From: Lachnospiraceae bacterium | Lineage (GTDB): Bacteria > Bacillota > Clostridia > Lachnospirales > Lachnospiraceae | Reading direction: 5' to 3' | DNA: 48,117 bases | Assembly (NCBI GenBank): GCA_017615545.1 | Contig: JAFZZY010000013.1 | Coordinates: 101,675-149,791 of the forward strand | Shown: positions 1-48,117 of the stretch, in pieces | Layout: each line of letters begins with the position of its first letter | Position numbering within the stretch: position 1 is the stretch's first letter | Notes under the pieces: model-generated | Seen by the model: only the letters and a program-made list of their open reading frames with translations | What the model was told of the DNA's origin: nothing | Databases searched by the model: none | Made by a program: the position numbers and the translations under genes

Positions 1-1021
1 AACGGTTCGCATCGCTCCCGCCATAAGTGGTGAGTAACTCTGGCCTTCGCTCCGGCATTCGTTCCTCCACAACTGTGCAAAAACGTTTTACAACTTCACT
101 TTCATGCGACACCGAGTAGGACCTTATATGTTCGTTCACGGAAAATGCGATCTTCCCGCCCAGGCTTTCTGCCGCCTGTTCGAACACTTCCCGAATCTCC
201 TGCGCTGTCTGAAGCGCTTTTTCATGATTCAAGGACCGGATCTCGCCTTCGATCTCTACATTTTGCGGAACGATGTTACGTCCGCTTCCTCCGCGGATGG
301 TCCCGAAGTTAACGGTGAGATCACTCTGAACTCGTCCTACTTGGATCTTCGAAAGCGCATCCGCCGCGATGCTCAAAGCATTGACCCCGAGTTCCGGTGC
401 AAAGCCTGCATGCGAAGCACGGCCTTCGATTCCTATCTTAAGGGAAAGAATGGAAGGCGCCGCGGTGGCCACCCTGCCGACCGGCCCGTCCAGATCCAGC
501 ACATAACCCTGCTTTGCCTTCAGTCGTTCAAACTCGACGAAGCGACTGCCCTCACAGTACGGTTCCTCAGCGACCGTGATCAGGATCTCGATATCCGGAT
601 GAACAACTTCATTCTCATGGATCACCGTGAGGGCTTCCAGAATGGAGACCAGCCCGGATATATCATCCGCTCCCAAAACGGTCGTGCCGTCCGAGGTAAT
701 GGTCCCGTCCTCAAGGAGGATCGCTTTCTTACCCTTACCGGGACTTACCGTATCGAAATGGGAAGAAAACAAGATCGGATCCCCGGGCTTTGTTCCCTTC
801 AGGTAGGCATAAATGTTGGATGCCGTCCCATTCGAATCCGGATGAAGCGCTGCCAGTTTATCTCCCGCCTGATCTTCTTCCACCCGAAGCCCCAGAGCCT
901 TGAGTTTCTCTTTCACATATTCAGCGATCTTTCTCTCATGAAAGGACTCGGCGTCAAACGACGTCAGCCGAAAGAACTCTTGCAGGATCCTGTTACGATC
1001 CGTTTTATATAAGTCAGCCAT
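1..1021 (-). CDS. M20-family metallopeptidase, peptidase T-like (3' end beyond the window)
   Basis: Read on the minus strand from ATG at 1021 (RBS AGGAGA, good spacing) this is an uninterrupted 340-codon frame that runs off the left edge. It shows the co-catalytic zinc signature of M20 peptidases: SSHFDTVSPG (His and first Asp), GADDISGL (bridging Asp), AEEPYCEGS (general-base and ligand Glu pair), DLDGPVG (second-zinc Asp), and GGSDANR near the edge, a conserved C-terminal block of PepT-like proteins. The final zinc His lies outside the window. The family cleaves small peptides in the cytoplasm, liberating amino acids; PepT-like members run about 370-380 residues, so roughly 30-40 residues are missing. 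A terminator and a Met/Cys-codon leader ORF lie just upstream and may control it. The plus-strand open frame over this gene is only an antisense shadow. Family call firm; substrate unknown. Confidence 0.88.
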   Translation of the reverse strand, partial: MADLYKTDRNRILQEFFRLTSFDAESFHERKIAEYVKEKLKALGLRVEEDQAGDKLAALHPDSNGTASNIYAYLKGTKPGDPILFSSHFDTVSPGKGKKAILLEDGTITSDGTTVLGADDISGLVSILEALTVIHENEVVHPDIEILITVAEEPYCEGSRFVEFERLKAKQGYVLDLDGPVGRVATAAPSILSLKIGIEGRASHAGFAPELGVNALSIAADALSKIQVGRVQSDLTVNFGTIRGGSGRNIVPQNVEIEGEIRSLNHEKALQTAQEIREVFEQAAESLGGKIAFSVNEHIRSYSVSHESEVVKRFCTVVEERMPERRPELLTTYGGSDANR

Positions 1022-1051
1022 AGCATTTCTCCTGAACTTTTTGCAAAAAAT

Positions 1052-1077
1052 AGCCCGAGACGTTTTCGTCCCGGGCT
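1052..1077 (-). terminator. Rho-independent terminator / attenuator before the peptidase gene
   Basis: On the minus strand an 11-bp stem (one G-T pair) with an AAAA loop is followed by ATTTTTTG. It sits between the 34-codon leader ORF and the peptidase start at 1021, so any transcript from the promoter at 1243-1271 must read through it. The GCCCGGG of its 5' arm (1070-1076) is exactly complementary to CCCGGGC inside the leader ORF (1150-1156), which makes an alternative antiterminator pairing possible. Confidence 0.8.
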
Positions 1078-1106
1078 TATGTATAACTGAATGGATCATA
1101 TTTGGA

Positions 1107-1211
1107 TCACAAAAGGCGCACATAAACAAACGCCCCAGCCATACTCTTCGCCCGGGTGTGATACATGCACATACACATGACCTGCTTCTGATCGATGATA
1201 GCTTTCGGCAT
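1107..1211 (-). CDS. 34-codon ORF, candidate Met/Cys leader peptide
   Basis: ATG at 1211 follows AAAGGAGG with 8-nt spacing, a strong RBS, and lies about 30 nt downstream of a consensus promoter. The 34-codon product has Met-Cys-Met-Cys-Met at codons 12-16 followed by Tyr-His. The stop is 30 nt before a Rho-independent terminator, and the next gene encodes a peptidase. This is the layout of a ribosome-mediated attenuator: stalling on the Met/Cys codons would leave CCCGGGC (codons 19-21) free to pair with the 5' arm of the terminator. It could instead be a real small protein; I recognise no family. The RBS, terminator and complementarity are seen in the sequence; the regulatory role is inference. 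Confidence 0.6.
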   Translation of the reverse strand: MPKAIIDQKQVMCMCMYHTRAKSMAGAFVYVRLL

Positions 1212-1242
1212 CTTGTGTGCCTCCTTTCGTTTCGTTGTGGGT

Positions 1243-1271
1243 ATAATATCACCATTTACCTACCGTGTCAA
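1243..1271 (-). promoter_or_regulatory. Sigma-A promoter for leader ORF and peptidase gene
   Basis: Minus-strand TTGACA (1266-1271), 17-bp spacer, TATTAT (1243-1248). The -35 box lies inside an interrupted palindrome, TTACCTA (1256-1262) and TAGGTTA (1272-1278), a plausible repressor site. Confidence 0.75.
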
Positions 1272-1313
1272 TAGGTTATTTGAAGTTTTTTCATTTTTTG
1301 TTGATTTACCTAC
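1254..1313. promoter_or_regulatory. Candidate Rrf2 operators between divergent promoters
   Basis: The 10-mer ATTTACCTAC occurs twice, at 1254-1263 and 1304-1313, exactly 50 bp apart. The first copy overlaps the minus-strand promoter and forms half of an interrupted palindrome; the second lies within the -35/-10 spacer of the plus-strand rrf2 promoter. ACCTAC-type half-sites are plausible for Rrf2/IscR/CymR-type proteins. Binding by the adjacent regulator is inference. Confidence 0.45.
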
Positions 1314-1330
1314 TGGTTTAATGCTATAAT
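1301..1330 (+). promoter_or_regulatory. Promoter of the Rrf2 regulator gene
   Basis: TTGATT (1301-1306), 18-bp spacer, and an extended -10, TGCTATAAT (TATAAT at 1325-1330). It overlaps an ACCTAC half-site, which suggests autoregulation. Confidence 0.7.
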
Positions 1331-1386
1331 ACAGCATAAGTAAGGGTAGGCTTCAGATCTATCCTGAAATCAGGAGGGAAGTATCT

Positions 1387-1782
1387 ATGATCTCAACCAG
1401 AGGACGTTATGCTTTACGCGTCATGATCGACTTAGCACAAAATAATAACGGCAGCTACATCCCACTTAAGGATATCGCTGCCAGACAGGAAATATCTAAG
1501 AAATATTTGGAGATCATCGTCAAGGACATGGTCAATGCAGGCCTGATCCTCGGCGCCAGCGGTAAGGGCGGCGGTTATCAGCTCTGCCGCAAACCCGAAG
1601 AATATGTCGTGGGCGAGATCCTGGAGCTGATGGAGGGAAGCCTCTCTCCCGTTGCCTGCCTCGCAGACAAAAACTATGAATGTTCCCGGCGGGCCGCCTG
1701 CAAAACATTGCCCATGTGGGAAGAGTTTGACACGCTCGTGCATAACTACTTTTACGGAAAAAAACTCACAGATCTGTTATGA
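1387..1782 (+). CDS. Rrf2-family transcriptional regulator (IscR/CymR-like)
   Basis: A 131-residue protein of the usual Rrf2 size, starting at ATG 1387 behind AGGAGGGA. The N-terminal winged helix is typical (MISTRGRYALRVMIDLA, then YIPLKDIAARQEISKKYLE as recognition region and the GASGKGGGYQL wing). Cys91, Cys99 and Cys105 form a C-x7-C-x5-C cluster in the place where IscR binds a [2Fe-2S] cluster (C-x5-C-x5-C there), so Fe-S sensing is plausible; Cys67 is extra. Known family members control Fe-S assembly (IscR) or cysteine metabolism (CymR). In many clostridia such a gene precedes iscS-nifU-mnmA; here iscS and nifU are absent and mnmA is convergent. The divergent leader/peptidase promoter shares its candidate operators. 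Which subfamily it belongs to is not settled. Confidence 0.9.
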   Translation: MISTRGRYALRVMIDLAQNNNGSYIPLKDIAARQEISKKYLEIIVKDMVNAGLILGASGKGGGYQLCRKPEEYVVGEILELMEGSLSPVACLADKNYECSRRAACKTLPMWEEFDTLVHNYFYGKKLTDLL

Positions 1783-1788
1783 TATTCA

Positions 1789-1820
1789 AAAACCGCTTGC
1801 AGCTTTCTGCAAGCGGTTTT
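1789..1820. terminator. Bidirectional terminator between rrf2 and mnmA
   Basis: Perfect 14-bp inverted repeat AAAACCGCTTGCAG / CTGCAAGCGGTTTT with a 4-nt CTTT loop. A-tracts and T-tracts on both sides let it serve both convergent genes. Confidence 0.9.
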
Positions 1821-1846
1821 GTTTTATCAAGCTATCATGAAGTCGA

Positions 1847-2899
1847 TCATCGATCGATCTCACCTCCGGCGAGGACACAACCGTCCTCGTCGTATAAAAC
1901 CGCGGTCTGTCCCGGAGCGACCGCCTTCACCGGCTCGGAAAACTCCACAAACAGTTCCCTGCCTTTTCTATAGACTTTCGCAGGGACGGCCTGATGATGG
2001 TAACGGATCTTCACCCTGGCTTCCAGTTCCTCATTGTCCTCGGGACATGGCATGCCCATGTAATTCACGTCCTTTAGGACGCAGCCGGACGCATACATGT
2101 CCTCTTCCTCCGTCAGGACGACCCTATTGTTTTCCGCATCGATCTTCTTAACGAAAATAGGAACGCCTGCCGCTACACCCAGACCTTTCCGCTGGCCCAC
2201 TGTATAATTGATGATGCCCTTATGACGGCCCAAAACTTTTCCCTCGGTGTCAACAAAGTCTCCCTCGGGAAATGTCTGCCCGGTACGCTCCTCGATAAAG
2301 GCCGCATAATCCGTTTCATTTGCAAAGCAGATATCCTGCGATTCGCCTTTGTGTGCGACATGGAGCCCGGCATCTTCGGCGATCTTACGCACCTCATCCT
2401 TCGTCAGGTCGCCCAGCGGAAACAGCGTCTTTGCGAGCTGCTCCTGGCTCAACCTGCACAACATGTAAGACTGGTCCTTCAGCGCACTCGCGCCGTTTTT
2501 GACCGTGTAACGTCCGTTGGGAAGTTTCTCGATCTTCGCATAATGGCCGGTCGCGATATAGTCGGCCTTGAGAACCGGTATCGCCGACATCAGTTCGTCA
2601 AATTTGACCTGACGATTGCAGATCACACACGGGTTCGGCGTGCGTCCCTCGGAGTACGCCTGAATGAACGGATCGATCACGCAGTACTCGAATTTGGAAC
2701 TGCAATTCCGAACATGGTGAGGGATCCCGAGGGTCTCACAGATCTGCCTTGCATCTTCGATGTCGCGGCTTCTTCCATCCTCATTCTCACTCTTTATGGT
2801 CCGCAGCGTAACGCCTTCGACCTCATATCCTTGCATTTTCAAAAGATAGGCCGTTACGGCGCTGTCCACGCCGCCCGACATTCCTACGATGACTTTCAT
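1847..2899 (-). CDS. mnmA: tRNA-specific 2-thiouridylase MnmA
   Basis: A 350-residue protein, normal length for MnmA, from ATG 2899 behind AAGGAG. It inserts sulphur at U34 of Lys, Glu and Gln tRNAs, using ATP to adenylate the base and a persulfide relayed from a cysteine desulfurase. Visible motifs: PP-loop SGGVDSAV (residues 8-15); NPCVICNRQVKF with the catalytic Cys94 (Cys91 is an additional neighbour); ATGHYAKIE; SQDICFANE with the second catalytic Cys191; and GRHKGIINYTVGQRKGLG in the central domain. No cysteine desulfurase gene is present in the window, so the sulphur donor must be encoded elsewhere. It is the last gene of a long minus-strand run, 20 bp after the preceding gene, and ends at a strong bidirectional terminator. 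Confidence 0.96.
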   Translation of the reverse strand: MKVIVGMSGGVDSAVTAYLLKMQGYEVEGVTLRTIKSENEDGRSRDIEDARQICETLGIPHHVRNCSSKFEYCVIDPFIQAYSEGRTPNPCVICNRQVKFDELMSAIPVLKADYIATGHYAKIEKLPNGRYTVKNGASALKDQSYMLCRLSQEQLAKTLFPLGDLTKDEVRKIAEDAGLHVAHKGESQDICFANETDYAAFIEERTGQTFPEGDFVDTEGKVLGRHKGIINYTVGQRKGLGVAAGVPIFVKKIDAENNRVVLTEEEDMYASGCVLKDVNYMGMPCPEDNEELEARVKIRYHHQAVPAKVYRKGRELFVEFSEPVKAVAPGQTAVLYDEDGCVLAGGEIDR

Positions 2900-2919
2900 A
2901 AATAACTCCTTGTAACTGT

Positions 2920-3774
2920 TTATGAGAATGAATTATAGATCAATTGGATCATTATTCCGGCTAATGCACTCAAAAAGTTTGCGAATGTACTGTAACAAAA
3001 GGCTTTACCCTCAGATTTTTTACCTTTATCATCGGTCATACCGAATGAATATATGCATCCTTCTACGAAAACGACCAGGAGCTCTAAAAGGATCCACACG
3101 AACAGGATCTCAAATCCGAGACGCGAATGTAACAGGTAAATGTTAAATGGAATGTTGGTGACAGTATTGGCCAGCCAAAACCAAAACAGGTTCTTTTTCT
3201 TCAACGGATAAAAGCCGTTCAGGACCAGAAGCTCGATCGCCAAAGTGATCACATAAGAGCCCAGGATCACAAGAATTCTTTTCACGATCGCACCTGCATT
3301 GTGTTCGATGAGAGACCCTGTGCTAAAGTCGAACGAACATTCCGCATTGTACTCCCATTGGTGTAGAACATCACTCATGTGGACCTCTCCATTCATGTCA
3401 ATGAGTATAACACGAAATGGATTCGGAACCATATACCAAAACCGATACTCACCCGTTTCGTTGCGGCGATACAAGTTGTCTCCCAACGGAGATTCAAAAA
3501 ATCCCCATCCTTCATACTGAAAATCCTTAAGGTAGTCTTCCACCTTCTGGGTGGTAACCTCATCGACCTTTAACTTGCTGTTTACGCGTGTTTGGCCATA
3601 TCTTATCTCTCCCAGTAATGCAATATAGTAATCGTCAGGAGCACCGGTCACCTCTAAGTCGATCGATGGCTTCGGACCGGAATCCGCGTGGACTGTTTGT
3701 GGAAGCAGTCCGAGAAAAACGATCGTGACGATCAATGCAAACGCATACCAAGTTGAAATCTTTCGTTTTTTCAT
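2920..3774 (-). CDS. Secreted/4-TM membrane protein with GPKPSI motif, copy 1
   Basis: Function not recognised. I chose ATG 3774 because GGAGGAGGAG sits 6 nt before it; an in-frame GTG at 3792 would put that RBS inside the gene. The 284-residue product has a Sec signal peptide (MKKRK, hydrophobic core, cleavage near VHA-DS), then GPKPSIDLEVTG and DDYYIALL at the start of an extracellular domain of about 140 residues, then four hydrophobic segments and a short Lys-rich loop between the last two. A second gene at 19751-20602 encodes the same architecture with GPKPSIEITVKN and DYYIALIE, so these are paralogues. It lies 57 bp downstream of the DUF402-kinase fusion and 20 bp upstream of mnmA, suggesting shared transcription but not shared function. 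Confidence 0.8.
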   Translation of the reverse strand: MKKRKISTWYAFALIVTIVFLGLLPQTVHADSGPKPSIDLEVTGAPDDYYIALLGEIRYGQTRVNSKLKVDEVTTQKVEDYLKDFQYEGWGFFESPLGDNLYRRNETGEYRFWYMVPNPFRVILIDMNGEVHMSDVLHQWEYNAECSFDFSTGSLIEHNAGAIVKRILVILGSYVITLAIELLVLNGFYPLKKKNLFWFWLANTVTNIPFNIYLLHSRLGFEILFVWILLELLVVFVEGCIYSFGMTDDKGKKSEGKAFCYSTFANFLSALAGIMIQLIYNSFS

Positions 3775-3831
3775 AATAGTCTCCTCCTCCACGAAATAAT
3801 TTCAATGTATTTATTTGCTCCTCGGTCGGGT

Positions 3832-5235
3832 TCAGACGATCCCGTCCAGGATCCGTTCCCGATTTTCTTGAATATATCGTATGTCGCCCAGGTAGGCCTT
3901 CATGTGTCCGTCCTCGATATTTTTAGCAAAATCTTCGTTTCCGTTGCCGGCCTGAGCCGCCATGAAATCGGTGAGTGCAGTCAATCGTTTCACCATCATG
4001 TCGGGCAATGCTTCTCTCTGTGCCTCGGTCGCTCCGTATGCATCCAGGAACACCTTTGCCTTGCGGATCTGCTCCGTCAGGTCGTCGTAGTGATCCGGAT
4101 TCTCGGGGCTTGTGAACGGTACCCATCGGTAGACTGCATAGGCAATGTCCCAAAGTGCAGGTCCGGGATGCAGGGTGTCGAAATCGATGATGCCGACCGG
4201 TTTTGCATTGACCAGAGTCACGTTGTACGGGGCATAATCCCCGTGGCACATCACCTCGACCGGTTCGACCTTCGGAAGCATCCACGGCTCGCCGCCACGC
4301 AACTGCGCGATATATCTGCTTCCGACCTCGTGATATTGCTTCAGAAGTTTTGCCGAAAGGATGAGCATATCATCCTCCATAAACTCCTTCGGGAGTGGAT
4401 AATTAAAGGCCTTTCCCGGAACGAACGAGAGGATCTCTTTCCCGTCGTCTGTCATGCCGTAGGGCTTCGGTACGTTCGTAAAACCTTCCTCGATCAGGAA
4501 GTCCAGAAACTTATGCACATCGGCGGACCAGACATTTGCCGGACGCAATACGCGGTCTCCCTGCTTTTGGATCTTACCCTCGCGGCCGCCGCTTAGGATC
4601 TCGTTCCGCAGAGCCTCCGCGCGATCCGGCTCCCCGGCAGCGATGCGCGCCTCGACGATATGGCGGATCTTCGCGCACCAGGCATCGGTCTTCGCGATAT
4701 CCTCGCACAGATCCTTTAGGATTCTCTCTCCCTCAGCGATAGCCGCTGCATGCGAAGCCTCCGATATTTCCCCGGAAGCCAGCGCGGCATCCAGTTCATC
4801 CGTGTCATCGACTTTGATATCGCCTTCTGGAGTAAAGATGACATCCAGATACTTATCGATATAAACCAGCGTCCCGTCTTCGTCCGTCTCGATGCCATCC
4901 GTGATGTCCACGTACCATAGCGACGGCTGGTACTGCGGATCCGCAGGAACCGGATAATTCTTCCGCTCCGGATCGTGTGTCCCTTCGGGGAAATACTTCA
5001 CAGTGATCATGCAGGATTCGCCATCCGGAACCAGTTCCAACCAGGACATCCCGGCGCCGGTCACCTGCAGGCGGCCGGCCTTCGGTGTCTGCCAGTAGTT
5101 ATTCTCCCCATCCGTAAAACGGATCAGGGCAGCGTATCCGTGGAAAAACTCCTCGTCGATCCGCATCTGATAGTACGGATAGAAATCAAAGCCCCAGCCA
5201 TGCTTTCCTCCGCGATTCAGTCTTTTATGCTTCAT
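3832..5235 (-). CDS. DUF402 domain fused to aminoglycoside-phosphotransferase-like kinase
   Basis: 467 residues, ATG 5235, with GAGG 5 nt upstream just after the stop of the aldo-keto reductase gene, 8 bp away. Residues 1 to about 190 match the DUF402 pattern: a beta-barrel front (YPYYQMRIDEEFFHGYAALI), LWYVDI, DKYLDVIFTPEGDIKVDDTDEL and the ELDAAL helix. Known DUF402 proteins include FomD and nucleoside di/triphosphate phosphatases. From about residue 235 the protein is an APH/choline-kinase fold: CHGDYAPYN (catalytic loop, about residues 330-338) and GIIDFDTLHPGPALWDIAYA (metal-binding Asp). Both halves look intact. Phosphorylation of a small molecule plus a phosphohydrolase-like domain in one chain is suggestive, but the substrate is unknown. 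It need not have anything to do with antibiotics. Confidence 0.85.
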   Translation of the reverse strand: MKHKRLNRGGKHGWGFDFYPYYQMRIDEEFFHGYAALIRFTDGENNYWQTPKAGRLQVTGAGMSWLELVPDGESCMITVKYFPEGTHDPERKNYPVPADPQYQPSLWYVDITDGIETDEDGTLVYIDKYLDVIFTPEGDIKVDDTDELDAALASGEISEASHAAAIAEGERILKDLCEDIAKTDAWCAKIRHIVEARIAAGEPDRAEALRNEILSGGREGKIQKQGDRVLRPANVWSADVHKFLDFLIEEGFTNVPKPYGMTDDGKEILSFVPGKAFNYPLPKEFMEDDMLILSAKLLKQYHEVGSRYIAQLRGGEPWMLPKVEPVEVMCHGDYAPYNVTLVNAKPVGIIDFDTLHPGPALWDIAYAVYRWVPFTSPENPDHYDDLTEQIRKAKVFLDAYGATEAQREALPDMMVKRLTALTDFMAAQAGNGNEDFAKNIEDGHMKAYLGDIRYIQENRERILDGIV

Positions 5236-5243
5236 TTTTCCTC

Positions 5244-6377
5244 TTATTCTTCGGCGGCCTTTGTCATGTCAGCCAATGCCTTCTTGAGATCCTCGCGGAT
5301 CAGCAAATGCTGCGGGCAGGCCTTCTCGCATTTTCCGCACTCTTTACAGTTTTTCGCAGTCTTTCCGTCGCGTTCCAAGCCTTCCCACTGCCACTTTACT
5401 ACATCGTAACTCTGGTACATATGATAGCGGTTCCATGCGCTGAAATTAGCGGGGATATCTACACCAAACGGGCAAGGCATGCAATAGCGGCAGGCTGTGC
5501 AGCCGTTTTGGATCCTGCTGTTCATGATCTTTTTGATCGTGTCGATCGCCTCGTACTCCTTTTCTTCCATGGGTACGAAATCGGTAAATGTGTCCAGGTT
5601 GTCCTCGACCTGCTCCATCGTGGACATGCCGCTAAGCACGGTCAGGATGTTCGGCAAGGTCGCAACGTAACGCAGGGCGAACGAAGCCGCGCTCTTACCG
5701 GGACTTACGCTGTTGAAGACTTTCATGATATCATCGGAGAATTTAGCCAGGGAACCGCCCTTGATCGGCTCCATGATGGTGAGCGGAACGCCCTTCTCTT
5801 CTGCGAGCTTATAGCCCTTCATGCCGGCCTGCTCGTCGATATCCATATAGTTAAGCTGGATCTGGCAGAAATCCCAGTCTCTGTAGTTGATGATCTCTTC
5901 AAAAGCTTCGTAACTGTCGTGGAAGGAGAAGCCTAAGAAGCGGATCTTTCCCTCTGCCTTCAGTTCCTCAAGCCGCTTAACGCAACCGATCTCGACCATC
6001 TTCCGCCAGCTGCCGCGATTCATCGCGTGCATCAGGTAAAAATCAAAATGGTCCACCTGCAGTTTCGTAAGCTGCTCATTGAAATATTTGTCGACATCCT
6101 CCACCGTATTCACAAACCAAACCGGCAGTTTCGTCGCCAGATAGAACGAATCGCGCGGATACTTCTTCAGCGCCTCGCCGACGAACAGCTCGCTCTCTCC
6201 GCCGTGATAAGGGTACGCCGTGTCGATATAATTGACGCCGGCCGCGATCGCCTTATCCAGCATTTTCTGTGCCATGGGGCGGTCGATCTTTCCGTCTCCG
6301 GAAACGGGTAATCTCATACAACCGAACCCCAATAATGATACATCGATACCCAATTTTTCAAATCTTCGTTTCTCCAT
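5244..6377 (-). CDS. Aldo/keto reductase with C-terminal 4Fe-4S ferredoxin-like domain
   Basis: 377 residues from ATG 6377 behind AAAAGGAG. The TIM-barrel part carries the aldo-keto reductase tetrad as Asp52, Tyr57, Lys83 and His117 (motifs NYIDTAYPYHGG, YLATKLP, FYLMHA). The last 90 residues add two cysteine clusters, CTACRYCMPCPFG and CKECGKCEKACPQ, typical of the clostridial 'aldo/keto reductase 4Fe-4S' group. The enzymes reduce carbonyls; the ferredoxin-like tail suggests electron exchange with Fe-S partners rather than NADPH alone, which is inference. The physiological substrate is unknown. It sits 8 bp upstream of the DUF402-kinase gene and 31 bp after the kinase-acetyltransferase gene, so the three are probably co-transcribed. 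Confidence 0.93.
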   Translation of the reverse strand: MEKRRFEKLGIDVSLLGFGCMRLPVSGDGKIDRPMAQKMLDKAIAAGVNYIDTAYPYHGGESELFVGEALKKYPRDSFYLATKLPVWFVNTVEDVDKYFNEQLTKLQVDHFDFYLMHAMNRGSWRKMVEIGCVKRLEELKAEGKIRFLGFSFHDSYEAFEEIINYRDWDFCQIQLNYMDIDEQAGMKGYKLAEEKGVPLTIMEPIKGGSLAKFSDDIMKVFNSVSPGKSAASFALRYVATLPNILTVLSGMSTMEQVEDNLDTFTDFVPMEEKEYEAIDTIKKIMNSRIQNGCTACRYCMPCPFGVDIPANFSAWNRYHMYQSYDVVKWQWEGLERDGKTAKNCKECGKCEKACPQHLLIREDLKKALADMTKAAEE

Positions 6378-6408
6378 GGTCGTCTCCTTTTTGTGTATTT
6401 GTAAACCT

Positions 6409-8013
6409 CTATTTTACGACGCCTCGTATCGAGTCATCGTTATGTATAAAACTATCTACCATCTTCCAACCGAAGCGGTTCACCCTCAGGCTCTCCGGCG
6501 TCGGCCGAAATCCAAGATCATAATATACCTTACATGCCAACCAGGTCAATGTCTGTGTGTGGATCTTCACATGTGTGTAACCCAGTTCGGTCAATATCTT
6601 CAAAACATGTGTGATCAGCGGCTTCGACAAGCCCTTACCCTGCGCCTCGCTTTTCACAGCCACCCAGTGTAGCTGTCCGTTTTCCGGCGCATCCTGCGTG
6701 TGGATATCGAAAAACGCGGTCGCCGTTGCGACCTTCTCGCCGGATGCATTTTCCACGAAGACCATGCGCGCGGGGAGCATCTCCTCCCGACCTGCGTAAT
6801 AACGCTTCCAGCATTCTTCACCCTGGGCGCGATCCATGACCTCGCCGGCCGAAAGCTCGATGTCGATCCAGGCCTCACGGTCGCCGGGCTCGTACATTAC
6901 AAAACGATACCCATCCGGAAGTTCGCGTTCCTTAAGTTGCTCGAGGTTTCCGCAAACGTCTCCCTCAAACATAAGGTCAATGTAACATAACCGATCGTCG
7001 CGTGTATGAAAACGCTTCACATCGGGCGCCGGAATCTCCTGAAGCACACGGCGCACTTCAGCCTCCACGGAAGCCAGATAGCGGATGCGGCCGATCGTGC
7101 GAACGGTCTCGTCTTCACCAAGCCCGATCTCATCACCGCTGCCTTCCAGTCCGAGCGCGCGACGGATATTGTATTCCAGCCATTCCACCCAGGTATAAGC
7201 GACCCCGAACAGTTCGTCGTACGAGTGAAAACCGTTGTCGTACACACCGAGGTACCCGCGATAAAACGCAGCCAGATTTTCCGGATTGAAGCTATCATTG
7301 ACCGTACCCGACCACTGCAGCGCCAGGTTCAGACTCGACTCGATTGGATTCGTGCGATCCAGGCACTCCAGATCGATCATATGCGCGCGCCCCTCATGCC
7401 ACATGATATTCTTCGGATCCATGTCGTCATTGCTGACCGCAGACATGGCCGGAAGCATCCGACGCGCTTCATTCAGTTTCTCCTGCGCCTGCGTCAGCAG
7501 ATACAGGTTCTCCTCCAGGGCTGCGCCGATCGGGCTGTCCTTCTCTTTCGCCAGGCGCAGATACTCGGCAAAATCGATCTTACTGATCTCCGGCTCCTCC
7601 GGTTCGACATTTTTCGGATCGATAGCGTGCATGCGACCGAGCAGTTCGCCGGCCTGAAAGCACTGATCCTCCGTGATATGATCCCAATCGGTGATGCTTC
7701 CCTCCTGCCAACGGAATACGTAAAAATACCGTCCGTCGGTCTCGAGCATCTTCTTACCCCCTATGGTCAATGCAGGTACGATGGGCAGCTCCTGCTCCTC
7801 GAGCAGGCGTTCCAGTTTCTCCGCCCGCGCATAGTTATCCAATACGCCCGGACGTTTCATGATCTCGGGATTCAGACACTTCACTGCGTAACTGCCGCTT
7901 CCCGTTGTGACTTTAAACATTTTGTGCATCAGGCCTCCGCTGACCGGGGTCACATCACCTACGATCTCCCCGAGTCCGCTCTGCCTGAATAATCGACTAA
8001 TGATCTCTTTCAT
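6409..8013 (-). CDS. Fusion of APH-like kinase and GNAT acetyltransferase
   Basis: 534 residues from ATG 8013 (AAAGGAA upstream). Residues 1-300 are an APH/HSK2-like kinase fold: Lys45 in YAVKCL; catalytic loop N195-D-D-M-D-P-K-N202, in which the usual His of H-x-D is Asn but catalytic Asp197 and Asn202 remain; and IDLECL with metal Asp214. The C-terminal 170 residues are a GNAT fold with the acetyl-CoA loop in VAVKSEAQGKGLSKPLI and YYDLGFRP at the end. A chain that could phosphorylate and acetylate recalls bifunctional aminoglycoside enzymes, but domain order is opposite to AAC(6')-APH(2'') and similarity is only at fold level. It follows the response regulator gene by 26 bp, so it may belong to the transporter operon. 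Substrate unknown. Confidence 0.87.
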   Translation of the reverse strand: MKEIISRLFRQSGLGEIVGDVTPVSGGLMHKMFKVTTGSGSYAVKCLNPEIMKRPGVLDNYARAEKLERLLEEQELPIVPALTIGGKKMLETDGRYFYVFRWQEGSITDWDHITEDQCFQAGELLGRMHAIDPKNVEPEEPEISKIDFAEYLRLAKEKDSPIGAALEENLYLLTQAQEKLNEARRMLPAMSAVSNDDMDPKNIMWHEGRAHMIDLECLDRTNPIESSLNLALQWSGTVNDSFNPENLAAFYRGYLGVYDNGFHSYDELFGVAYTWVEWLEYNIRRALGLEGSGDEIGLGEDETVRTIGRIRYLASVEAEVRRVLQEIPAPDVKRFHTRDDRLCYIDLMFEGDVCGNLEQLKERELPDGYRFVMYEPGDREAWIDIELSAGEVMDRAQGEECWKRYYAGREEMLPARMVFVENASGEKVATATAFFDIHTQDAPENGQLHWVAVKSEAQGKGLSKPLITHVLKILTELGYTHVKIHTQTLTWLACKVYYDLGFRPTPESLRVNRFGWKMVDSFIHNDDSIRGVVK

Positions 8014-8039
8014 TTCATTCCTTTCAACGGGAACGACCT

Positions 8040-8717
8040 TTACGACTTCTTTCCGGTCAGGTAATACACTGCCAGCGCCGTCCGGTGCGACAGGTCCTCC
8101 TTCGACAGGATCGTCGTGATATAGTTCTTCACCGTGCCTTCGGAGATGCAGAGCTTATCCGCGATCTGTCGGTTCGACAAACCTCCGGACACTGCTTTGA
8201 TGATCTCCAACTCGCGCTCCGTATAGGGCGATGCATCAAAACCCTCGGCACCGTATTCTTCTTTTCGTCCCGTACTCGTTCCCGAACCATCGCCGGAGAG
8301 CAAGGTGCCCTTCGTGATCGATTCGAGGATATTCTCCTCCATAACGCCTGTGCCGTTGTAGACCGATTTGATCATCTGTTTCAAATGCTCCGGCGTATGG
8401 TTTTTGATCAGGTAGCCTTTCGCCCCGTTCTTTAAGGCGCGACGCACCAGATCATCATCGTCGAAGGTCGTGAGGATCAGAACCTTACCGAGCCCCTGCT
8501 CCACGATGATCTTCGTCGCCTCGATGCCGTCCATCTCCGGCATCTGGATGTCCATCAAAAATACATCGGGGCGCTCCTTCTTTGCGATCTCGATGGCCTC
8601 CCGGCCATTCGACGCACACCCGATCACATCAAAATCATCGTCTACATCCAGGATGATCTTCATGCCGTCCCGTACGAACGCGCTGTCATCCGCGATTATC
8701 ACTTTGATCTTCTCCAT
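8040..8717 (-). CDS. NarL/LuxR-type response regulator (LnrK-like position)
   Basis: 225 residues. ATG 8717 was chosen because GGAGG lies 5 nt upstream; a GTG at 8729 would overlap that site. The receiver domain has the acidic pair in IIADDSAFVRDG, phosphoacceptor Asp56 in DVFLMDIQMPEMDG, the Thr of ILTTFDDD and the Lys of GYLIKN. The C-terminal LuxR helix-turn-helix reads LTERELEIIK-like, then SGGLSNRQIADKLCISEGTVKNYI. It is the last gene of the ATPase-permease-permease-kinase-regulator operon and most likely receives phosphate from the kinase encoded 26 bp upstream. Candidate targets are the paired palindromes in front of the operon (13029-13064). Confidence 0.94.
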   Translation of the reverse strand: MEKIKVIIADDSAFVRDGMKIILDVDDDFDVIGCASNGREAIEIAKKERPDVFLMDIQMPEMDGIEATKIIVEQGLGKVLILTTFDDDDLVRRALKNGAKGYLIKNHTPEHLKQMIKSVYNGTGVMEENILESITKGTLLSGDGSGTSTGRKEEYGAEGFDASPYTERELEIIKAVSGGLSNRQIADKLCISEGTVKNYITTILSKEDLSHRTALAVYYLTGKKS

Positions 8718-8743
8718 ACCAACCTCCACGCCCCGCTCACGCG

Positions 8744-9871
8744 TTACGAAAGCGGAAGCAACATATTTACGGTAAATCCTCCGACGGTCTCGAAATCAAG
8801 CGTTCCGCCGACCTCTCGCACGCGGCGCCGCATGCCCGAGATGCCCATGCCATCGGAAAATGAATTGCAGCCCACGCCGTCGTCGCGGATCGTGCACCGC
8901 ACCAGTTTATTCATCACCCGGATCGTGATCAGGATGTTCTTACACTTCGAATACTTCATGGAATTCGTGACGGCCTCGAAGGAATTGTCCAAAATAACTT
9001 CCCAGAGTTTCTCGTTCAGCACGTCAACGTCGCCCTCTGTCTCGAGGTTCGTCTCCACGCCTTTATCGTTACAATCCCTGCACAGATTGTAAAGCTGGAT
9101 CAGCGCCAGTTCCTTCTTCTCAGGCCGTTCCTTACGCAGGATACCGCGGATCTCGTCCATACCGGTCCGAAGCTGGTCAATGACTGCCTGCGTCATCTCT
9201 TTCGAACGCTCGGGGTCTTTCTCCATCAGGACTTTGATCGCTTCAAGTTGATAAATTGAACCGTTGATATTATGCCCCAGCTTATCATGCAGAGCCTGCG
9301 ACAGTGACGACCGCTCCTCCAGGATACGGTTCTCCGCCATGACGATGTTCTTCTTCAGTTCCGCCTTCGAAGCCTGTTCCCGGCTCTCCATATCCCGCTT
9401 CAGTCCCTGCTCCACGACCGTTTCCTCGTGGATCTGCTTCTGATATGCCACGATCACCAGGTCGTGCTGCACATAGATGACTGTCATCATGGAAGCCACG
9501 AGAAGCTGCGTCAGAAAACCGATCGGCGTCGGAACGAAGGCCAGCAAAAGCGGCGTGAAATATACAAACAGTGTAGCTTTGAACAGGGCAAATGATTCGT
9601 AGATGAGGTACAGTCCCATCAGGATATATGCATTGCCCCCGAAGACCAGGATCGCGATAAACGCAGCCGCGCCCAGGCCCAGGAAAAGCAGTTTATAACG
9701 CTTATCAGCGAACATTTCCTTCAATGCCATCGCGCAAAAATATAACGCAACAAGCAGGAGTATCAGCGGCGATACTCCTGTGCTTGTCTCGAAGAAACCA
9801 TATAAGCTGAATACCAGCATGATAACGATGCGGACCACCGTAAAAAAGTTATCCCTTAAGCGTTCCCCCAT
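8744..9871 (-). CDS. Sensor histidine kinase, HisKA_3/NarX type
   Basis: 375 residues. ATG 9871 lies within the end of the upstream permease gene (16-bp overlap) behind AAGAAGG, which implies translational coupling; an earlier in-frame start would extend far into the permease. Residues 10-140 form about five or six hydrophobic segments with hardly any extracellular loop, as in intramembrane-sensing kinases. A coiled coil (145-185) leads to the H-box SLSQALHDKLGHNINGS with phosphoacceptor His195. The ATPase lobe has N-box DNSFEAVTNSMKYS and G-box RDDGVGCNSFSDGMG. Its likely partner is the response regulator 26 bp downstream, and the signal probably relates to the neighbouring ABC transporter's substrate or to membrane stress. 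The ligand is unknown. Confidence 0.93.
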   Translation of the reverse strand: MGERLRDNFFTVVRIVIMLVFSLYGFFETSTGVSPLILLLVALYFCAMALKEMFADKRYKLLFLGLGAAAFIAILVFGGNAYILMGLYLIYESFALFKATLFVYFTPLLLAFVPTPIGFLTQLLVASMMTVIYVQHDLVIVAYQKQIHEETVVEQGLKRDMESREQASKAELKKNIVMAENRILEERSSLSQALHDKLGHNINGSIYQLEAIKVLMEKDPERSKEMTQAVIDQLRTGMDEIRGILRKERPEKKELALIQLYNLCRDCNDKGVETNLETEGDVDVLNEKLWEVILDNSFEAVTNSMKYSKCKNILITIRVMNKLVRCTIRDDGVGCNSFSDGMGISGMRRRVREVGGTLDFETVGGFTVNMLLPLS

Positions 9872-11115
9872 TCGTCTACCTTCTTCACTTTCAGTCCGAG
9901 GCTGCCCAGACTGATGATCAAAACGAGATATGCTACTGTAACACATAATAACATAATCGGGGCCGATTTGTCACCTGTAAATATCATTTCGGTGCCATCC
10001 ATGAACCAAGTCTGAGGCATCAATTTCGACAGGATCTTCAGGGTATTCGTGGTGTAAGTCAGCGGGAAATACAGGCCGCTCAGCATCGAAGAAAGGCTCC
10101 AAAGGGTAAATGCAGCTACGTTTGCGCTCATCACGTCGCCGAGCAGAACACCCATCATCAGGCTCAGCGAACTGAAGATCAATCCCATCAGGAAGATCAT
10201 GCCCAGAAACTCGAGCCGGTTCATGCCCAGGCCTTCCATGTCGATGAAGATGGAGCAGCCCGCCATAACGCCCGTCAGCAGGACCGCTACGAAGAACGAC
10301 GCCAGCAGCTTCGACACAAAGTACGAAGAGATCTGTGTGTTGGAGATGCGGATGCGCTTTACTACGCTATCCTTCTGCTCCCCGATCGCGATATGTGAGA
10401 TAAATACGCCGCCGAATACAAAGCCCATGGTCATGATGGCCAATGCATAGCCCATGCGGGTACGTTTGTCGATCTGGTCATGCGTGAGCTGGTGCTCTTT
10501 TTCCGCAGAGAAACGGATCACCTCTCGCTCCGGGATCTTCGCATCTGCTGCTTCCAAAGTCTTCAGGTCGCCCCCGGCATTTCCGATCTTCGTCAGCTGC
10601 AATGCCATATCATACATGAAGATCTCCGTTCTCGCATCGTCCGACTGGATATAAAAACGAACTGCATTTTCGATGTCTCCGCTCTTAGCAAAACTGTCGA
10701 ACTCTGCCGGAATGACCAGGGATGAACCCTTGCGGTCCTTATAGTTTTCCAGCTCGATCTCCTTTTCTACGGCCGCCATATTCCGGACGTCATCCTTCTG
10801 TTCCGACATCTTCACGCGGCAGAGGCGGAACATTCCGCTGGCTGAAAGTTTTGTCAGATAGTACTCAGAAAGCTCGCTCTCGCAGAAATCGTAGACCTTA
10901 ACGACATATTGTCCATTTCCCGCATAATACGCGAGCTTCTCATCAAAGCTTTCGAGGTCAGTGATCTTATAAGAATCCTCGTAGGAATAATATGCGAGAC
11001 TGTTCTGCTTCATGTTCAGAAGCACCGTGGAAAGGATCGGTGTCAAGAGCAGGAAAAACCAAAAACTCTTCATCCGAAGCAGTATCTTTAATGTTGATTT
11101 TACCAGAACTTTCAT
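9856..11115 (-). CDS. ABC-2 type permease (second of two)
   Basis: 419 residues. ATG 11115 overlaps the stop of the preceding permease by 4 bp (ATGA), behind AAGGAGAGG; the longer frame to 11175 lacks its own RBS. Topology: one N-terminal membrane segment (about 17-35), an extracellular domain of about 200 residues, then five or six C-terminal membrane segments, the standard ABC-2/DrrB-LnrN layout. With the other permease and the ATPase it should form an exporter. The extracellular insert is charged and rich in short helices; no known ligand-binding signature was seen. Confidence 0.9.
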   Translation of the reverse strand: MKVLVKSTLKILLRMKSFWFFLLLTPILSTVLLNMKQNSLAYYSYEDSYKITDLESFDEKLAYYAGNGQYVVKVYDFCESELSEYYLTKLSASGMFRLCRVKMSEQKDDVRNMAAVEKEIELENYKDRKGSSLVIPAEFDSFAKSGDIENAVRFYIQSDDARTEIFMYDMALQLTKIGNAGGDLKTLEAADAKIPEREVIRFSAEKEHQLTHDQIDKRTRMGYALAIMTMGFVFGGVFISHIAIGEQKDSVVKRIRISNTQISSYFVSKLLASFFVAVLLTGVMAGCSIFIDMEGLGMNRLEFLGMIFLMGLIFSSLSLMMGVLLGDVMSANVAAFTLWSLSSMLSGLYFPLTYTTNTLKILSKLMPQTWFMDGTEMIFTGDKSAPIMLLCVTVAYLVLIISLGSLGLKVKKVDEWGNA

Positions 11116-12188
11116 GCTCTTCCTCTCCTTCTCAAAACTCCGGCGAGCACGGCCGATGCCGAACAGCCCACACACATGGAACCGGAATAGATCAGCGCGC
11201 TGCCGATGTAATCACTCTTACCCATACAGGACAGTTCCACCAGACACCGGTTGATGTGATACAGCGGCGAAAACTCCTGCACGCTTTGCGAAAAACCGGA
11301 ATACATATAGGTCTCAAAACTTCCGCCCAGGAAGCCCCAGATCCACACGATGGCGAATACCAGGATGACCGTGATGATCATGCTGTCGAAGAATGCATAG
11401 ATCATCAGGCCGAAGGCAACGGCCGCCATTACGGACATAATTACGATCAGGCTCGTCCACAGCAGGTTTCCGAAGTGGACGCCGAAGATCAATGTACAGA
11501 ACACGGCTGCCAGGCCGACGCCGCAGCAAACCACCAGGACCGACGGCAGAAACTTAGCGAGGTACAGTTGCAGTTCGTTGAGTCGCGTTACCCGCAGTTT
11601 CTTTCCGATCTTGTACTTCTTCTCGCTGATGAACAGACCCGCTGAACAGATCACGGCGCACCAGCCGAAATAATTGATCTCGATGATCCCGTAGTAATCC
11701 GTCGAATCGATCGCCGGCATGTAGTCCGTGGTCACCGTCTGGATCCTCTCCCCGGATTCCGCCGTCGCGCCCGAAGGTGTTCCCATGTTCTCAAAGAACG
11801 CATGGAGCGTATAGGTTAACATCTGCGCTTCAGTACCCTTGTCTTCATTGACATAGACAGTGTAATTGTCGCCGTCCAGAACGACGAAACCACCCAGGTC
11901 ATCGTCCCTCACCAGTTGTTTCGGGTCCCCCTCATCGTACTCGACCAGGGTGATATTCTGTGCAGACGTCACCGTTTTCAGGCCGCTAACGACCGCCTGC
12001 GACATACCGCTCTCTGCGGCCCGATAGCCGACCCGGAAGCCGTCCACCCCTTGATAACTCTCCATCAGGGCAGAAAAAGCACTGGACAGGACCGCGATGA
12101 CCGTGAGCGGCGCGATCACGAACAGGAGGATGTTGGTCATGCTCCGTCCCATGATCTTCAGATTGTTTTTTACGAGATAACGTATCAT
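11112..12188 (-). CDS. ABC-2 type permease (first of two)
   Basis: 358 residues from ATG 12188, 1 bp after the ATPase stop, with GAGGGA overlapping the ATPase end. Same layout as its neighbour: an N-terminal membrane helix (TNILLFVIAPLTVIAVLSSA), an extracellular domain to about residue 165, then a cluster of membrane helices ending in an Arg-rich tail (RRRGRA). It ends in a 4-bp overlap with the second permease, so the two are made in step. Two different ABC-2 permeases plus one ATPase match the LnrLMN (linearmycin resistance) type of exporter in gene order; that equivalence is inferred from layout, not proven by sequence. Confidence 0.9.
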   Translation of the reverse strand: MIRYLVKNNLKIMGRSMTNILLFVIAPLTVIAVLSSAFSALMESYQGVDGFRVGYRAAESGMSQAVVSGLKTVTSAQNITLVEYDEGDPKQLVRDDDLGGFVVLDGDNYTVYVNEDKGTEAQMLTYTLHAFFENMGTPSGATAESGERIQTVTTDYMPAIDSTDYYGIIEINYFGWCAVICSAGLFISEKKYKIGKKLRVTRLNELQLYLAKFLPSVLVVCCGVGLAAVFCTLIFGVHFGNLLWTSLIVIMSVMAAVAFGLMIYAFFDSMIITVILVFAIVWIWGFLGGSFETYMYSGFSQSVQEFSPLYHINRCLVELSCMGKSDYIGSALIYSGSMCVGCSASAVLAGVLRRRGRA

Positions 12189-12189
12189 A

Positions 12190-12942
12190 TCAATAATCCC
12201 TCAGTTTCTTTCCGGTCAATGTCAGGAAGACTTCCTCCAGCGTGATGCTCGAAGTGTCCTCGACCACCATCTTCTTCAGTTCCTCACTCGTTCCCGTCGC
12301 GATGATCTTACCGTTATCCATGATCGCGATGCGCGTGCAGATGGCCTCGACTTCCTCCATGTAGTGGCTTGTATAGATGACGGTGGCGCCGTTCTTATTT
12401 GACTCTTTGATCCTCTCGAGGATGAAGTTTCTCGACTGTGGGTCGATACCGACCGTCGGCTCGTCGAAGATCAGCATCTTCGGATGATGTCCGATAGCGC
12501 ATGCGATGTTCAGTCGGCGCTTCATGCCACCGGAGAACGTTCTTGCGTAGTCGTTCTTCTTCTCAGAAAGTCCGACATAGGACAATGCTTCGTCTATCCT
12601 CTCCTTCAGTGTCGCGCCCTTGATCCCATAAAGCGACGTAAACAGTTCGACATTTTCCCAGGCCTTCAGGTTCCCGTGGATCGCCAGTTCCTGCGGAATG
12701 TAACCCAGATAACCGATCAGTTCGCGGCGGTTCTTCCGGAAATCCTTCCCCAAAAACTCCACGTTTCCGAGCGTCGGCCGTACCAGGTCGCAGATCATAT
12801 TCATGGTCGTGCTCTTGCCGGCCCCGTTCGGTCCCAAAAGGCCGAAGATCTCGCCCTCCTCGATCTCGATATTCAGATTATCCACAACTACCTTACTTCC
12901 GTATTTCTTCGTCAGGTCATTTGTCTTCAGTATCGTCGCCAT
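12190..12942 (-). CDS. ABC transporter ATP-binding protein
   Basis: 250 residues from ATG 12942 behind AAGGAG. All nucleotide-binding motifs are present: Walker A GPNGAGKST, Q-loop in YIPQELAIHG, signature FSGGMKRRLNIA, Walker B MLIFDEPTVGID and switch His in YTSHYMEE. The DrrA/LnrL-like subfamily powers export of drugs, lipids or peptides by ABC-2 permeases. First gene of a five-gene operon (ATPase, two permeases, histidine kinase, response regulator) whose promoter is at 13000-13028, with two palindromes directly upstream. Confidence 0.95.
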   Translation of the reverse strand: MATILKTNDLTKKYGSKVVVDNLNIEIEEGEIFGLLGPNGAGKSTTMNMICDLVRPTLGNVEFLGKDFRKNRRELIGYLGYIPQELAIHGNLKAWENVELFTSLYGIKGATLKERIDEALSYVGLSEKKNDYARTFSGGMKRRLNIACAIGHHPKMLIFDEPTVGIDPQSRNFILERIKESNKNGATVIYTSHYMEEVEAICTRIAIMDNGKIIATGTSEELKKMVVEDTSSITLEEVFLTLTGKKLRDY

Positions 12943-12999
12943 CGTATAACTCCTTACAAAAAGAATGTGCCAAAGAACCTCTCATTCATTGACACATTC

Positions 13000-13028
13000 A
13001 TTATAGTTTGCCGTATTTCGCATTTGTA
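13000..13028 (-). promoter_or_regulatory. Promoter of the ABC transporter/two-component operon
   Basis: Minus-strand -10 TATAAT (13000-13005), 17-bp spacer, weak -35 TACAAA (13023-13028). A good -10 with a poor -35 and palindromes directly upstream is what an activator-dependent promoter looks like. The leader to the ATPase ATG is about 50 nt. Confidence 0.65.
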
Positions 13029-13064
13029 GTGAGAAAAGAAACTTTCTCACGTGACTTTCGTCAC
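13029..13064. promoter_or_regulatory. Two abutting perfect palindromes, candidate response-regulator sites
   Basis: GTGAGAAA-N6-TTTCTCAC (13029-13050) and GTGAC-TTTC-GTCAC (13051-13064) lie head to tail with centres 18 bp apart, ending exactly at the -35 box of the operon promoter. They are in the position used by NarL-type activators. As RNA they could also fold as hairpins, but no T-run follows on the minus strand, so a terminator for the upstream GNAT gene is less likely. Confidence 0.55.
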
Positions 13065-13080
13065 CTTTTATTCCGAAGTT

Positions 13081-14169
13081 CTAGTTACCTTCCTCACGGC
13101 GAATGACCGACACGTGCGAGATATCATTGTCCGAGTCCGGATATTCCTTCCAAAACTTCATGCCGATCGACTCCGCAGTCCGCATCGACGCTATATTCGT
13201 ATATTTGCAATAGGAGTAAAGCGCCCGGAAGGACGTGTTTTTGAACGCCCAGTCGCGCACGGCGGCGGCCGCCTCCTTCGCATAACCCTTGCGCTGCATA
13301 TCCGCGCGCAGGTGGTAACCGATCTCGGGAAGCATCTCCCCGTCGATGTTCTGGAACGTCATGCCGCAGTCGCCGATCATCTCGCCGGTCTCCTTCAGAC
13401 AGACGGCGAACAGGCCGAAACCATACTGCTGATAACGCGTCCGGTTCCGCTCGATCCAGCCACGCACACGCTTCTCATCAAAGGTATAGGGATAATGCTG
13501 CATGATGTCGGAGTCAGCCAGGACCGCATAAAGCGCGTCGTAATCCTCGGGCTGCAATTCCCGCAGGATCAGCCGCTCGGTCTCCAGACAAAACGGCACG
13601 ACCATCTCCTCGAACGCCGCATGATCCGCGAGAGACTTCTTCGTGTCGATCTCATAATCCACGACCATACAGTGTGCCTGAACGTCATCGAAATATTCGC
13701 GCACGCGCACGCCGCCGAGCGCCTCCATCGTCTTCCAGGAAGCCGGGTTCTCCAGGTCGGCATCCATCAACACCGTCTCGATCCCGTACTGGTTGCAGAT
13801 CTTCAGGCCCAGGTAGAGATTGATCTTGTTATACCCCTTCCCTCGCTCCGACGGGCGGATGCTGTAGCCGATATGCCCGCCATACGCCCGCAATCGTTCG
13901 TTCAAAGCAATGCGGATATTGATCAAACCGACGATCCTGTGATCACTCTCCCGCACGAAGAAAAACTCTCGGGCAGGGACCCTCGATTCATCCGGGATCC
14001 AGAAATTGTACTCCTCTGTCATCTTCAGCCAGCCCTCGTAATCATCTGCGCGCTTATTCAAGCCGCCCGAACCATTCATCTTCGAGCCGTCTGCCTCATA
14101 TTCACGGATCAGTTCGAGCGCGTCCGCCTTACGTTCGATGCCCGGAACCTCCAAATAAAATCTTTCCAT
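13081..14169 (-). CDS. Tandem two-domain GNAT acetyltransferase
   Basis: 362 residues from ATG 14169 behind AAGGAG (GAAGGAGAATT). Two GNAT folds follow one another. The first (about 1-180) resembles predicted acetyltransferases of the YjdJ/COG3981 kind, with [19 protein letters not shown] as acetyl-CoA loop. The second (about 190-362) is RimJ/RimL-like, starting with [19 protein letters not shown] and carrying [19 protein letters not shown]. Both pyrophosphate loops (R/Q-x-x-G-x-G/A type) appear intact, so both may be active. Substrates unknown. It is divergent from upp, and on the other side its stop is 17 bp from the palindromes of the ABC operon. Confidence 0.9.
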
Positions 14170-14197
14170 AATTCTCCTTCAACCCCCTGTATTCTTT

Positions 14198-14226
14198 TTG
14201 ACTTTTCCCCTGCGCGGTAGTATAAT
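14198..14226 (+). promoter_or_regulatory. Promoter of upp
   Basis: TTGACT (14198-14203), 17-bp spacer, TATAAT (14221-14226). The start would be about 20-25 nt before the upp RBS. No PyrR-type attenuator is visible in the short leader. Confidence 0.85.
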
Positions 14227-14254
14227 TATACAAGATCAATACAGGAGGACGTGT

Positions 14255-14887
14255 ATGATGGGAAAAGTAATGATCATGGACCATCCGTTGCTGCAGCATA
14301 AGATCGGCATCATGCGGATGAAAGAAACCACAACCAAAGATTTTCGCGATCTGGTCAATGAAGTCGCGATGCTGATCTACTACGAGGCCAGCCGCGATCT
14401 GCCGCTCGCCGACAAAGAGATCGAGACCCCGATCTGCAAGACGACCGTTAAGGAGATCGCAGGCAAAAAGCTCTGCGTCGTTCCGATCCTGCGCGCCGGC
14501 ATCGGTCTGTGCGACGGTATCCTGCGGATGAACCCGAACGCCAAAGTCGGCCACATCGGCCTGTTCCGTGATGAGAAGACCTTAGAGCCGCACGAGTATT
14601 TCTGCAAGCTACCCCACGATGCCGCTGAGCGTGATATCTTCGTGGTAGACCCGATGCTCGCGACCGGCGGTTCCGCCATCGCTGCGATCGACATGCTGAA
14701 GAAGCGCGGCATTTACCGCAATCGTTTCCTGTGCCTCATCGCAGCACCGGAAGGACTGGAAGCGCTTCGTAAGGCGCACCCGGATGTAGACATCTACATA
14801 GGCGCCATGGACGAGCATCTCAATGAGAACGGTTACATCGTACCCGGTCTCGGAGACGCTGGCGACCGTATCTTCGGCACCAAATAA
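14255..14887 (+). CDS. upp: Uracil phosphoribosyltransferase
   Basis: 210 residues, the normal Upp length, from ATG 14255 (AGGAGG, 6-nt spacing; a second ATG follows at 14258). It converts uracil and PRPP to UMP in pyrimidine salvage. The PRPP loop reads [16 protein letters not shown], uracil contacts are in the C-terminal [16 protein letters not shown], and [14 protein letters not shown] carries the pyrophosphate-loop region. It is single-cistron: its own promoter at 14198-14226 and a terminator at 14912-14968. One of only two convincing plus-strand genes here. Confidence 0.97.
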
Positions 14888-14911
14888 CGATCCTGACCAT
14901 CTTTCAAATAA

Positions 14912-14968
14912 CACTGCCCGCGACAGGCTCTGCAGAAACAGATGCCGACCGCAGGCAGTGATTTTTTA
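14912..14968. terminator. Terminator between convergent upp and HD-GYP genes
   Basis: CACTGCC (14912-14918) pairs with GGCAGTG (14954-14960) around an inner hairpin with bulges, followed by ATTTTTTATG on the plus strand. It clearly serves upp and may also stop minus-strand transcripts. Confidence 0.75.
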
Positions 14969-14978
14969 TGCTTTCAGA

Positions 14979-17357
14979 TCATTGATCCTGATCTTCGTAA
15001 GTAAAGCGGATGTTGGTGATCGCGCATTGATCACCGGACAGGGCTACAAAAGTCAGTCCCTTTCCGTGGTTGATATGCGTCGTATTCTCGATCGAGATAC
15101 CGAGGTTCTCGGTCTTCGTCGTCACCCAATCCTCTCCGCAGGTAAAGGTCACAGTAACGTCGACACCTTCTCTGTGCCGGTCTTTCCAGTAGTCCCAGCC
15201 CTGGAAACCATCTTTCGTGACCGTCGCGTTGTTTTTAACATCCACGCCGTCCCAATACTCACCATCCAGACGGATCAGCGCATACTCGCGATAGTTTCTG
15301 CCGTTCACTTCGCCGTCATCGGAATGATATAAAACTATATACGGACAATGCCAGATCAGGCGGGCGGAAGGAAGACTCATCGAATGGAAGGTCATCTTCA
15401 TATTGTTGGTGACCGGTGTTCCGTGTGAAATATCCGACCGGAAGGTATCGACCTGCACGTTCGGGATATCACCTACATTGCCCTTGATATAACTGATCTC
15501 TTCCGCGATTCTCGGGATCGTTTCAGCGTCCGAAGCGACATCGGATCGCTCGATCTTAACATCGTCGATCGTACACTGCTCGCCGGTCAGTCCGATGTAG
15601 CAATAGCGCGTGCAATCCGGGAAGGCAACGATCACATCAAAGGGTTCATTTCCGTTATCGATCGTGATCTTCGCGTGATCCTTAACACGTACGGCACGGA
15701 TCACATACTCTGTAGATTTTCCCTTGGCTTTGGTTTTTTCGGAATTCCGACGGACTTCCATCTTTCTCGCGCCAAGGCACTTCTCTGTACCGTCCAGTCG
15801 GATTTGTCCATACTCGAAGCAAGACAGGTCGCGGGCCGCACGCTCATCCCTGTAGAAACGCGCGTCAAGCGAATCAAAGAGGATGATCGAAGGATACGGA
15901 TCCGTGTTCTCGCTGTCTGGTGCATAATGGAATCGGATCGTGACCTCCTGCGATGAAATCAAGATGCCTTCGGAGACTGCGCTTCCGAACTCTGCGCATC
16001 GGATCTGACCGTTGCCTCTTAAGCCGGTTGCCTCCGTAATTTCCTTCATCATGTACTCACTGTCGATATCAATGAGATACTGCATCGCTTTTGCAAACTC
16101 GGGATCGAACTGCGTCCCCGAATTCTTTATGATCTCTTCGCGAACGATCTGCTGCGGGATCGCAGCACGATAACTACGCGTAGATGTCATCGCATCGTAT
16201 GCATCCGCGACGGATATGATTCTTGCGGCCTCAGGGATCTCCTCTCCTTTCAAGTGATCCGGATATCCCTTTCCATCGTAGCGTTCATGATGATAATGCG
16301 CGCCGACGCTTAAGTAAGGATAGTCGCGAATACTGGACAGGATCTGGTTACCGATCACGGGATGCTGCTTGATCGCCTCATATTCCTCGTCGGTCAATCT
16401 TCCGTTTTTGGTGATGATGTGATCCGCTACACCGATCTTTCCTACGTCATGCAAAAGCGCCGTGTAATAGATCTTCCGGCACTCTTCTTCACTCTTTCCC
16501 ATACGCTCGGCGATCTTCTTGGAATACTCAGCCACGCGCACGGAATGACCTCGTGTATACTCGTCCTTTGCATCGATCGCATTTGCCAAAGCCGTAGCCG
16601 TCTGTTCAAACAAGCGTTCCGACAGCTCTCTTTGCTCCATCAAATGTTCGATCTTGATCTTATTTGCCTTATCGACCTTATCATTGATGTCCAGATAGGC
16701 GAATATGTAGACCAGGATCGACGTGATCATGATCGAGATATTTCCCAAGGAAAAACCATAGGTAAATACCTGTGCGACGGATGCGATCGCCGGACCCAGC
16801 AAAAATACCAGCAAAGATATGAAAATGATCTTACTGAAACGAAGTTTATGTTGGATAACGACCCATACCATCAATGCGGTACAAACGATTGGAATAATGT
16901 AACAGATGATGTACGCGGGGCCACGGTGATACTGATTCAGATCATCGATGTAGAACAAGAAATCCGGGATCAGGGACGCGATCACTACGAATCCCGCACC
17001 TGCGATCGACAGACCGCAAACCCACCACAGTCGTTTCGGTATCTTCAGGTTCAGATCCTCAACGAACAGGTTCATGATGTAATGATCGAAAATAAACGCA
17101 CACAACGGACTGAGCAGGTACAAAAAGAAATTGCTCACTCGTACCATCGTGAAGCCCAGTTCACTGACATTTCCGTCATAGATATATGCAAGGCGGTCGC
17201 AACACAGGAGTGCCGCGGCGATCAGTTCGATAAAGACGATCACCAATCGTCGGCGCCAGGATAGCGCTTTCGAGAGGAGGATCAGGACCGCGAATGCAAA
17301 ACCGATTCCGATCAGCGCCAGCATCAGATCCAGTTGAAGTTGTTTCAGCATATCCAT
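14979..17357 (-). CDS. Multi-TM HD-GYP c-di-GMP phosphodiesterase with large C-terminal extension
   Basis: 792 residues from ATG 17357 (GGTGG upstream). Residues 8-222 hold about seven membrane helices. Residues 250-440 are the HD-GYP domain: HSVRVAEYS, LLHDVGKIGV (His303, Asp304), HPVIGNQIL, HYHHERYDGKGYP (GYP 364-366), ISVADAYDAM and RSYR, all needed for c-di-GMP hydrolysis. The last 350 residues are unusual: two copies of a beta-rich segment, each containing a YGQIRLDG/YALIRLDG strand and ending in IGLTGEQCTIDDVKIE and VALSGDQCAITNIRFTY. Topology would leave this extension in the cytoplasm if the helix count is even, outside if odd; I cannot settle it. The GGDEF gene 19 bp upstream makes the opposite enzyme, so the two probably form one signalling unit. 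Confidence 0.92.
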   Translation of the reverse strand: MDMLKQLQLDLMLALIGIGFAFAVLILLSKALSWRRRLVIVFIELIAAALLCCDRLAYIYDGNVSELGFTMVRVSNFFLYLLSPLCAFIFDHYIMNLFVEDLNLKIPKRLWWVCGLSIAGAGFVVIASLIPDFLFYIDDLNQYHRGPAYIICYIIPIVCTALMVWVVIQHKLRFSKIIFISLLVFLLGPAIASVAQVFTYGFSLGNISIMITSILVYIFAYLDINDKVDKANKIKIEHLMEQRELSERLFEQTATALANAIDAKDEYTRGHSVRVAEYSKKIAERMGKSEEECRKIYYTALLHDVGKIGVADHIITKNGRLTDEEYEAIKQHPVIGNQILSSIRDYPYLSVGAHYHHERYDGKGYPDHLKGEEIPEAARIISVADAYDAMTSTRSYRAAIPQQIVREEIIKNSGTQFDPEFAKAMQYLIDIDSEYMMKEITEATGLRGNGQIRCAEFGSAVSEGILISSQEVTIRFHYAPDSENTDPYPSIILFDSLDARFYRDERAARDLSCFEYGQIRLDGTEKCLGARKMEVRRNSEKTKAKGKSTEYVIRAVRVKDHAKITIDNGNEPFDVIVAFPDCTRYCYIGLTGEQCTIDDVKIERSDVASDAETIPRIAEEISYIKGNVGDIPNVQVDTFRSDISHGTPVTNNMKMTFHSMSLPSARLIWHCPYIVLYHSDDGEVNGRNYREYALIRLDGEYWDGVDVKNNATVTKDGFQGWDYWKDRHREGVDVTVTFTCGEDWVTTKTENLGISIENTTHINHGKGLTFVALSGDQCAITNIRFTYEDQDQ

Positions 17358-17376
17358 AATGCCACCTGTCCTCTCG

Positions 17377-18783
17377 TTAACGTTTTAACTCCGGATGGTC
17401 CTGATAGAATCGATCTTTATCTGCATACATTCTCTCATCCGAGATATGCAGCGCCTTCAAAATGTCCTTGGAATCCTCGACAAAACACTCACCGACTGCA
17501 AAGCATGCGCTTCCGAATCCAAGCTCGCTGTTACGTACCTGTATTGATTTTTCAATGAGCGTTTGTTCCGTCGTATCCGGAACGATGACCATAAACTCGT
17601 CGCCGCCTGCGCGGAAAATGCTTCCCTCCGGGAAGACCTCCTGCAACGCGGCCGCCGCCTGCTTCAGCAGCTGGTCGCCCGAAATATGGCCCTTATCATC
17701 ATTGACCCGTTTCAGACCATTCAGGTCGGCAAATACGATGCCCAGATTGCGCATCTGATCCTCGCCCGAAACGATCCGGTCAATGCGGTTATTCATTTCA
17801 TTACGGTTCATGACGCCCGTCAGCATATCCATCGAACTCAAGATCTTCAGTCTGTGGAGAAGCTGGTCATTTGCGATCTCTGAGGTTACAAAATACGTGG
17901 CCAGTTCCAAGGTTTCTTTGATATGATCGGCGTTCTGCGTCTCGAAATTCGTGGCCCACATGTAACCAAGCAACTCATCGCCGATCTTCAGTGGGAACAA
18001 AACGATACTCCAAACGCCTGCACCGCGTAATGACTCATACCAACGGGGATTCTTGGTTTTGACGTAGTCCATCCCGTTTTCATCTTTTACGATCAGACAG
18101 TTGCTGCCTCCGATCGTATCTTCCCATGTCTCCGCGATCTCATAGAAGTTCGGGTCTCTGCGAACAACGGAACGCATCATGGACTCTTCCCTTCGATCCT
18201 CACGATCCTCCGCCAGCACCTTACAGGATCTGTTTTCAGTATCGATCAGCATGATCGAACAGGCTCTGGCCTTACAAAGGCTACGGATATCTTTCATGAC
18301 CTCGGTCATCGTTTCTTTGAAGTCGGCAGATCCATGCAGTTTCAGACAAATGTTAAGCACCTCGGATGCAGTATTCGCGGACAGCGTCGCCATCTTTCTC
18401 GTGTCCCCCTGCTGAGAAACCTGCTGTGTATACGTGCAGTAGTATATATTCCCCTCGTTGCACAGCGGCAGCAGGAAGAGGTCGAACCAGAAATCAAAGC
18501 GATCGGGATGTACATAGGTATGCACGGGCACTTTTTCGACCGCCGCGCGGTAACAAACCGTCTCGAAATTCAGATCCTTTGGGAAATAATTTTGATAGAG
18601 ACTGTTCGGAACGAACTTCGTGCTCATCAGCTGCGGTCCGTCCCAAACGGTCTCTATCGATTGAACATATGCTTTATTTCCGACCACGAGCCGGATATCC
18701 CCGTATTTTCCGTCCTCTTTCATCTCAACGGAAATAACACAGGTCATAACATCAATATTGTCGACAAATGCTTGAAAATCCAT
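17377..18783 (-). CDS. GGDEF diguanylate cyclase with PAS-like and GAF domains
   Basis: About 468 residues if translation begins at ATG 18783 (MDFQAFVDNIDVMTCVISVE). The frame stays open to 18879, but a good promoter at 18848-18876 lies within that stretch, so the upstream start is unlikely; the RBS before 18783 (GGAAGGA) is distant and the start is provisional. Domains: N-terminal PAS-like sensor (about 1-140), GAF-like region (about 160-310, KARACSIMLIDTENRSCKVL), then a GGDEF domain with MLTGVMNRNEMNNR and the intact active-site motif RAGGDEFMVIV. It should make c-di-GMP from two GTP. Soluble: no membrane segments. It is followed after 19 bp by an HD-GYP phosphodiesterase. Confidence 0.9.
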   Translation of the reverse strand: MDFQAFVDNIDVMTCVISVEMKEDGKYGDIRLVVGNKAYVQSIETVWDGPQLMSTKFVPNSLYQNYFPKDLNFETVCYRAAVEKVPVHTYVHPDRFDFWFDLFLLPLCNEGNIYYCTYTQQVSQQGDTRKMATLSANTASEVLNICLKLHGSADFKETMTEVMKDIRSLCKARACSIMLIDTENRSCKVLAEDREDRREESMMRSVVRRDPNFYEIAETWEDTIGGSNCLIVKDENGMDYVKTKNPRWYESLRGAGVWSIVLFPLKIGDELLGYMWATNFETQNADHIKETLELATYFVTSEIANDQLLHRLKILSSMDMLTGVMNRNEMNNRIDRIVSGEDQMRNLGIVFADLNGLKRVNDDKGHISGDQLLKQAAAALQEVFPEGSIFRAGGDEFMVIVPDTTEQTLIEKSIQVRNSELGFGSACFAVGECFVEDSKDILKALHISDERMYADKDRFYQDHPELKR

Positions 18784-18847
18784 ATACCAGATACCGTCCT
18801 TCCCGACCAAAGACACGCCATCGCGGTCCAACGAAAACTCTAGTATC

Positions 18848-18876
18848 AGTATACGACTTTTTGCACGAGAAATCAA
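18848..18876 (-). promoter_or_regulatory. Promoter of the GGDEF/HD-GYP pair
   Basis: Minus-strand TTGATT (18871-18876), 17-bp spacer, TATACT (18848-18853). Its position argues for the downstream GGDEF start at 18783. Confidence 0.6.
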
Positions 18877-18896
18877 CACATCCCTGAGGTTTGCGA

Positions 18897-19697
18897 CTAC
18901 TTTTTACACGCGATCGTGCACAGTTTTCCCCTGAGAATGTAACCGATCTTCTCGTAGCAGGCATTGGATGCGACATAGTCCGCATCCGTGTAGAGCATCG
19001 GCAGGAATCCGGCCTCTTTTGCGATCATCGTGACCCGGTATACCAGGTTCTCTGCGTAGTGCTTTCTGCGTGCTTCCGGCCTCGTGTAGACCAGACCGAT
19101 CGCTGCCATTCCGTTATTCGGAAACCAGTGACAGCTCGCGACCGAACGCCCCTCGGGATCCTTCCAGAAGTAGAGTGCACCATGCGCTACTCCCTCTGTT
19201 GCCTTCTTCCGGTACACCTCTTCGCTTTCATAGTCCGCGTCGATCGCATGATGGAACAGATCGTAAAACTCGACCAGTTCGTCGATATCTTCTTCGGTGC
19301 ACTGGTGCAGGCTTCCCTCACAGGTCGCGCCCGGTGCGATCGGCGCAGGATTGTCGTATGCGAACATATTGGTCTCCACGGCAAATGCAAGCCCGTCCCT
19401 TTCGGCACGTTGGATGAAGTATTCCGCCAGCTCGTACTTGATGTTAAAACGATGCTCGCCGTCCATCAGGCCGTTCTCCTTCGAAAGAACGTATGCCCTC
19501 TCCAGTTCCTCTTCCGTCGCGTCATCCGGCGTCCAGATCCACACCGGGAACGGATCTTCCGAAAAGCAAATGATCAGCCTCTCATGATCCGACAAAAGCA
19601 ATGTGTTCTTTCCGCCAAAAAGGCGTTTCAGTACGAAAAACGTGTATTTATCACCTTCGAGCAGTTCATAGTCCCGCTCATTTACAAAATTATCCAT
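18897..19697 (-). CDS. GNAT-family acetyltransferase
   Basis: 266 residues from ATG 19697 behind AAGGAG (8 nt). The N-terminal half (to about 130) is a poorly conserved partner domain; the C-terminal half is a GNAT fold of the COG3393 kind with AAIGLVYTRPEARRKHYAE as acetyl-CoA loop and MLYTDADYVASNACYEKIGY at the end. In this subgroup the second G of the usual Q-x-x-G-x-G is His (RRKHYA). Substrate unknown. The gene lies upstream of the GGDEF promoter, whose -35 box starts about 20 bp after its stop. Confidence 0.88.
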   Translation of the reverse strand: MDNFVNERDYELLEGDKYTFFVLKRLFGGKNTLLLSDHERLIICFSEDPFPVWIWTPDDATEEELERAYVLSKENGLMDGEHRFNIKYELAEYFIQRAERDGLAFAVETNMFAYDNPAPIAPGATCEGSLHQCTEEDIDELVEFYDLFHHAIDADYESEEVYRKKATEGVAHGALYFWKDPEGRSVASCHWFPNNGMAAIGLVYTRPEARRKHYAENLVYRVTMIAKEAGFLPMLYTDADYVASNACYEKIGYILRGKLCTIACKK

Positions 19698-19750
19698 TTG
19701 TCATTCTCCTTAAAGATCTATGAATGATCCCAAGGCACTATCTTCACTGT

Positions 19751-20602
19751 CTAGAATGGCGTGATCAATCCGATGCCTGCGGTGAGCAGGTTTGCCACAA
19801 CGGCATAACCGAGCGCCTTTTTCTTCATGTTTCCGTTTTTATCTGCCAGAGCAAAGTAATAGACGATCGCTTCGAAGAACATGATGACGATCTCGAAGAG
19901 GAACAGAGTGAGGAAAAATCCCGAAGCTCTGTTTTGCGGTTGTGTAAAATACAGGTTCAACGGAATGTTTGTGATCGCATTTACCACGATGACCGAAATA
20001 ATGTTTCGAGCCTTCATCGGGTATGCAAACGCGATCAATATAACAAACTCGATCACAAACGTCAGGATATAATTTCTCGTGATCGTAAAGATGCGCTTCA
20101 TAAGAGCATCATCGCGTAATTCCTTCAATTCACCTGCGGCATAATCGAAACTGAACTCCGCGTTGAACTCGATCTTCTCGATCGGATCACTTAAGAGGAC
20201 GTTTCCGTCCATGTCAATGATCATTACCCTGAAGTAATCCGGTGTCATATATCCAAAGTGAAAAACTCCGTCTTCATTAGCACGCTTGTAATTCGTTCCT
20301 ACGGGGTTTTTGAAATAACCCCAACCGTCATAGGCGAAGCTTTTTAAGAATGCCTCCACGCTTTCATCGGTCACGTTATCCAGTTTTAATGCACTTCGGC
20401 CTTCCAGGCCTTCTTTCTTCTCGATCAGTGCGATGTAGTAGTCCTTGGGTCCGTTTTTTACGGTAATCTCGATCGACGGTTTCGGACCGACGTCCGCCTG
20501 AATATCCTGCGGGAACAGGATGATCGTGTTGATCATGAGCAGCATGGCCGCCATAAACATGGTCATAAGATTGTGATGTCTTACTTTTGATCCTTTCAAC
20601 AT
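19751..20602 (-). CDS. Secreted/4-TM membrane protein with GPKPSI motif, copy 2
   Basis: 283 residues from ATG 20602, chosen because AAGGAGG lies 8 nt upstream; the open frame extends to 20698 but without RBS and across a promoter. Signal peptide (VRHHNLMTMFMAAMLLMINT, cleavage after QADV-type site), then GPKPSIEITVKN, DYYIALIE, a ligand-like domain of about 130 residues and four C-terminal membrane helices; a short charged loop (ADKNGNMKKKA) precedes the last one. Same length, motif order and topology as the product of 2920-3774, 16 kb away: paralogues, diverged well beyond recent duplication. Family unrecognised; function unknown. It has its own promoter (20642-20670). Confidence 0.8.
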   Translation of the reverse strand: MLKGSKVRHHNLMTMFMAAMLLMINTIILFPQDIQADVGPKPSIEITVKNGPKDYYIALIEKKEGLEGRSALKLDNVTDESVEAFLKSFAYDGWGYFKNPVGTNYKRANEDGVFHFGYMTPDYFRVMIIDMDGNVLLSDPIEKIEFNAEFSFDYAAGELKELRDDALMKRIFTITRNYILTFVIEFVILIAFAYPMKARNIISVIVVNAITNIPLNLYFTQPQNRASGFFLTLFLFEIVIMFFEAIVYYFALADKNGNMKKKALGYAVVANLLTAGIGLITPF

Positions 20603-20641
20603 AGTGTTATCCTCCTTACATTGCCCATCCATCTTGGGCTT

Positions 20642-20670
20642 GTTATAGTGATAACGCATCGTTCGATCAA
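20642..20670 (-). promoter_or_regulatory. Promoter of the second GPKPSI gene
   Basis: Minus-strand TTGATC (20665-20670), 17-bp spacer, TATAAC (20642-20647). GTTAT-CACT-ATAAC, a small palindrome, covers the -10 box. Confidence 0.6.
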
Positions 20671-20687
20671 AACACCACAATATTTTC

Positions 20688-21782
20688 TCAATTTTCAAAC
20701 ACGATCAGCGGGATCAACATTTCATCCTCCGTCAGACTGCCATGCATGGACACGAATTCCTCATCGACCGTCATAATGGACAGGTCTCCGGTCGCGATGG
20801 CAATGTAGTTTCCGAGCATCGAGCGGAACATCGGGTGTCGCTCTCCCGTGCCAAACAGGTCCGCTTCGATCGCCTGCTCCATGGGCATCAGGTCGAAACG
20901 GTCACCGAACAGGCGGTTGAACTCGCTGATGAAATACTTCTCCTTCTCCGGCTTCACGAAGAGGTTCAAGACCCGCGGCTCCAGCGAAGGCATTCGCTCG
21001 AGACATTCGACGAGTTGCTGATAATCCCGCATCATGACCTGTTCGTTGTCGATGTGCCCGTGGTCCGCCGTAACGATGATCAACGAATTCGAAAGTTCCG
21101 ACGCCAGTTTCGCAACCTCCTGCTCCAATTCGATCAGGTTTTCATGTGTCTCATCGGAGCCGCACCCCTTCCGGTGCAGGATTCCGTCGGGTTGGTTCCA
21201 GTATGCATATACGTATTTCTTTCCCGGGTTTTTGCAGAACTCACGCACGCAAGCGGTAAGTTTCGTGAATTCATCCAGCGAAGGGTCCAAAAACGGGGCC
21301 GCGATGTAAGCCTGACCGCCATGACGTTTGATACGGTCAATGACGCCCTCATACGGTGTATGGGTCCAAGCCAGGTTGTAATCGGCCGCCGGGACCTCGG
21401 TACCCTGAACAAAATTATAAAACACCGTAACGTTCTTATCTACCTGCGGGTAATAACAATCCCACCCGAGCCAGCTATGCTCGCAGGGCTGCAGGCCCGA
21501 AAGCATCGAGGTCGTCGCCGCTACCGTCGTGGACAGAAACGTCGATTTATATATCCCCGCCAGATGGGAACGGAACGGTCCGTCCTCCTTCAAATGTCGC
21601 TCGAGGATCGCCTGGCCCATGCCATCCAGCAGGATCACGATAACATTCTCGTAGTCCTTCTCCAAATACGGATCCACCAGCGGCAGCGTCTTTCCGACAG
21701 GCTCCGCGTCGAATTTCTTCAGGATCGAATTCGGCAGGTTTGCGATACAGTTTTCATAATCCGGTTTTGTCATCTTACTCAT
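20688..21782 (-). CDS. Alkaline-phosphatase-superfamily phosphodiesterase/nucleotide pyrophosphatase-like enzyme
   Basis: 364 residues. ATG 21782 follows GGGAGG; the in-frame ATG at 21797 would absorb that RBS. Metal and nucleophile sites of the type I phosphodiesterase/NPP group are visible: VIVILLDGMG (Asp), STFLSTTVAATTSMLSG (Thr nucleophile), WNQPDGILHRKG (Asp and His), IVTADHGHID (Asp and His) and a final His in VSMHGSLTEDEM. No signal peptide, so it is cytoplasmic. Substrate unknown: nucleotides, sugar phosphates or phosphodiesters are all possible. It follows a small conserved gene of unknown function by 36 bp. Confidence 0.9.
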   Translation of the reverse strand: MSKMTKPDYENCIANLPNSILKKFDAEPVGKTLPLVDPYLEKDYENVIVILLDGMGQAILERHLKEDGPFRSHLAGIYKSTFLSTTVAATTSMLSGLQPCEHSWLGWDCYYPQVDKNVTVFYNFVQGTEVPAADYNLAWTHTPYEGVIDRIKRHGGQAYIAAPFLDPSLDEFTKLTACVREFCKNPGKKYVYAYWNQPDGILHRKGCGSDETHENLIELEQEVAKLASELSNSLIIVTADHGHIDNEQVMMRDYQQLVECLERMPSLEPRVLNLFVKPEKEKYFISEFNRLFGDRFDLMPMEQAIEADLFGTGERHPMFRSMLGNYIAIATGDLSIMTVDEEFVSMHGSLTEDEMLIPLIVFEN

Positions 21783-21818
21783 AATAGTTCCTCCCATTTC
21801 TTCTGCTTTCCAGGCACG

Positions 21819-22235
21819 TCATTGGCTCAGGGCGAGCAGCTTCGTAACGATATCGACGTCCGGCTTCATACCCTTCACGGCGATCTGAAATTCATCCTCG
21901 TACAGGATCTCGCCGGGCGCCTCCTCGCATTCGGACATGTAAAACTTCAGCCCGTATTTCGCACCCATGGCCCGGTAGAACTTCATCTCCTCCCAGATGC
22001 GGTTTCCCTCCGGCGTGTCCTTAAACCACGTGATCGCGCCGTCCGGGTTCCCCTGCTCATAAAACGGCGGCACCGGCAAGACTTCCTCAAAATACTTTCG
22101 GTTATCCCAGTACTCTGCGGTTTCCTGCTCGGTCAATGTCCCTGCATCGACCAGTTTCCCGATGGCTGTGAATATTCCTCGCGGCTGCTGCGTGATCCAG
22201 GCGATATCCATGGTGTGAACTCTGAAATACTTCAT
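21819..22235 (-). CDS. Conserved hypothetical protein, 138 residues
   Basis: ATG 22235 follows GGAGG (AGGAGGATCAGAAA). The product is soluble and acidic, with a Trp-rich N-terminal part (HTMDIAWITQQPRGIFTA) and the segments EYWDNRKYFEEVLPVPPFYE and NPDGAITWFKDTPEGN. The latter look conserved across Firmicutes, from memory of similar proteins, without an assigned function. It is the first gene after the small-ORF terminator (22281-22310), so read-through from that unit could feed it, and it precedes the phosphodiesterase gene. Confidence 0.75.
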   Translation of the reverse strand: MKYFRVHTMDIAWITQQPRGIFTAIGKLVDAGTLTEQETAEYWDNRKYFEEVLPVPPFYEQGNPDGAITWFKDTPEGNRIWEEMKFYRAMGAKYGLKFYMSECEEAPGEILYEDEFQIAVKGMKPDVDIVTKLLALSQ

Positions 22236-22261
22236 TTTCTGATCCTCCTCTTTCTGCCGCT

Positions 22262-22310
22262 ATCCGGGTAAAAAGTATACAAAAAACCGCTTACCCGGAT
22301 GGATAAGCGG
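22262..22310 (-). terminator. Terminator after the 28-codon gene, with overlapping alternative hairpin
   Basis: On the minus strand CCGCTTA (22304-22310) pairs with TAAGCGG (22287-22293), followed by TTTTTT (22281-22286). A second perfect 10-bp inverted repeat, ATCCGGGTAA (22291-22300) with TTACCCGGAT (22262-22271), shares bases with the first stem, so the two hairpins exclude each other in part. Confidence 0.8.
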
Positions 22311-22349
22311 CTCATGTACGAAACTCTGCACCTATTCTGCGCTCCACTC

Positions 22350-22436
22350 TCATCCGCATACGAAAACAAGACCATGGTCGTATCGATCCATGTTCATGGT
22401 GACGTAATCATGAGAATGAGAGTCAAATCTAAACAT
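22350..22436 (-). CDS. 28-codon small ORF (small protein or leader peptide)
   Basis: ATG 22436 follows AAAGGAG with about 10-nt spacing, downstream of a perfect consensus promoter, and the transcript ends at a Rho-independent terminator 40 nt after the stop codon. The product (starting MFRFDSHSHDYVTMNMD) is polar and acidic with three His and no membrane segment or signal peptide. It has the same promoter-RBS-short ORF-terminator layout as the unit at 1107-1271, and both peptides contain M-x-M. No obvious run of regulatory codons is present (His8, Ser9 and His10 are the nearest to one). Not recognised; may be a genuine microprotein, a leader for the gene at 21819-22235, or the coding part of a small RNA. 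Confidence 0.5.
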   Translation of the reverse strand: MFRFDSHSHDYVTMNMDRYDHGLVFVCG

Positions 22437-22469
22437 CAACAGGTGCTCCTTTCTGAAAGTATTTCGCCC

Positions 22470-22498
22470 ATTATACAACGGTGATTTTCGAATGTCAA
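22470..22498 (-). promoter_or_regulatory. Perfect consensus sigma-A promoter of the 28-codon gene
   Basis: Minus-strand TTGACA (22493-22498), exactly 17 bp, TATAAT (22470-22475). It should be among the strongest promoters here and drives a transcript of only about 180 nt unless the terminator is passed. Confidence 0.85.
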
Positions 22499-22537
22499 CC
22501 GCTTTTTTCAAATAATTTTACGTTTATTCGCGATCTT

Positions 22538-23173
22538 TCAGAACTTCGGCGGGCGTGATCCGGTTGATCTTGCTTTTCTCCGGTACGGCGTCGGCTTTAC
22601 CTGAAACAGTCCGTGACGGTTGCAGTACGCGTAGAGTTTCACGACTCTGTTGATCTTAAAGCGAGCCTCCGCCTGACCCTCAGGATACAGTTTGACGAAC
22701 TGCACGCCGCTGTCGGACACCGCCGCGAGGAAGGAAATATAGTGCTCCTTCTCCATCGGATGATCGACCGTGACATAGTACTCGTCTTCCACGATCTCCA
22801 TGCGGATCGCATGGTCTTCATCGGCCGCCTCCGCTTCCAGCGCGGGCAATGTGATCCCGCAGCAGCTGATCACTGCCTCGCCGACGGACCAAACCACGTT
22901 CCCGCAGACCGGGCAGACGTAGCATTTTCCCTTAACGATATTGGACGCCGGGTTTTGGTTGCGGACATCCTCGCCGGACAGCAACTCGATCACCGAGATA
23001 TCCAGTGCCTTCGCGAGCGGCTCGAGCAAACTGATATCGGGAAAGCCCTGACCGGTCTCCCATTTGCTCACCGCCTTACCACTGACGCATATCTTCTGCG
23101 CGAGCTCCTCCTGTGTCATCTTCTTATCTTCCCTCAGTCTGCGTATCACAGAACCGGTTACATAGTTATCCAT
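22538..23173 (-). CDS. XRE-family regulator fused to desulfoferrodoxin (superoxide reductase) domain
   Basis: 211 residues from ATG 23173 (AGAGG upstream); the frame extends nine codons further but without an RBS. Residues 8-65 are an XRE helix-turn-helix (TQEELAQKICVSGKAVSKWETGQ in two halves). Residues 80-195 carry every metal ligand of a two-centre desulfoferrodoxin: Cys87, Cys90, Cys104, Cys105 for the FeCys4 centre I, and His121, His138, His144, Cys184, His187 for the catalytic Fe(His4Cys) centre II; motifs CPVCGNVV, DHPMEKEHYI and YCNRHGLF. Spacing of H138-H144 and C184-H187 equals that of known enzymes. The domain may detoxify superoxide or act as the sensor of the DNA-binding part. 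The basic tail (KARSTGSRPPKF) is extra. Confidence 0.9.
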   Translation of the reverse strand: MDNYVTGSVIRRLREDKKMTQEELAQKICVSGKAVSKWETGQGFPDISLLEPLAKALDISVIELLSGEDVRNQNPASNIVKGKCYVCPVCGNVVWSVGEAVISCCGITLPALEAEAADEDHAIRMEIVEDEYYVTVDHPMEKEHYISFLAAVSDSGVQFVKLYPEGQAEARFKINRVVKLYAYCNRHGLFQVKPTPYRRKARSTGSRPPKF

Positions 23174-23228
23174 AACATATGCCTCTTTTTTTTCTTCCAT
23201 GATAGCATACGATCATAGTAAGCACTAC

Positions 23229-24140
23229 CTACGCATCGTGGAGTTGCTCGTCCTGTTGCTCGGCCTTTGGCTCCTCGTGCGCGGGCTCTTCCAAGCCGAG
23301 GCGCTTCATCTGCAGGTGGTACGTCTGCACCATCGGAGCGCTCGAATTCTTCACGGCCTCCCAAACCCGTTCCATAAAGGCAGCCGCCTCCTCCTTCTTT
23401 CCGTCTAGAACACAGAGCTCGGCATTGATCATAAACGGTGCGGGGTTTTGCTTGGCGTACTCCGATGTGTACGTCAGCGAACGTGCCGCGATCTTCTCCA
23501 TTTGATCATGATCCTTCAGCATCAGATAATATTCGAAATCAATGGCATCCAGCATCAAGCGAAACGCGTCATCGGTTCTGCTTCCGAAGCGTTTGTGCGC
23601 CTCCTCCCACGTCTCGCGAGCTTCATTTTCCCGACCCATACGCGCCAGCGAGGTCAGACGAATGCCCAGATACACCAGCAACGAAACACCCTTGTCGAGC
23701 AGCTGAAGACTCTTGCTTCGGATCTCCTTCGGTTCTAAGACTGTCAGATAGCGATAGGCATTTTCAAAGTCCTCGATCTGGTTGAGATAATCCGCCGTGA
23801 ACATCACATAGTCTTTGAGGTAGGCGATGCTGACCTTAAAACCATACGAATGGTCGCGGATCACCTCTTCGGCGATCGCATAGGCTTTCTCCGTGTAACC
23901 GTTTGTCAGGTACTCGTTCCGAAATTCGAGATACCGGCTGCCCGCCGAACTGTTCTTCTCCTGTCTCAGCATAACTTTCATGAGCACGAACGCCACGGGA
24001 AATGAGAGCACGCAGAACACACAGAATATGGTCAATGCCGCCTTATCATTAAAAAATCGCACTATGAGGTACACAAAGACTCCGGCCAGCATGACCAGAA
24101 GAACCAGCAACCCATAGACCAACACATGCATACGTTTCAT
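23229..24140 (-). CDS. Two-TM protein with TPR-like helical domain
   Basis: 303 residues from ATG 24140 behind GGAGG. Two membrane helices (about 6-28 and 35-55) are followed by a cytoplasmic, all-helical region whose segments (YLEFRNEYLTNGYTEKAYAI, YRYLTVLEP, ARMGRENEARETWEEAHKRF, LDGKKEEAAAFMERVWEAV) look like degenerate TPR repeats, and a Glu/Gln-rich tail (EEPAHEEPKAEQQDEQ). Likely a membrane-attached scaffold; no enzyme motif. It is 55 bp upstream of the XRE-desulfoferrodoxin gene on the same strand. I do not recognise a named family. Confidence 0.75.
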   Translation of the reverse strand: MKRMHVLVYGLLVLLVMLAGVFVYLIVRFFNDKAALTIFCVFCVLSFPVAFVLMKVMLRQEKNSSAGSRYLEFRNEYLTNGYTEKAYAIAEEVIRDHSYGFKVSIAYLKDYVMFTADYLNQIEDFENAYRYLTVLEPKEIRSKSLQLLDKGVSLLVYLGIRLTSLARMGRENEARETWEEAHKRFGSRTDDAFRLMLDAIDFEYYLMLKDHDQMEKIAARSLTYTSEYAKQNPAPFMINAELCVLDGKKEEAAAFMERVWEAVKNSSAPMVQTYHLQMKRLGLEEPAHEEPKAEQQDEQLHDA

Positions 24141-24196
24141 TGAAGCCCTCCTACTGCATTCAATTTCATCCTTTTCCTTCGATCAAAGCCAGCACC

Positions 24197-24628
24197 TCAA
24201 GCCCTTCCAAAGGCACGTATCGCTTCCATCTGCGGGCTCTTCTCGTCGAGCTTCATCAGTTCGATCTTATTGCCATCCGGATCGTGCGTCCAGCACTGCC
24301 AGTTGAAGTCCGCGCCCTGCTTCGGCGCGTCGTCCTGCGGCGCTCCCGTCTCGACGATCTTCCGCCACGCCTCCCGGATATCATCGACCTCTACGCAAAT
24401 GTGGAAGAATCCGATATTCTCGTCGCGGTACGGGATCTCCTTCGTCGCCCCGTAGAACAACTCGATGAACTGACCGCCACCGCCGTACATATACACGATC
24501 CACGGCTCGCCGTTCTCCGGCCGGTCGATGTCAAACGCCTTCTTAAATCCCAGCGTCTGCTCATAGAACGCGATGGTCCTGTCCATGTCCTTGACGTTAA
24601 ATGCTACGTGTCCGATTCCTTTGATCAT
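24197..24628 (-). CDS. VOC-family (glyoxalase I-like) protein
   Basis: 143 residues from ATG 24628, behind GGGAGG; the longer open frame upstream overlaps the acyltransferase gene in another frame and is not coding. Two beta-alpha-beta-beta-beta units typical of the vicinal oxygen chelate fold carry metal ligands His7 (GHVAFNV), Glu in QFIELF, His in FFHICVEV and Glu in NKIELMKL. Members include lactoylglutathione lyase and methylmalonyl-CoA epimerase; active-site details cannot decide here. Soluble, cytoplasmic. It follows the acyltransferase by 26 bp. Confidence 0.9.
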   Translation of the reverse strand: MIKGIGHVAFNVKDMDRTIAFYEQTLGFKKAFDIDRPENGEPWIVYMYGGGGQFIELFYGATKEIPYRDENIGFFHICVEVDDIREAWRKIVETGAPQDDAPKQGADFNWQCWTHDPDGNKIELMKLDEKSPQMEAIRAFGRA

Positions 24629-24654
24629 TTTGTAAACCTCCCAAAGTTTATATT

Positions 24655-25722
24655 CTATTTTGCTTTCACACCGATCAGAAACCTCAGCACCGGTACGCGC
24701 ATGAAGATCTCTGACACGGCAAATGTTACCCCATAAGCGATGATGACAGGGACCGCGTACAACAGCACGATACTGACCTTCAGCGGCTCTGCCAGCAGAT
24801 ACTGCATTACCACCAGGCAGGTGAAATGCAGGCTGTAAAAGGCAAATGAGCGACTCGACAGATAGGTCGCCACCTTGCCATGAAAATCCAAATGTTTCTT
24901 CCCGAAACCGATCAGTCCCAGGATCATAAACCATTCCGAGACAAATTTAGCGATCCGGTTCGCCAGGCCGAAATCCTTCCCGGACCACAGGAACATGTAG
25001 GTGCTGGCAACTCCTGCAACCACACCGATCAACAGGAACAGCACGCCGAACTTCTCGACCTTCTCCTGCGCTTCCTCCGAAGCGAAAACATAGTAGCCGA
25101 TCAGGAAGAGGTACAAAAACTCGACCAGACTCTTGCCGCCCACCGACAGCCAGTCGTTGATGATCGGCAGCGGCAGTCCGAGGCACAGAATGAGCCAAAG
25201 CGGCACCTTTACCTCCGACCCTGAGCGTATCTTCTTCACGAGGGCAATGATCCCGATCGCCACGAGGGATATCACAAACAGGTACAACAAAAACCAAAAC
25301 TGTCCGAACGAAAAACCTCCGTCGCCGCCGGTCAGGTCGGTAAACTTCGTAAAGAAGACGCCGTAGTGTTCGAAAAATCCACCCTCATACCCGTAGTTAT
25401 AGCGGTCCGCAATATACGTCATGGGCGGCACGAGAACGAGCACACCGAACGCCAACGGAACCACCAGACGCTTCACTCGCTCCGTGATATATTGGCCGTA
25501 AGAACGTTTCTTCAGCGCGTAACGCGTGCTCACGCCCGCCAACAAAAACAGCAGTGGCATGATGAACGCCGAGAAAAACGTGATAAAACTACTCGGAACT
25601 TTATTTCCCTCAAAGTTGAGGTAATTCGCCTCTCCCCAGGTATTCCACGCCTGGGCCGCGTGGTACGGGATCAGAAGCAGGATCACCATCCATCGCAGGT
25701 TGTCGATATAGTGTTTTCTCAT
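24655..25722 (-). CDS. Acyltransferase 3 family membrane protein
   Basis: 355 residues from ATG 25722 (GGAAAGGGA upstream). About ten membrane helices, with the family's N-terminal IDNLRWMVILLLIPYHAAQ (conserved Arg and His) and the Ser/Arg-rich loop YALKKRSYGQYITERVKRL between helices. Acyltransferase 3 proteins transfer acetyl or other acyl groups from the cytoplasm to sugars, peptidoglycan or lipids at the outer face; the acceptor cannot be told. 10 bp downstream of the HAD gene, so part of the MIF-proC-HAD run. Confidence 0.9.
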   Translation of the reverse strand: MRKHYIDNLRWMVILLLIPYHAAQAWNTWGEANYLNFEGNKVPSSFITFFSAFIMPLLFLLAGVSTRYALKKRSYGQYITERVKRLVVPLAFGVLVLVPPMTYIADRYNYGYEGGFFEHYGVFFTKFTDLTGGDGGFSFGQFWFLLYLFVISLVAIGIIALVKKIRSGSEVKVPLWLILCLGLPLPIINDWLSVGGKSLVEFLYLFLIGYYVFASEEAQEKVEKFGVLFLLIGVVAGVASTYMFLWSGKDFGLANRIAKFVSEWFMILGLIGFGKKHLDFHGKVATYLSSRSFAFYSLHFTCLVVMQYLLAEPLKVSIVLLYAVPVIIAYGVTFAVSEIFMRVPVLRFLIGVKAK

Positions 25723-25732
25723 GATCCCTTTC

Positions 25733-26452
25733 CTATCCCAACAGAGCCTTCAGTTCGGCCCAATCCTTGATGCGGACCACATCGTCGTGATCCTCCTGCT
25801 CGTAGTCCACGTGCGCCGTATACCATACGGGGAACATGCCTGCCTCCCGCGCGCCTACGATATCGCAGTTGTAGTTATCGCCGACGTACCAGACATCCTC
25901 CGCATCCAGTCCCGCCTTCAAGAGTGCGAGGCGGAAAATGCGAGTGTTCGGCTTGCGAAACAGGTACTCGCTCGTCGCGATGATGAATTCAAAATCATTA
26001 TCCGGAAGGAGCCTGTGAATGCGCTCTTCCACGACCGTGCCTGCGTAACTGATGTTACTGATGACGCCGGTGCGGATCCCCTGTGCACGCAAAAACGCCA
26101 GAAAATCTTCAATACCTTCCGTCGGCTGTCCCGGTGACGCTGCGTCCCAAAACGCGCGGTCGATCACCTCCGCCGTAGCGTCGATCTTAACCCCCATGGA
26201 TTCGTACAGATAGTGCGTAAACATGTGATTCGGGATCTCGACGATGCGACGCTCTTTCGCATAGGCCGGGTCGAAGCGGCGGATCTCACGATTGATCGCT
26301 TCTGCTTCCGCCTGGACCTCCTCGACCGAGTAGCCGAAGCGATTCTCACTCGCCATCGCCAGAACCGCCGCCGTTCCGCGGATCCCGTTAAACGAAGCCT
26401 CCGCGATCAGCGTCTGACCATAGTCAAACAGGATCATTTTCGGTTTCTTCAT
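25733..26452 (-). CDS. HAD-superfamily hydrolase (subfamily IA)
   Basis: 239 residues. ATG 26452 is 1 bp after the stop of the preceding gene and has AGGAAAG upstream. HAD motifs: I, FDYGQTLIAEA (nucleophile Asp10; the usual second Asp of DxD is Gly, as in dehalogenase-like members); II, GVISNISYAG; III, Lys in YLFRKPNTRIF; IV, VGDNYNCDIVGAREAGM. A helical cap lies between motifs I and II. It should hydrolyse a small phosphate ester or related substrate; the missing second Asp makes the mechanism less certain. Confidence 0.9.
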   Translation of the reverse strand: MKKPKMILFDYGQTLIAEASFNGIRGTAAVLAMASENRFGYSVEEVQAEAEAINREIRRFDPAYAKERRIVEIPNHMFTHYLYESMGVKIDATAEVIDRAFWDAASPGQPTEGIEDFLAFLRAQGIRTGVISNISYAGTVVEERIHRLLPDNDFEFIIATSEYLFRKPNTRIFRLALLKAGLDAEDVWYVGDNYNCDIVGAREAGMFPVWYTAHVDYEQEDHDDVVRIKDWAELKALLG

Positions 26453-26453
26453 G

Positions 26454-27152
26454 TTAATTCTTTCCTGTAAATATCTTGTGTTTCTTAGCTTCTTCGATGA
26501 AGGCTGCAAGCCTTCCGTCCTCCAGGATCGCTTTCTTCAATCTATCATTGAAAAGGCCGGCGACATCCTCGGCCGTTTGCTCCTTCCAAAAACCGCTCGG
26601 CAACTCTTTATAAAACTTCCCGCCGAATGTATTGCCCGCAGAGGAACCTGGGGACGAAACATCCTCTTCGATCACGACCTTACCATCGCGTGCGAAGATC
26701 ATGGTCAGCACCGTGTTCTCAAACGCAGGCCTGAAAAAATACTTTGCAAATATGAAATCCGAAGGGCGGAAATTTAAGCCCAGATCCGTCGCCAGTTGTT
26801 CCGCGTAGGAATTCAACGAACCACGGATCAGCGTATTGTTATCCTTAAAGATCTGCTCCAGCTTCGGTGTGATCTCCATCTCGGTGATCGAGTCCGGCAG
26901 GATCAGTTCTTTCAGCGTTTCAAACCTCTCCAGATACGAACTGTCGATCCTGCGGAAACCATAAGTATAGCATTTCAATGTATCCGTAAGGAGCAGCGAG
27001 ATCTCGGCTGGATCGGTAGCATTTTCCTTGCGAAAACTCTTGAAGATCTTCTCGAGTTTGTCGCCAAACTCATTCTCACAGAACTCCTCATCACCGATTG
27101 CTTCGATCTCCAACGCATAATCCCGGTCGGTGTAATGATACATCAGGCCCAT
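26454..27152 (-). CDS. Conserved hypothetical protein, 232 residues
   Basis: ATG 27152 follows GAGG with 7-nt spacing. Soluble, mixed alpha/beta, with acidic N-terminal half and the segments LPDSITEMEITPKLEQIFK, IRGSLNSYAEQLATDLGLNF and a Ser/Gly patch SSPGSSAGNTFGGKF. No signal peptide, membrane segment or metal motif. It is 15 bp after the proC-like gene and 1 bp before the HAD gene, so it is co-transcribed with both. Not recognised. Confidence 0.7.
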   Translation of the reverse strand: MGLMYHYTDRDYALEIEAIGDEEFCENEFGDKLEKIFKSFRKENATDPAEISLLLTDTLKCYTYGFRRIDSSYLERFETLKELILPDSITEMEITPKLEQIFKDNNTLIRGSLNSYAEQLATDLGLNFRPSDFIFAKYFFRPAFENTVLTMIFARDGKVVIEEDVSSPGSSAGNTFGGKFYKELPSGFWKEQTAEDVAGLFNDRLKKAILEDGRLAAFIEEAKKHKIFTGKN

Positions 27153-27167
27153 CGTTTTACCTCTTTC

Positions 27168-27974
27168 TCAGTTGAAAAGTTTCTCGGCGTTTTGTGCGGT
27201 CGCCCGTCGCTTCGCCAAGGTTTTTTCAAACAGCTGATCCGCTGTCTCCGGGAAGCCCTCATAAACGACCTTCGTGCCTTCCATCGTGATGCCGCCCGGC
27301 GTAGCCACGCGGTTCACAACATCCTCAAACGTCATATTCTTCTGCAGCATCAACTCGCCTGTCGCACTCATGGTGTTCATGACGATCTTCACGATCTGCT
27401 CGTCCGGGATCGTCGTATGCTTCTTCGCCGATCGGCAAATGACATCAAATATGGACGCGATAAAACCGGGCATGCAGCTGGCCAGTTCCGAGCCCATACC
27501 CATCTCATTTTCCGGAAGTTCGATCGCATCGCCGATGGTCGCCAGAAGCTTCGTGAGCTCCGCCTTATCCTGCTCCGTCACCAACTCGTTGTAGCAAACC
27601 AGTGACTGCGAGCGGCCGATCTCCGCAGTCACGCTCGGGATGACCTTCGCCATCTTACACTTCACGATACGCTCCATGTGTTCAAACTTCACACTGCCGT
27701 TCAGAGACACTATGAAAATTTCATCCTTTATATCGTCTTTGATCTCGTCCAAAACGATCTTGATATCCGCAGGACGCACGCATACGAAAAGTATGTCGCA
27801 GGCTTTTGCAGCCTCGACATTCGTGCAGACATTCGCGATCGCAGCCGCCTCCTGTACCTTCGCCGCAGTGCGGTTCGCAACGTACAGGTCCTCCTTTGCG
27901 ACCACGCCCGATTCAAAAAACTTCCAGAGAAGCATTTTCCCCATGCTTCCGTAACCTAAGATTCCTGTTTTCAT
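27168..27974 (-). CDS. Pyrroline-5-carboxylate reductase-like protein (ProC family)
   Basis: 268 residues, normal ProC length, from ATG 27974 behind AAGGAG. N-terminal Rossmann motif GYGSMGKML for NAD(P)H; VRPADIKIVLDEI in the middle; and the C-terminal family signature region RVATPGGITMEGTKV. The reaction would be reduction of pyrroline-5-carboxylate to proline. ProC paralogues with altered specificity are common, and no other proline gene is nearby, so the symbol is withheld. Between the MIF-like gene (45 bp upstream) and a hypothetical gene. Confidence 0.87.
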   Translation of the reverse strand: MKTGILGYGSMGKMLLWKFFESGVVAKEDLYVANRTAAKVQEAAAIANVCTNVEAAKACDILFVCVRPADIKIVLDEIKDDIKDEIFIVSLNGSVKFEHMERIVKCKMAKVIPSVTAEIGRSQSLVCYNELVTEQDKAELTKLLATIGDAIELPENEMGMGSELASCMPGFIASIFDVICRSAKKHTTIPDEQIVKIVMNTMSATGELMLQKNMTFEDVVNRVATPGGITMEGTKVVYEGFPETADQLFEKTLAKRRATAQNAEKLFN

Positions 27975-28019
27975 TTTCCACTCCTTGTGAAACCTACGGC
28001 AGCGCCTCAGCCGCAGGTA

Positions 28020-28364
28020 CTAAAAGTTCGATCCGTTCCAGCCCCAATCCGTCGTCGATGAATACTTGACGTAGATGTGGTCGGCTGCAATGCCCAGCAC
28101 CTCGCCAAAGATCTTCGAGATCTCCGCGGTCAGCGCGGACAGTGCGCTTTCGGATGATCTTCCATATACGCTTACGTCGACAAACGCGGTCGGCTGGCTG
28201 TTATCCCCGCGAAAATACAGGTGATAACCATCCTCAAAACCGGTCATCAGCCACGCCTCGCTCTTCCCCGGCAGCAGCGCGATCGCCTGCCCCAGACGGG
28301 CCTTCAATTCCTTCTCCTGATCCTCTGTGATCTTTACACTGATCTTTGAATTAATAAACGGCAT
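28020..28364 (-). CDS. Macrophage migration inhibitory factor-like tautomerase
   Basis: 114 residues, the exact size of MIF/phenylpyruvate tautomerase proteins. ATG 28364 follows GGAGG and puts Pro at position 2 (MPFINSKIS), the catalytic base once Met is removed; the TTG two codons earlier would destroy this. Other family features are the basic KAR segment and DWGWNGSNF at the C-terminus, which is the usual end of the MIF fold. Catalyses keto-enol tautomerisation; physiological substrate in bacteria unclear. First gene after the promoter at 28422-28450. Confidence 0.88.
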   Translation of the reverse strand: MPFINSKISVKITEDQEKELKARLGQAIALLPGKSEAWLMTGFEDGYHLYFRGDNSQPTAFVDVSVYGRSSESALSALTAEISKIFGEVLGIAADHIYVKYSSTTDWGWNGSNF

Positions 28365-28421
28365 ATTCAATTCCTCCTCACCTTATAAAACGTTGTTTAC
28401 TTGCTAACTGACTTGCCTTCT

Positions 28422-28450
28422 ATCTTACCATCTTTTCGTCTGAAAAGCAA
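28422..28450 (-). promoter_or_regulatory. Promoter of the MIF-like/proC-like gene run
   Basis: Minus-strand TTGCTT (28445-28450), 17-bp spacer, TAAGAT (28422-28427), about 58 bp before the MIF-like start. Confidence 0.5.
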
Positions 28451-28451
28451 G

Positions 28452-28492
28452 AAAAGATACGCCCCCGGAGCTATCCGGAAAGCGTATCTTTT
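28452..28492 (-). terminator. Terminator after the second HD-GYP gene
   Basis: Perfect 11-bp stem AAAAGATACGC / GCGTATCTTTT with an inner CCGGA/TCCGG hairpin, then a T-rich tail on the minus strand. It lies 30 bp after the stop at 28522. Confidence 0.85.
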
Positions 28493-28521
28493 GACACATA
28501 TTTCAAACTGTTTTTACTAGG

Positions 28522-30273
28522 TCAATGTGTTTTGCACATGCCGCCTTCGCCGATCAGGCCGGATCCGTCGGGAACCGCCTCCTGCTCGCTGTAGTACGCT
28601 TCCAGACGCGGACGCGCCGCCACATAGAAACGCTCCAGCTGCGGATCGAACTGCGTGCCCATGCCCTCCATGATGATGGAGTCGGCCTTATCAAACGGCA
28701 TGCTGTCTTTGTACACTCGCTTGCTGACCAGCGCGTCGTACACATCGGCGATCGCCATGATGCGCGCCTCGAGCGGGATCTCCTCGCCCTTCAGGCCCTC
28801 GGGATAACCCGAGCCGTCCCAGCGTTCATGGTGGTAATGTGCAACATTTTCCGCGATCTCGTGGAACTCGACGTCGTCCGTACCTTCCAGGATGGCATGG
28901 ACGATATGTGCGCCTTCTTTCGCGTGTGCCTTCATCTTCTCGAACTCCCACGGCTCGAAACGGCCGGGCTTTCGGAGTATGACGTCATCGACCGCGATCT
29001 TACCGAGGTCGTGCATGGGCGCCGCTTTTATGACATTTCGTATAAAATCCTCGGAGATATTCAGGGTGTTGTCCTTACGGATCTCATCGGTCAGCATGCG
29101 CACACCTTCGCTGGTGCGGCGAATGTGACCGCCCGTCGAATTGTCACGACTTTCAACCATAGTCGCCATGCCCAGGATGAGTTTTTCATGCATCTCGACG
29201 ATGTGTTCCGTCTTTTCGGCAACCTCGTCCTTCAGGCGCAGATTAAAGTCGTTCAGCAGCTGTACGTACTTCTGCCGCTTCGTGTCGTCGGTCAGAAAGA
29301 ACTGGTAACCACCCTTTCGCTTGCCACCGTAGAGATAGGTCAATGTGACCAGGTAGCTGTTGTCTCCAATGTGATAGCGGAAGGAGTTTTGTGTATTGTC
29401 ATGCTCGAAGGTGTCGAGCCAGCGATTTACCTGATCCGACACGGAAAGATTGGCCGGAATGATCTTATCGACCTGGACGTCCGCCAGTTCCGGAAAGATC
29501 GCACGTGCGGTCTCATTGCTGCCCAGATAACGACGCTTGAAGTCAAACGAGATGAAGCCCTTGTCGCCGGTCTGGACCATCGTATCGATTCCGGTATCGG
29601 TGATGTCGTAGAGGCACACCTGGTGGATGATGATCAGATACATGATCTGGGCGAGTACATACGCCGCCGGTAGCATCTCGATCTTATCGGTAAAGATCTG
29701 GCGTACGCCGTAGAATACGAAGATCGCGACTAGTTCAGGGATGAACATGAGCAGGATGATCTTGTTGGGAACGTTCTTCTTGCGGATCGCGCTGTAGATC
29801 ATGGCTGCGAAACTGATGGCAAACAGGGCCAGTATCATGGTCACATAGGCCGCATGGAACGGGCCGTACTGTTTGTTGACCAGCCGTCCCACGCCGTCCT
29901 CGATCACGAAATCGCAGGATTTGTAAAACCACTGCATATCTCCGACCGTCAACGCCATCAGGAACATCGCCGTGCTGATCACAAACATCAGGATCCGGAT
30001 CCATTTGTTCACCCGGATCTGACACAGATTGAGTATGGCGAGCGTAATGATCAGCATCAAAAACGTGCCGCCGAAATACGTGATCTTATTCGCGAGGATC
30101 GCCTCGGACAGGTTCTCCGCCTGCGCCGTCATCACATTTCCGAGTATGGCGATCGGCACCATGGTAAAGATCAAAGTAACGTGCACATCAAAATGCTTAT
30201 GCCACGACATGATGTACAGAAAAGTCAAAAAAATCGAAACACCCAGAAGAATTTGGTAGTAAGCGATGATCAT
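28522..30273 (-). CDS. Multi-TM sensor HD-GYP phosphodiesterase
   Basis: 583 residues. ATG 30273 follows GGGAGG (8 nt); the longer frame to 30387 starts inside the promoter. Residues 3-222 hold about seven membrane helices, similar in layout to 7TM histidine-kinase sensor modules. A PAS-like domain (about 225-335, KGFISFDFKRRYLGSNETAR) and a coiled coil (335-372) precede the HD-GYP domain with GHIRRTSEG, MHDLGKIAVDD (His421, Asp422), HYHHERWDGSGYP (GYP 489-491), IMAIADVYDAL and KRVYKD. It should hydrolyse c-di-GMP. Unlike the protein from 14979-17357 it has no C-terminal extension. Its promoter (30359-30387) lies next to the 52-bp repeat array. Confidence 0.92.
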   Translation of the reverse strand: MIIAYYQILLGVSIFLTFLYIMSWHKHFDVHVTLIFTMVPIAILGNVMTAQAENLSEAILANKITYFGGTFLMLIITLAILNLCQIRVNKWIRILMFVISTAMFLMALTVGDMQWFYKSCDFVIEDGVGRLVNKQYGPFHAAYVTMILALFAISFAAMIYSAIRKKNVPNKIILLMFIPELVAIFVFYGVRQIFTDKIEMLPAAYVLAQIMYLIIIHQVCLYDITDTGIDTMVQTGDKGFISFDFKRRYLGSNETARAIFPELADVQVDKIIPANLSVSDQVNRWLDTFEHDNTQNSFRYHIGDNSYLVTLTYLYGGKRKGGYQFFLTDDTKRQKYVQLLNDFNLRLKDEVAEKTEHIVEMHEKLILGMATMVESRDNSTGGHIRRTSEGVRMLTDEIRKDNTLNISEDFIRNVIKAAPMHDLGKIAVDDVILRKPGRFEPWEFEKMKAHAKEGAHIVHAILEGTDDVEFHEIAENVAHYHHERWDGSGYPEGLKGEEIPLEARIMAIADVYDALVSKRVYKDSMPFDKADSIIMEGMGTQFDPQLERFYVAARPRLEAYYSEQEAVPDGSGLIGEGGMCKTH

Positions 30274-30358
30274 GCTATTGCCTCCCGACCCGGCCCCAAA
30301 CGCCCCGTGAATCTGCCACTTCACGACCGCTAGGCCACTTATTCCTCCCCTTGAAAAT

Positions 30359-30387
30359 ACTATAGCATAGCAGGCTAACGCCGTCAA
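30359..30387 (-). promoter_or_regulatory. Promoter of the second HD-GYP gene
   Basis: Minus-strand TTGACG (30382-30387), 17-bp spacer, TATAGT (30359-30364). The leader is about 80 nt. GGGGAGG followed by GTGGCCTAG inside it is a decoy start that stops at once. Confidence 0.75.
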
Positions 30388-30431
30388 TAATCGCAGGGGA
30401 TTTTTGATAATAACAGCGCTGGTTTAGATGC

Positions 30432-30886
30432 TTTACGGCTGGATTTAATAAACTTCGCTTCCAGCCGTAATCATTCTCGATCCTTTACGGCTAGATTTCA
30501 TAAACTTCGCTTCCAGCCGTAATCATTTTCGAACCTTTACGGCTAGATTTCGTGATTTGCTCTTCCAGCCGTAATCGCTCTTTACACTTTACGGTTAGAT
30601 TTCATAAACTTCGCTTTCAGCCGTAATCATTCTCGATCCTTTACGGCTAGATTTCATAAACTTCGCTTCCAGCCGTAATCATCGTCGATCCTTTACAGCT
30701 AGATTTCATAAACTTCGCTTCCAGCCGTAATCATCGGCGATCCTTTACGGCTAGATTTCATAAACTTCGCTTCCAGCCGTAATCATTCTTGATCCTTTAC
30801 GGCTAGATTTCATAAACTTCGCTTCTAGCCGTAATCATCGGCGATCCTTTACAGCTAGATTTCATAAACTTCGCTTCCAGCCGTAA
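30432..30886. repeat. Tandem array of nine 52-bp hairpin-forming units
   Basis: Units begin at 30432, 30484, 30536, 30588, 30640, 30692, 30744, 30796 and 30848, with an exact 52-bp period. Each contains an interrupted inverted repeat, TTACGGCTGGA ... TCCAGCCGTAA in unit 1 (11 bp, perfect) with an internal segment near AATAAACTTCGC; other units have TAGA or CAGCTAGA variants on the left arm. Linkers are near-identical (TCATTCTCGATCC and variants), so there are no unique spacers. Unit 3 is the most diverged. No open frame is conserved across units and no T-run follows the stems. Lies between the nuclease gene and the HD-GYP promoter. Confidence 0.95.
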
Positions 30887-30901
30887 TTTATCCCCCTCAC
30901 G

Positions 30902-30935
30902 CCACGAGCCGCCGAGTTACCCCGACGGCCCGTGG
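30902..30935. other. Hairpin beside the 52-bp array
   Basis: CCACG-A-GCCG pairs with CGGC-C-CGTGG around a 14-nt loop, followed by TTTT on the plus strand. It lies 31 bp beyond the nuclease stop but has no T-run on the minus strand, so its use as the terminator of that gene is doubtful. Confidence 0.4.
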
Positions 30936-30966
30936 TTTTGGAGAAAAAGAAAATGAGAACAAATAT

Positions 30967-32070
30967 TTAGTAAGGGTTACATCTGCCGCAGGCTTTATAC
31001 CCTCTGTCTTTCAGTTCCTCAACAGTGCCTTCGAAGAACTCCTTGTTCTTCTCTTTCATGTCGTTGACTGACGGACAGTCCGGCAGGTGTGCCCGTTTGG
31101 TATTCTTGTTTAGTACTAGCTGTACGATCTCCGCATCTGGCGCGATGGTCCGCTCGACGATATTGCTGTCGCCAGTAGCGTAGTTGATCTCGATCCCGGG
31201 CTGCACGTTATAGCACCACACGCAGAAACGCATTGTCGCATCCTCGACGGCCTCAGCCTCGATCAGCACTCCCCGCGCCACCAGTTCGTCCCCGACGAAG
31301 TACGGCGTCACGCGGTACAGCACATGATTTCCGGTCTGCTTCACGTAGTCGCCTACCTGGTTTTCATAAGGCAGCATCCCCGACATATTCAGGTACCTGG
31401 TTCCCGTGATCAGGTTCGACTCGTTCGCATTTTCCCCGCCCAGCTGCCAGCCGATCAGGTGGCAACGATTGTACAGGTACAGATCCTCGATCAACTCGGA
31501 ATACTTCACGGTCTGCCAACCGGACGGCTTCACCATCCCGATGGCCCCGCGCTCCATCCCCGCACCCGGCATGCTCTCGGGTCCCACGCAAGCATACACG
31601 GTCCCGCACCGGTCGAGCGCATCGAGGTCCGGGTACACCTCGGTCCCCGGCACCCACGCCAGCCGCTCAGCGTCCGTGAAGAACGGTACGTTGTTATTCA
31701 CCACCACTGACGCTTCTCCCGCAAATGCGGGTATCGTAGCGTAGTCGAATTTGGCTTCAGTCAGTTCCTTGACCGGGATGGCTTTCGTTGCTTTTGTAGC
31801 TATATTGTTGGCCTCGGTCAATGCTTGTGTTGCTAGTTCAGTGTTCATCGCGGAATAGTTTCCCGTTTCTTCTATTGTTGCCGCGATAGGTTTGTCAGAC
31901 GGATTACTGAGCAATTGCATCAAAATAGAGCATCCGGTCAAATAGAAGCAACACAAGCATGTGACCAATACCAACCCCAGTCGGGATCTCATTGACCCCC
32001 GGAGGTTATTTGAACGGAGGATAGGATCCGGTGAGGTTCTATTCAGTTTTTGTAAAATAGTCCTTACCAT
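30967..32070 (-). CDS. Lipoprotein DNA-entry-type nuclease with Ada-like C-terminal zinc domain
   Basis: 367 residues from ATG 32070 (GGGGG with 7-nt spacing); an in-frame ATG at 31992 would give a more usual short signal peptide and cannot be excluded. The hydrophobic segment LGLVLVTCLCCFYLTGC ends in a lipobox. Residues 120-300 match the EndA/DNA-RNA non-specific nuclease family: LYNRCHLIGWQLGG (catalytic His; the DRGH-type motif reads NRCH), ESNLITGTRYLN (metal Asn), MLPYENQVGDYV and GNHVLYRVTPYF. The last 50 residues (LNKNTKRAHLPDCPSV ... YKACGRCNP) resemble the Ada metal-binding domain and are shared with the gene 22 bp upstream. Expected to cleave DNA at the cell surface, as in competence or nutrient scavenging. 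Downstream of a c-di-GMP riboswitch. Confidence 0.88.
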   Translation of the reverse strand: MVRTILQKLNRTSPDPILRSNNLRGSMRSRLGLVLVTCLCCFYLTGCSILMQLLSNPSDKPIAATIEETGNYSAMNTELATQALTEANNIATKATKAIPVKELTEAKFDYATIPAFAGEASVVVNNNVPFFTDAERLAWVPGTEVYPDLDALDRCGTVYACVGPESMPGAGMERGAIGMVKPSGWQTVKYSELIEDLYLYNRCHLIGWQLGGENANESNLITGTRYLNMSGMLPYENQVGDYVKQTGNHVLYRVTPYFVGDELVARGVLIEAEAVEDATMRFCVWCYNVQPGIEINYATGDSNIVERTIAPDAEIVQLVLNKNTKRAHLPDCPSVNDMKEKNKEFFEGTVEELKDRGYKACGRCNPY

Positions 32071-32092
32071 GTCTATGCCCCCATTTCATTTG

Positions 32093-33274
32093 TTATTTTG
32101 GTTTGCAATGTCCACAAGCGGAATAACCTTGTTGCTTAAGCGAAGCCAGAGATTCATTTGAAGTAGCATAATTCTCTGGGCTGATTTTCTTAACATCACT
32201 ACATGTAGGGTAATGGATCTTCATACGTTTAGGATTTGTATTCAAAACCCATTTAGCGTTGGTCTGCTGTTGTTCCGGATTGTCATAAGTGTTGAAATTG
32301 TTGTTGCCTCCTCCGGATCCGCCATTATTTCCTTTGGACAACTGAGCCTCAGCTGCAGCCCTCTCAGCTGCTAATCTTGCTTCTTCAGCTAGTCTTGCCT
32401 CCTCAGCCTTTCTTGCTTCTTCAGCTAGTCTTGCTGCCTCAGCCTCGCTAGCTATTCTTTCCTTTTCTGCCGCTTCCGCCGCCAGTCTACTTTCTTCCGC
32501 AGCCTTCTCCGCCGCCAGTCTACTTTCTTCCGCGGCCTTTTCTGCCGCCAGTCTGCTTTCTTCAGCAGCCTTCTCCGCAGCCTGCCTACTTGCTTCTGCA
32601 GCCTTCTCAGCCGTCCCTATACTAGCTTGAATGGCAGCCTGTTCTGCCGCTTGTCTGCTTTCTTCTGCGGCCTTCTCTGCTGCTTCTTTCTCAGCTTGGA
32701 TTGCCGCCAACTCTGCTGCCTTTGCAGCTTCCATCTCAGCTACGATTCTTTCCGCCGCTTCCTTACTAGCCTGAATTGCAGCCTGTTCCGCCGCCTGTCT
32801 GCTCGCTAACGCCGCTTCCGCAGCCGCCCGCTCCGTTGCTTCCTGATCCTCATCGTTTGCCTTATTCGGCATGCCGCGTACCAGTTCCTTCTGTGCTTCG
32901 GTAGCCTTCAATTCAATTGCATTATTCTGTGCCACCGCCTGCTTCTGTTCAGCAGTCGCCGCCCCGGTCTGCTCCTGTTGAGCCACGACCACCGGTTGCT
33001 GAGCACCCGCTACATTGGGATCCGAAGAACCTGATGCCGCGCCCGCGAAAACGATCAAAAAGAAGCCCCATGCAGCGCCGAGCACACCATATTTCACGCC
33101 ATTGTTCATGCTTTTCTTTCTCATCAAGAGCAACGTCAGCGGCAACGGAAAGATAAATATCCATCCCAAAACCCACATCCAAGTCTTGCTCTTTCCCGAC
33201 GCTGCCTTAGTTCCACAGCATAAACAAGTCTTGGTCTTTTCATCTATATTCGCCCCACACTTTTTGCATGTCAT
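32093..33274 (-). CDS. Zinc-ribbon/two-TM/coiled-coil protein with Ada-like C-terminal domain
   Basis: 393 residues. ATG 33274 follows GGGAGG; the GTG nine nt earlier is less likely. Order: zinc ribbon (CKKCGANI and CLCCGTK), two membrane helices (about 31-50 and 62-82), a Gln-rich stretch, about 190 residues of Ala/Glu-rich helix with repeated AAEKAAEESRL units predicting a long rigid coiled coil (about 140-330), a Gly/Asn linker, then the C-terminal domain VLNTNPKRMKIHYPTCSDV ... YSACGHCKP with His, Cys, Cys, Cys as likely zinc ligands. That last domain recurs in the nuclease lipoprotein encoded next. Probably a surface or periplasmic-space spanning protein, made under c-di-GMP riboswitch control. 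Family name unknown. Confidence 0.82.
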   Translation of the reverse strand: MTCKKCGANIDEKTKTCLCCGTKAASGKSKTWMWVLGWIFIFPLPLTLLLMRKKSMNNGVKYGVLGAAWGFFLIVFAGAASGSSDPNVAGAQQPVVVAQQEQTGAATAEQKQAVAQNNAIELKATEAQKELVRGMPNKANDEDQEATERAAAEAALASRQAAEQAAIQASKEAAERIVAEMEAAKAAELAAIQAEKEAAEKAAEESRQAAEQAAIQASIGTAEKAAEASRQAAEKAAEESRLAAEKAAEESRLAAEKAAEESRLAAEAAEKERIASEAEAARLAEEARKAEEARLAEEARLAAERAAAEAQLSKGNNGGSGGGNNNFNTYDNPEQQQTNAKWVLNTNPKRMKIHYPTCSDVKKISPENYATSNESLASLKQQGYSACGHCKPK

Positions 33275-33326
33275 ATTCTTCACCTCCCGTGTATATAGGT
33301 CCTTTCATTTTTTCAAAATATAAACA

Positions 33327-33358
33327 AAAAAAGCATTGCCATTCGGGCAATGCTTTTC
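33327..33358 (-). terminator. Riboswitch-linked Rho-independent terminator
   Basis: On the minus strand GCATTGCC/GGCAATGC (8 bp, 5-nt loop) followed by TTTTTTTG, directly after the c-di-GMP aptamer and 50 bp before the zinc-ribbon gene. The preceding GATGCGAAAAGCATT can pair ATGC with GCAT and so compete with the terminator's 5' arm. Confidence 0.85.
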
Positions 33359-33361
33359 GCA

Positions 33362-33436
33362 TCAACGGTTGCAGCTGACTGCCATTTTACAGGCTCTAGA
33401 GCTTTGCGTCGCAGCCTTTCGACTGTTTTGCCCTTT
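33362..33436 (-). ncRNA. Cyclic-di-GMP-I (GEMM-I) riboswitch
   Basis: The minus strand reads AGGGCAAAACAGTCGAAAGG, then CTGCGACGCAAAGC, a variable hairpin (TCTAGAGC), and closes with CAGTCAGCTGCAACC. The GNRA-type GAAA loop on a 5-bp stem, the invariant GACGCAAAGC and the closing GCTGCAACC line up segment by segment with the Vc2 and clostridial aptamers. A consensus promoter lies 12 bp upstream and a terminator 5 bp downstream, so it should control transcription of the zinc-ribbon protein and the nuclease. Whether ligand turns genes on or off cannot be told by eye. Confidence 0.9.
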
Positions 33437-33447
33437 ATTTATTCTAA

Positions 33448-33476
33448 ATTATAAATTACAACCGTTAAATTGTCAA
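33448..33476 (-). promoter_or_regulatory. Promoter of the riboswitch-controlled operon
   Basis: Minus-strand TTGACA (33471-33476), 17-bp AT-rich spacer, TATAAT (33448-33453): full consensus. It starts 43 bp after the end of the LRR protein gene. Confidence 0.88.
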
Positions 33477-33519
33477 TCAGTTTATAAAACTTTAATATAT
33501 TGTCAGTTCATTCAAGCCT

Positions 33520-34965
33520 TTAGTTCCTGATAATCTCCAAACCTTCTTTGACACCGATCATCTCGGTATCACACGATACACGCAATTCCTCCAACGCTTG
33601 GTTCGCGCTCACATCCAGTTTATCGAGAAGACATTCGTACAAATGAAACGTTTTCAGCGCTTTATTATGACTTACATCAAAACTCGTCAGTTTTTCCTCC
33701 ATGATGTACAATACTTCCAACTCCGGATTACCACTCAGATCCAGCGAACGCACCTCATTCATGTAACTGGTGAAATTTATAAGTTTCGGATTATGCGAAA
33801 CGTCGATCGTATCCTGCTTTACTCTCATAAGGAACAGGGTTTCCAGCATAGGATTTTTACTCAAATCCAACGAGATCGTACCACAGTCATTCAAAGTGAG
33901 TGATTTTAACTTTGTATTATGACTCAGATCAAGTCTGGACAGTCTCGCCTGCTCGATACACAACTCCTCCAACTTCTGGTTTTTACTTAAATCCACCTCT
34001 ACCACATCAATGTTCCCCCAAAGGGTGAGCTCCTTAAGTAACGGATTGTTGCTCGTATCTATGGTACTCACTCCTGTATACCAAACTTCCAAGTTTTCCA
34101 GTTCAGGATTCATGGATATATCGATCGAATTTAGTTTGCTACCGCAAATAACCAGTTCTTTCAGTGCCGGATTATGGCGAACGTTCACTTCCGTGATCTT
34201 CTCAGACATAGTGGATGAACCGATTTGCATACAATCCAAATGCTCCAGGTTCTTAAAGTATTCGATTCCTTTCACACTGGCGATCAGGGTGATATCCGTA
34301 CCGTTTCCCTCAGCTTCACCTATATCGATATGTGTCGCCGCCTGACGCTCCGGGCCATCCAAAATATCATCCTCGTTATTATCAAATTGACTCTTTATAT
34401 ACTTACGGAAATATCTATCGGGAAAATGCTCTTCGTCGATCGGTACTGATATGTTGATATCCTCGATTGCCTCATCAATGGACTCAGTTTCCGTTGTTTG
34501 TTCCTCTTTCGTCGTCCCTTCCGTTTCTTCAAATACAAACGAGGTCAGCACCTCTGTCTCGGTCGGTATTACCGGGATCTCCGTCGGCGCCTCTGTGCTT
34601 TCCGCCTCGGTCGTTGTGACAACGTCTCTTCCACGATCCGGATTCCAGAAGAATACAAACAACAGGATCGCTGCCGCGGCCAATGCAACGGTCGATGTGA
34701 TCCACAGGATCGTTATGACCTTATTAGACTTTTGGCGCTCCTCCTGTGCTTTAAGTTCCTCATCCTTGCTTTCCGAATGCATTACAAACGGGGTCTGAGG
34801 GGTAACATTGCCCGCTTCGGCTGCCTTAGTTTCTGTAGTAGCCTGACCTTCCGGCTGCTCCAGCCGCTTCAGCTCCTCTTCGGTATAATCAGCCTCCCGG
34901 ACGAACTCCTCCCGGATCTCGCCGATGTTGTCCATCAATTTCTGTTTTGTGATCTTTATACTCAT
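33520..34965 (-). CDS. Anti-sigma-like membrane protein with extracellular leucine-rich repeats
   Basis: 481 residues; ATG 34965 overlaps the sigma factor stop by 4 bp (ATGA), so translation is coupled. A charged cytoplasmic part (1-80), one membrane helix (83-107), a Thr/Glu-rich linker (about 110-175, a typical extracellular spacer), a short domain with FPDRYFRKYIKSQFDNNEDD, then about ten leucine-rich repeats of 21-24 residues of the pattern LDLSGNPELEVLYI (from about 235 to the end). The sigma-linked position and topology fit an anti-sigma factor whose external LRR domain senses a ligand or cell-wall state. The N-terminal part shows no clear zinc anti-sigma (H-x3-C-x2-C) motif, so this role is inference. 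Confidence 0.82.
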   Translation of the reverse strand: MSIKITKQKLMDNIGEIREEFVREADYTEEELKRLEQPEGQATTETKAAEAGNVTPQTPFVMHSESKDEELKAQEERQKSNKVITILWITSTVALAAAAILLFVFFWNPDRGRDVVTTTEAESTEAPTEIPVIPTETEVLTSFVFEETEGTTKEEQTTETESIDEAIEDINISVPIDEEHFPDRYFRKYIKSQFDNNEDDILDGPERQAATHIDIGEAEGNGTDITLIASVKGIEYFKNLEHLDCMQIGSSTMSEKITEVNVRHNPALKELVICGSKLNSIDISMNPELENLEVWYTGVSTIDTSNNPLLKELTLWGNIDVVEVDLSKNQKLEELCIEQARLSRLDLSHNTKLKSLTLNDCGTISLDLSKNPMLETLFLMRVKQDTIDVSHNPKLINFTSYMNEVRSLDLSGNPELEVLYIMEEKLTSFDVSHNKALKTFHLYECLLDKLDVSANQALEELRVSCDTEMIGVKEGLEIIRN

Positions 34966-35531
34966 ACTGTCACACCTGCTTTCTCCAAGTCCAGCTTAAG
35001 CTTGCTTCTGACACGGGACAGGATGGTGCGAACATTGGTCGGAGTCAGACCCAACGCTTTGGAAATCTCCTCGACCGAACTGCAATACCAGTATCTACGC
35101 ACGAAGATACGGCGATTCTGCGGGGACAGTTCGACCAAAAACGAATCCAGGATCTCACGGATCACCATGTCGTCCACGATCTTATCCTCGCTCTGAACAG
35201 AAATATCCGGCATGCACTCTTCCAACTCATCGATCGCGACCTCATAGTTTCCGCCGCCACGCTTCAGCGCGGTCGCCTTGTTGAATCGCTTCAGAGATAG
35301 ATTTCGCGTGATCTTCCCGACGAAGGTCTTGAGACAATTCGGTCTCGTCGGAGGTATAGCATTCCAACTGTGAAAAAGTGTATCATTAAAGGTCTCTTTC
35401 GCAGTTTCCTCGTCGTTTAAGATATTTCGCGCGATCGTCCGGCAATAGTTTCCGTATTTGTCGGACGTTTCCTTCAGGGCTATTTCGTCCCTTTGGAAGT
35501 AAAGCTCTACGATCTGTTCATCTTGCATCAT
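34962..35531 (-). CDS. ECF-type RNA polymerase sigma factor
   Basis: 189 residues from ATG 35531 (AAAGGA upstream). Region 2 runs from about residue 8 to 85 (YGNYCRTIARNILNDEETAKE, FVGKITRNLSLKRFNK), and region 4 from 130 to 180 with the helix-turn-helix SVEEISKALGLTPTNVRTIL. The size and lack of region 3 are typical ECF. It directs RNA polymerase to stress or envelope genes once released by its partner, presumably the LRR membrane protein encoded in the 4-bp overlapping frame. A candidate autoregulated promoter lies at 35604-35634. Confidence 0.92.
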   Translation of the reverse strand: MMQDEQIVELYFQRDEIALKETSDKYGNYCRTIARNILNDEETAKETFNDTLFHSWNAIPPTRPNCLKTFVGKITRNLSLKRFNKATALKRGGGNYEVAIDELEECMPDISVQSEDKIVDDMVIREILDSFLVELSPQNRRIFVRRYWYCSSVEEISKALGLTPTNVRTILSRVRSKLKLDLEKAGVTV

Positions 35532-35603
35532 GTTAATATTCCTTTCCCTGCCTAGCCGCTGAGCGGTAAGGAAGCGGCTTGATCATTCAAACCTCTTCAC
35601 TTA

Positions 35604-35634
35604 TCTACTACCAAACCGGAGAAAAGTGTCACAG
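35604..35634 (-). promoter_or_regulatory. Candidate ECF-dependent promoter of the sigma operon
   Basis: The minus strand reads CTGTGACACTTTT, then CTCCGGTTTGG, then TAGTAGATAA. No sigma-A promoter is visible in this 108-bp gap, whereas TGTGACA near an ECF gene suits an ECF -35. A related sequence, GTGATTTTTTCTGCTGTTTGG, precedes the protease gene (47760-47785), but spacing differs by 2 bp. Confidence 0.35.
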
Positions 35635-35639
35635 TTTTT

Positions 35640-36188
35640 TCAAAACTTCTTTATCATAAAAATATCATCCAAATACGTTCCATCGTCGTATTTGTTTCCG
35701 TTCGGAATGCGACCGCACTCCTTAAAACCGAGCGTCTCGTACAAATGGTACGCCCGGTCATTGCTCTCGACCACGACCAGTTCGGCCTGCTCGTAGCCTG
35801 CCGCCTCCACATGTTTCATCAGAGACTCCATCATCAAACGTCCCAGACCAAGGCCAGTAAACCTCTGTCGGAGGGCAATGCCTACCTCGGCGCGATGCTT
35901 CGCTCTCCGGCTAGCTCCGCCCTTGCTGTTAAACGAGCAGTTTCCGGCATGCTCGCCATCCACAAACGCCAGCAAAAGAAGGGCATCCTCTGCCTCATTA
36001 TGCTCCTTCAAAAACTCGAGTTCGCTCTCCGTCGTGTACTCCACCTCGTCCGACTCACAAAACAAAAATCGTGTTTCGCCCGTGACCAGCTTCAGATACT
36101 CGATCAGCATGTCAGCATCCTCCGGCCTCGGACAGCGAAGCACGACCTCCCGCCCGTTCAGTTCATATCTCTCTTCATCAACGATCAT
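35640..36188 (-). CDS. GNAT-family acetyltransferase
   Basis: 182 residues. ATG 36188 follows AGGAG with 8-nt spacing and leaves 11 bp to the upstream hydrolase gene; the frame extends further upstream but through that gene. GNAT fold with VGIALRQRFTGLGLGRLMM as acetyl-CoA loop and AELVVVESNDRAYHLYETLGF as strand 5/helix 4 region, close in style to RimI-like or spermidine-type acetyltransferases. Substrate unknown. Last gene of the sufC-sufB-membrane protein-hydrolase run. Confidence 0.9.
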   Translation of the reverse strand: MIVDEERYELNGREVVLRCPRPEDADMLIEYLKLVTGETRFLFCESDEVEYTTESELEFLKEHNEAEDALLLLAFVDGEHAGNCSFNSKGGASRRAKHRAEVGIALRQRFTGLGLGRLMMESLMKHVEAAGYEQAELVVVESNDRAYHLYETLGFKECGRIPNGNKYDDGTYLDDIFMIKKF

Positions 36189-36199
36189 GATGCGTTCTC

Positions 36200-36760
36200 C
36201 TATTTGTCGATAATATACGCTTTCGTCTTCTTCATCACGTCCGCCAGCACTTCGATATTCCTGCTTACATCCTCGCATTCCAGCGAGTGATTACCGCCCG
36301 GATAGATGTCCAACGGAATCCCCTGCTCGCCTGCCATTGCCCGAACCACGTTAAGGTCCGACCACGGGTCGGCATCGCCGATAAACGCGATCACATCGCG
36401 GTCGCCGAATCCAAACGTTACCTCCACGGGCGTGTACCACACCTGTTTCGCGCAGATCTCATGTGCCTGCACGTAACGCGCCAGTGCGACCGCTCCGATG
36501 CTCTTCCCGATGAAAACCACCTCGGAAAATGCATCCCAGTCCACCTCGGCGAGCTGCTCCTCGCTCTGCACAAATGCCAGCTCCGCCGCTTTCTGCATCA
36601 TGGCAACATCCCCACGGATCTTCTGTGGCATTGACCGATACTCAATGTGGATCGTCTCGTATCCGAGACTCCGAACCAGTTTTGTCGCATAGTATAGCAG
36701 CGGTTTGTCTTTATGATAACCGATCCCCGGAAACAGGATGGCCAGTTTCTTTTCAGACAT
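36200..36760 (-). CDS. Small alpha/beta hydrolase
   Basis: 186 residues. ATG 36760 lies inside the end of the upstream membrane-protein gene (8-bp overlap), with GGAGGAAG a little upstream. Catalytic triad candidates: Ser in VVFIGKSIGAVAL (nucleophile elbow G-x-S-x-G), Asp in FIGDADPWSD and His in PGGNHSLE. N-terminal LAILFPGIGYHKDKPL looks like the oxyanion-hole strand. Cytoplasmic, no signal peptide. Substrate unknown. Confidence 0.85.
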   Translation of the reverse strand: MSEKKLAILFPGIGYHKDKPLLYYATKLVRSLGYETIHIEYRSMPQKIRGDVAMMQKAAELAFVQSEEQLAEVDWDAFSEVVFIGKSIGAVALARYVQAHEICAKQVWYTPVEVTFGFGDRDVIAFIGDADPWSDLNVVRAMAGEQGIPLDIYPGGNHSLECEDVSRNIEVLADVMKKTKAYIIDK

Positions 36761-37406
36761 AATAGAATTCTTCCTCCTCATCCTCATCGGATCTGTCCTT
36801 ACCACTGCCATGCGGTCCTTTCGGTTTCTTCAGCTGCATTAACTCCAGGCCGAAACATACTAAACCGATCCCGCTGATCAGCGGGCGAATCCTGTAACGA
36901 ACCCGGATCACTCCGATCACAAATAACAGCGTCCCCAGTACGATCAGGACCTTCGGCGCATTTGAACACATCCGCATGATCTGGGCTATGATGATCAGGA
37001 TCAGACCGAAATAAAACACGGTCATGGCCCAACTTTCCGTGGCCACATGATTCGCCCATGAAAGCCTACGAATGTAGAAAAAGTCCGAACCGATCCGGGC
37101 AATGAGGATCAGAATGCCGATAATGACCTGCCAGGAGATCTTCTCCAGTCTTCCGAGAGCGATAAAAAACAGTGCAAATAGTCCTTTTGCCGCGTCCGCC
37201 AACCAGCGCTCACGATAGGTCATGATGATATCCTCCAGTGCTGCGCCCTCACCGGTCCATTTCACGGACAGGCGCGGAACGACTGCCCCGATGAAACACA
37301 TGGCGATACCGATGATCACGATGATCGTCTCGATCTTCTGCGCCAGATCCTTCGGATCTTTCTTTTTCTGTTCAACCTGAACGGATTCAACTTCGTTACT
37401 CTCCAT
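36753..37406 (-). CDS. Hypothetical multi-TM membrane protein
   Basis: 217 residues from ATG 37406 (AAGGGG upstream). A charged N-terminus (Lys/Glu-rich, about 25 residues), about six hydrophobic segments (26-47, 71-88, 92-110, 123-143, 147-165, 172-187) and a strongly acidic tail (SDEDEEEEFYYV). No transporter or enzyme motif seen. It lies 24 bp after the SufB-like gene and overlaps the hydrolase gene by 8 bp. Not recognised. Confidence 0.7.
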   Translation of the reverse strand: MESNEVESVQVEQKKKDPKDLAQKIETIIVIIGIAMCFIGAVVPRLSVKWTGEGAALEDIIMTYRERWLADAAKGLFALFFIALGRLEKISWQVIIGILILIARIGSDFFYIRRLSWANHVATESWAMTVFYFGLILIIIAQIMRMCSNAPKVLIVLGTLLFVIGVIRVRYRIRPLISGIGLVCFGLELMQLKKPKGPHGSGKDRSDEDEEEEFYYV

Positions 37407-37430
37407 ACCGATCCCCTTTCGGCTATGATC

Positions 37431-38348
37431 TTATCTCAAAAAACCATTCACGATCTGCTCTTCTGCCTCTGATTCCGAAAGGCCCAGAGTCATGAGTTTA
37501 ATGATCTGCTCTCCCGCGATCTTTCCAATGGCAGCCTCGTGGATCAAACTTGCGTCGATGCTGGAAGCCGAAAGCTGCGGGCTGGCCAGTACCTTGGCAT
37601 GATCCATGATGATGGAATCACACTCACTATGGCCTGCGCAAACATTATTTCCGTTGAGCACGCTGATAAAATGCTGCGTACTGTTGTCTTTTGCTACCGT
37701 ACGGCTGATCAGGTTGCAACTGCTTCCCTCTCCGTTCAGATCCGCCGTGAAATCCGAAACCGCATTCTGCTCCCCGGTGGTCATGACCTTCTCATGGATC
37801 ACCAGACTCGCATGATCTTCAAGTACGGCCTTCGTTTTACGCAAAGTATCATCGATTCCCTTGATCTGGGTCGTCTCCATTTCCATGGACGCTCCCTCGG
37901 AAAGATATACCTCCGTGGTCGGATTCATGAGGCGCTTACCGCGGCCCTCGCCCTCTCCGTAATGCTTCTCAATGTAGCGAACCTTAGAGTTCTTTCCTAC
38001 ATGGAAGGTGTGGATACCGTCATGCGCGCTGTCTCCGGCGCCGCAATTATGGATACCGCAACCGGCCACGATGACCACATCGCAGTTCTCCCCGATAAAG
38101 AAATCATTATATACGCTTTCCTTAAGTCCGGCCTCGGATAAAACTACCGGGATGTGTACACTTTCGTGAACCGTTCCGTCCTTAATGATGATATCGATGC
38201 CCGGCTTATCCTGCTTCGTCACGATATCGATATTTGCCGTAGTATTTCTGGCAGCGCTCTTACCATTCGCGCGGATATTATATGCTCCGACGGGAAGCGC
38301 ATCCAGTTCTGCCACTTTTTTCAACAGATCCATCTGAATTGCATCCAT
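37431..38348 (-). CDS. SufB/SufD-family Fe-S scaffold protein, short form (SmsB-like)
   Basis: 305 residues from ATG 38348; its RBS GGAGG lies within the end of the SufC gene, 4 bp upstream. The right-handed beta-helix core of SufB/SufD proteins is evident (GENCDVVIVAGCGIHNCGA, KHYGEGEGRGKRLMNP, NGNNVCAGHSECDSIIMDHA, ASPQLSASSIDASLIHEAAIG). The final part has the His and Glu of the cluster-binding region (HEAAIGKIAGEQ). It is much shorter than E. coli SufB (495 residues) and has no separate SufD partner here, matching the two-gene SUF-like minimal (SmsCB) systems of anaerobes. Builds Fe-S clusters with the ATPase encoded upstream. Identification as SmsB rather than SufD is by length and context. 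Confidence 0.88.
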   Translation of the reverse strand: MDAIQMDLLKKVAELDALPVGAYNIRANGKSAARNTTANIDIVTKQDKPGIDIIIKDGTVHESVHIPVVLSEAGLKESVYNDFFIGENCDVVIVAGCGIHNCGAGDSAHDGIHTFHVGKNSKVRYIEKHYGEGEGRGKRLMNPTTEVYLSEGASMEMETTQIKGIDDTLRKTKAVLEDHASLVIHEKVMTTGEQNAVSDFTADLNGEGSSCNLISRTVAKDNSTQHFISVLNGNNVCAGHSECDSIIMDHAKVLASPQLSASSIDASLIHEAAIGKIAGEQIIKLMTLGLSESEAEEQIVNGFLR

Positions 38349-38352
38349 GTCA

Positions 38353-39075
38353 TCAACCTCCGATCTTTTCCTTCAAAACTCTGCATTCGCTCACAGGCAG
38401 GCCCAAAAGCAACGGAAGGACTTCTTCCTTCGGTCCGTACTTTTCTACAGCGCCATCTTTGATGTAAATGATCTTATCCGCTATATTCAGGATCTTCTCC
38501 TGGTGGCTGATGATCAGAATGGTCCCCTGTGTCTTTTCATGCATCTTTTCAAACACGCGGATCAGATTCTGGAAACTCCAGAGGTCAATGCCTGCCTCCG
38601 GCTCGTCGAAGACGTTAAATGAGGTCTGACGGGCCAATATCGTGGCGATCTCGATCCTCTTCATCTCGCCGCCGGAAAGGCTATCGTCCAGTTCGCGGTC
38701 CATATAATCCCTGGCGCACAGTCCGACTTCCGACAAAAGATCGCAGCAATCTGCGAATTTGCGGGTATTTCCCGTAGCAATGTTCAAAAGGTCCTTGACT
38801 TTCAGTCCTTTAAAACGCACGGGCTGTTGAAATGCAAAACTGATGCCTTTTTTAGCCCTTTCCGTGATCGAAAGTCCGGTGATATCCTCACCGTTATATA
38901 ATATCTGTCCTTCGCTCGGCTTGTAGATGCCTGCAATAACCTTTGCTAAGGTCGACTTACCACCGCCATTGGGACCCGTAACGGCAACAAAACCATCTTC
39001 TATCCGAAGATCGATATTTTTCAGAATATCCTTTCCGTCTTCCGTTATATAACTAATGTTTTTAAGTTCCAGCAT
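38353..39075 (-). CDS. sufC: SufC-like Fe-S assembly ATPase
   Basis: 240 residues. ATG 39075 follows AAAGG and lies 37 bp after a clear promoter; the longer frame to 39246 runs through that promoter and is not coding. ABC ATPase motifs: GPNGGGKST (Walker A), FAFQQPVRFKGL with the Q-loop, SLSGGEMKRIEIA (signature, the SGGE-K-R form of SufC), FNVFDEPEAGID (Walker B) and IISHQEKI (switch His). It energises the SufB-type scaffold encoded 4 bp downstream. The pair with no sufS or sufU nearby is the minimal arrangement. May be under control of the Rrf2 regulator at 1387-1782, but no similar ACCTAC repeat was seen in front of it. Confidence 0.9.
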   Translation of the reverse strand: MLELKNISYITEDGKDILKNIDLRIEDGFVAVTGPNGGGKSTLAKVIAGIYKPSEGQILYNGEDITGLSITERAKKGISFAFQQPVRFKGLKVKDLLNIATGNTRKFADCCDLLSEVGLCARDYMDRELDDSLSGGEMKRIEIATILARQTSFNVFDEPEAGIDLWSFQNLIRVFEKMHEKTQGTILIISHQEKILNIADKIIYIKDGAVEKYGPKEEVLPLLLGLPVSECRVLKEKIGG

Positions 39076-39111
39076 ATTCTTATACCTTTCTATGCTTATA
39101 TTTGCAACCTC

Positions 39112-39140
39112 ATTATACACGGAACGTGCCTTTTTATCAA
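39112..39140 (-). promoter_or_regulatory. Promoter of the sufC-sufB run
   Basis: Minus-strand TTGATA (39135-39140), 17-bp spacer, TATAAT (39112-39117). It lies just after the terminator of the giant surface-protein gene. Confidence 0.85.
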
Positions 39141-39157
39141 GTATTCCCAGAGCCCGC

Positions 39158-39195
39158 AAAAAAGGGGCTGCCGCTATGCGACAGCCCCTTTTCGC
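39158..39195 (-). terminator. Terminator of the giant surface-protein gene
   Basis: On the minus strand AAGGGGCTGTCGC pairs with GCGGCAGCCCCTT (one mismatch, ATA loop), followed by TTTTTTGC, 35 bp after the stop at 39230. Confidence 0.9.
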
Positions 39196-39229
39196 GACGG
39201 TTCCTATATAGCAACCGCCATCCGTACAG

Positions 39230-42200
39230 TTACTTGTTAAATACAAACCTTACGGTCAATTCTGTTGTTTCGAAGGTATCCGTGAACTTCGGAATGTAGG
39301 TGAAGACAACGTCCACACTGTTTCCGGTGTAGTCGGCAACCTTTGAGTTCGCAAGTTTTGTGTCTTTGAACTTGTAGGTTCCTTCGGTCTGATACTGCCA
39401 TAGTGCCCCGAATAGTTCATCTTGAGCTTCGGTCCATCCTTCACGATCCCACCAACGATACCAGTCTTGGCATGTCTCTGTATAAGGGTATATCAGTGAC
39501 CATCTTATAGCAACCTGACCAAATGTCGAAAGATCACCGCTGAAATAATCTTTCAAGCCCAAAGGTTCTCCGTTATCCGGCCCATAGTGTTTCAGAACTG
39601 TCTCCACATCAACGACGAGCAACGTTGCTCCGATCATATCTGCCTCTTCTTCTCCTACGGCATTCACGACTGCGAGAGGCACTTTGATAACCTCATCCTT
39701 CGACTCATGGCAGCGATCACACTCATAATGCTTGTTTCCGACTTTCCAGTCTGTGCAGACATCATTACTGTCTATTACCGGTTCCGCAGGCGTGCTGCTC
39801 TTCAGTTTCCAGTCATGTCCGAGAGCCGCCACCGTGACTGTCTTCGTCTGCTTTGCAAACGCAGTGTTCTTAAACGTAGCGGTATATTCGGTCTCACCGG
39901 CTGTCGTACAGGTCACCGTCGACTTAACGTTAGCTGTTGCATTGGCCGTTTCTTCCTCGAATACTGACGGATCCGTGCGGCTCGTGCGTTTCGCAGTTAC
40001 CTTCGAGTTATCTGCAGACCAGGTATAGGTCGGCTCACTCCAGTTCGGATTCAGTTTCTCAATGTTCGTAATGGTCTTAGACTGTGCGGTAAATGCCGGA
40101 TTGGTAAATGTTGCGGTGTAGGTGGTATCACCCATTGCATCCAGCGTCGCAGGTTTCGTGACGGCCGATGTCGTCTTCACGGTCTCGGTCTCCACATGCG
40201 ACTTATCGTTCTTACAGGTGCGAGTAGCCGTTACCGAACTGTAATCTGCAGACCATGTGTAGGTCGGCTCGCCGAAGTCATGTCCGGTCGGCGCCAGATC
40301 CTCGTAGAAGTACTGCTTACAATCTGTGCACTGACGTCTCTGTCTGCCGCGGGTCTCGCATCCGGGCTTCGTTACGACTTCGAAATCCGAGTAATGCAAG
40401 TGATTATTCGGGTTCTTCTCGGTCTCGACTTCCTTCTTCTCTCCGCATACAGAGCAGGTGTAGGTGCGAACGCCGGGCTTCGTACATGTGCCTTCCTGCG
40501 TCAGCTCCCAATTCTTCCAATCGTGAGAACCGGCAGCCTTAACGACTTCTTCCTTCGTCTTTCCGCAAACAGAACACTTGTAAATATCTAAGCCATCCGT
40601 CTCACATCCGGGGTTCTTTTCATGATGATCGAATACAAAATCATGCGAACCGATCTTCTTTTCGACGTTATCAAATGTCTTGCCGCATTCCTTACAGGTG
40701 AAGCGTACAACACCATCGGTTTCGCAAGACCTCTCTGAAATGACTTTACCTTCGTCCCAAGTGTGGGCATCCGGATCAGTATCGCCGACGACTTCCCATG
40801 AGTAGTCGCAGTTGATACACTGCCATACGATCTTGCTGTGGATCGTACAGGTCGCCTTTACTTCCCTCGAAGGATCCATTTCTGCTTCATGAGGAAGCGG
40901 GGAGATAACAGAACCGTATTTTAAACGCACACCACATCTGCTGCATATCACGTCGCCGGTATATCCCCAGGATTGACAGGTCGGTTCTTTCACACCTTCC
41001 AAATGTGTGATGGAATGCTGGCCATTCGGTTTTGTTGCATGTCCGTCTTCAAGCTTAACACCGCAATCCTTACAGTAAACATCTCCGGAATATCCTCCGA
41101 CGCAGGTCGGCTCGATATAGTCGCGCAGTTCCGTATTGCCGGTATGGTTTTCAGGGTCGAGTTCCAGTTTTCTCTCGTAAGTCTTATCGACCGCGCCACA
41201 ATAGTCACAACGTCTTCCCATAATACCATGGGTCGCGCAAGTGGATTTGGATACTTCGTATTCACTAAAACTATGTGCATTCAGATCGATCGGGATCTCC
41301 GTACCCTTACCGATCAGGCCGCAGACGGTACATACCTCACCCTGACGGCCCGGCGACGAACAGGTCGGCTCGGTTCTGCCACCCTCTTGCGCCCAAACGT
41401 GTTTATGCCACGAAGCGATAACTCGTACAGAACCGCGAGGCATGATGAAATCATCCTGCATGACCGTTCCATCTTCAAACTTCCATACCAGATCCAGTAC
41501 ATTTCCTTTATCGTCTTTCTTCTCAGGGAGTTCCGGACGTTTCGGCTTCGTACCGATCTCACAGGTCACGTCATGATCTTTGCCATCATAACTCCAACTG
41601 ATCGTCGAGAAACCGATCGTCTTTCTTCCGTAGAGCGTCAGTTCGTTTGTATTGGGCATCTCTGCCTTCAGATCCAGTTCGCTCGAACGATCATCCTTAG
41701 AAGTACGCCAAGCGTACATATAGTCTCCACTGGTCAATGATTCCGGTACGTTTTGGTAAATGCGCTCGCCGACGCGAACGATGCCCTCGGCACGTTTTCC
41801 GTCATCCGTGATCCAAATGACCTTACGCTCCTCACCCTGATAGATCGCATGGAGGTAGATCTCGCCCGGGACGCGGCTATCGCCGTTGATCTCGTCTCCG
41901 TCATCTGTGAACCAACCGACAAATGTACATCCGTCCTTCTGGAGCGATTTCGTCGTGAATTCGAGTTTCTCACCGATGCGCTGCGTCGTCGTGTCGATCT
42001 CATTGTCCCCATCCATCCAGTGGAGTTTGCATTCCTTACCGGTCAGGACACCGATCACGAGCACATCCGACACGATCTTCGTGTCTGATTTCACAGGTGT
42101 CAGGCCGCTAAGATCTCCTTCTTTCACTTTCGTTACGACATCGTATGCCAGTCGGCACAGATTCTCGTTATGCGACGACTTGTAACGGATCTCGCCCGTG

Positions 42201-45200
42201 CTATTTACATAGTACCATTCGAGGGTATAATCATCCGTACGGTAGTTCTGAATAGCCTCGGGGATATATTCCACCATGTTCTGGTTCTGCAGCATGTAGG
42301 TGAATTTCGATGTGGTGTAATTGCCCCAACGGGTCGCAACATTAAAGTATTTATCCGGAGTTCCGTCACAACGGATCACCTGATCCTTCTCGGGATCATA
42401 AGCGATCCAAAGCGAAGGCACGTCGATCTTCAGGAAATGGACCTGAATGACCGTCTCGTTATCACGCAGAGTGAAATAGGTCTTACCGTTTTGCTCCTCG
42501 ATCGCCTTCTTATTGTTATCGAAATAGTCCCAATACAGCGAACTGTAATACAACAGTTTTGTATGAGCCAGATCCCAAACCTTGCAAGCTTCATCCGCGA
42601 TCTTCTTATTCTCTTCGGTCTTATTCTCCAGATATAAGCCCCACTTCGAATGCATCCTCAACCGTGCGGTTTCTTCTTCCTTGCAAGCTTCATTGAAGAG
42701 CGTGCTCAATTCCTTTTCATCCGGGAAACCGAGGTGGATGAGACGATAGCCCGGGAAGAGTCCTACACAGAACTCAGGGGTAATGTCCACGTAGCAGCGA
42801 ACGCCTTCGTAACCACTTACAGTACCATTGCCTGCCAGTTCCCAGTCACGGATATCTTCGCCGTTGTTGTAGTTCTTTTGAACATAATATTCCACACGTG
42901 CAGTCTTCTTGGTACCCTTCCAGTGAACATATACGGTACGCTGGAATTTCCGTGTGTTGAAACCAAATGCGTGGTTTTTATAGGTGAATACGACTTTTCC
43001 CCAAAGTTCGTTCTTCGTGCTGTCCAGCGGACAAACGTAGATCTCATTCGTGCCCGGCAGGTACTGGAACGAAGATGCTCCCTCAACGACTTTGCCGTTC
43101 TTTCCGGTCAGGTCAAAACACTCGACCGTGAAATTATCCTCATGGTTCTGCGTCCAGGTACGCTGCGTAGCGAGGATCAGACCGTTGGTATTATTTCCAT
43201 CCGTGCCTGTGATGATGTTTGCGGTATGCGTCACCGCGCCCTCCGTGCAGACATGTTTGGAATCCATGTTCTTCTCTGAAGTTTTGCCACTGTTGAGCGC
43301 CATCAACTTCATATCAAAGAGTTTATCGTCAACTTTTACCGTATTCTGCCCGTCCGGGATCTCTACCGACAGTTTCGGATCGTCCGTCTTGATCACAAAA
43401 TCCAACGGGAAGAACTCGCATCCCAGTTTCAGGAGCGGAGTTTTGGAATTATACAGGCTCCAGCTCTTAGAAGCTGTGCCAAAAGCAACCTGAACTTTCA
43501 CGCTGATATCGGTGTAGATACCCATCTCGAAATAGAGGGAACCACACGCTTCGAAAATCGCGTCCTGGCTTCCCGACTTCACATAGGAAACATACAGGAA
43601 ACCATAGAGTTCCGCATAAGCGCCGGCCGATGCTACAACACCGACAGAGTCCAGATCGGTACTGAAGACACCGACACGCAGATCAAGGCTGACGCCTGCG
43701 CGAACGCCGATCATACCGAATGCATAGAAATCGGCGCGGAACTCATTCGCGAGTTCTTCAACGCTAGAGCCCAAAGGCATGGAACTGACGTTATTGCTGT
43801 TCAGTTCGGGACCGCCGCCCCAGATCTTTGCGAGGAAAGCATAGGAATAGTGCTTGGCGTTCTCATAGCTGACGCCCGCTCCGAGCATCGCATTGATCTT
43901 CAGCGAAACATTGAAATTGATCTTCATTCCCGCATGGATAATGCCCGCGGGATCGATCGGAATATCAAAGCTTCCCATGTCCACATCCACGAGTTTGATA
44001 TACTTTGCGTCATTCGACAGCATTCTCGAATACTTTGTGGGCAGGTCGCCGCCGACGCCCGGAGACGTGAACTCCTGGCTCTGAGGTTTCTTGCTTCCGT
44101 TGTCATTGTTATTACTAGTGCTCCAGCCATGGCCGTTTTCTTTATTCTTCTCTTTATCGCTGGACTTCTTCAGGAGGTCTCCGCCCTTGATGAGTAACTG
44201 GGCTGCAGCCGTACGGTCTTTCAGAGCATTCGGGTCGCCGTTATCCAGGAAGCCGCCGACCATTTCATTCCAGTCCTGACCCGCCTTCGGGTTCGGAGCG
44301 TTTTTCGTCTGCGCTGTAACAACAACGCCGAAGCCGGTATAGGTGCCGGCATCCAGGCCTGCATCAATGTAGAGGCTGGAGGTACGGCCATGATATACGT
44401 TTCTCTTCACCTTTACGGAAGGTGTCAGAAGGATTTCCTGTTCCAGAACGATGGCAGGTTGGATATCCAGGGTTCCTGCATCGCCGATCTTAACAGAAAT
44501 GGTAAGCGTTACTGCCGCTTCCGCGCGGAGGCCCTTCTTATCCTTGAAATGGGACAGTTTGTAGTCCAACGTAAAGCTAAAGGAAATATCACTGACAGTT
44601 ACCACACTCGCGTCGTCAGCCAACAGGCGGATATCCTCCAGTGTCATATCCTGTCCGTTGGTCTTGATGATCATGTTCTTCAGCTCGTCGCCATGCTCGA
44701 GAGAAGCAAAATCGATCTCATCTCCCGTCAAAAGGGACATGAACAGCTCGGTCGTCTCGTCGACGATACCACTCTGCTCGATCTGCTGCTTCATCTGCTC
44801 CTCGATCTTCTTGCTGTCAACTTCGTTCATCACGATATCAACTTCGGAAAGTTTCGTCTCCAGCATGATATCGGTACCGTTTAACTTCTCATCCGATATG
44901 ATCTCATACTTAAATGTCGTCGAATGGTTTGTGTTGTTTGCCGGAAGCTCGTCTTCGCTGATCTCCGTGATCTTTCCGTACTTCGTCACCTTATAATCGG
45001 CACCGCCGAAAGTACCGGTATAGAACTCAATGAGATCACCGACCTTGATGACGGTCGTCGCATCGAGGCCATAAGCGCGGTATGCTTCGTTTGCAAAATT
45101 CAGTTTGGAATTCTCAACCGTTACGGTGCCTGCTGCGGAGCCGTCGTCCCGGATCGGGATCACGTTATCCAGAGCCAGGATGTTCTCTAGGCCGGCATAT

Positions 45201-46726
45201 TCGTACGCATACGTGCCGTCCGCCTTCACTTCGGTGATCTTGACATAGGCAACATCTCCGTCGCCCAGACCGGTCTTCGCGTCGAAGCTACCCTTGTGGA
45301 CAGCGATCACATTGCCCACGGAGAATTTCTCAGCGCCCTTATAGGTCATCACGCCCGAGCCGGTGTTCTCGTTAGCCTTCACATCGCCGTTTTCATCGGT
45401 CTCGACGTTCAGGATGCCACGGAACTCAACGCCTTCGACCTGCGTCGCATTCACATGGATCACGCGGCTGTCAATGCTGATATTATTGACTTCCTTATGC
45501 GGAATGGTAATGTTGTATTTTACCACTTCTGCCGCGGTGACTTCGCCATCATATACGAAACGCAGTTTTGCGGTATCGTTGATGCCTACCGTATACAGAG
45601 TTCCCGTCTCCCATTCGCCCTGAGCAGGCGTCAGGATCCAGTGGTCTTCACGGAGTGTCTTGTTACCGTAGAGGAGGTCTTCCAACATCAAGACCTGTTC
45701 TACAGAAAGGTGAAACTCCTCACGCCAAACGCGCTCCAAGCTGTCGTCTTCCGACAGGCCGTAACGCGCCAGGAGATCCGCCTCCGTCGTGGTGGCAAAA
45801 TCGATACCCAGCGTCTGGAGTAACTCATACGTATCGTCGTCCAGTTCGAGGAAGTTCTGATCATCTTTATCCAGATAGGTCTCCAGACTAAAATGATTCA
45901 GGATAACGCTTACGGCGTCCTCCGGAAGATCGATATAAGATCTGCTCTTATCATTTGAAAGCTCCGTAAGAAGTTCCTTCAGCGACTGAGGCTCACCATT
46001 CTCGAGTATCTCTACCGCGGTCCTCTTGGCATCTCTCTCGCTCTTCTCGACCAGATTCCAGACTGCGTTTGCAGTCTCCTCATTCAGCCCCAGTTCCTCA
46101 AGCCACGCAAGTTCTTCCTCCTCACGCAGGGAGCGCAGGTTAAACTCTACCGTGCTGCCCGCCATGCTCGAATTTACCAGAGTGATCTTCTTCAGGACCT
46201 CTTCCTTCGTCAAACCGTAGGAAGCAAATTCGATGGGATAATTCGTAGGAACGTCCTGCTTTGTGACATAGTCGTAACCCTTCACGCCCGACATATCTTC
46301 AGTCGCTACGAAGCGAGGATACAATGTGAGATCCTTCGTGATCTCATCCTCAGCGTTCGCCCGCTGTGTTCCGGCGGCATCATATGTCCACGACAGGAAC
46401 ATCGCGCTGTCGCGAGTCGCTTCATCCAGGTCTCCGACCTTCGTGCCCGACTTAACCTTCACCTGCTCCGGCAGGGTGGTATTCACCCGATCCGGTTCGG
46501 TCGCCGATTCGGGCAATGCGAAACTGACGACGTAGTCACCGTCTGCGTCCGTCGGTCCCTCCGGCTTCGTCGCCTCGGTTGCGTTAGCCACATCGGATGC
46601 ATTCGTAGGATCTGACGGATCTACGGTCGGTTTCTGTTTGCCGAAAATAACGAACAGAACCACGCCGATCACCGCTGCCAGCGCTACTGCCGATGCAACA
46701 ATAATTGGTGTGCGCTTAGACTTCAT
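39230..46726 (-). CDS. Giant (2498-residue) surface protein with InlB-type repeats and ten Cys-rich units
   Basis: ATG 46726 overlaps the protease stop by 4 bp (ATGA) behind GGAGG. An N-terminal membrane anchor (residues 7-29) and a Pro/Thr/Glu-rich linker are followed by an InlB B-repeat-like segment (about 65-140, LFLSWTYD ... LTLYPRF), a long region with few landmarks (140-1560; includes ISYTT-type beta strands and an N-terminal helical part), a second B-repeat-like segment (about 1565-1640, TFVGWFTDDGDEING), and from about 1775 to 2335 ten units of C-x9/11-C-x2-C(G) separated by His/Gly spacers. The C-terminal 150 residues are ordinary beta-rich sequence without LPXTG. Cys triplets plus His suggest metal binding. 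Predicted extracellular; adhesin-like or structural role is a guess. Function unknown. Confidence 0.85.
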   Translation of the reverse strand: MKSKRTPIIVASAVALAAVIGVVLFVIFGKQKPTVDPSDPTNASDVANATEATKPEGPTDADGDYVVSFALPESATEPDRVNTTLPEQVKVKSGTKVGDLDEATRDSAMFLSWTYDAAGTQRANAEDEITKDLTLYPRFVATEDMSGVKGYDYVTKQDVPTNYPIEFASYGLTKEEVLKKITLVNSSMAGSTVEFNLRSLREEEELAWLEELGLNEETANAVWNLVEKSERDAKRTAVEILENGEPQSLKELLTELSNDKSRSYIDLPEDAVSVILNHFSLETYLDKDDQNFLELDDDTYELLQTLGIDFATTTEADLLARYGLSEDDSLERVWREEFHLSVEQVLMLEDLLYGNKTLREDHWILTPAQGEWETGTLYTVGINDTAKLRFVYDGEVTAAEVVKYNITIPHKEVNNISIDSRVIHVNATQVEGVEFRGILNVETDENGDVKANENTGSGVMTYKGAEKFSVGNVIAVHKGSFDAKTGLGDGDVAYVKITEVKADGTYAYEYAGLENILALDNVIPIRDDGSAAGTVTVENSKLNFANEAYRAYGLDATTVIKVGDLIEFYTGTFGGADYKVTKYGKITEISEDELPANNTNHSTTFKYEIISDEKLNGTDIMLETKLSEVDIVMNEVDSKKIEEQMKQQIEQSGIVDETTELFMSLLTGDEIDFASLEHGDELKNMIIKTNGQDMTLEDIRLLADDASVVTVSDISFSFTLDYKLSHFKDKKGLRAEAAVTLTISVKIGDAGTLDIQPAIVLEQEILLTPSVKVKRNVYHGRTSSLYIDAGLDAGTYTGFGVVVTAQTKNAPNPKAGQDWNEMVGGFLDNGDPNALKDRTAAAQLLIKGGDLLKKSSDKEKNKENGHGWSTSNNNDNGSKKPQSQEFTSPGVGGDLPTKYSRMLSNDAKYIKLVDVDMGSFDIPIDPAGIIHAGMKINFNVSLKINAMLGAGVSYENAKHYSYAFLAKIWGGGPELNSNNVSSMPLGSSVEELANEFRADFYAFGMIGVRAGVSLDLRVGVFSTDLDSVGVVASAGAYAELYGFLYVSYVKSGSQDAIFEACGSLYFEMGIYTDISVKVQVAFGTASKSWSLYNSKTPLLKLGCEFFPLDFVIKTDDPKLSVEIPDGQNTVKVDDKLFDMKLMALNSGKTSEKNMDSKHVCTEGAVTHTANIITGTDGNNTNGLILATQRTWTQNHEDNFTVECFDLTGKNGKVVEGASSFQYLPGTNEIYVCPLDSTKNELWGKVVFTYKNHAFGFNTRKFQRTVYVHWKGTKKTARVEYYVQKNYNNGEDIRDWELAGNGTVSGYEGVRCYVDITPEFCVGLFPGYRLIHLGFPDEKELSTLFNEACKEEETARLRMHSKWGLYLENKTEENKKIADEACKVWDLAHTKLLYYSSLYWDYFDNNKKAIEEQNGKTYFTLRDNETVIQVHFLKIDVPSLWIAYDPEKDQVIRCDGTPDKYFNVATRWGNYTTSKFTYMLQNQNMVEYIPEAIQNYRTDDYTLEWYYVNSTGEIRYKSSHNENLCRLAYDVVTKVKEGDLSGLTPVKSDTKIVSDVLVIGVLTGKECKLHWMDGDNEIDTTTQRIGEKLEFTTKSLQKDGCTFVGWFTDDGDEINGDSRVPGEIYLHAIYQGEERKVIWITDDGKRAEGIVRVGERIYQNVPESLTSGDYMYAWRTSKDDRSSELDLKAEMPNTNELTLYGRKTIGFSTISWSYDGKDHDVTCEIGTKPKRPELPEKKDDKGNVLDLVWKFEDGTVMQDDFIMPRGSVRVIASWHKHVWAQEGGRTEPTCSSPGRQGEVCTVCGLIGKGTEIPIDLNAHSFSEYEVSKSTCATHGIMGRRCDYCGAVDKTYERKLELDPENHTGNTELRDYIEPTCVGGYSGDVYCKDCGVKLEDGHATKPNGQHSITHLEGVKEPTCQSWGYTGDVICSRCGVRLKYGSVISPLPHEAEMDPSREVKATCTIHSKIVWQCINCDYSWEVVGDTDPDAHTWDEGKVISERSCETDGVVRFTCKECGKTFDNVEKKIGSHDFVFDHHEKNPGCETDGLDIYKCSVCGKTKEEVVKAAGSHDWKNWELTQEGTCTKPGVRTYTCSVCGEKKEVETEKNPNNHLHYSDFEVVTKPGCETRGRQRRQCTDCKQYFYEDLAPTGHDFGEPTYTWSADYSSVTATRTCKNDKSHVETETVKTTSAVTKPATLDAMGDTTYTATFTNPAFTAQSKTITNIEKLNPNWSEPTYTWSADNSKVTAKRTSRTDPSVFEEETANATANVKSTVTCTTAGETEYTATFKNTAFAKQTKTVTVAALGHDWKLKSSTPAEPVIDSNDVCTDWKVGNKHYECDRCHESKDEVIKVPLAVVNAVGEEEADMIGATLLVVDVETVLKHYGPDNGEPLGLKDYFSGDLSTFGQVAIRWSLIYPYTETCQDWYRWWDREGWTEAQDELFGALWQYQTEGTYKFKDTKLANSKVADYTGNSVDVVFTYIPKFTDTFETTELTVRFVFNK

Positions 46727-47724
46727 TGTTCATTTACCTCCATTTCACTTTCTAACAATGTATATACCCTTTCAATTGGAACTGCGATATTTAAATTCTG
46801 TCCGCCGTCATACGTTCCGCTGATCACGCCAATTACCTTTCCGTTTTTGTCGAACAACGGTCCGCCGCTGCTGCCGCTGGCAACCGGAGCCGTGAACAGG
46901 ATACGATCGCTATTTTCGGTAACCCAGAAACCACTCAGAATACCCGTCGTGATCATGTTTGTTATACCGAACTGGCTGCCGATCGCCACGACTCTTCCGC
47001 CTCTGGTCGGATATCCATCCACTGGCTGAAGCGGCATTATATCCACTTCCTCGGGGAGCTGCGTTATCCGCAGTACTGCAATGTCCATGTCCTGATCTAC
47101 GGCGATCACATCACGAACTTCAAATGTGTCGCCCCAGTCCATGGTCGCTACCAAATGATCCATATTTACGATCACATGGCAGGCCGTAACCAGATACTGC
47201 TTATCGAAGATAACAAATCCGCTGCCTGTGCAGATCCGGTCGCCCTTAGCGTCATAGGTCTCAAGTTTCAAAACAGACGCTGCTGCCGCCTCGAGTTCCC
47301 ACGATTTGTCGATCCACTCCTTCTCCTGTACGGAAGGCATCTCTGGCGGAAGCGCCGGATTACCGCCGATATCCGGAGTACCGCCCGGTACCGCTCCGTC
47401 CAGCGATCCCGGATCATCCGTGGACCCTTCCGCAAACTCTACCGGAGGTAAGGTGTTATCCTCCGTACCATCCTCGCCCGGAGACATCGTTCCCTCCTCA
47501 CCGGGACTCGCTTGCGTCGTACTGACCACGGCAACGTCACCGCCGGATCCTCCATTCTTGCCGACCCGCACGCCCACACCGGTCAGAAGTACAATGATCA
47601 GCGCGATCGCCAAGCCGACGGATAAACCGCCCAGCGCGCACATCCTCCCGTACGTCCTTCGGCTCCGCACTTCTCGTCCTCTATGAACGATCTCGCGGAT
47701 CGCATCATCATCTGAATATTTCAT
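46723..47724 (-). CDS. Membrane-anchored trypsin-like serine protease (S1C/HtrA-like, no PDZ)
   Basis: 333 residues. ATG 47724 follows AGGAGG with 7-nt spacing; the longer frame has no RBS. A charged cytoplasmic N-terminus, one membrane helix (about 29-51), an acidic Pro/Gly/Glu linker (52-135), then a chymotrypsin-fold domain with triad His183 (YLVTACHV), Asp214 (QDMDIAVLRI) and Ser286 (ASGSSGGPLFD). HtrA proteins usually carry a PDZ domain after the protease; this one ends right after it. The active site faces the outside. Its stop overlaps the start of the giant surface-protein gene, so the two are co-produced; processing or quality control of that protein is a natural inference. No clear sigma-A promoter upstream. 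Confidence 0.9.
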   Translation of the reverse strand: MKYSDDDAIREIVHRGREVRSRRTYGRMCALGGLSVGLAIALIIVLLTGVGVRVGKNGGSGGDVAVVSTTQASPGEEGTMSPGEDGTEDNTLPPVEFAEGSTDDPGSLDGAVPGGTPDIGGNPALPPEMPSVQEKEWIDKSWELEAAAASVLKLETYDAKGDRICTGSGFVIFDKQYLVTACHVIVNMDHLVATMDWGDTFEVRDVIAVDQDMDIAVLRITQLPEEVDIMPLQPVDGYPTRGGRVVAIGSQFGITNMITTGILSGFWVTENSDRILFTAPVASGSSGGPLFDKNGKVIGVISGTYDGGQNLNIAVPIERVYTLLESEMEVNEQ

Positions 47725-47835
47725 GCAAAAACCTCCTGAAAATCTACTAAACCATCTGCACCAAACAGCAGAAAAAATCACTTATCTGTCCTTTAGTTGC
47801 AAGTGGGAAGCATTTTACCCAGTGAAAGTTTTATT
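47725..47835. other. Leader region of the protease/giant-protein operon
   Basis: 111 bp without a gene. The protease RBS is at the left. No convincing sigma-A promoter was found. A segment at 47760-47785 (minus strand GTGATTTTTTCTGCTGTTTGG) resembles the sequence in front of the ECF sigma operon. Confidence 0.35.
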
Positions 47836-48117
47836 TTTGGTTGCTTTTTAGGGCCTGTAGGTGGTTGCTGGCGGGGCTGGCGGCAACCAAACTGCAGGGA
47901 ATTCGACCTTTTGGTTGCTTTTTAGGGCCTGTAGGTGGCTACCGGCGGGGCTGGCGGCAACCAAACCGCAGGGAATTCGCACTTTTGGTTGCTTTTTAGA
48001 GCTTGTAGGTGGCCGCCGTCGGGGCTAGCGGCAACCAAACCGCAGGGAATTCGATCTTTTGGTTGCTTTTTAGAGTCTTTGGATGGCTACCGGCGAGGCA
48101 ATCGGCAACCAAACTGC
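47836..48117. repeat. Tandem array of 74-bp units, at least four, cut by the right edge
   Basis: Units start at 47836, 47910, 47984 and 48058, exact 74-bp period; the fourth is cut after 60 bp. Each carries outer inverted repeats TTTGGTTGC ... GCAACCAAA (9 bp) around a G-rich centre (GTAGGTGG ... GGCGGGGCTGGCGG) and a linker CGCAGGGAATTCG or close variant. Divergence rises towards the right edge (unit 4 has the most changes). No open frame is shared. A second array of different sequence but the same design lies at 30432-30886. Confidence 0.92.

Follow-up and report, generated by a model that had tools for sequence, protein, structure and literature searches.

A leader peptide gene with Cys codons and the intrinsic terminator that follows it, upstream of a PepT-like peptidase gene of a Lachnospiraceae bacterium, very probably act together as a ribosome-mediated transcription attenuator sensing how much cysteinyl-tRNA is available, and a response to cysteine is predicted. 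The element lies in a window of 48,117 nucleotides, i.e., the whole stretch of DNA that was analyzed, and relatives of it were collected from the genus, from other Lachnospiraceae, and from further Clostridia. The case is built on a Cys codon kept where searches left it free, on compensatory changes in a competing RNA helix, and on the sulfur metabolism genes that follow most of the relatives.

The element in the window

An earlier note on this DNA had described a promoter, a 34-codon open reading frame (ORF), a Rho-independent terminator, and the start of an M20 peptidase gene, and this layout was borne out on the minus strand (positions 1275 to 1021; Table 1). Its coordinates were also confirmed, as was the exact complementarity on which it relied: CCCGGGC (1156 to 1150) is the reverse complement of GCCCGGG (1076 to 1070). 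The leader stop codon is separated from the terminator stem by 29 nt. GCCAU, the partner of segment M in relatives, is absent from the window element, and a replacement helix, GUAUGGCUG:CAGUUAUAC, is predicted there between positions 1144 to 1136 and the stretch preceding segment 3.

Table 1. Features of the probable attenuator element and its surroundings in the window
Feature	Position	Strand	Evidence
PepT-like M20 peptidase gene, first gene of the operon, continuing past the window start	1-1021	-	TIGR01883, 301.7 bits (above the cutoff of 274.25)
Peptidase Shine-Dalgarno sequence AGGAG (1033-1029); gene start at 1021	1029-1033	-	Sequence
Intrinsic terminator, 11-bp stem (1077-1052) and T6 (1050-1045)	1045-1077	-	
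Segment 3, AGCCCGGGAC; 5′ side of the terminator stem, can also pair with segment 2	1068-1077	-	
Segment 2c, CGCCUU, a short way 5′ of the leader stop codon	1113-1118	-	
Segment 2b, GGGGCG; partner of 2c (GGGCGU:GCGCCU in the folds) or, with its 5′ neighbors, of segment 2	1131-1136	-	
Segment M, AUGGC; partner in relatives is GCCAU immediately 5′ of segment 3	1138-1142	-	
Segment 2, CACCCGGGCG; partner of segment 3 (antiterminator, 7 bp in the window) or of 2b	1149-1158	-	
Leader codons 12 to 16, ATG TGT ATG TGC ATG (Met-Cys-Met-Cys-Met), predicted control codons; the kept part is Cys	1164-1178	-	
Leader ORF of 34 codons, peptide MPKAIIDQKQVMCMCMYHTRAKSMAGAFVYVRLL	1107-1211	-	Frame kept across the family
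Leader Shine-Dalgarno sequence AAAGGAGG	1220-1227	-	Sequence
Promoter TTGACA (1271-1266), 17-nt spacer, TATTAT (1248-1243), extended TG -10	1243-1271	-	11 of 12 matches
Operator-like sequence CCTATTGACACGGTAGG overlapping the -35 box; candidate site for an Rrf2-type regulator	1259-1275	-	Pattern CTATTGACANNGTAGG
Divergent Rrf2 family regulator gene	1387-1782	+	TIGR00738, above cutoff

The leader peptide had no match in NCBIfam and Pfam. Rfam searched at gathering score over the window returned no family at the element, and neither did a permissive search (E values up to 10, positions 1000 to 1390) or a search of nine relatives; the T-box and S-box models had no match at the element, be it that of the window or those of these relatives. 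Weak window matches to ROSE_3, NsiR1, STnc240, VrrA, CRISPR-DR46, and Atu_C9, each below its own gathering score, were taken as chance. Within its own genome, the pattern ATGGCTGGGGCG gave 14 matches with up to one mismatch, exact only at the element itself, and a sequence-only RNA model built from 14 elements (R1) found the element and two further matches at E values of 0.19 and 0.28; there is therefore no second copy. Elsewhere on the minus strand, the window holds a c-di-GMP-I riboswitch (33367 to 33442, 55.9 bits) and the gene for a predicted protein of 2,498 residues (39230 to 46726), by eye a large surface protein with CxxC-rich repeats.

Leaders of the genus

The peptidase is present in five of six genus genomes, and all five genes are preceded by a leader and a hairpin with a pairing-capable arm. 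Comparison of upstream regions, the check that had been suggested, upheld the leader and hairpin (5/5) but not the alternating Met/Cys run, which occurs only in the species of the window and in L005 (2/5). What the five leaders have in common is V-M-C..M..TR....AGA. Pairing is shifted in L007 with matching changes on both sides (CGGGCACA:TGTGCCCG), and a C-to-U change in L008 yields a G-U pair. RNAalifold on the five members returned a leader hairpin and the terminator. The T-run after the hairpin is poor in two of the five (L006 and L008; CTAAAATTATG), and in both the hairpin is followed by CUAAAAUUAUG where a T-run would be expected. Because CCCGGG is self-complementary, the 7-bp pairing within the genus alone is thin evidence, and it is the wider family that makes a convincing case for it.

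The sixth genus genome (G003) gave no peptidase match at the cutoff used and carries the same element before a gene for a MetQ-like lipoprotein, with a run of N letters in between (L045). Ten PepT-like genes from outside the genus (L009 to L018, 37 to 48% identical) showed no such element in an anchor-and-arm scan; in one of these, L017, the match begins at a contig end.

The wider family and its hosts

A protein profile of the five genus leaders matched 213 of 397 family genomes at E values of ≤1, mostly noise. Fourteen of these loci were read and nine were kept (L035 to L040, L045, L046, and L048), L042, L043, L044, L055, and L061 were dropped on reading, and a later scan of all loci added L052. 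R1 matched 24 of 392 order genomes at E values of ≤0.01, and three matches (L204 to L206) were rejected on reading. Most elements came from a DNA pattern run over genome contigs, which required Cys at position 13 and gave at least 121 matches in at least 120 stretches, representing at least 117 unique elements; one to two matches were expected by chance in the whole collection, as estimated from letter counts. A family scan requiring a start codon and at least 8 of 10 complementary letters gave at least 151 elements, of which at least 134 remained after removal of those more than 90% alike. The window element, L005, and L006, with 7-bp pairing, fall below this arm cutoff and are omitted from the family counts.

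The hosts listed are Lachnospiraceae, Saccharofermentans, Ruminococcaceae, and other Clostridia, mostly metagenome-assembled genomes and many of them from ruminants. Isolates among the listed carriers include Butyrivibrio proteoclasticus P6B7 (L108) and [Clostridium] citroniae WAL-17108. One host, that of L146, is labeled Succinivibrio, the sole such case among those listed and probably a binning fault. In L081 (1047 to 1202), a single contig carries the core twice, at a spacing of 127 nt that includes N letters, which represents either tandem attenuators or an assembly fault.

Genes downstream of the relatives

A readable downstream ORF follows 144 of the listed elements, and 7 more have no ORF on the contig. 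The largest group, 92 of 144, belongs to a cluster of Cys/Met metabolism pyridoxal phosphate (PLP) enzymes (representative, TIGR01326), and in 83 of these a motif test recognized the start of O-acetylhomoserine sulfhydrylase. A second cluster, made up of MetQ/NlpA-like lipoproteins together with cystine-binding-like fusions, accounts for 37 more; 6 are ABC permease or ATPase genes, and 2 are Fe-alcohol dehydrogenases; a relative of glutamate-cysteine ligase, a sulfate-binding protein, cysK, a short-chain dehydrogenase/reductase (by eye), and an unknown gene occur once each. These clusters were annotated by their representatives, several of which scored below curated cutoffs. The peptidase, on which the earlier note had centered, turned out to be a side case, with 2 of the 144 (and 3 more from the window, L005, and L006, all just under the arm cutoff) against 92 PLP enzymes and 37 lipoproteins. 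As annotated, the genes behind the listed relatives would mostly serve the supply of sulfur amino acids.

Predicted translation of the leader and the control codon

Several features of the sequence suggest that the leader is read as protein. In 109 of the 134 listed elements, an ATG with at least six Shine-Dalgarno letters ahead of it stands in the frame of the core; the corresponding counts for the other frames are 0 and 2. Spacing between start and core changes by whole codons, and whole codons are also added inside the core (MCCCRM, MCMMRM, and MCMCMCRM).

Conservation of Cys was judged only from searches other than the main pattern, in which it had been fixed. A search with CGAATGNNNNNCTCCCGGGC, which left the codons before the anchor open, matched 24 times among 397 family genomes, in 23 of them (1 match in the reversed-pattern control), and 10 times among 391 class genomes, in 8 of them (3 in the control). 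One of these 34, L223, had no Shine-Dalgarno sequence, arm, or Cys codon and was rejected as chance. All 33 credible matches have an in-frame leader preceded by a Shine-Dalgarno sequence and at least one Cys codon, UGU or UGC, within four codons of the anchor, in the contexts MCC, MCW, MCM, MWC, WCC, CMC, MMC, and CCM. The arm reaches at least 8 of 10 in 31 of the 33, and L230 and L234 keep the leader and Cys with an arm below this value. Over all searches without a Cys requirement, Cys was kept in 40 of 40 nonredundant elements, a count that comes partly from profile searches, which favor the consensus. Across the family, Trp or Tyr may take the first Cys position, and the second may be occupied by Trp, Met, or Phe. 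Met and Cys had both been named as control codons. The free search (33/33) upholds Cys but not Met, which is missing before the Cys codons of L232 (AAT TGT TGT ATG) and alternates with Cys in only two of the five genus leaders. On this evidence, the constant member among the predicted control codons is Cys, and Met and Trp vary.

Near the end of the leader, CGATGT (Arg-Cys) occurs in 61 of the 134 listed elements, against 2.2 expected from shuffles. It is in frame in 56 and stands directly before the stop codon in 34 (e.g., L188, L192, and L036); the leader of the window ends otherwise. This Arg-Cys pair may provide a second Cys control codon.

RNA pairing and covariation

Segment 2 is complementary to an arm about 100 nt downstream over 10 of 10 letters in 84 of the 117 listed unique elements and over 9 of 10 in another 23. 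Among the 134 listed nonredundant elements, 1,303 of 1,340 cells of the segment 2:3 helix are Watson-Crick pairs, compared to a maximum of 1,269 in 2,000 permutations (which, here and below, ignore relatedness), and a partner of at least 8 of 10 was reached by 16 of 402 shuffled segments. RNAalifold, run on the 129 of 134 elements with an arm distance of 85 to 130 and no N letters, returned helix 2:3 alone, and the same 129 hold 23 cells changed on both sides, spread over five pairs (e.g., CTCCCAGGCA with TGCCTGGGAG). A terminator-like hairpin with a T-rich tail, the 5′ side of which is the arm, is found in 117 of 133 listed relatives, a count without its own shuffled control. The compensatory changes in the family bear out the antiterminator competing with the terminator that had been proposed from the window, and the predicted exclusion of one by the other is supported by covariation between segment 2 and the 5′ arm.

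The two pairing segments of the original proposal both take part, but further segments (M, 2b, and 2c) are also involved. Segment M pairs with the sequence before the arm (AUGGC:GCCAU) over 5 of 5 positions in 76 of the 134 listed elements (permutation maximum, 65), two of its five pairs singly exceeding every permutation, and a full match over 6 of 6 positions between 2b and 2c, in the last part of the leader, occurs in 79 of 134, compared to at most 72 by permutation. The choice of M, 2b, and 2c followed inspection of the sequences. The outer helix 1:1′ and helix 2:2b are conserved and gave no covariation, their 5′ side being fixed by the search.

Proposed switch

The following sequence of events is predicted. 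Under a shortage of cysteinyl-tRNA, the ribosome would be held at the Cys codons, and segment 2 with the RNA downstream of it would stay free; 2b would pair with 2c and segment 2 then with segment 3, blocking the terminator and allowing transcription of the operon. With enough cysteinyl-tRNA, translation would proceed to the stop codon, where the ribosome would cover 2c. In that state 2b would pair with segment 2, and segment 3 would be freed for the terminator, ending transcription.

For the 134 listed elements, the nascent RNA was folded as far as segment 3 in three states: a ribosome on the Cys codons, a ribosome at the stop codon, or none. In folds that precede segment 3, the mean probability of 2:2b is 0.27 with the ribosome on Cys, 0.59 with the ribosome at the stop codon, and 0.54 without a ribosome, and that of 2b:2c is 0.71, 0.12, and 0.23, respectively. 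The difference in 2:2b between the stalled and stop codon states is significant (Wilcoxon P = 4.5 × 10−17); a shift of more than 0.2 goes in the expected direction in 79 of the 134 elements and in the opposite direction in 4. For the window element, the probability of 2:2b is 0.026 when stalled, 0.83 at the stop codon, and 0.23 without a ribosome. Shuffling of all sequence after 2b reduces the switch effect from 0.32 to 0.08.

With segment 3 included and segment 4 (the other side of the terminator stem) still out, equilibrium means for 2:3 are 0.98 when stalled, 0.88 at the stop codon, and 0.94 without a ribosome, with 26 of 134 elements higher by more than 0.1 when stalled and 1 lower. Since 2:3 wins at equilibrium in nearly every ribosome state, the switch must be kinetic. 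The model would thus require that 2:2b hold long enough, and equilibrium folds alone do not prove the switch. The stalled-ribosome mechanism put forward from the window accordingly stands in part: it gains further helices and fits the folds before segment 3, but equilibrium folds with segment 3 hardly discriminate between its states.

Alternative explanations

The reading closest to the one favored here is the same attenuator responding to Met, or to Met and Cys together, as the earlier note had it. Most elements have a Met codon ahead of the Cys block and a further one in the anchor, and many downstream genes are concerned with methionine synthesis or uptake; yet the search itself demanded the second Met of every element, Met is missing ahead of the Cys codons in L232, and it is Cys that was kept in 33 of 33 free-search matches without being fixed. 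We consider a Met response unlikely. Chance, in the form of a terminator standing alone between an unrelated small ORF and the operon, could draw on the self-complementarity of CCCGGG and the frequency of such words in terminators. It would have to produce compensatory changes in five pairs and an element that recurs in several families of Clostridia, when just 16 of 402 shuffled segments reach 8 of 10, and is exceedingly improbable.

Two other explanations dispense with codon reading. Nucleotide conservation is strong even at synonymous places and the leader is structured, as would be expected of a metabolite-binding riboswitch (for cysteine, homocysteine, S-adenosylmethionine, or O-acetylserine) with a core readable as an ORF by accident. 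Such a riboswitch is nevertheless very unlikely, given the Shine-Dalgarno-preceded ATG in frame in 109 of 134 listed elements (0 and 2 in the other frames), the whole codons added within the core, the lack of an Rfam family at the element in the window and nine relatives, and the pairing with segment 3, which accounts for much of the conserved sequence. Conservation of the core MC.RM...RA....AG at the peptide level might instead point to a nascent chain that arrests the ribosome on sensing a small molecule from the tunnel. However, the residues that would occupy the tunnel with the ribosome at the core vary in sequence and number, and beyond the core the conserved residues are what segments 2 and 2b encode, which makes an arrest peptide, if anything, a shade more improbable still than a riboswitch. 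Attenuation through Cys codons thus remains the reading that we prefer.

Operon, divergent regulator, and operator-like site

In the operon, the peptidase gene is followed by a GNAT/cystathionine-lyase reading frame and a PatB-type C-S lyase gene; cysK comes next, with promoter-like sequence of its own. The GNAT/cystathionine-lyase frame is a single one (L003:4803-6626, minus strand) that joins a GNAT acetyltransferase part to a cystathionine gamma-synthase/lyase part. The gene context assigns the operon to sulfur supply. The recovery of sulfur amino acids from peptides, which the earlier note had inferred for the peptidase, is no more than plausible in light of the rest of the operon.

The divergent regulator passed only the Rrf2 superfamily model: it scored 86.3 bits with the CymR model NF047409, below the curated cutoff of 195, and was also below cutoff with the IscR model TIGR02010. 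In the genome, CTATTGACANNGTAGG occurs exactly at two places, the -35 box of the leader and cysK, and with one mismatch it precedes a gene for a cysteine desulfurase that is followed by IscU-like sequence (G000:C59:6576-6591, L249; named by eye). Allowing up to two mismatches gave 13 matches in the genome against 24 for the reversed control and thus no excess. A related motif lies upstream of 107 of the 134 listed nonredundant relatives. A site for an Rrf2-type regulator over the leader promoter is likely on these grounds, and an operator over the -35 box would probably add a second layer of control. The site before the cysteine desulfurase gene suggests that an Rrf2-type regulon may join cysteine and Fe-S supply.

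Relation to known systems

In the trp, his, and leu attenuators of enterobacteria, a leader peptide carries control codons and the position of the ribosome picks antiterminator or terminator. The clostridial element has in common with them the leader control codons and a choice, here predicted, by ribosome position, and it differs in its Cys codons, its extra segments M and 2c, a core strongly conserved across genera, and a probable Rrf2-type operator. Transcription termination at Firmicutes sulfur genes is controlled by Cys T-boxes and S-boxes; the physiological job is the same, and the clostridial element has no T-box or S-box match in Rfam.

Cys-codon leaders have been described in other phyla. 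In the report on uORFC-8-2 of Rhodobacterales, 145 examples of a predicted Cys attenuator are placed exclusively before cysS, with an intrinsic terminator and two tandem Cys codons, which are usually codons 14 and 15 of the upstream ORF (Brewer et al. 2021, PMC8632094). uORFC-8-2 belongs to Alphaproteobacteria and cysS, whereas the clostridial element precedes genes of sulfur biosynthesis and uptake; cysS was not found among the annotated representatives of the downstream clusters, and the hosts are nearly all labeled Clostridia. In Actinobacteria, short ORFs with Cys codons precede cys operons, with Cys runs near the stop codon; they are reported to have no conserved terminator hairpin, and Rho is suggested (Seliverstov et al. 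2005, PMC1262725). By this account, the Cys-codon ORF is common to both, and the terminator hairpin is on the clostridial side only. Firmicutes attenuators for other amino acids include the His leader of hisS/hisZ in bacilli (Naville and Gautheret 2010, PMC2965389) and the Leu attenuator peptide of Staphylococcus aureus ilv (Kaiser et al. 2018, PMC5794164), which are set apart from the present element by the amino acid and the genes.

A survey of the open-access literature on Cys leaders, attenuation, and riboswitches found no published title or abstract describing the element. The sequences thus point to a Cys-codon attenuator family that is apparently undescribed so far and widespread in Clostridia.

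Implications

More speculatively, and as a possibility that we take seriously without yet favoring it, a class of cysteinyl-tRNA-sensing elements may govern much of the Cys and Met acquisition in Lachnospiraceae and related Clostridia. Its members would have a six-part switch (segments 1, 2, M, 2b, 2c, and 3/4), a three-way-junction antiterminator, and an Rrf2-type operator as a second gate. In about 4 of 10 members, a second Cys checkpoint would be provided by an in-frame Arg-Cys (CGA-UGU), which mostly stands immediately before the stop codon.

The control of sulfur amino acids in Firmicutes is usually told in terms of T-boxes, S-boxes, and CymR. A large family of classical leader-peptide attenuators for Cys would bring to rumen and gut Clostridia a mode of control that this picture lacks. 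Its signature, ATGTG..CGAATG..CTCCCGGGC..TGCCCGGGAG, could be used to map Cys regulons, and the family marks many small ORFs as probable leaders. It would also offer a system for testing how ribosome position sets RNA folding outside enterobacteria.
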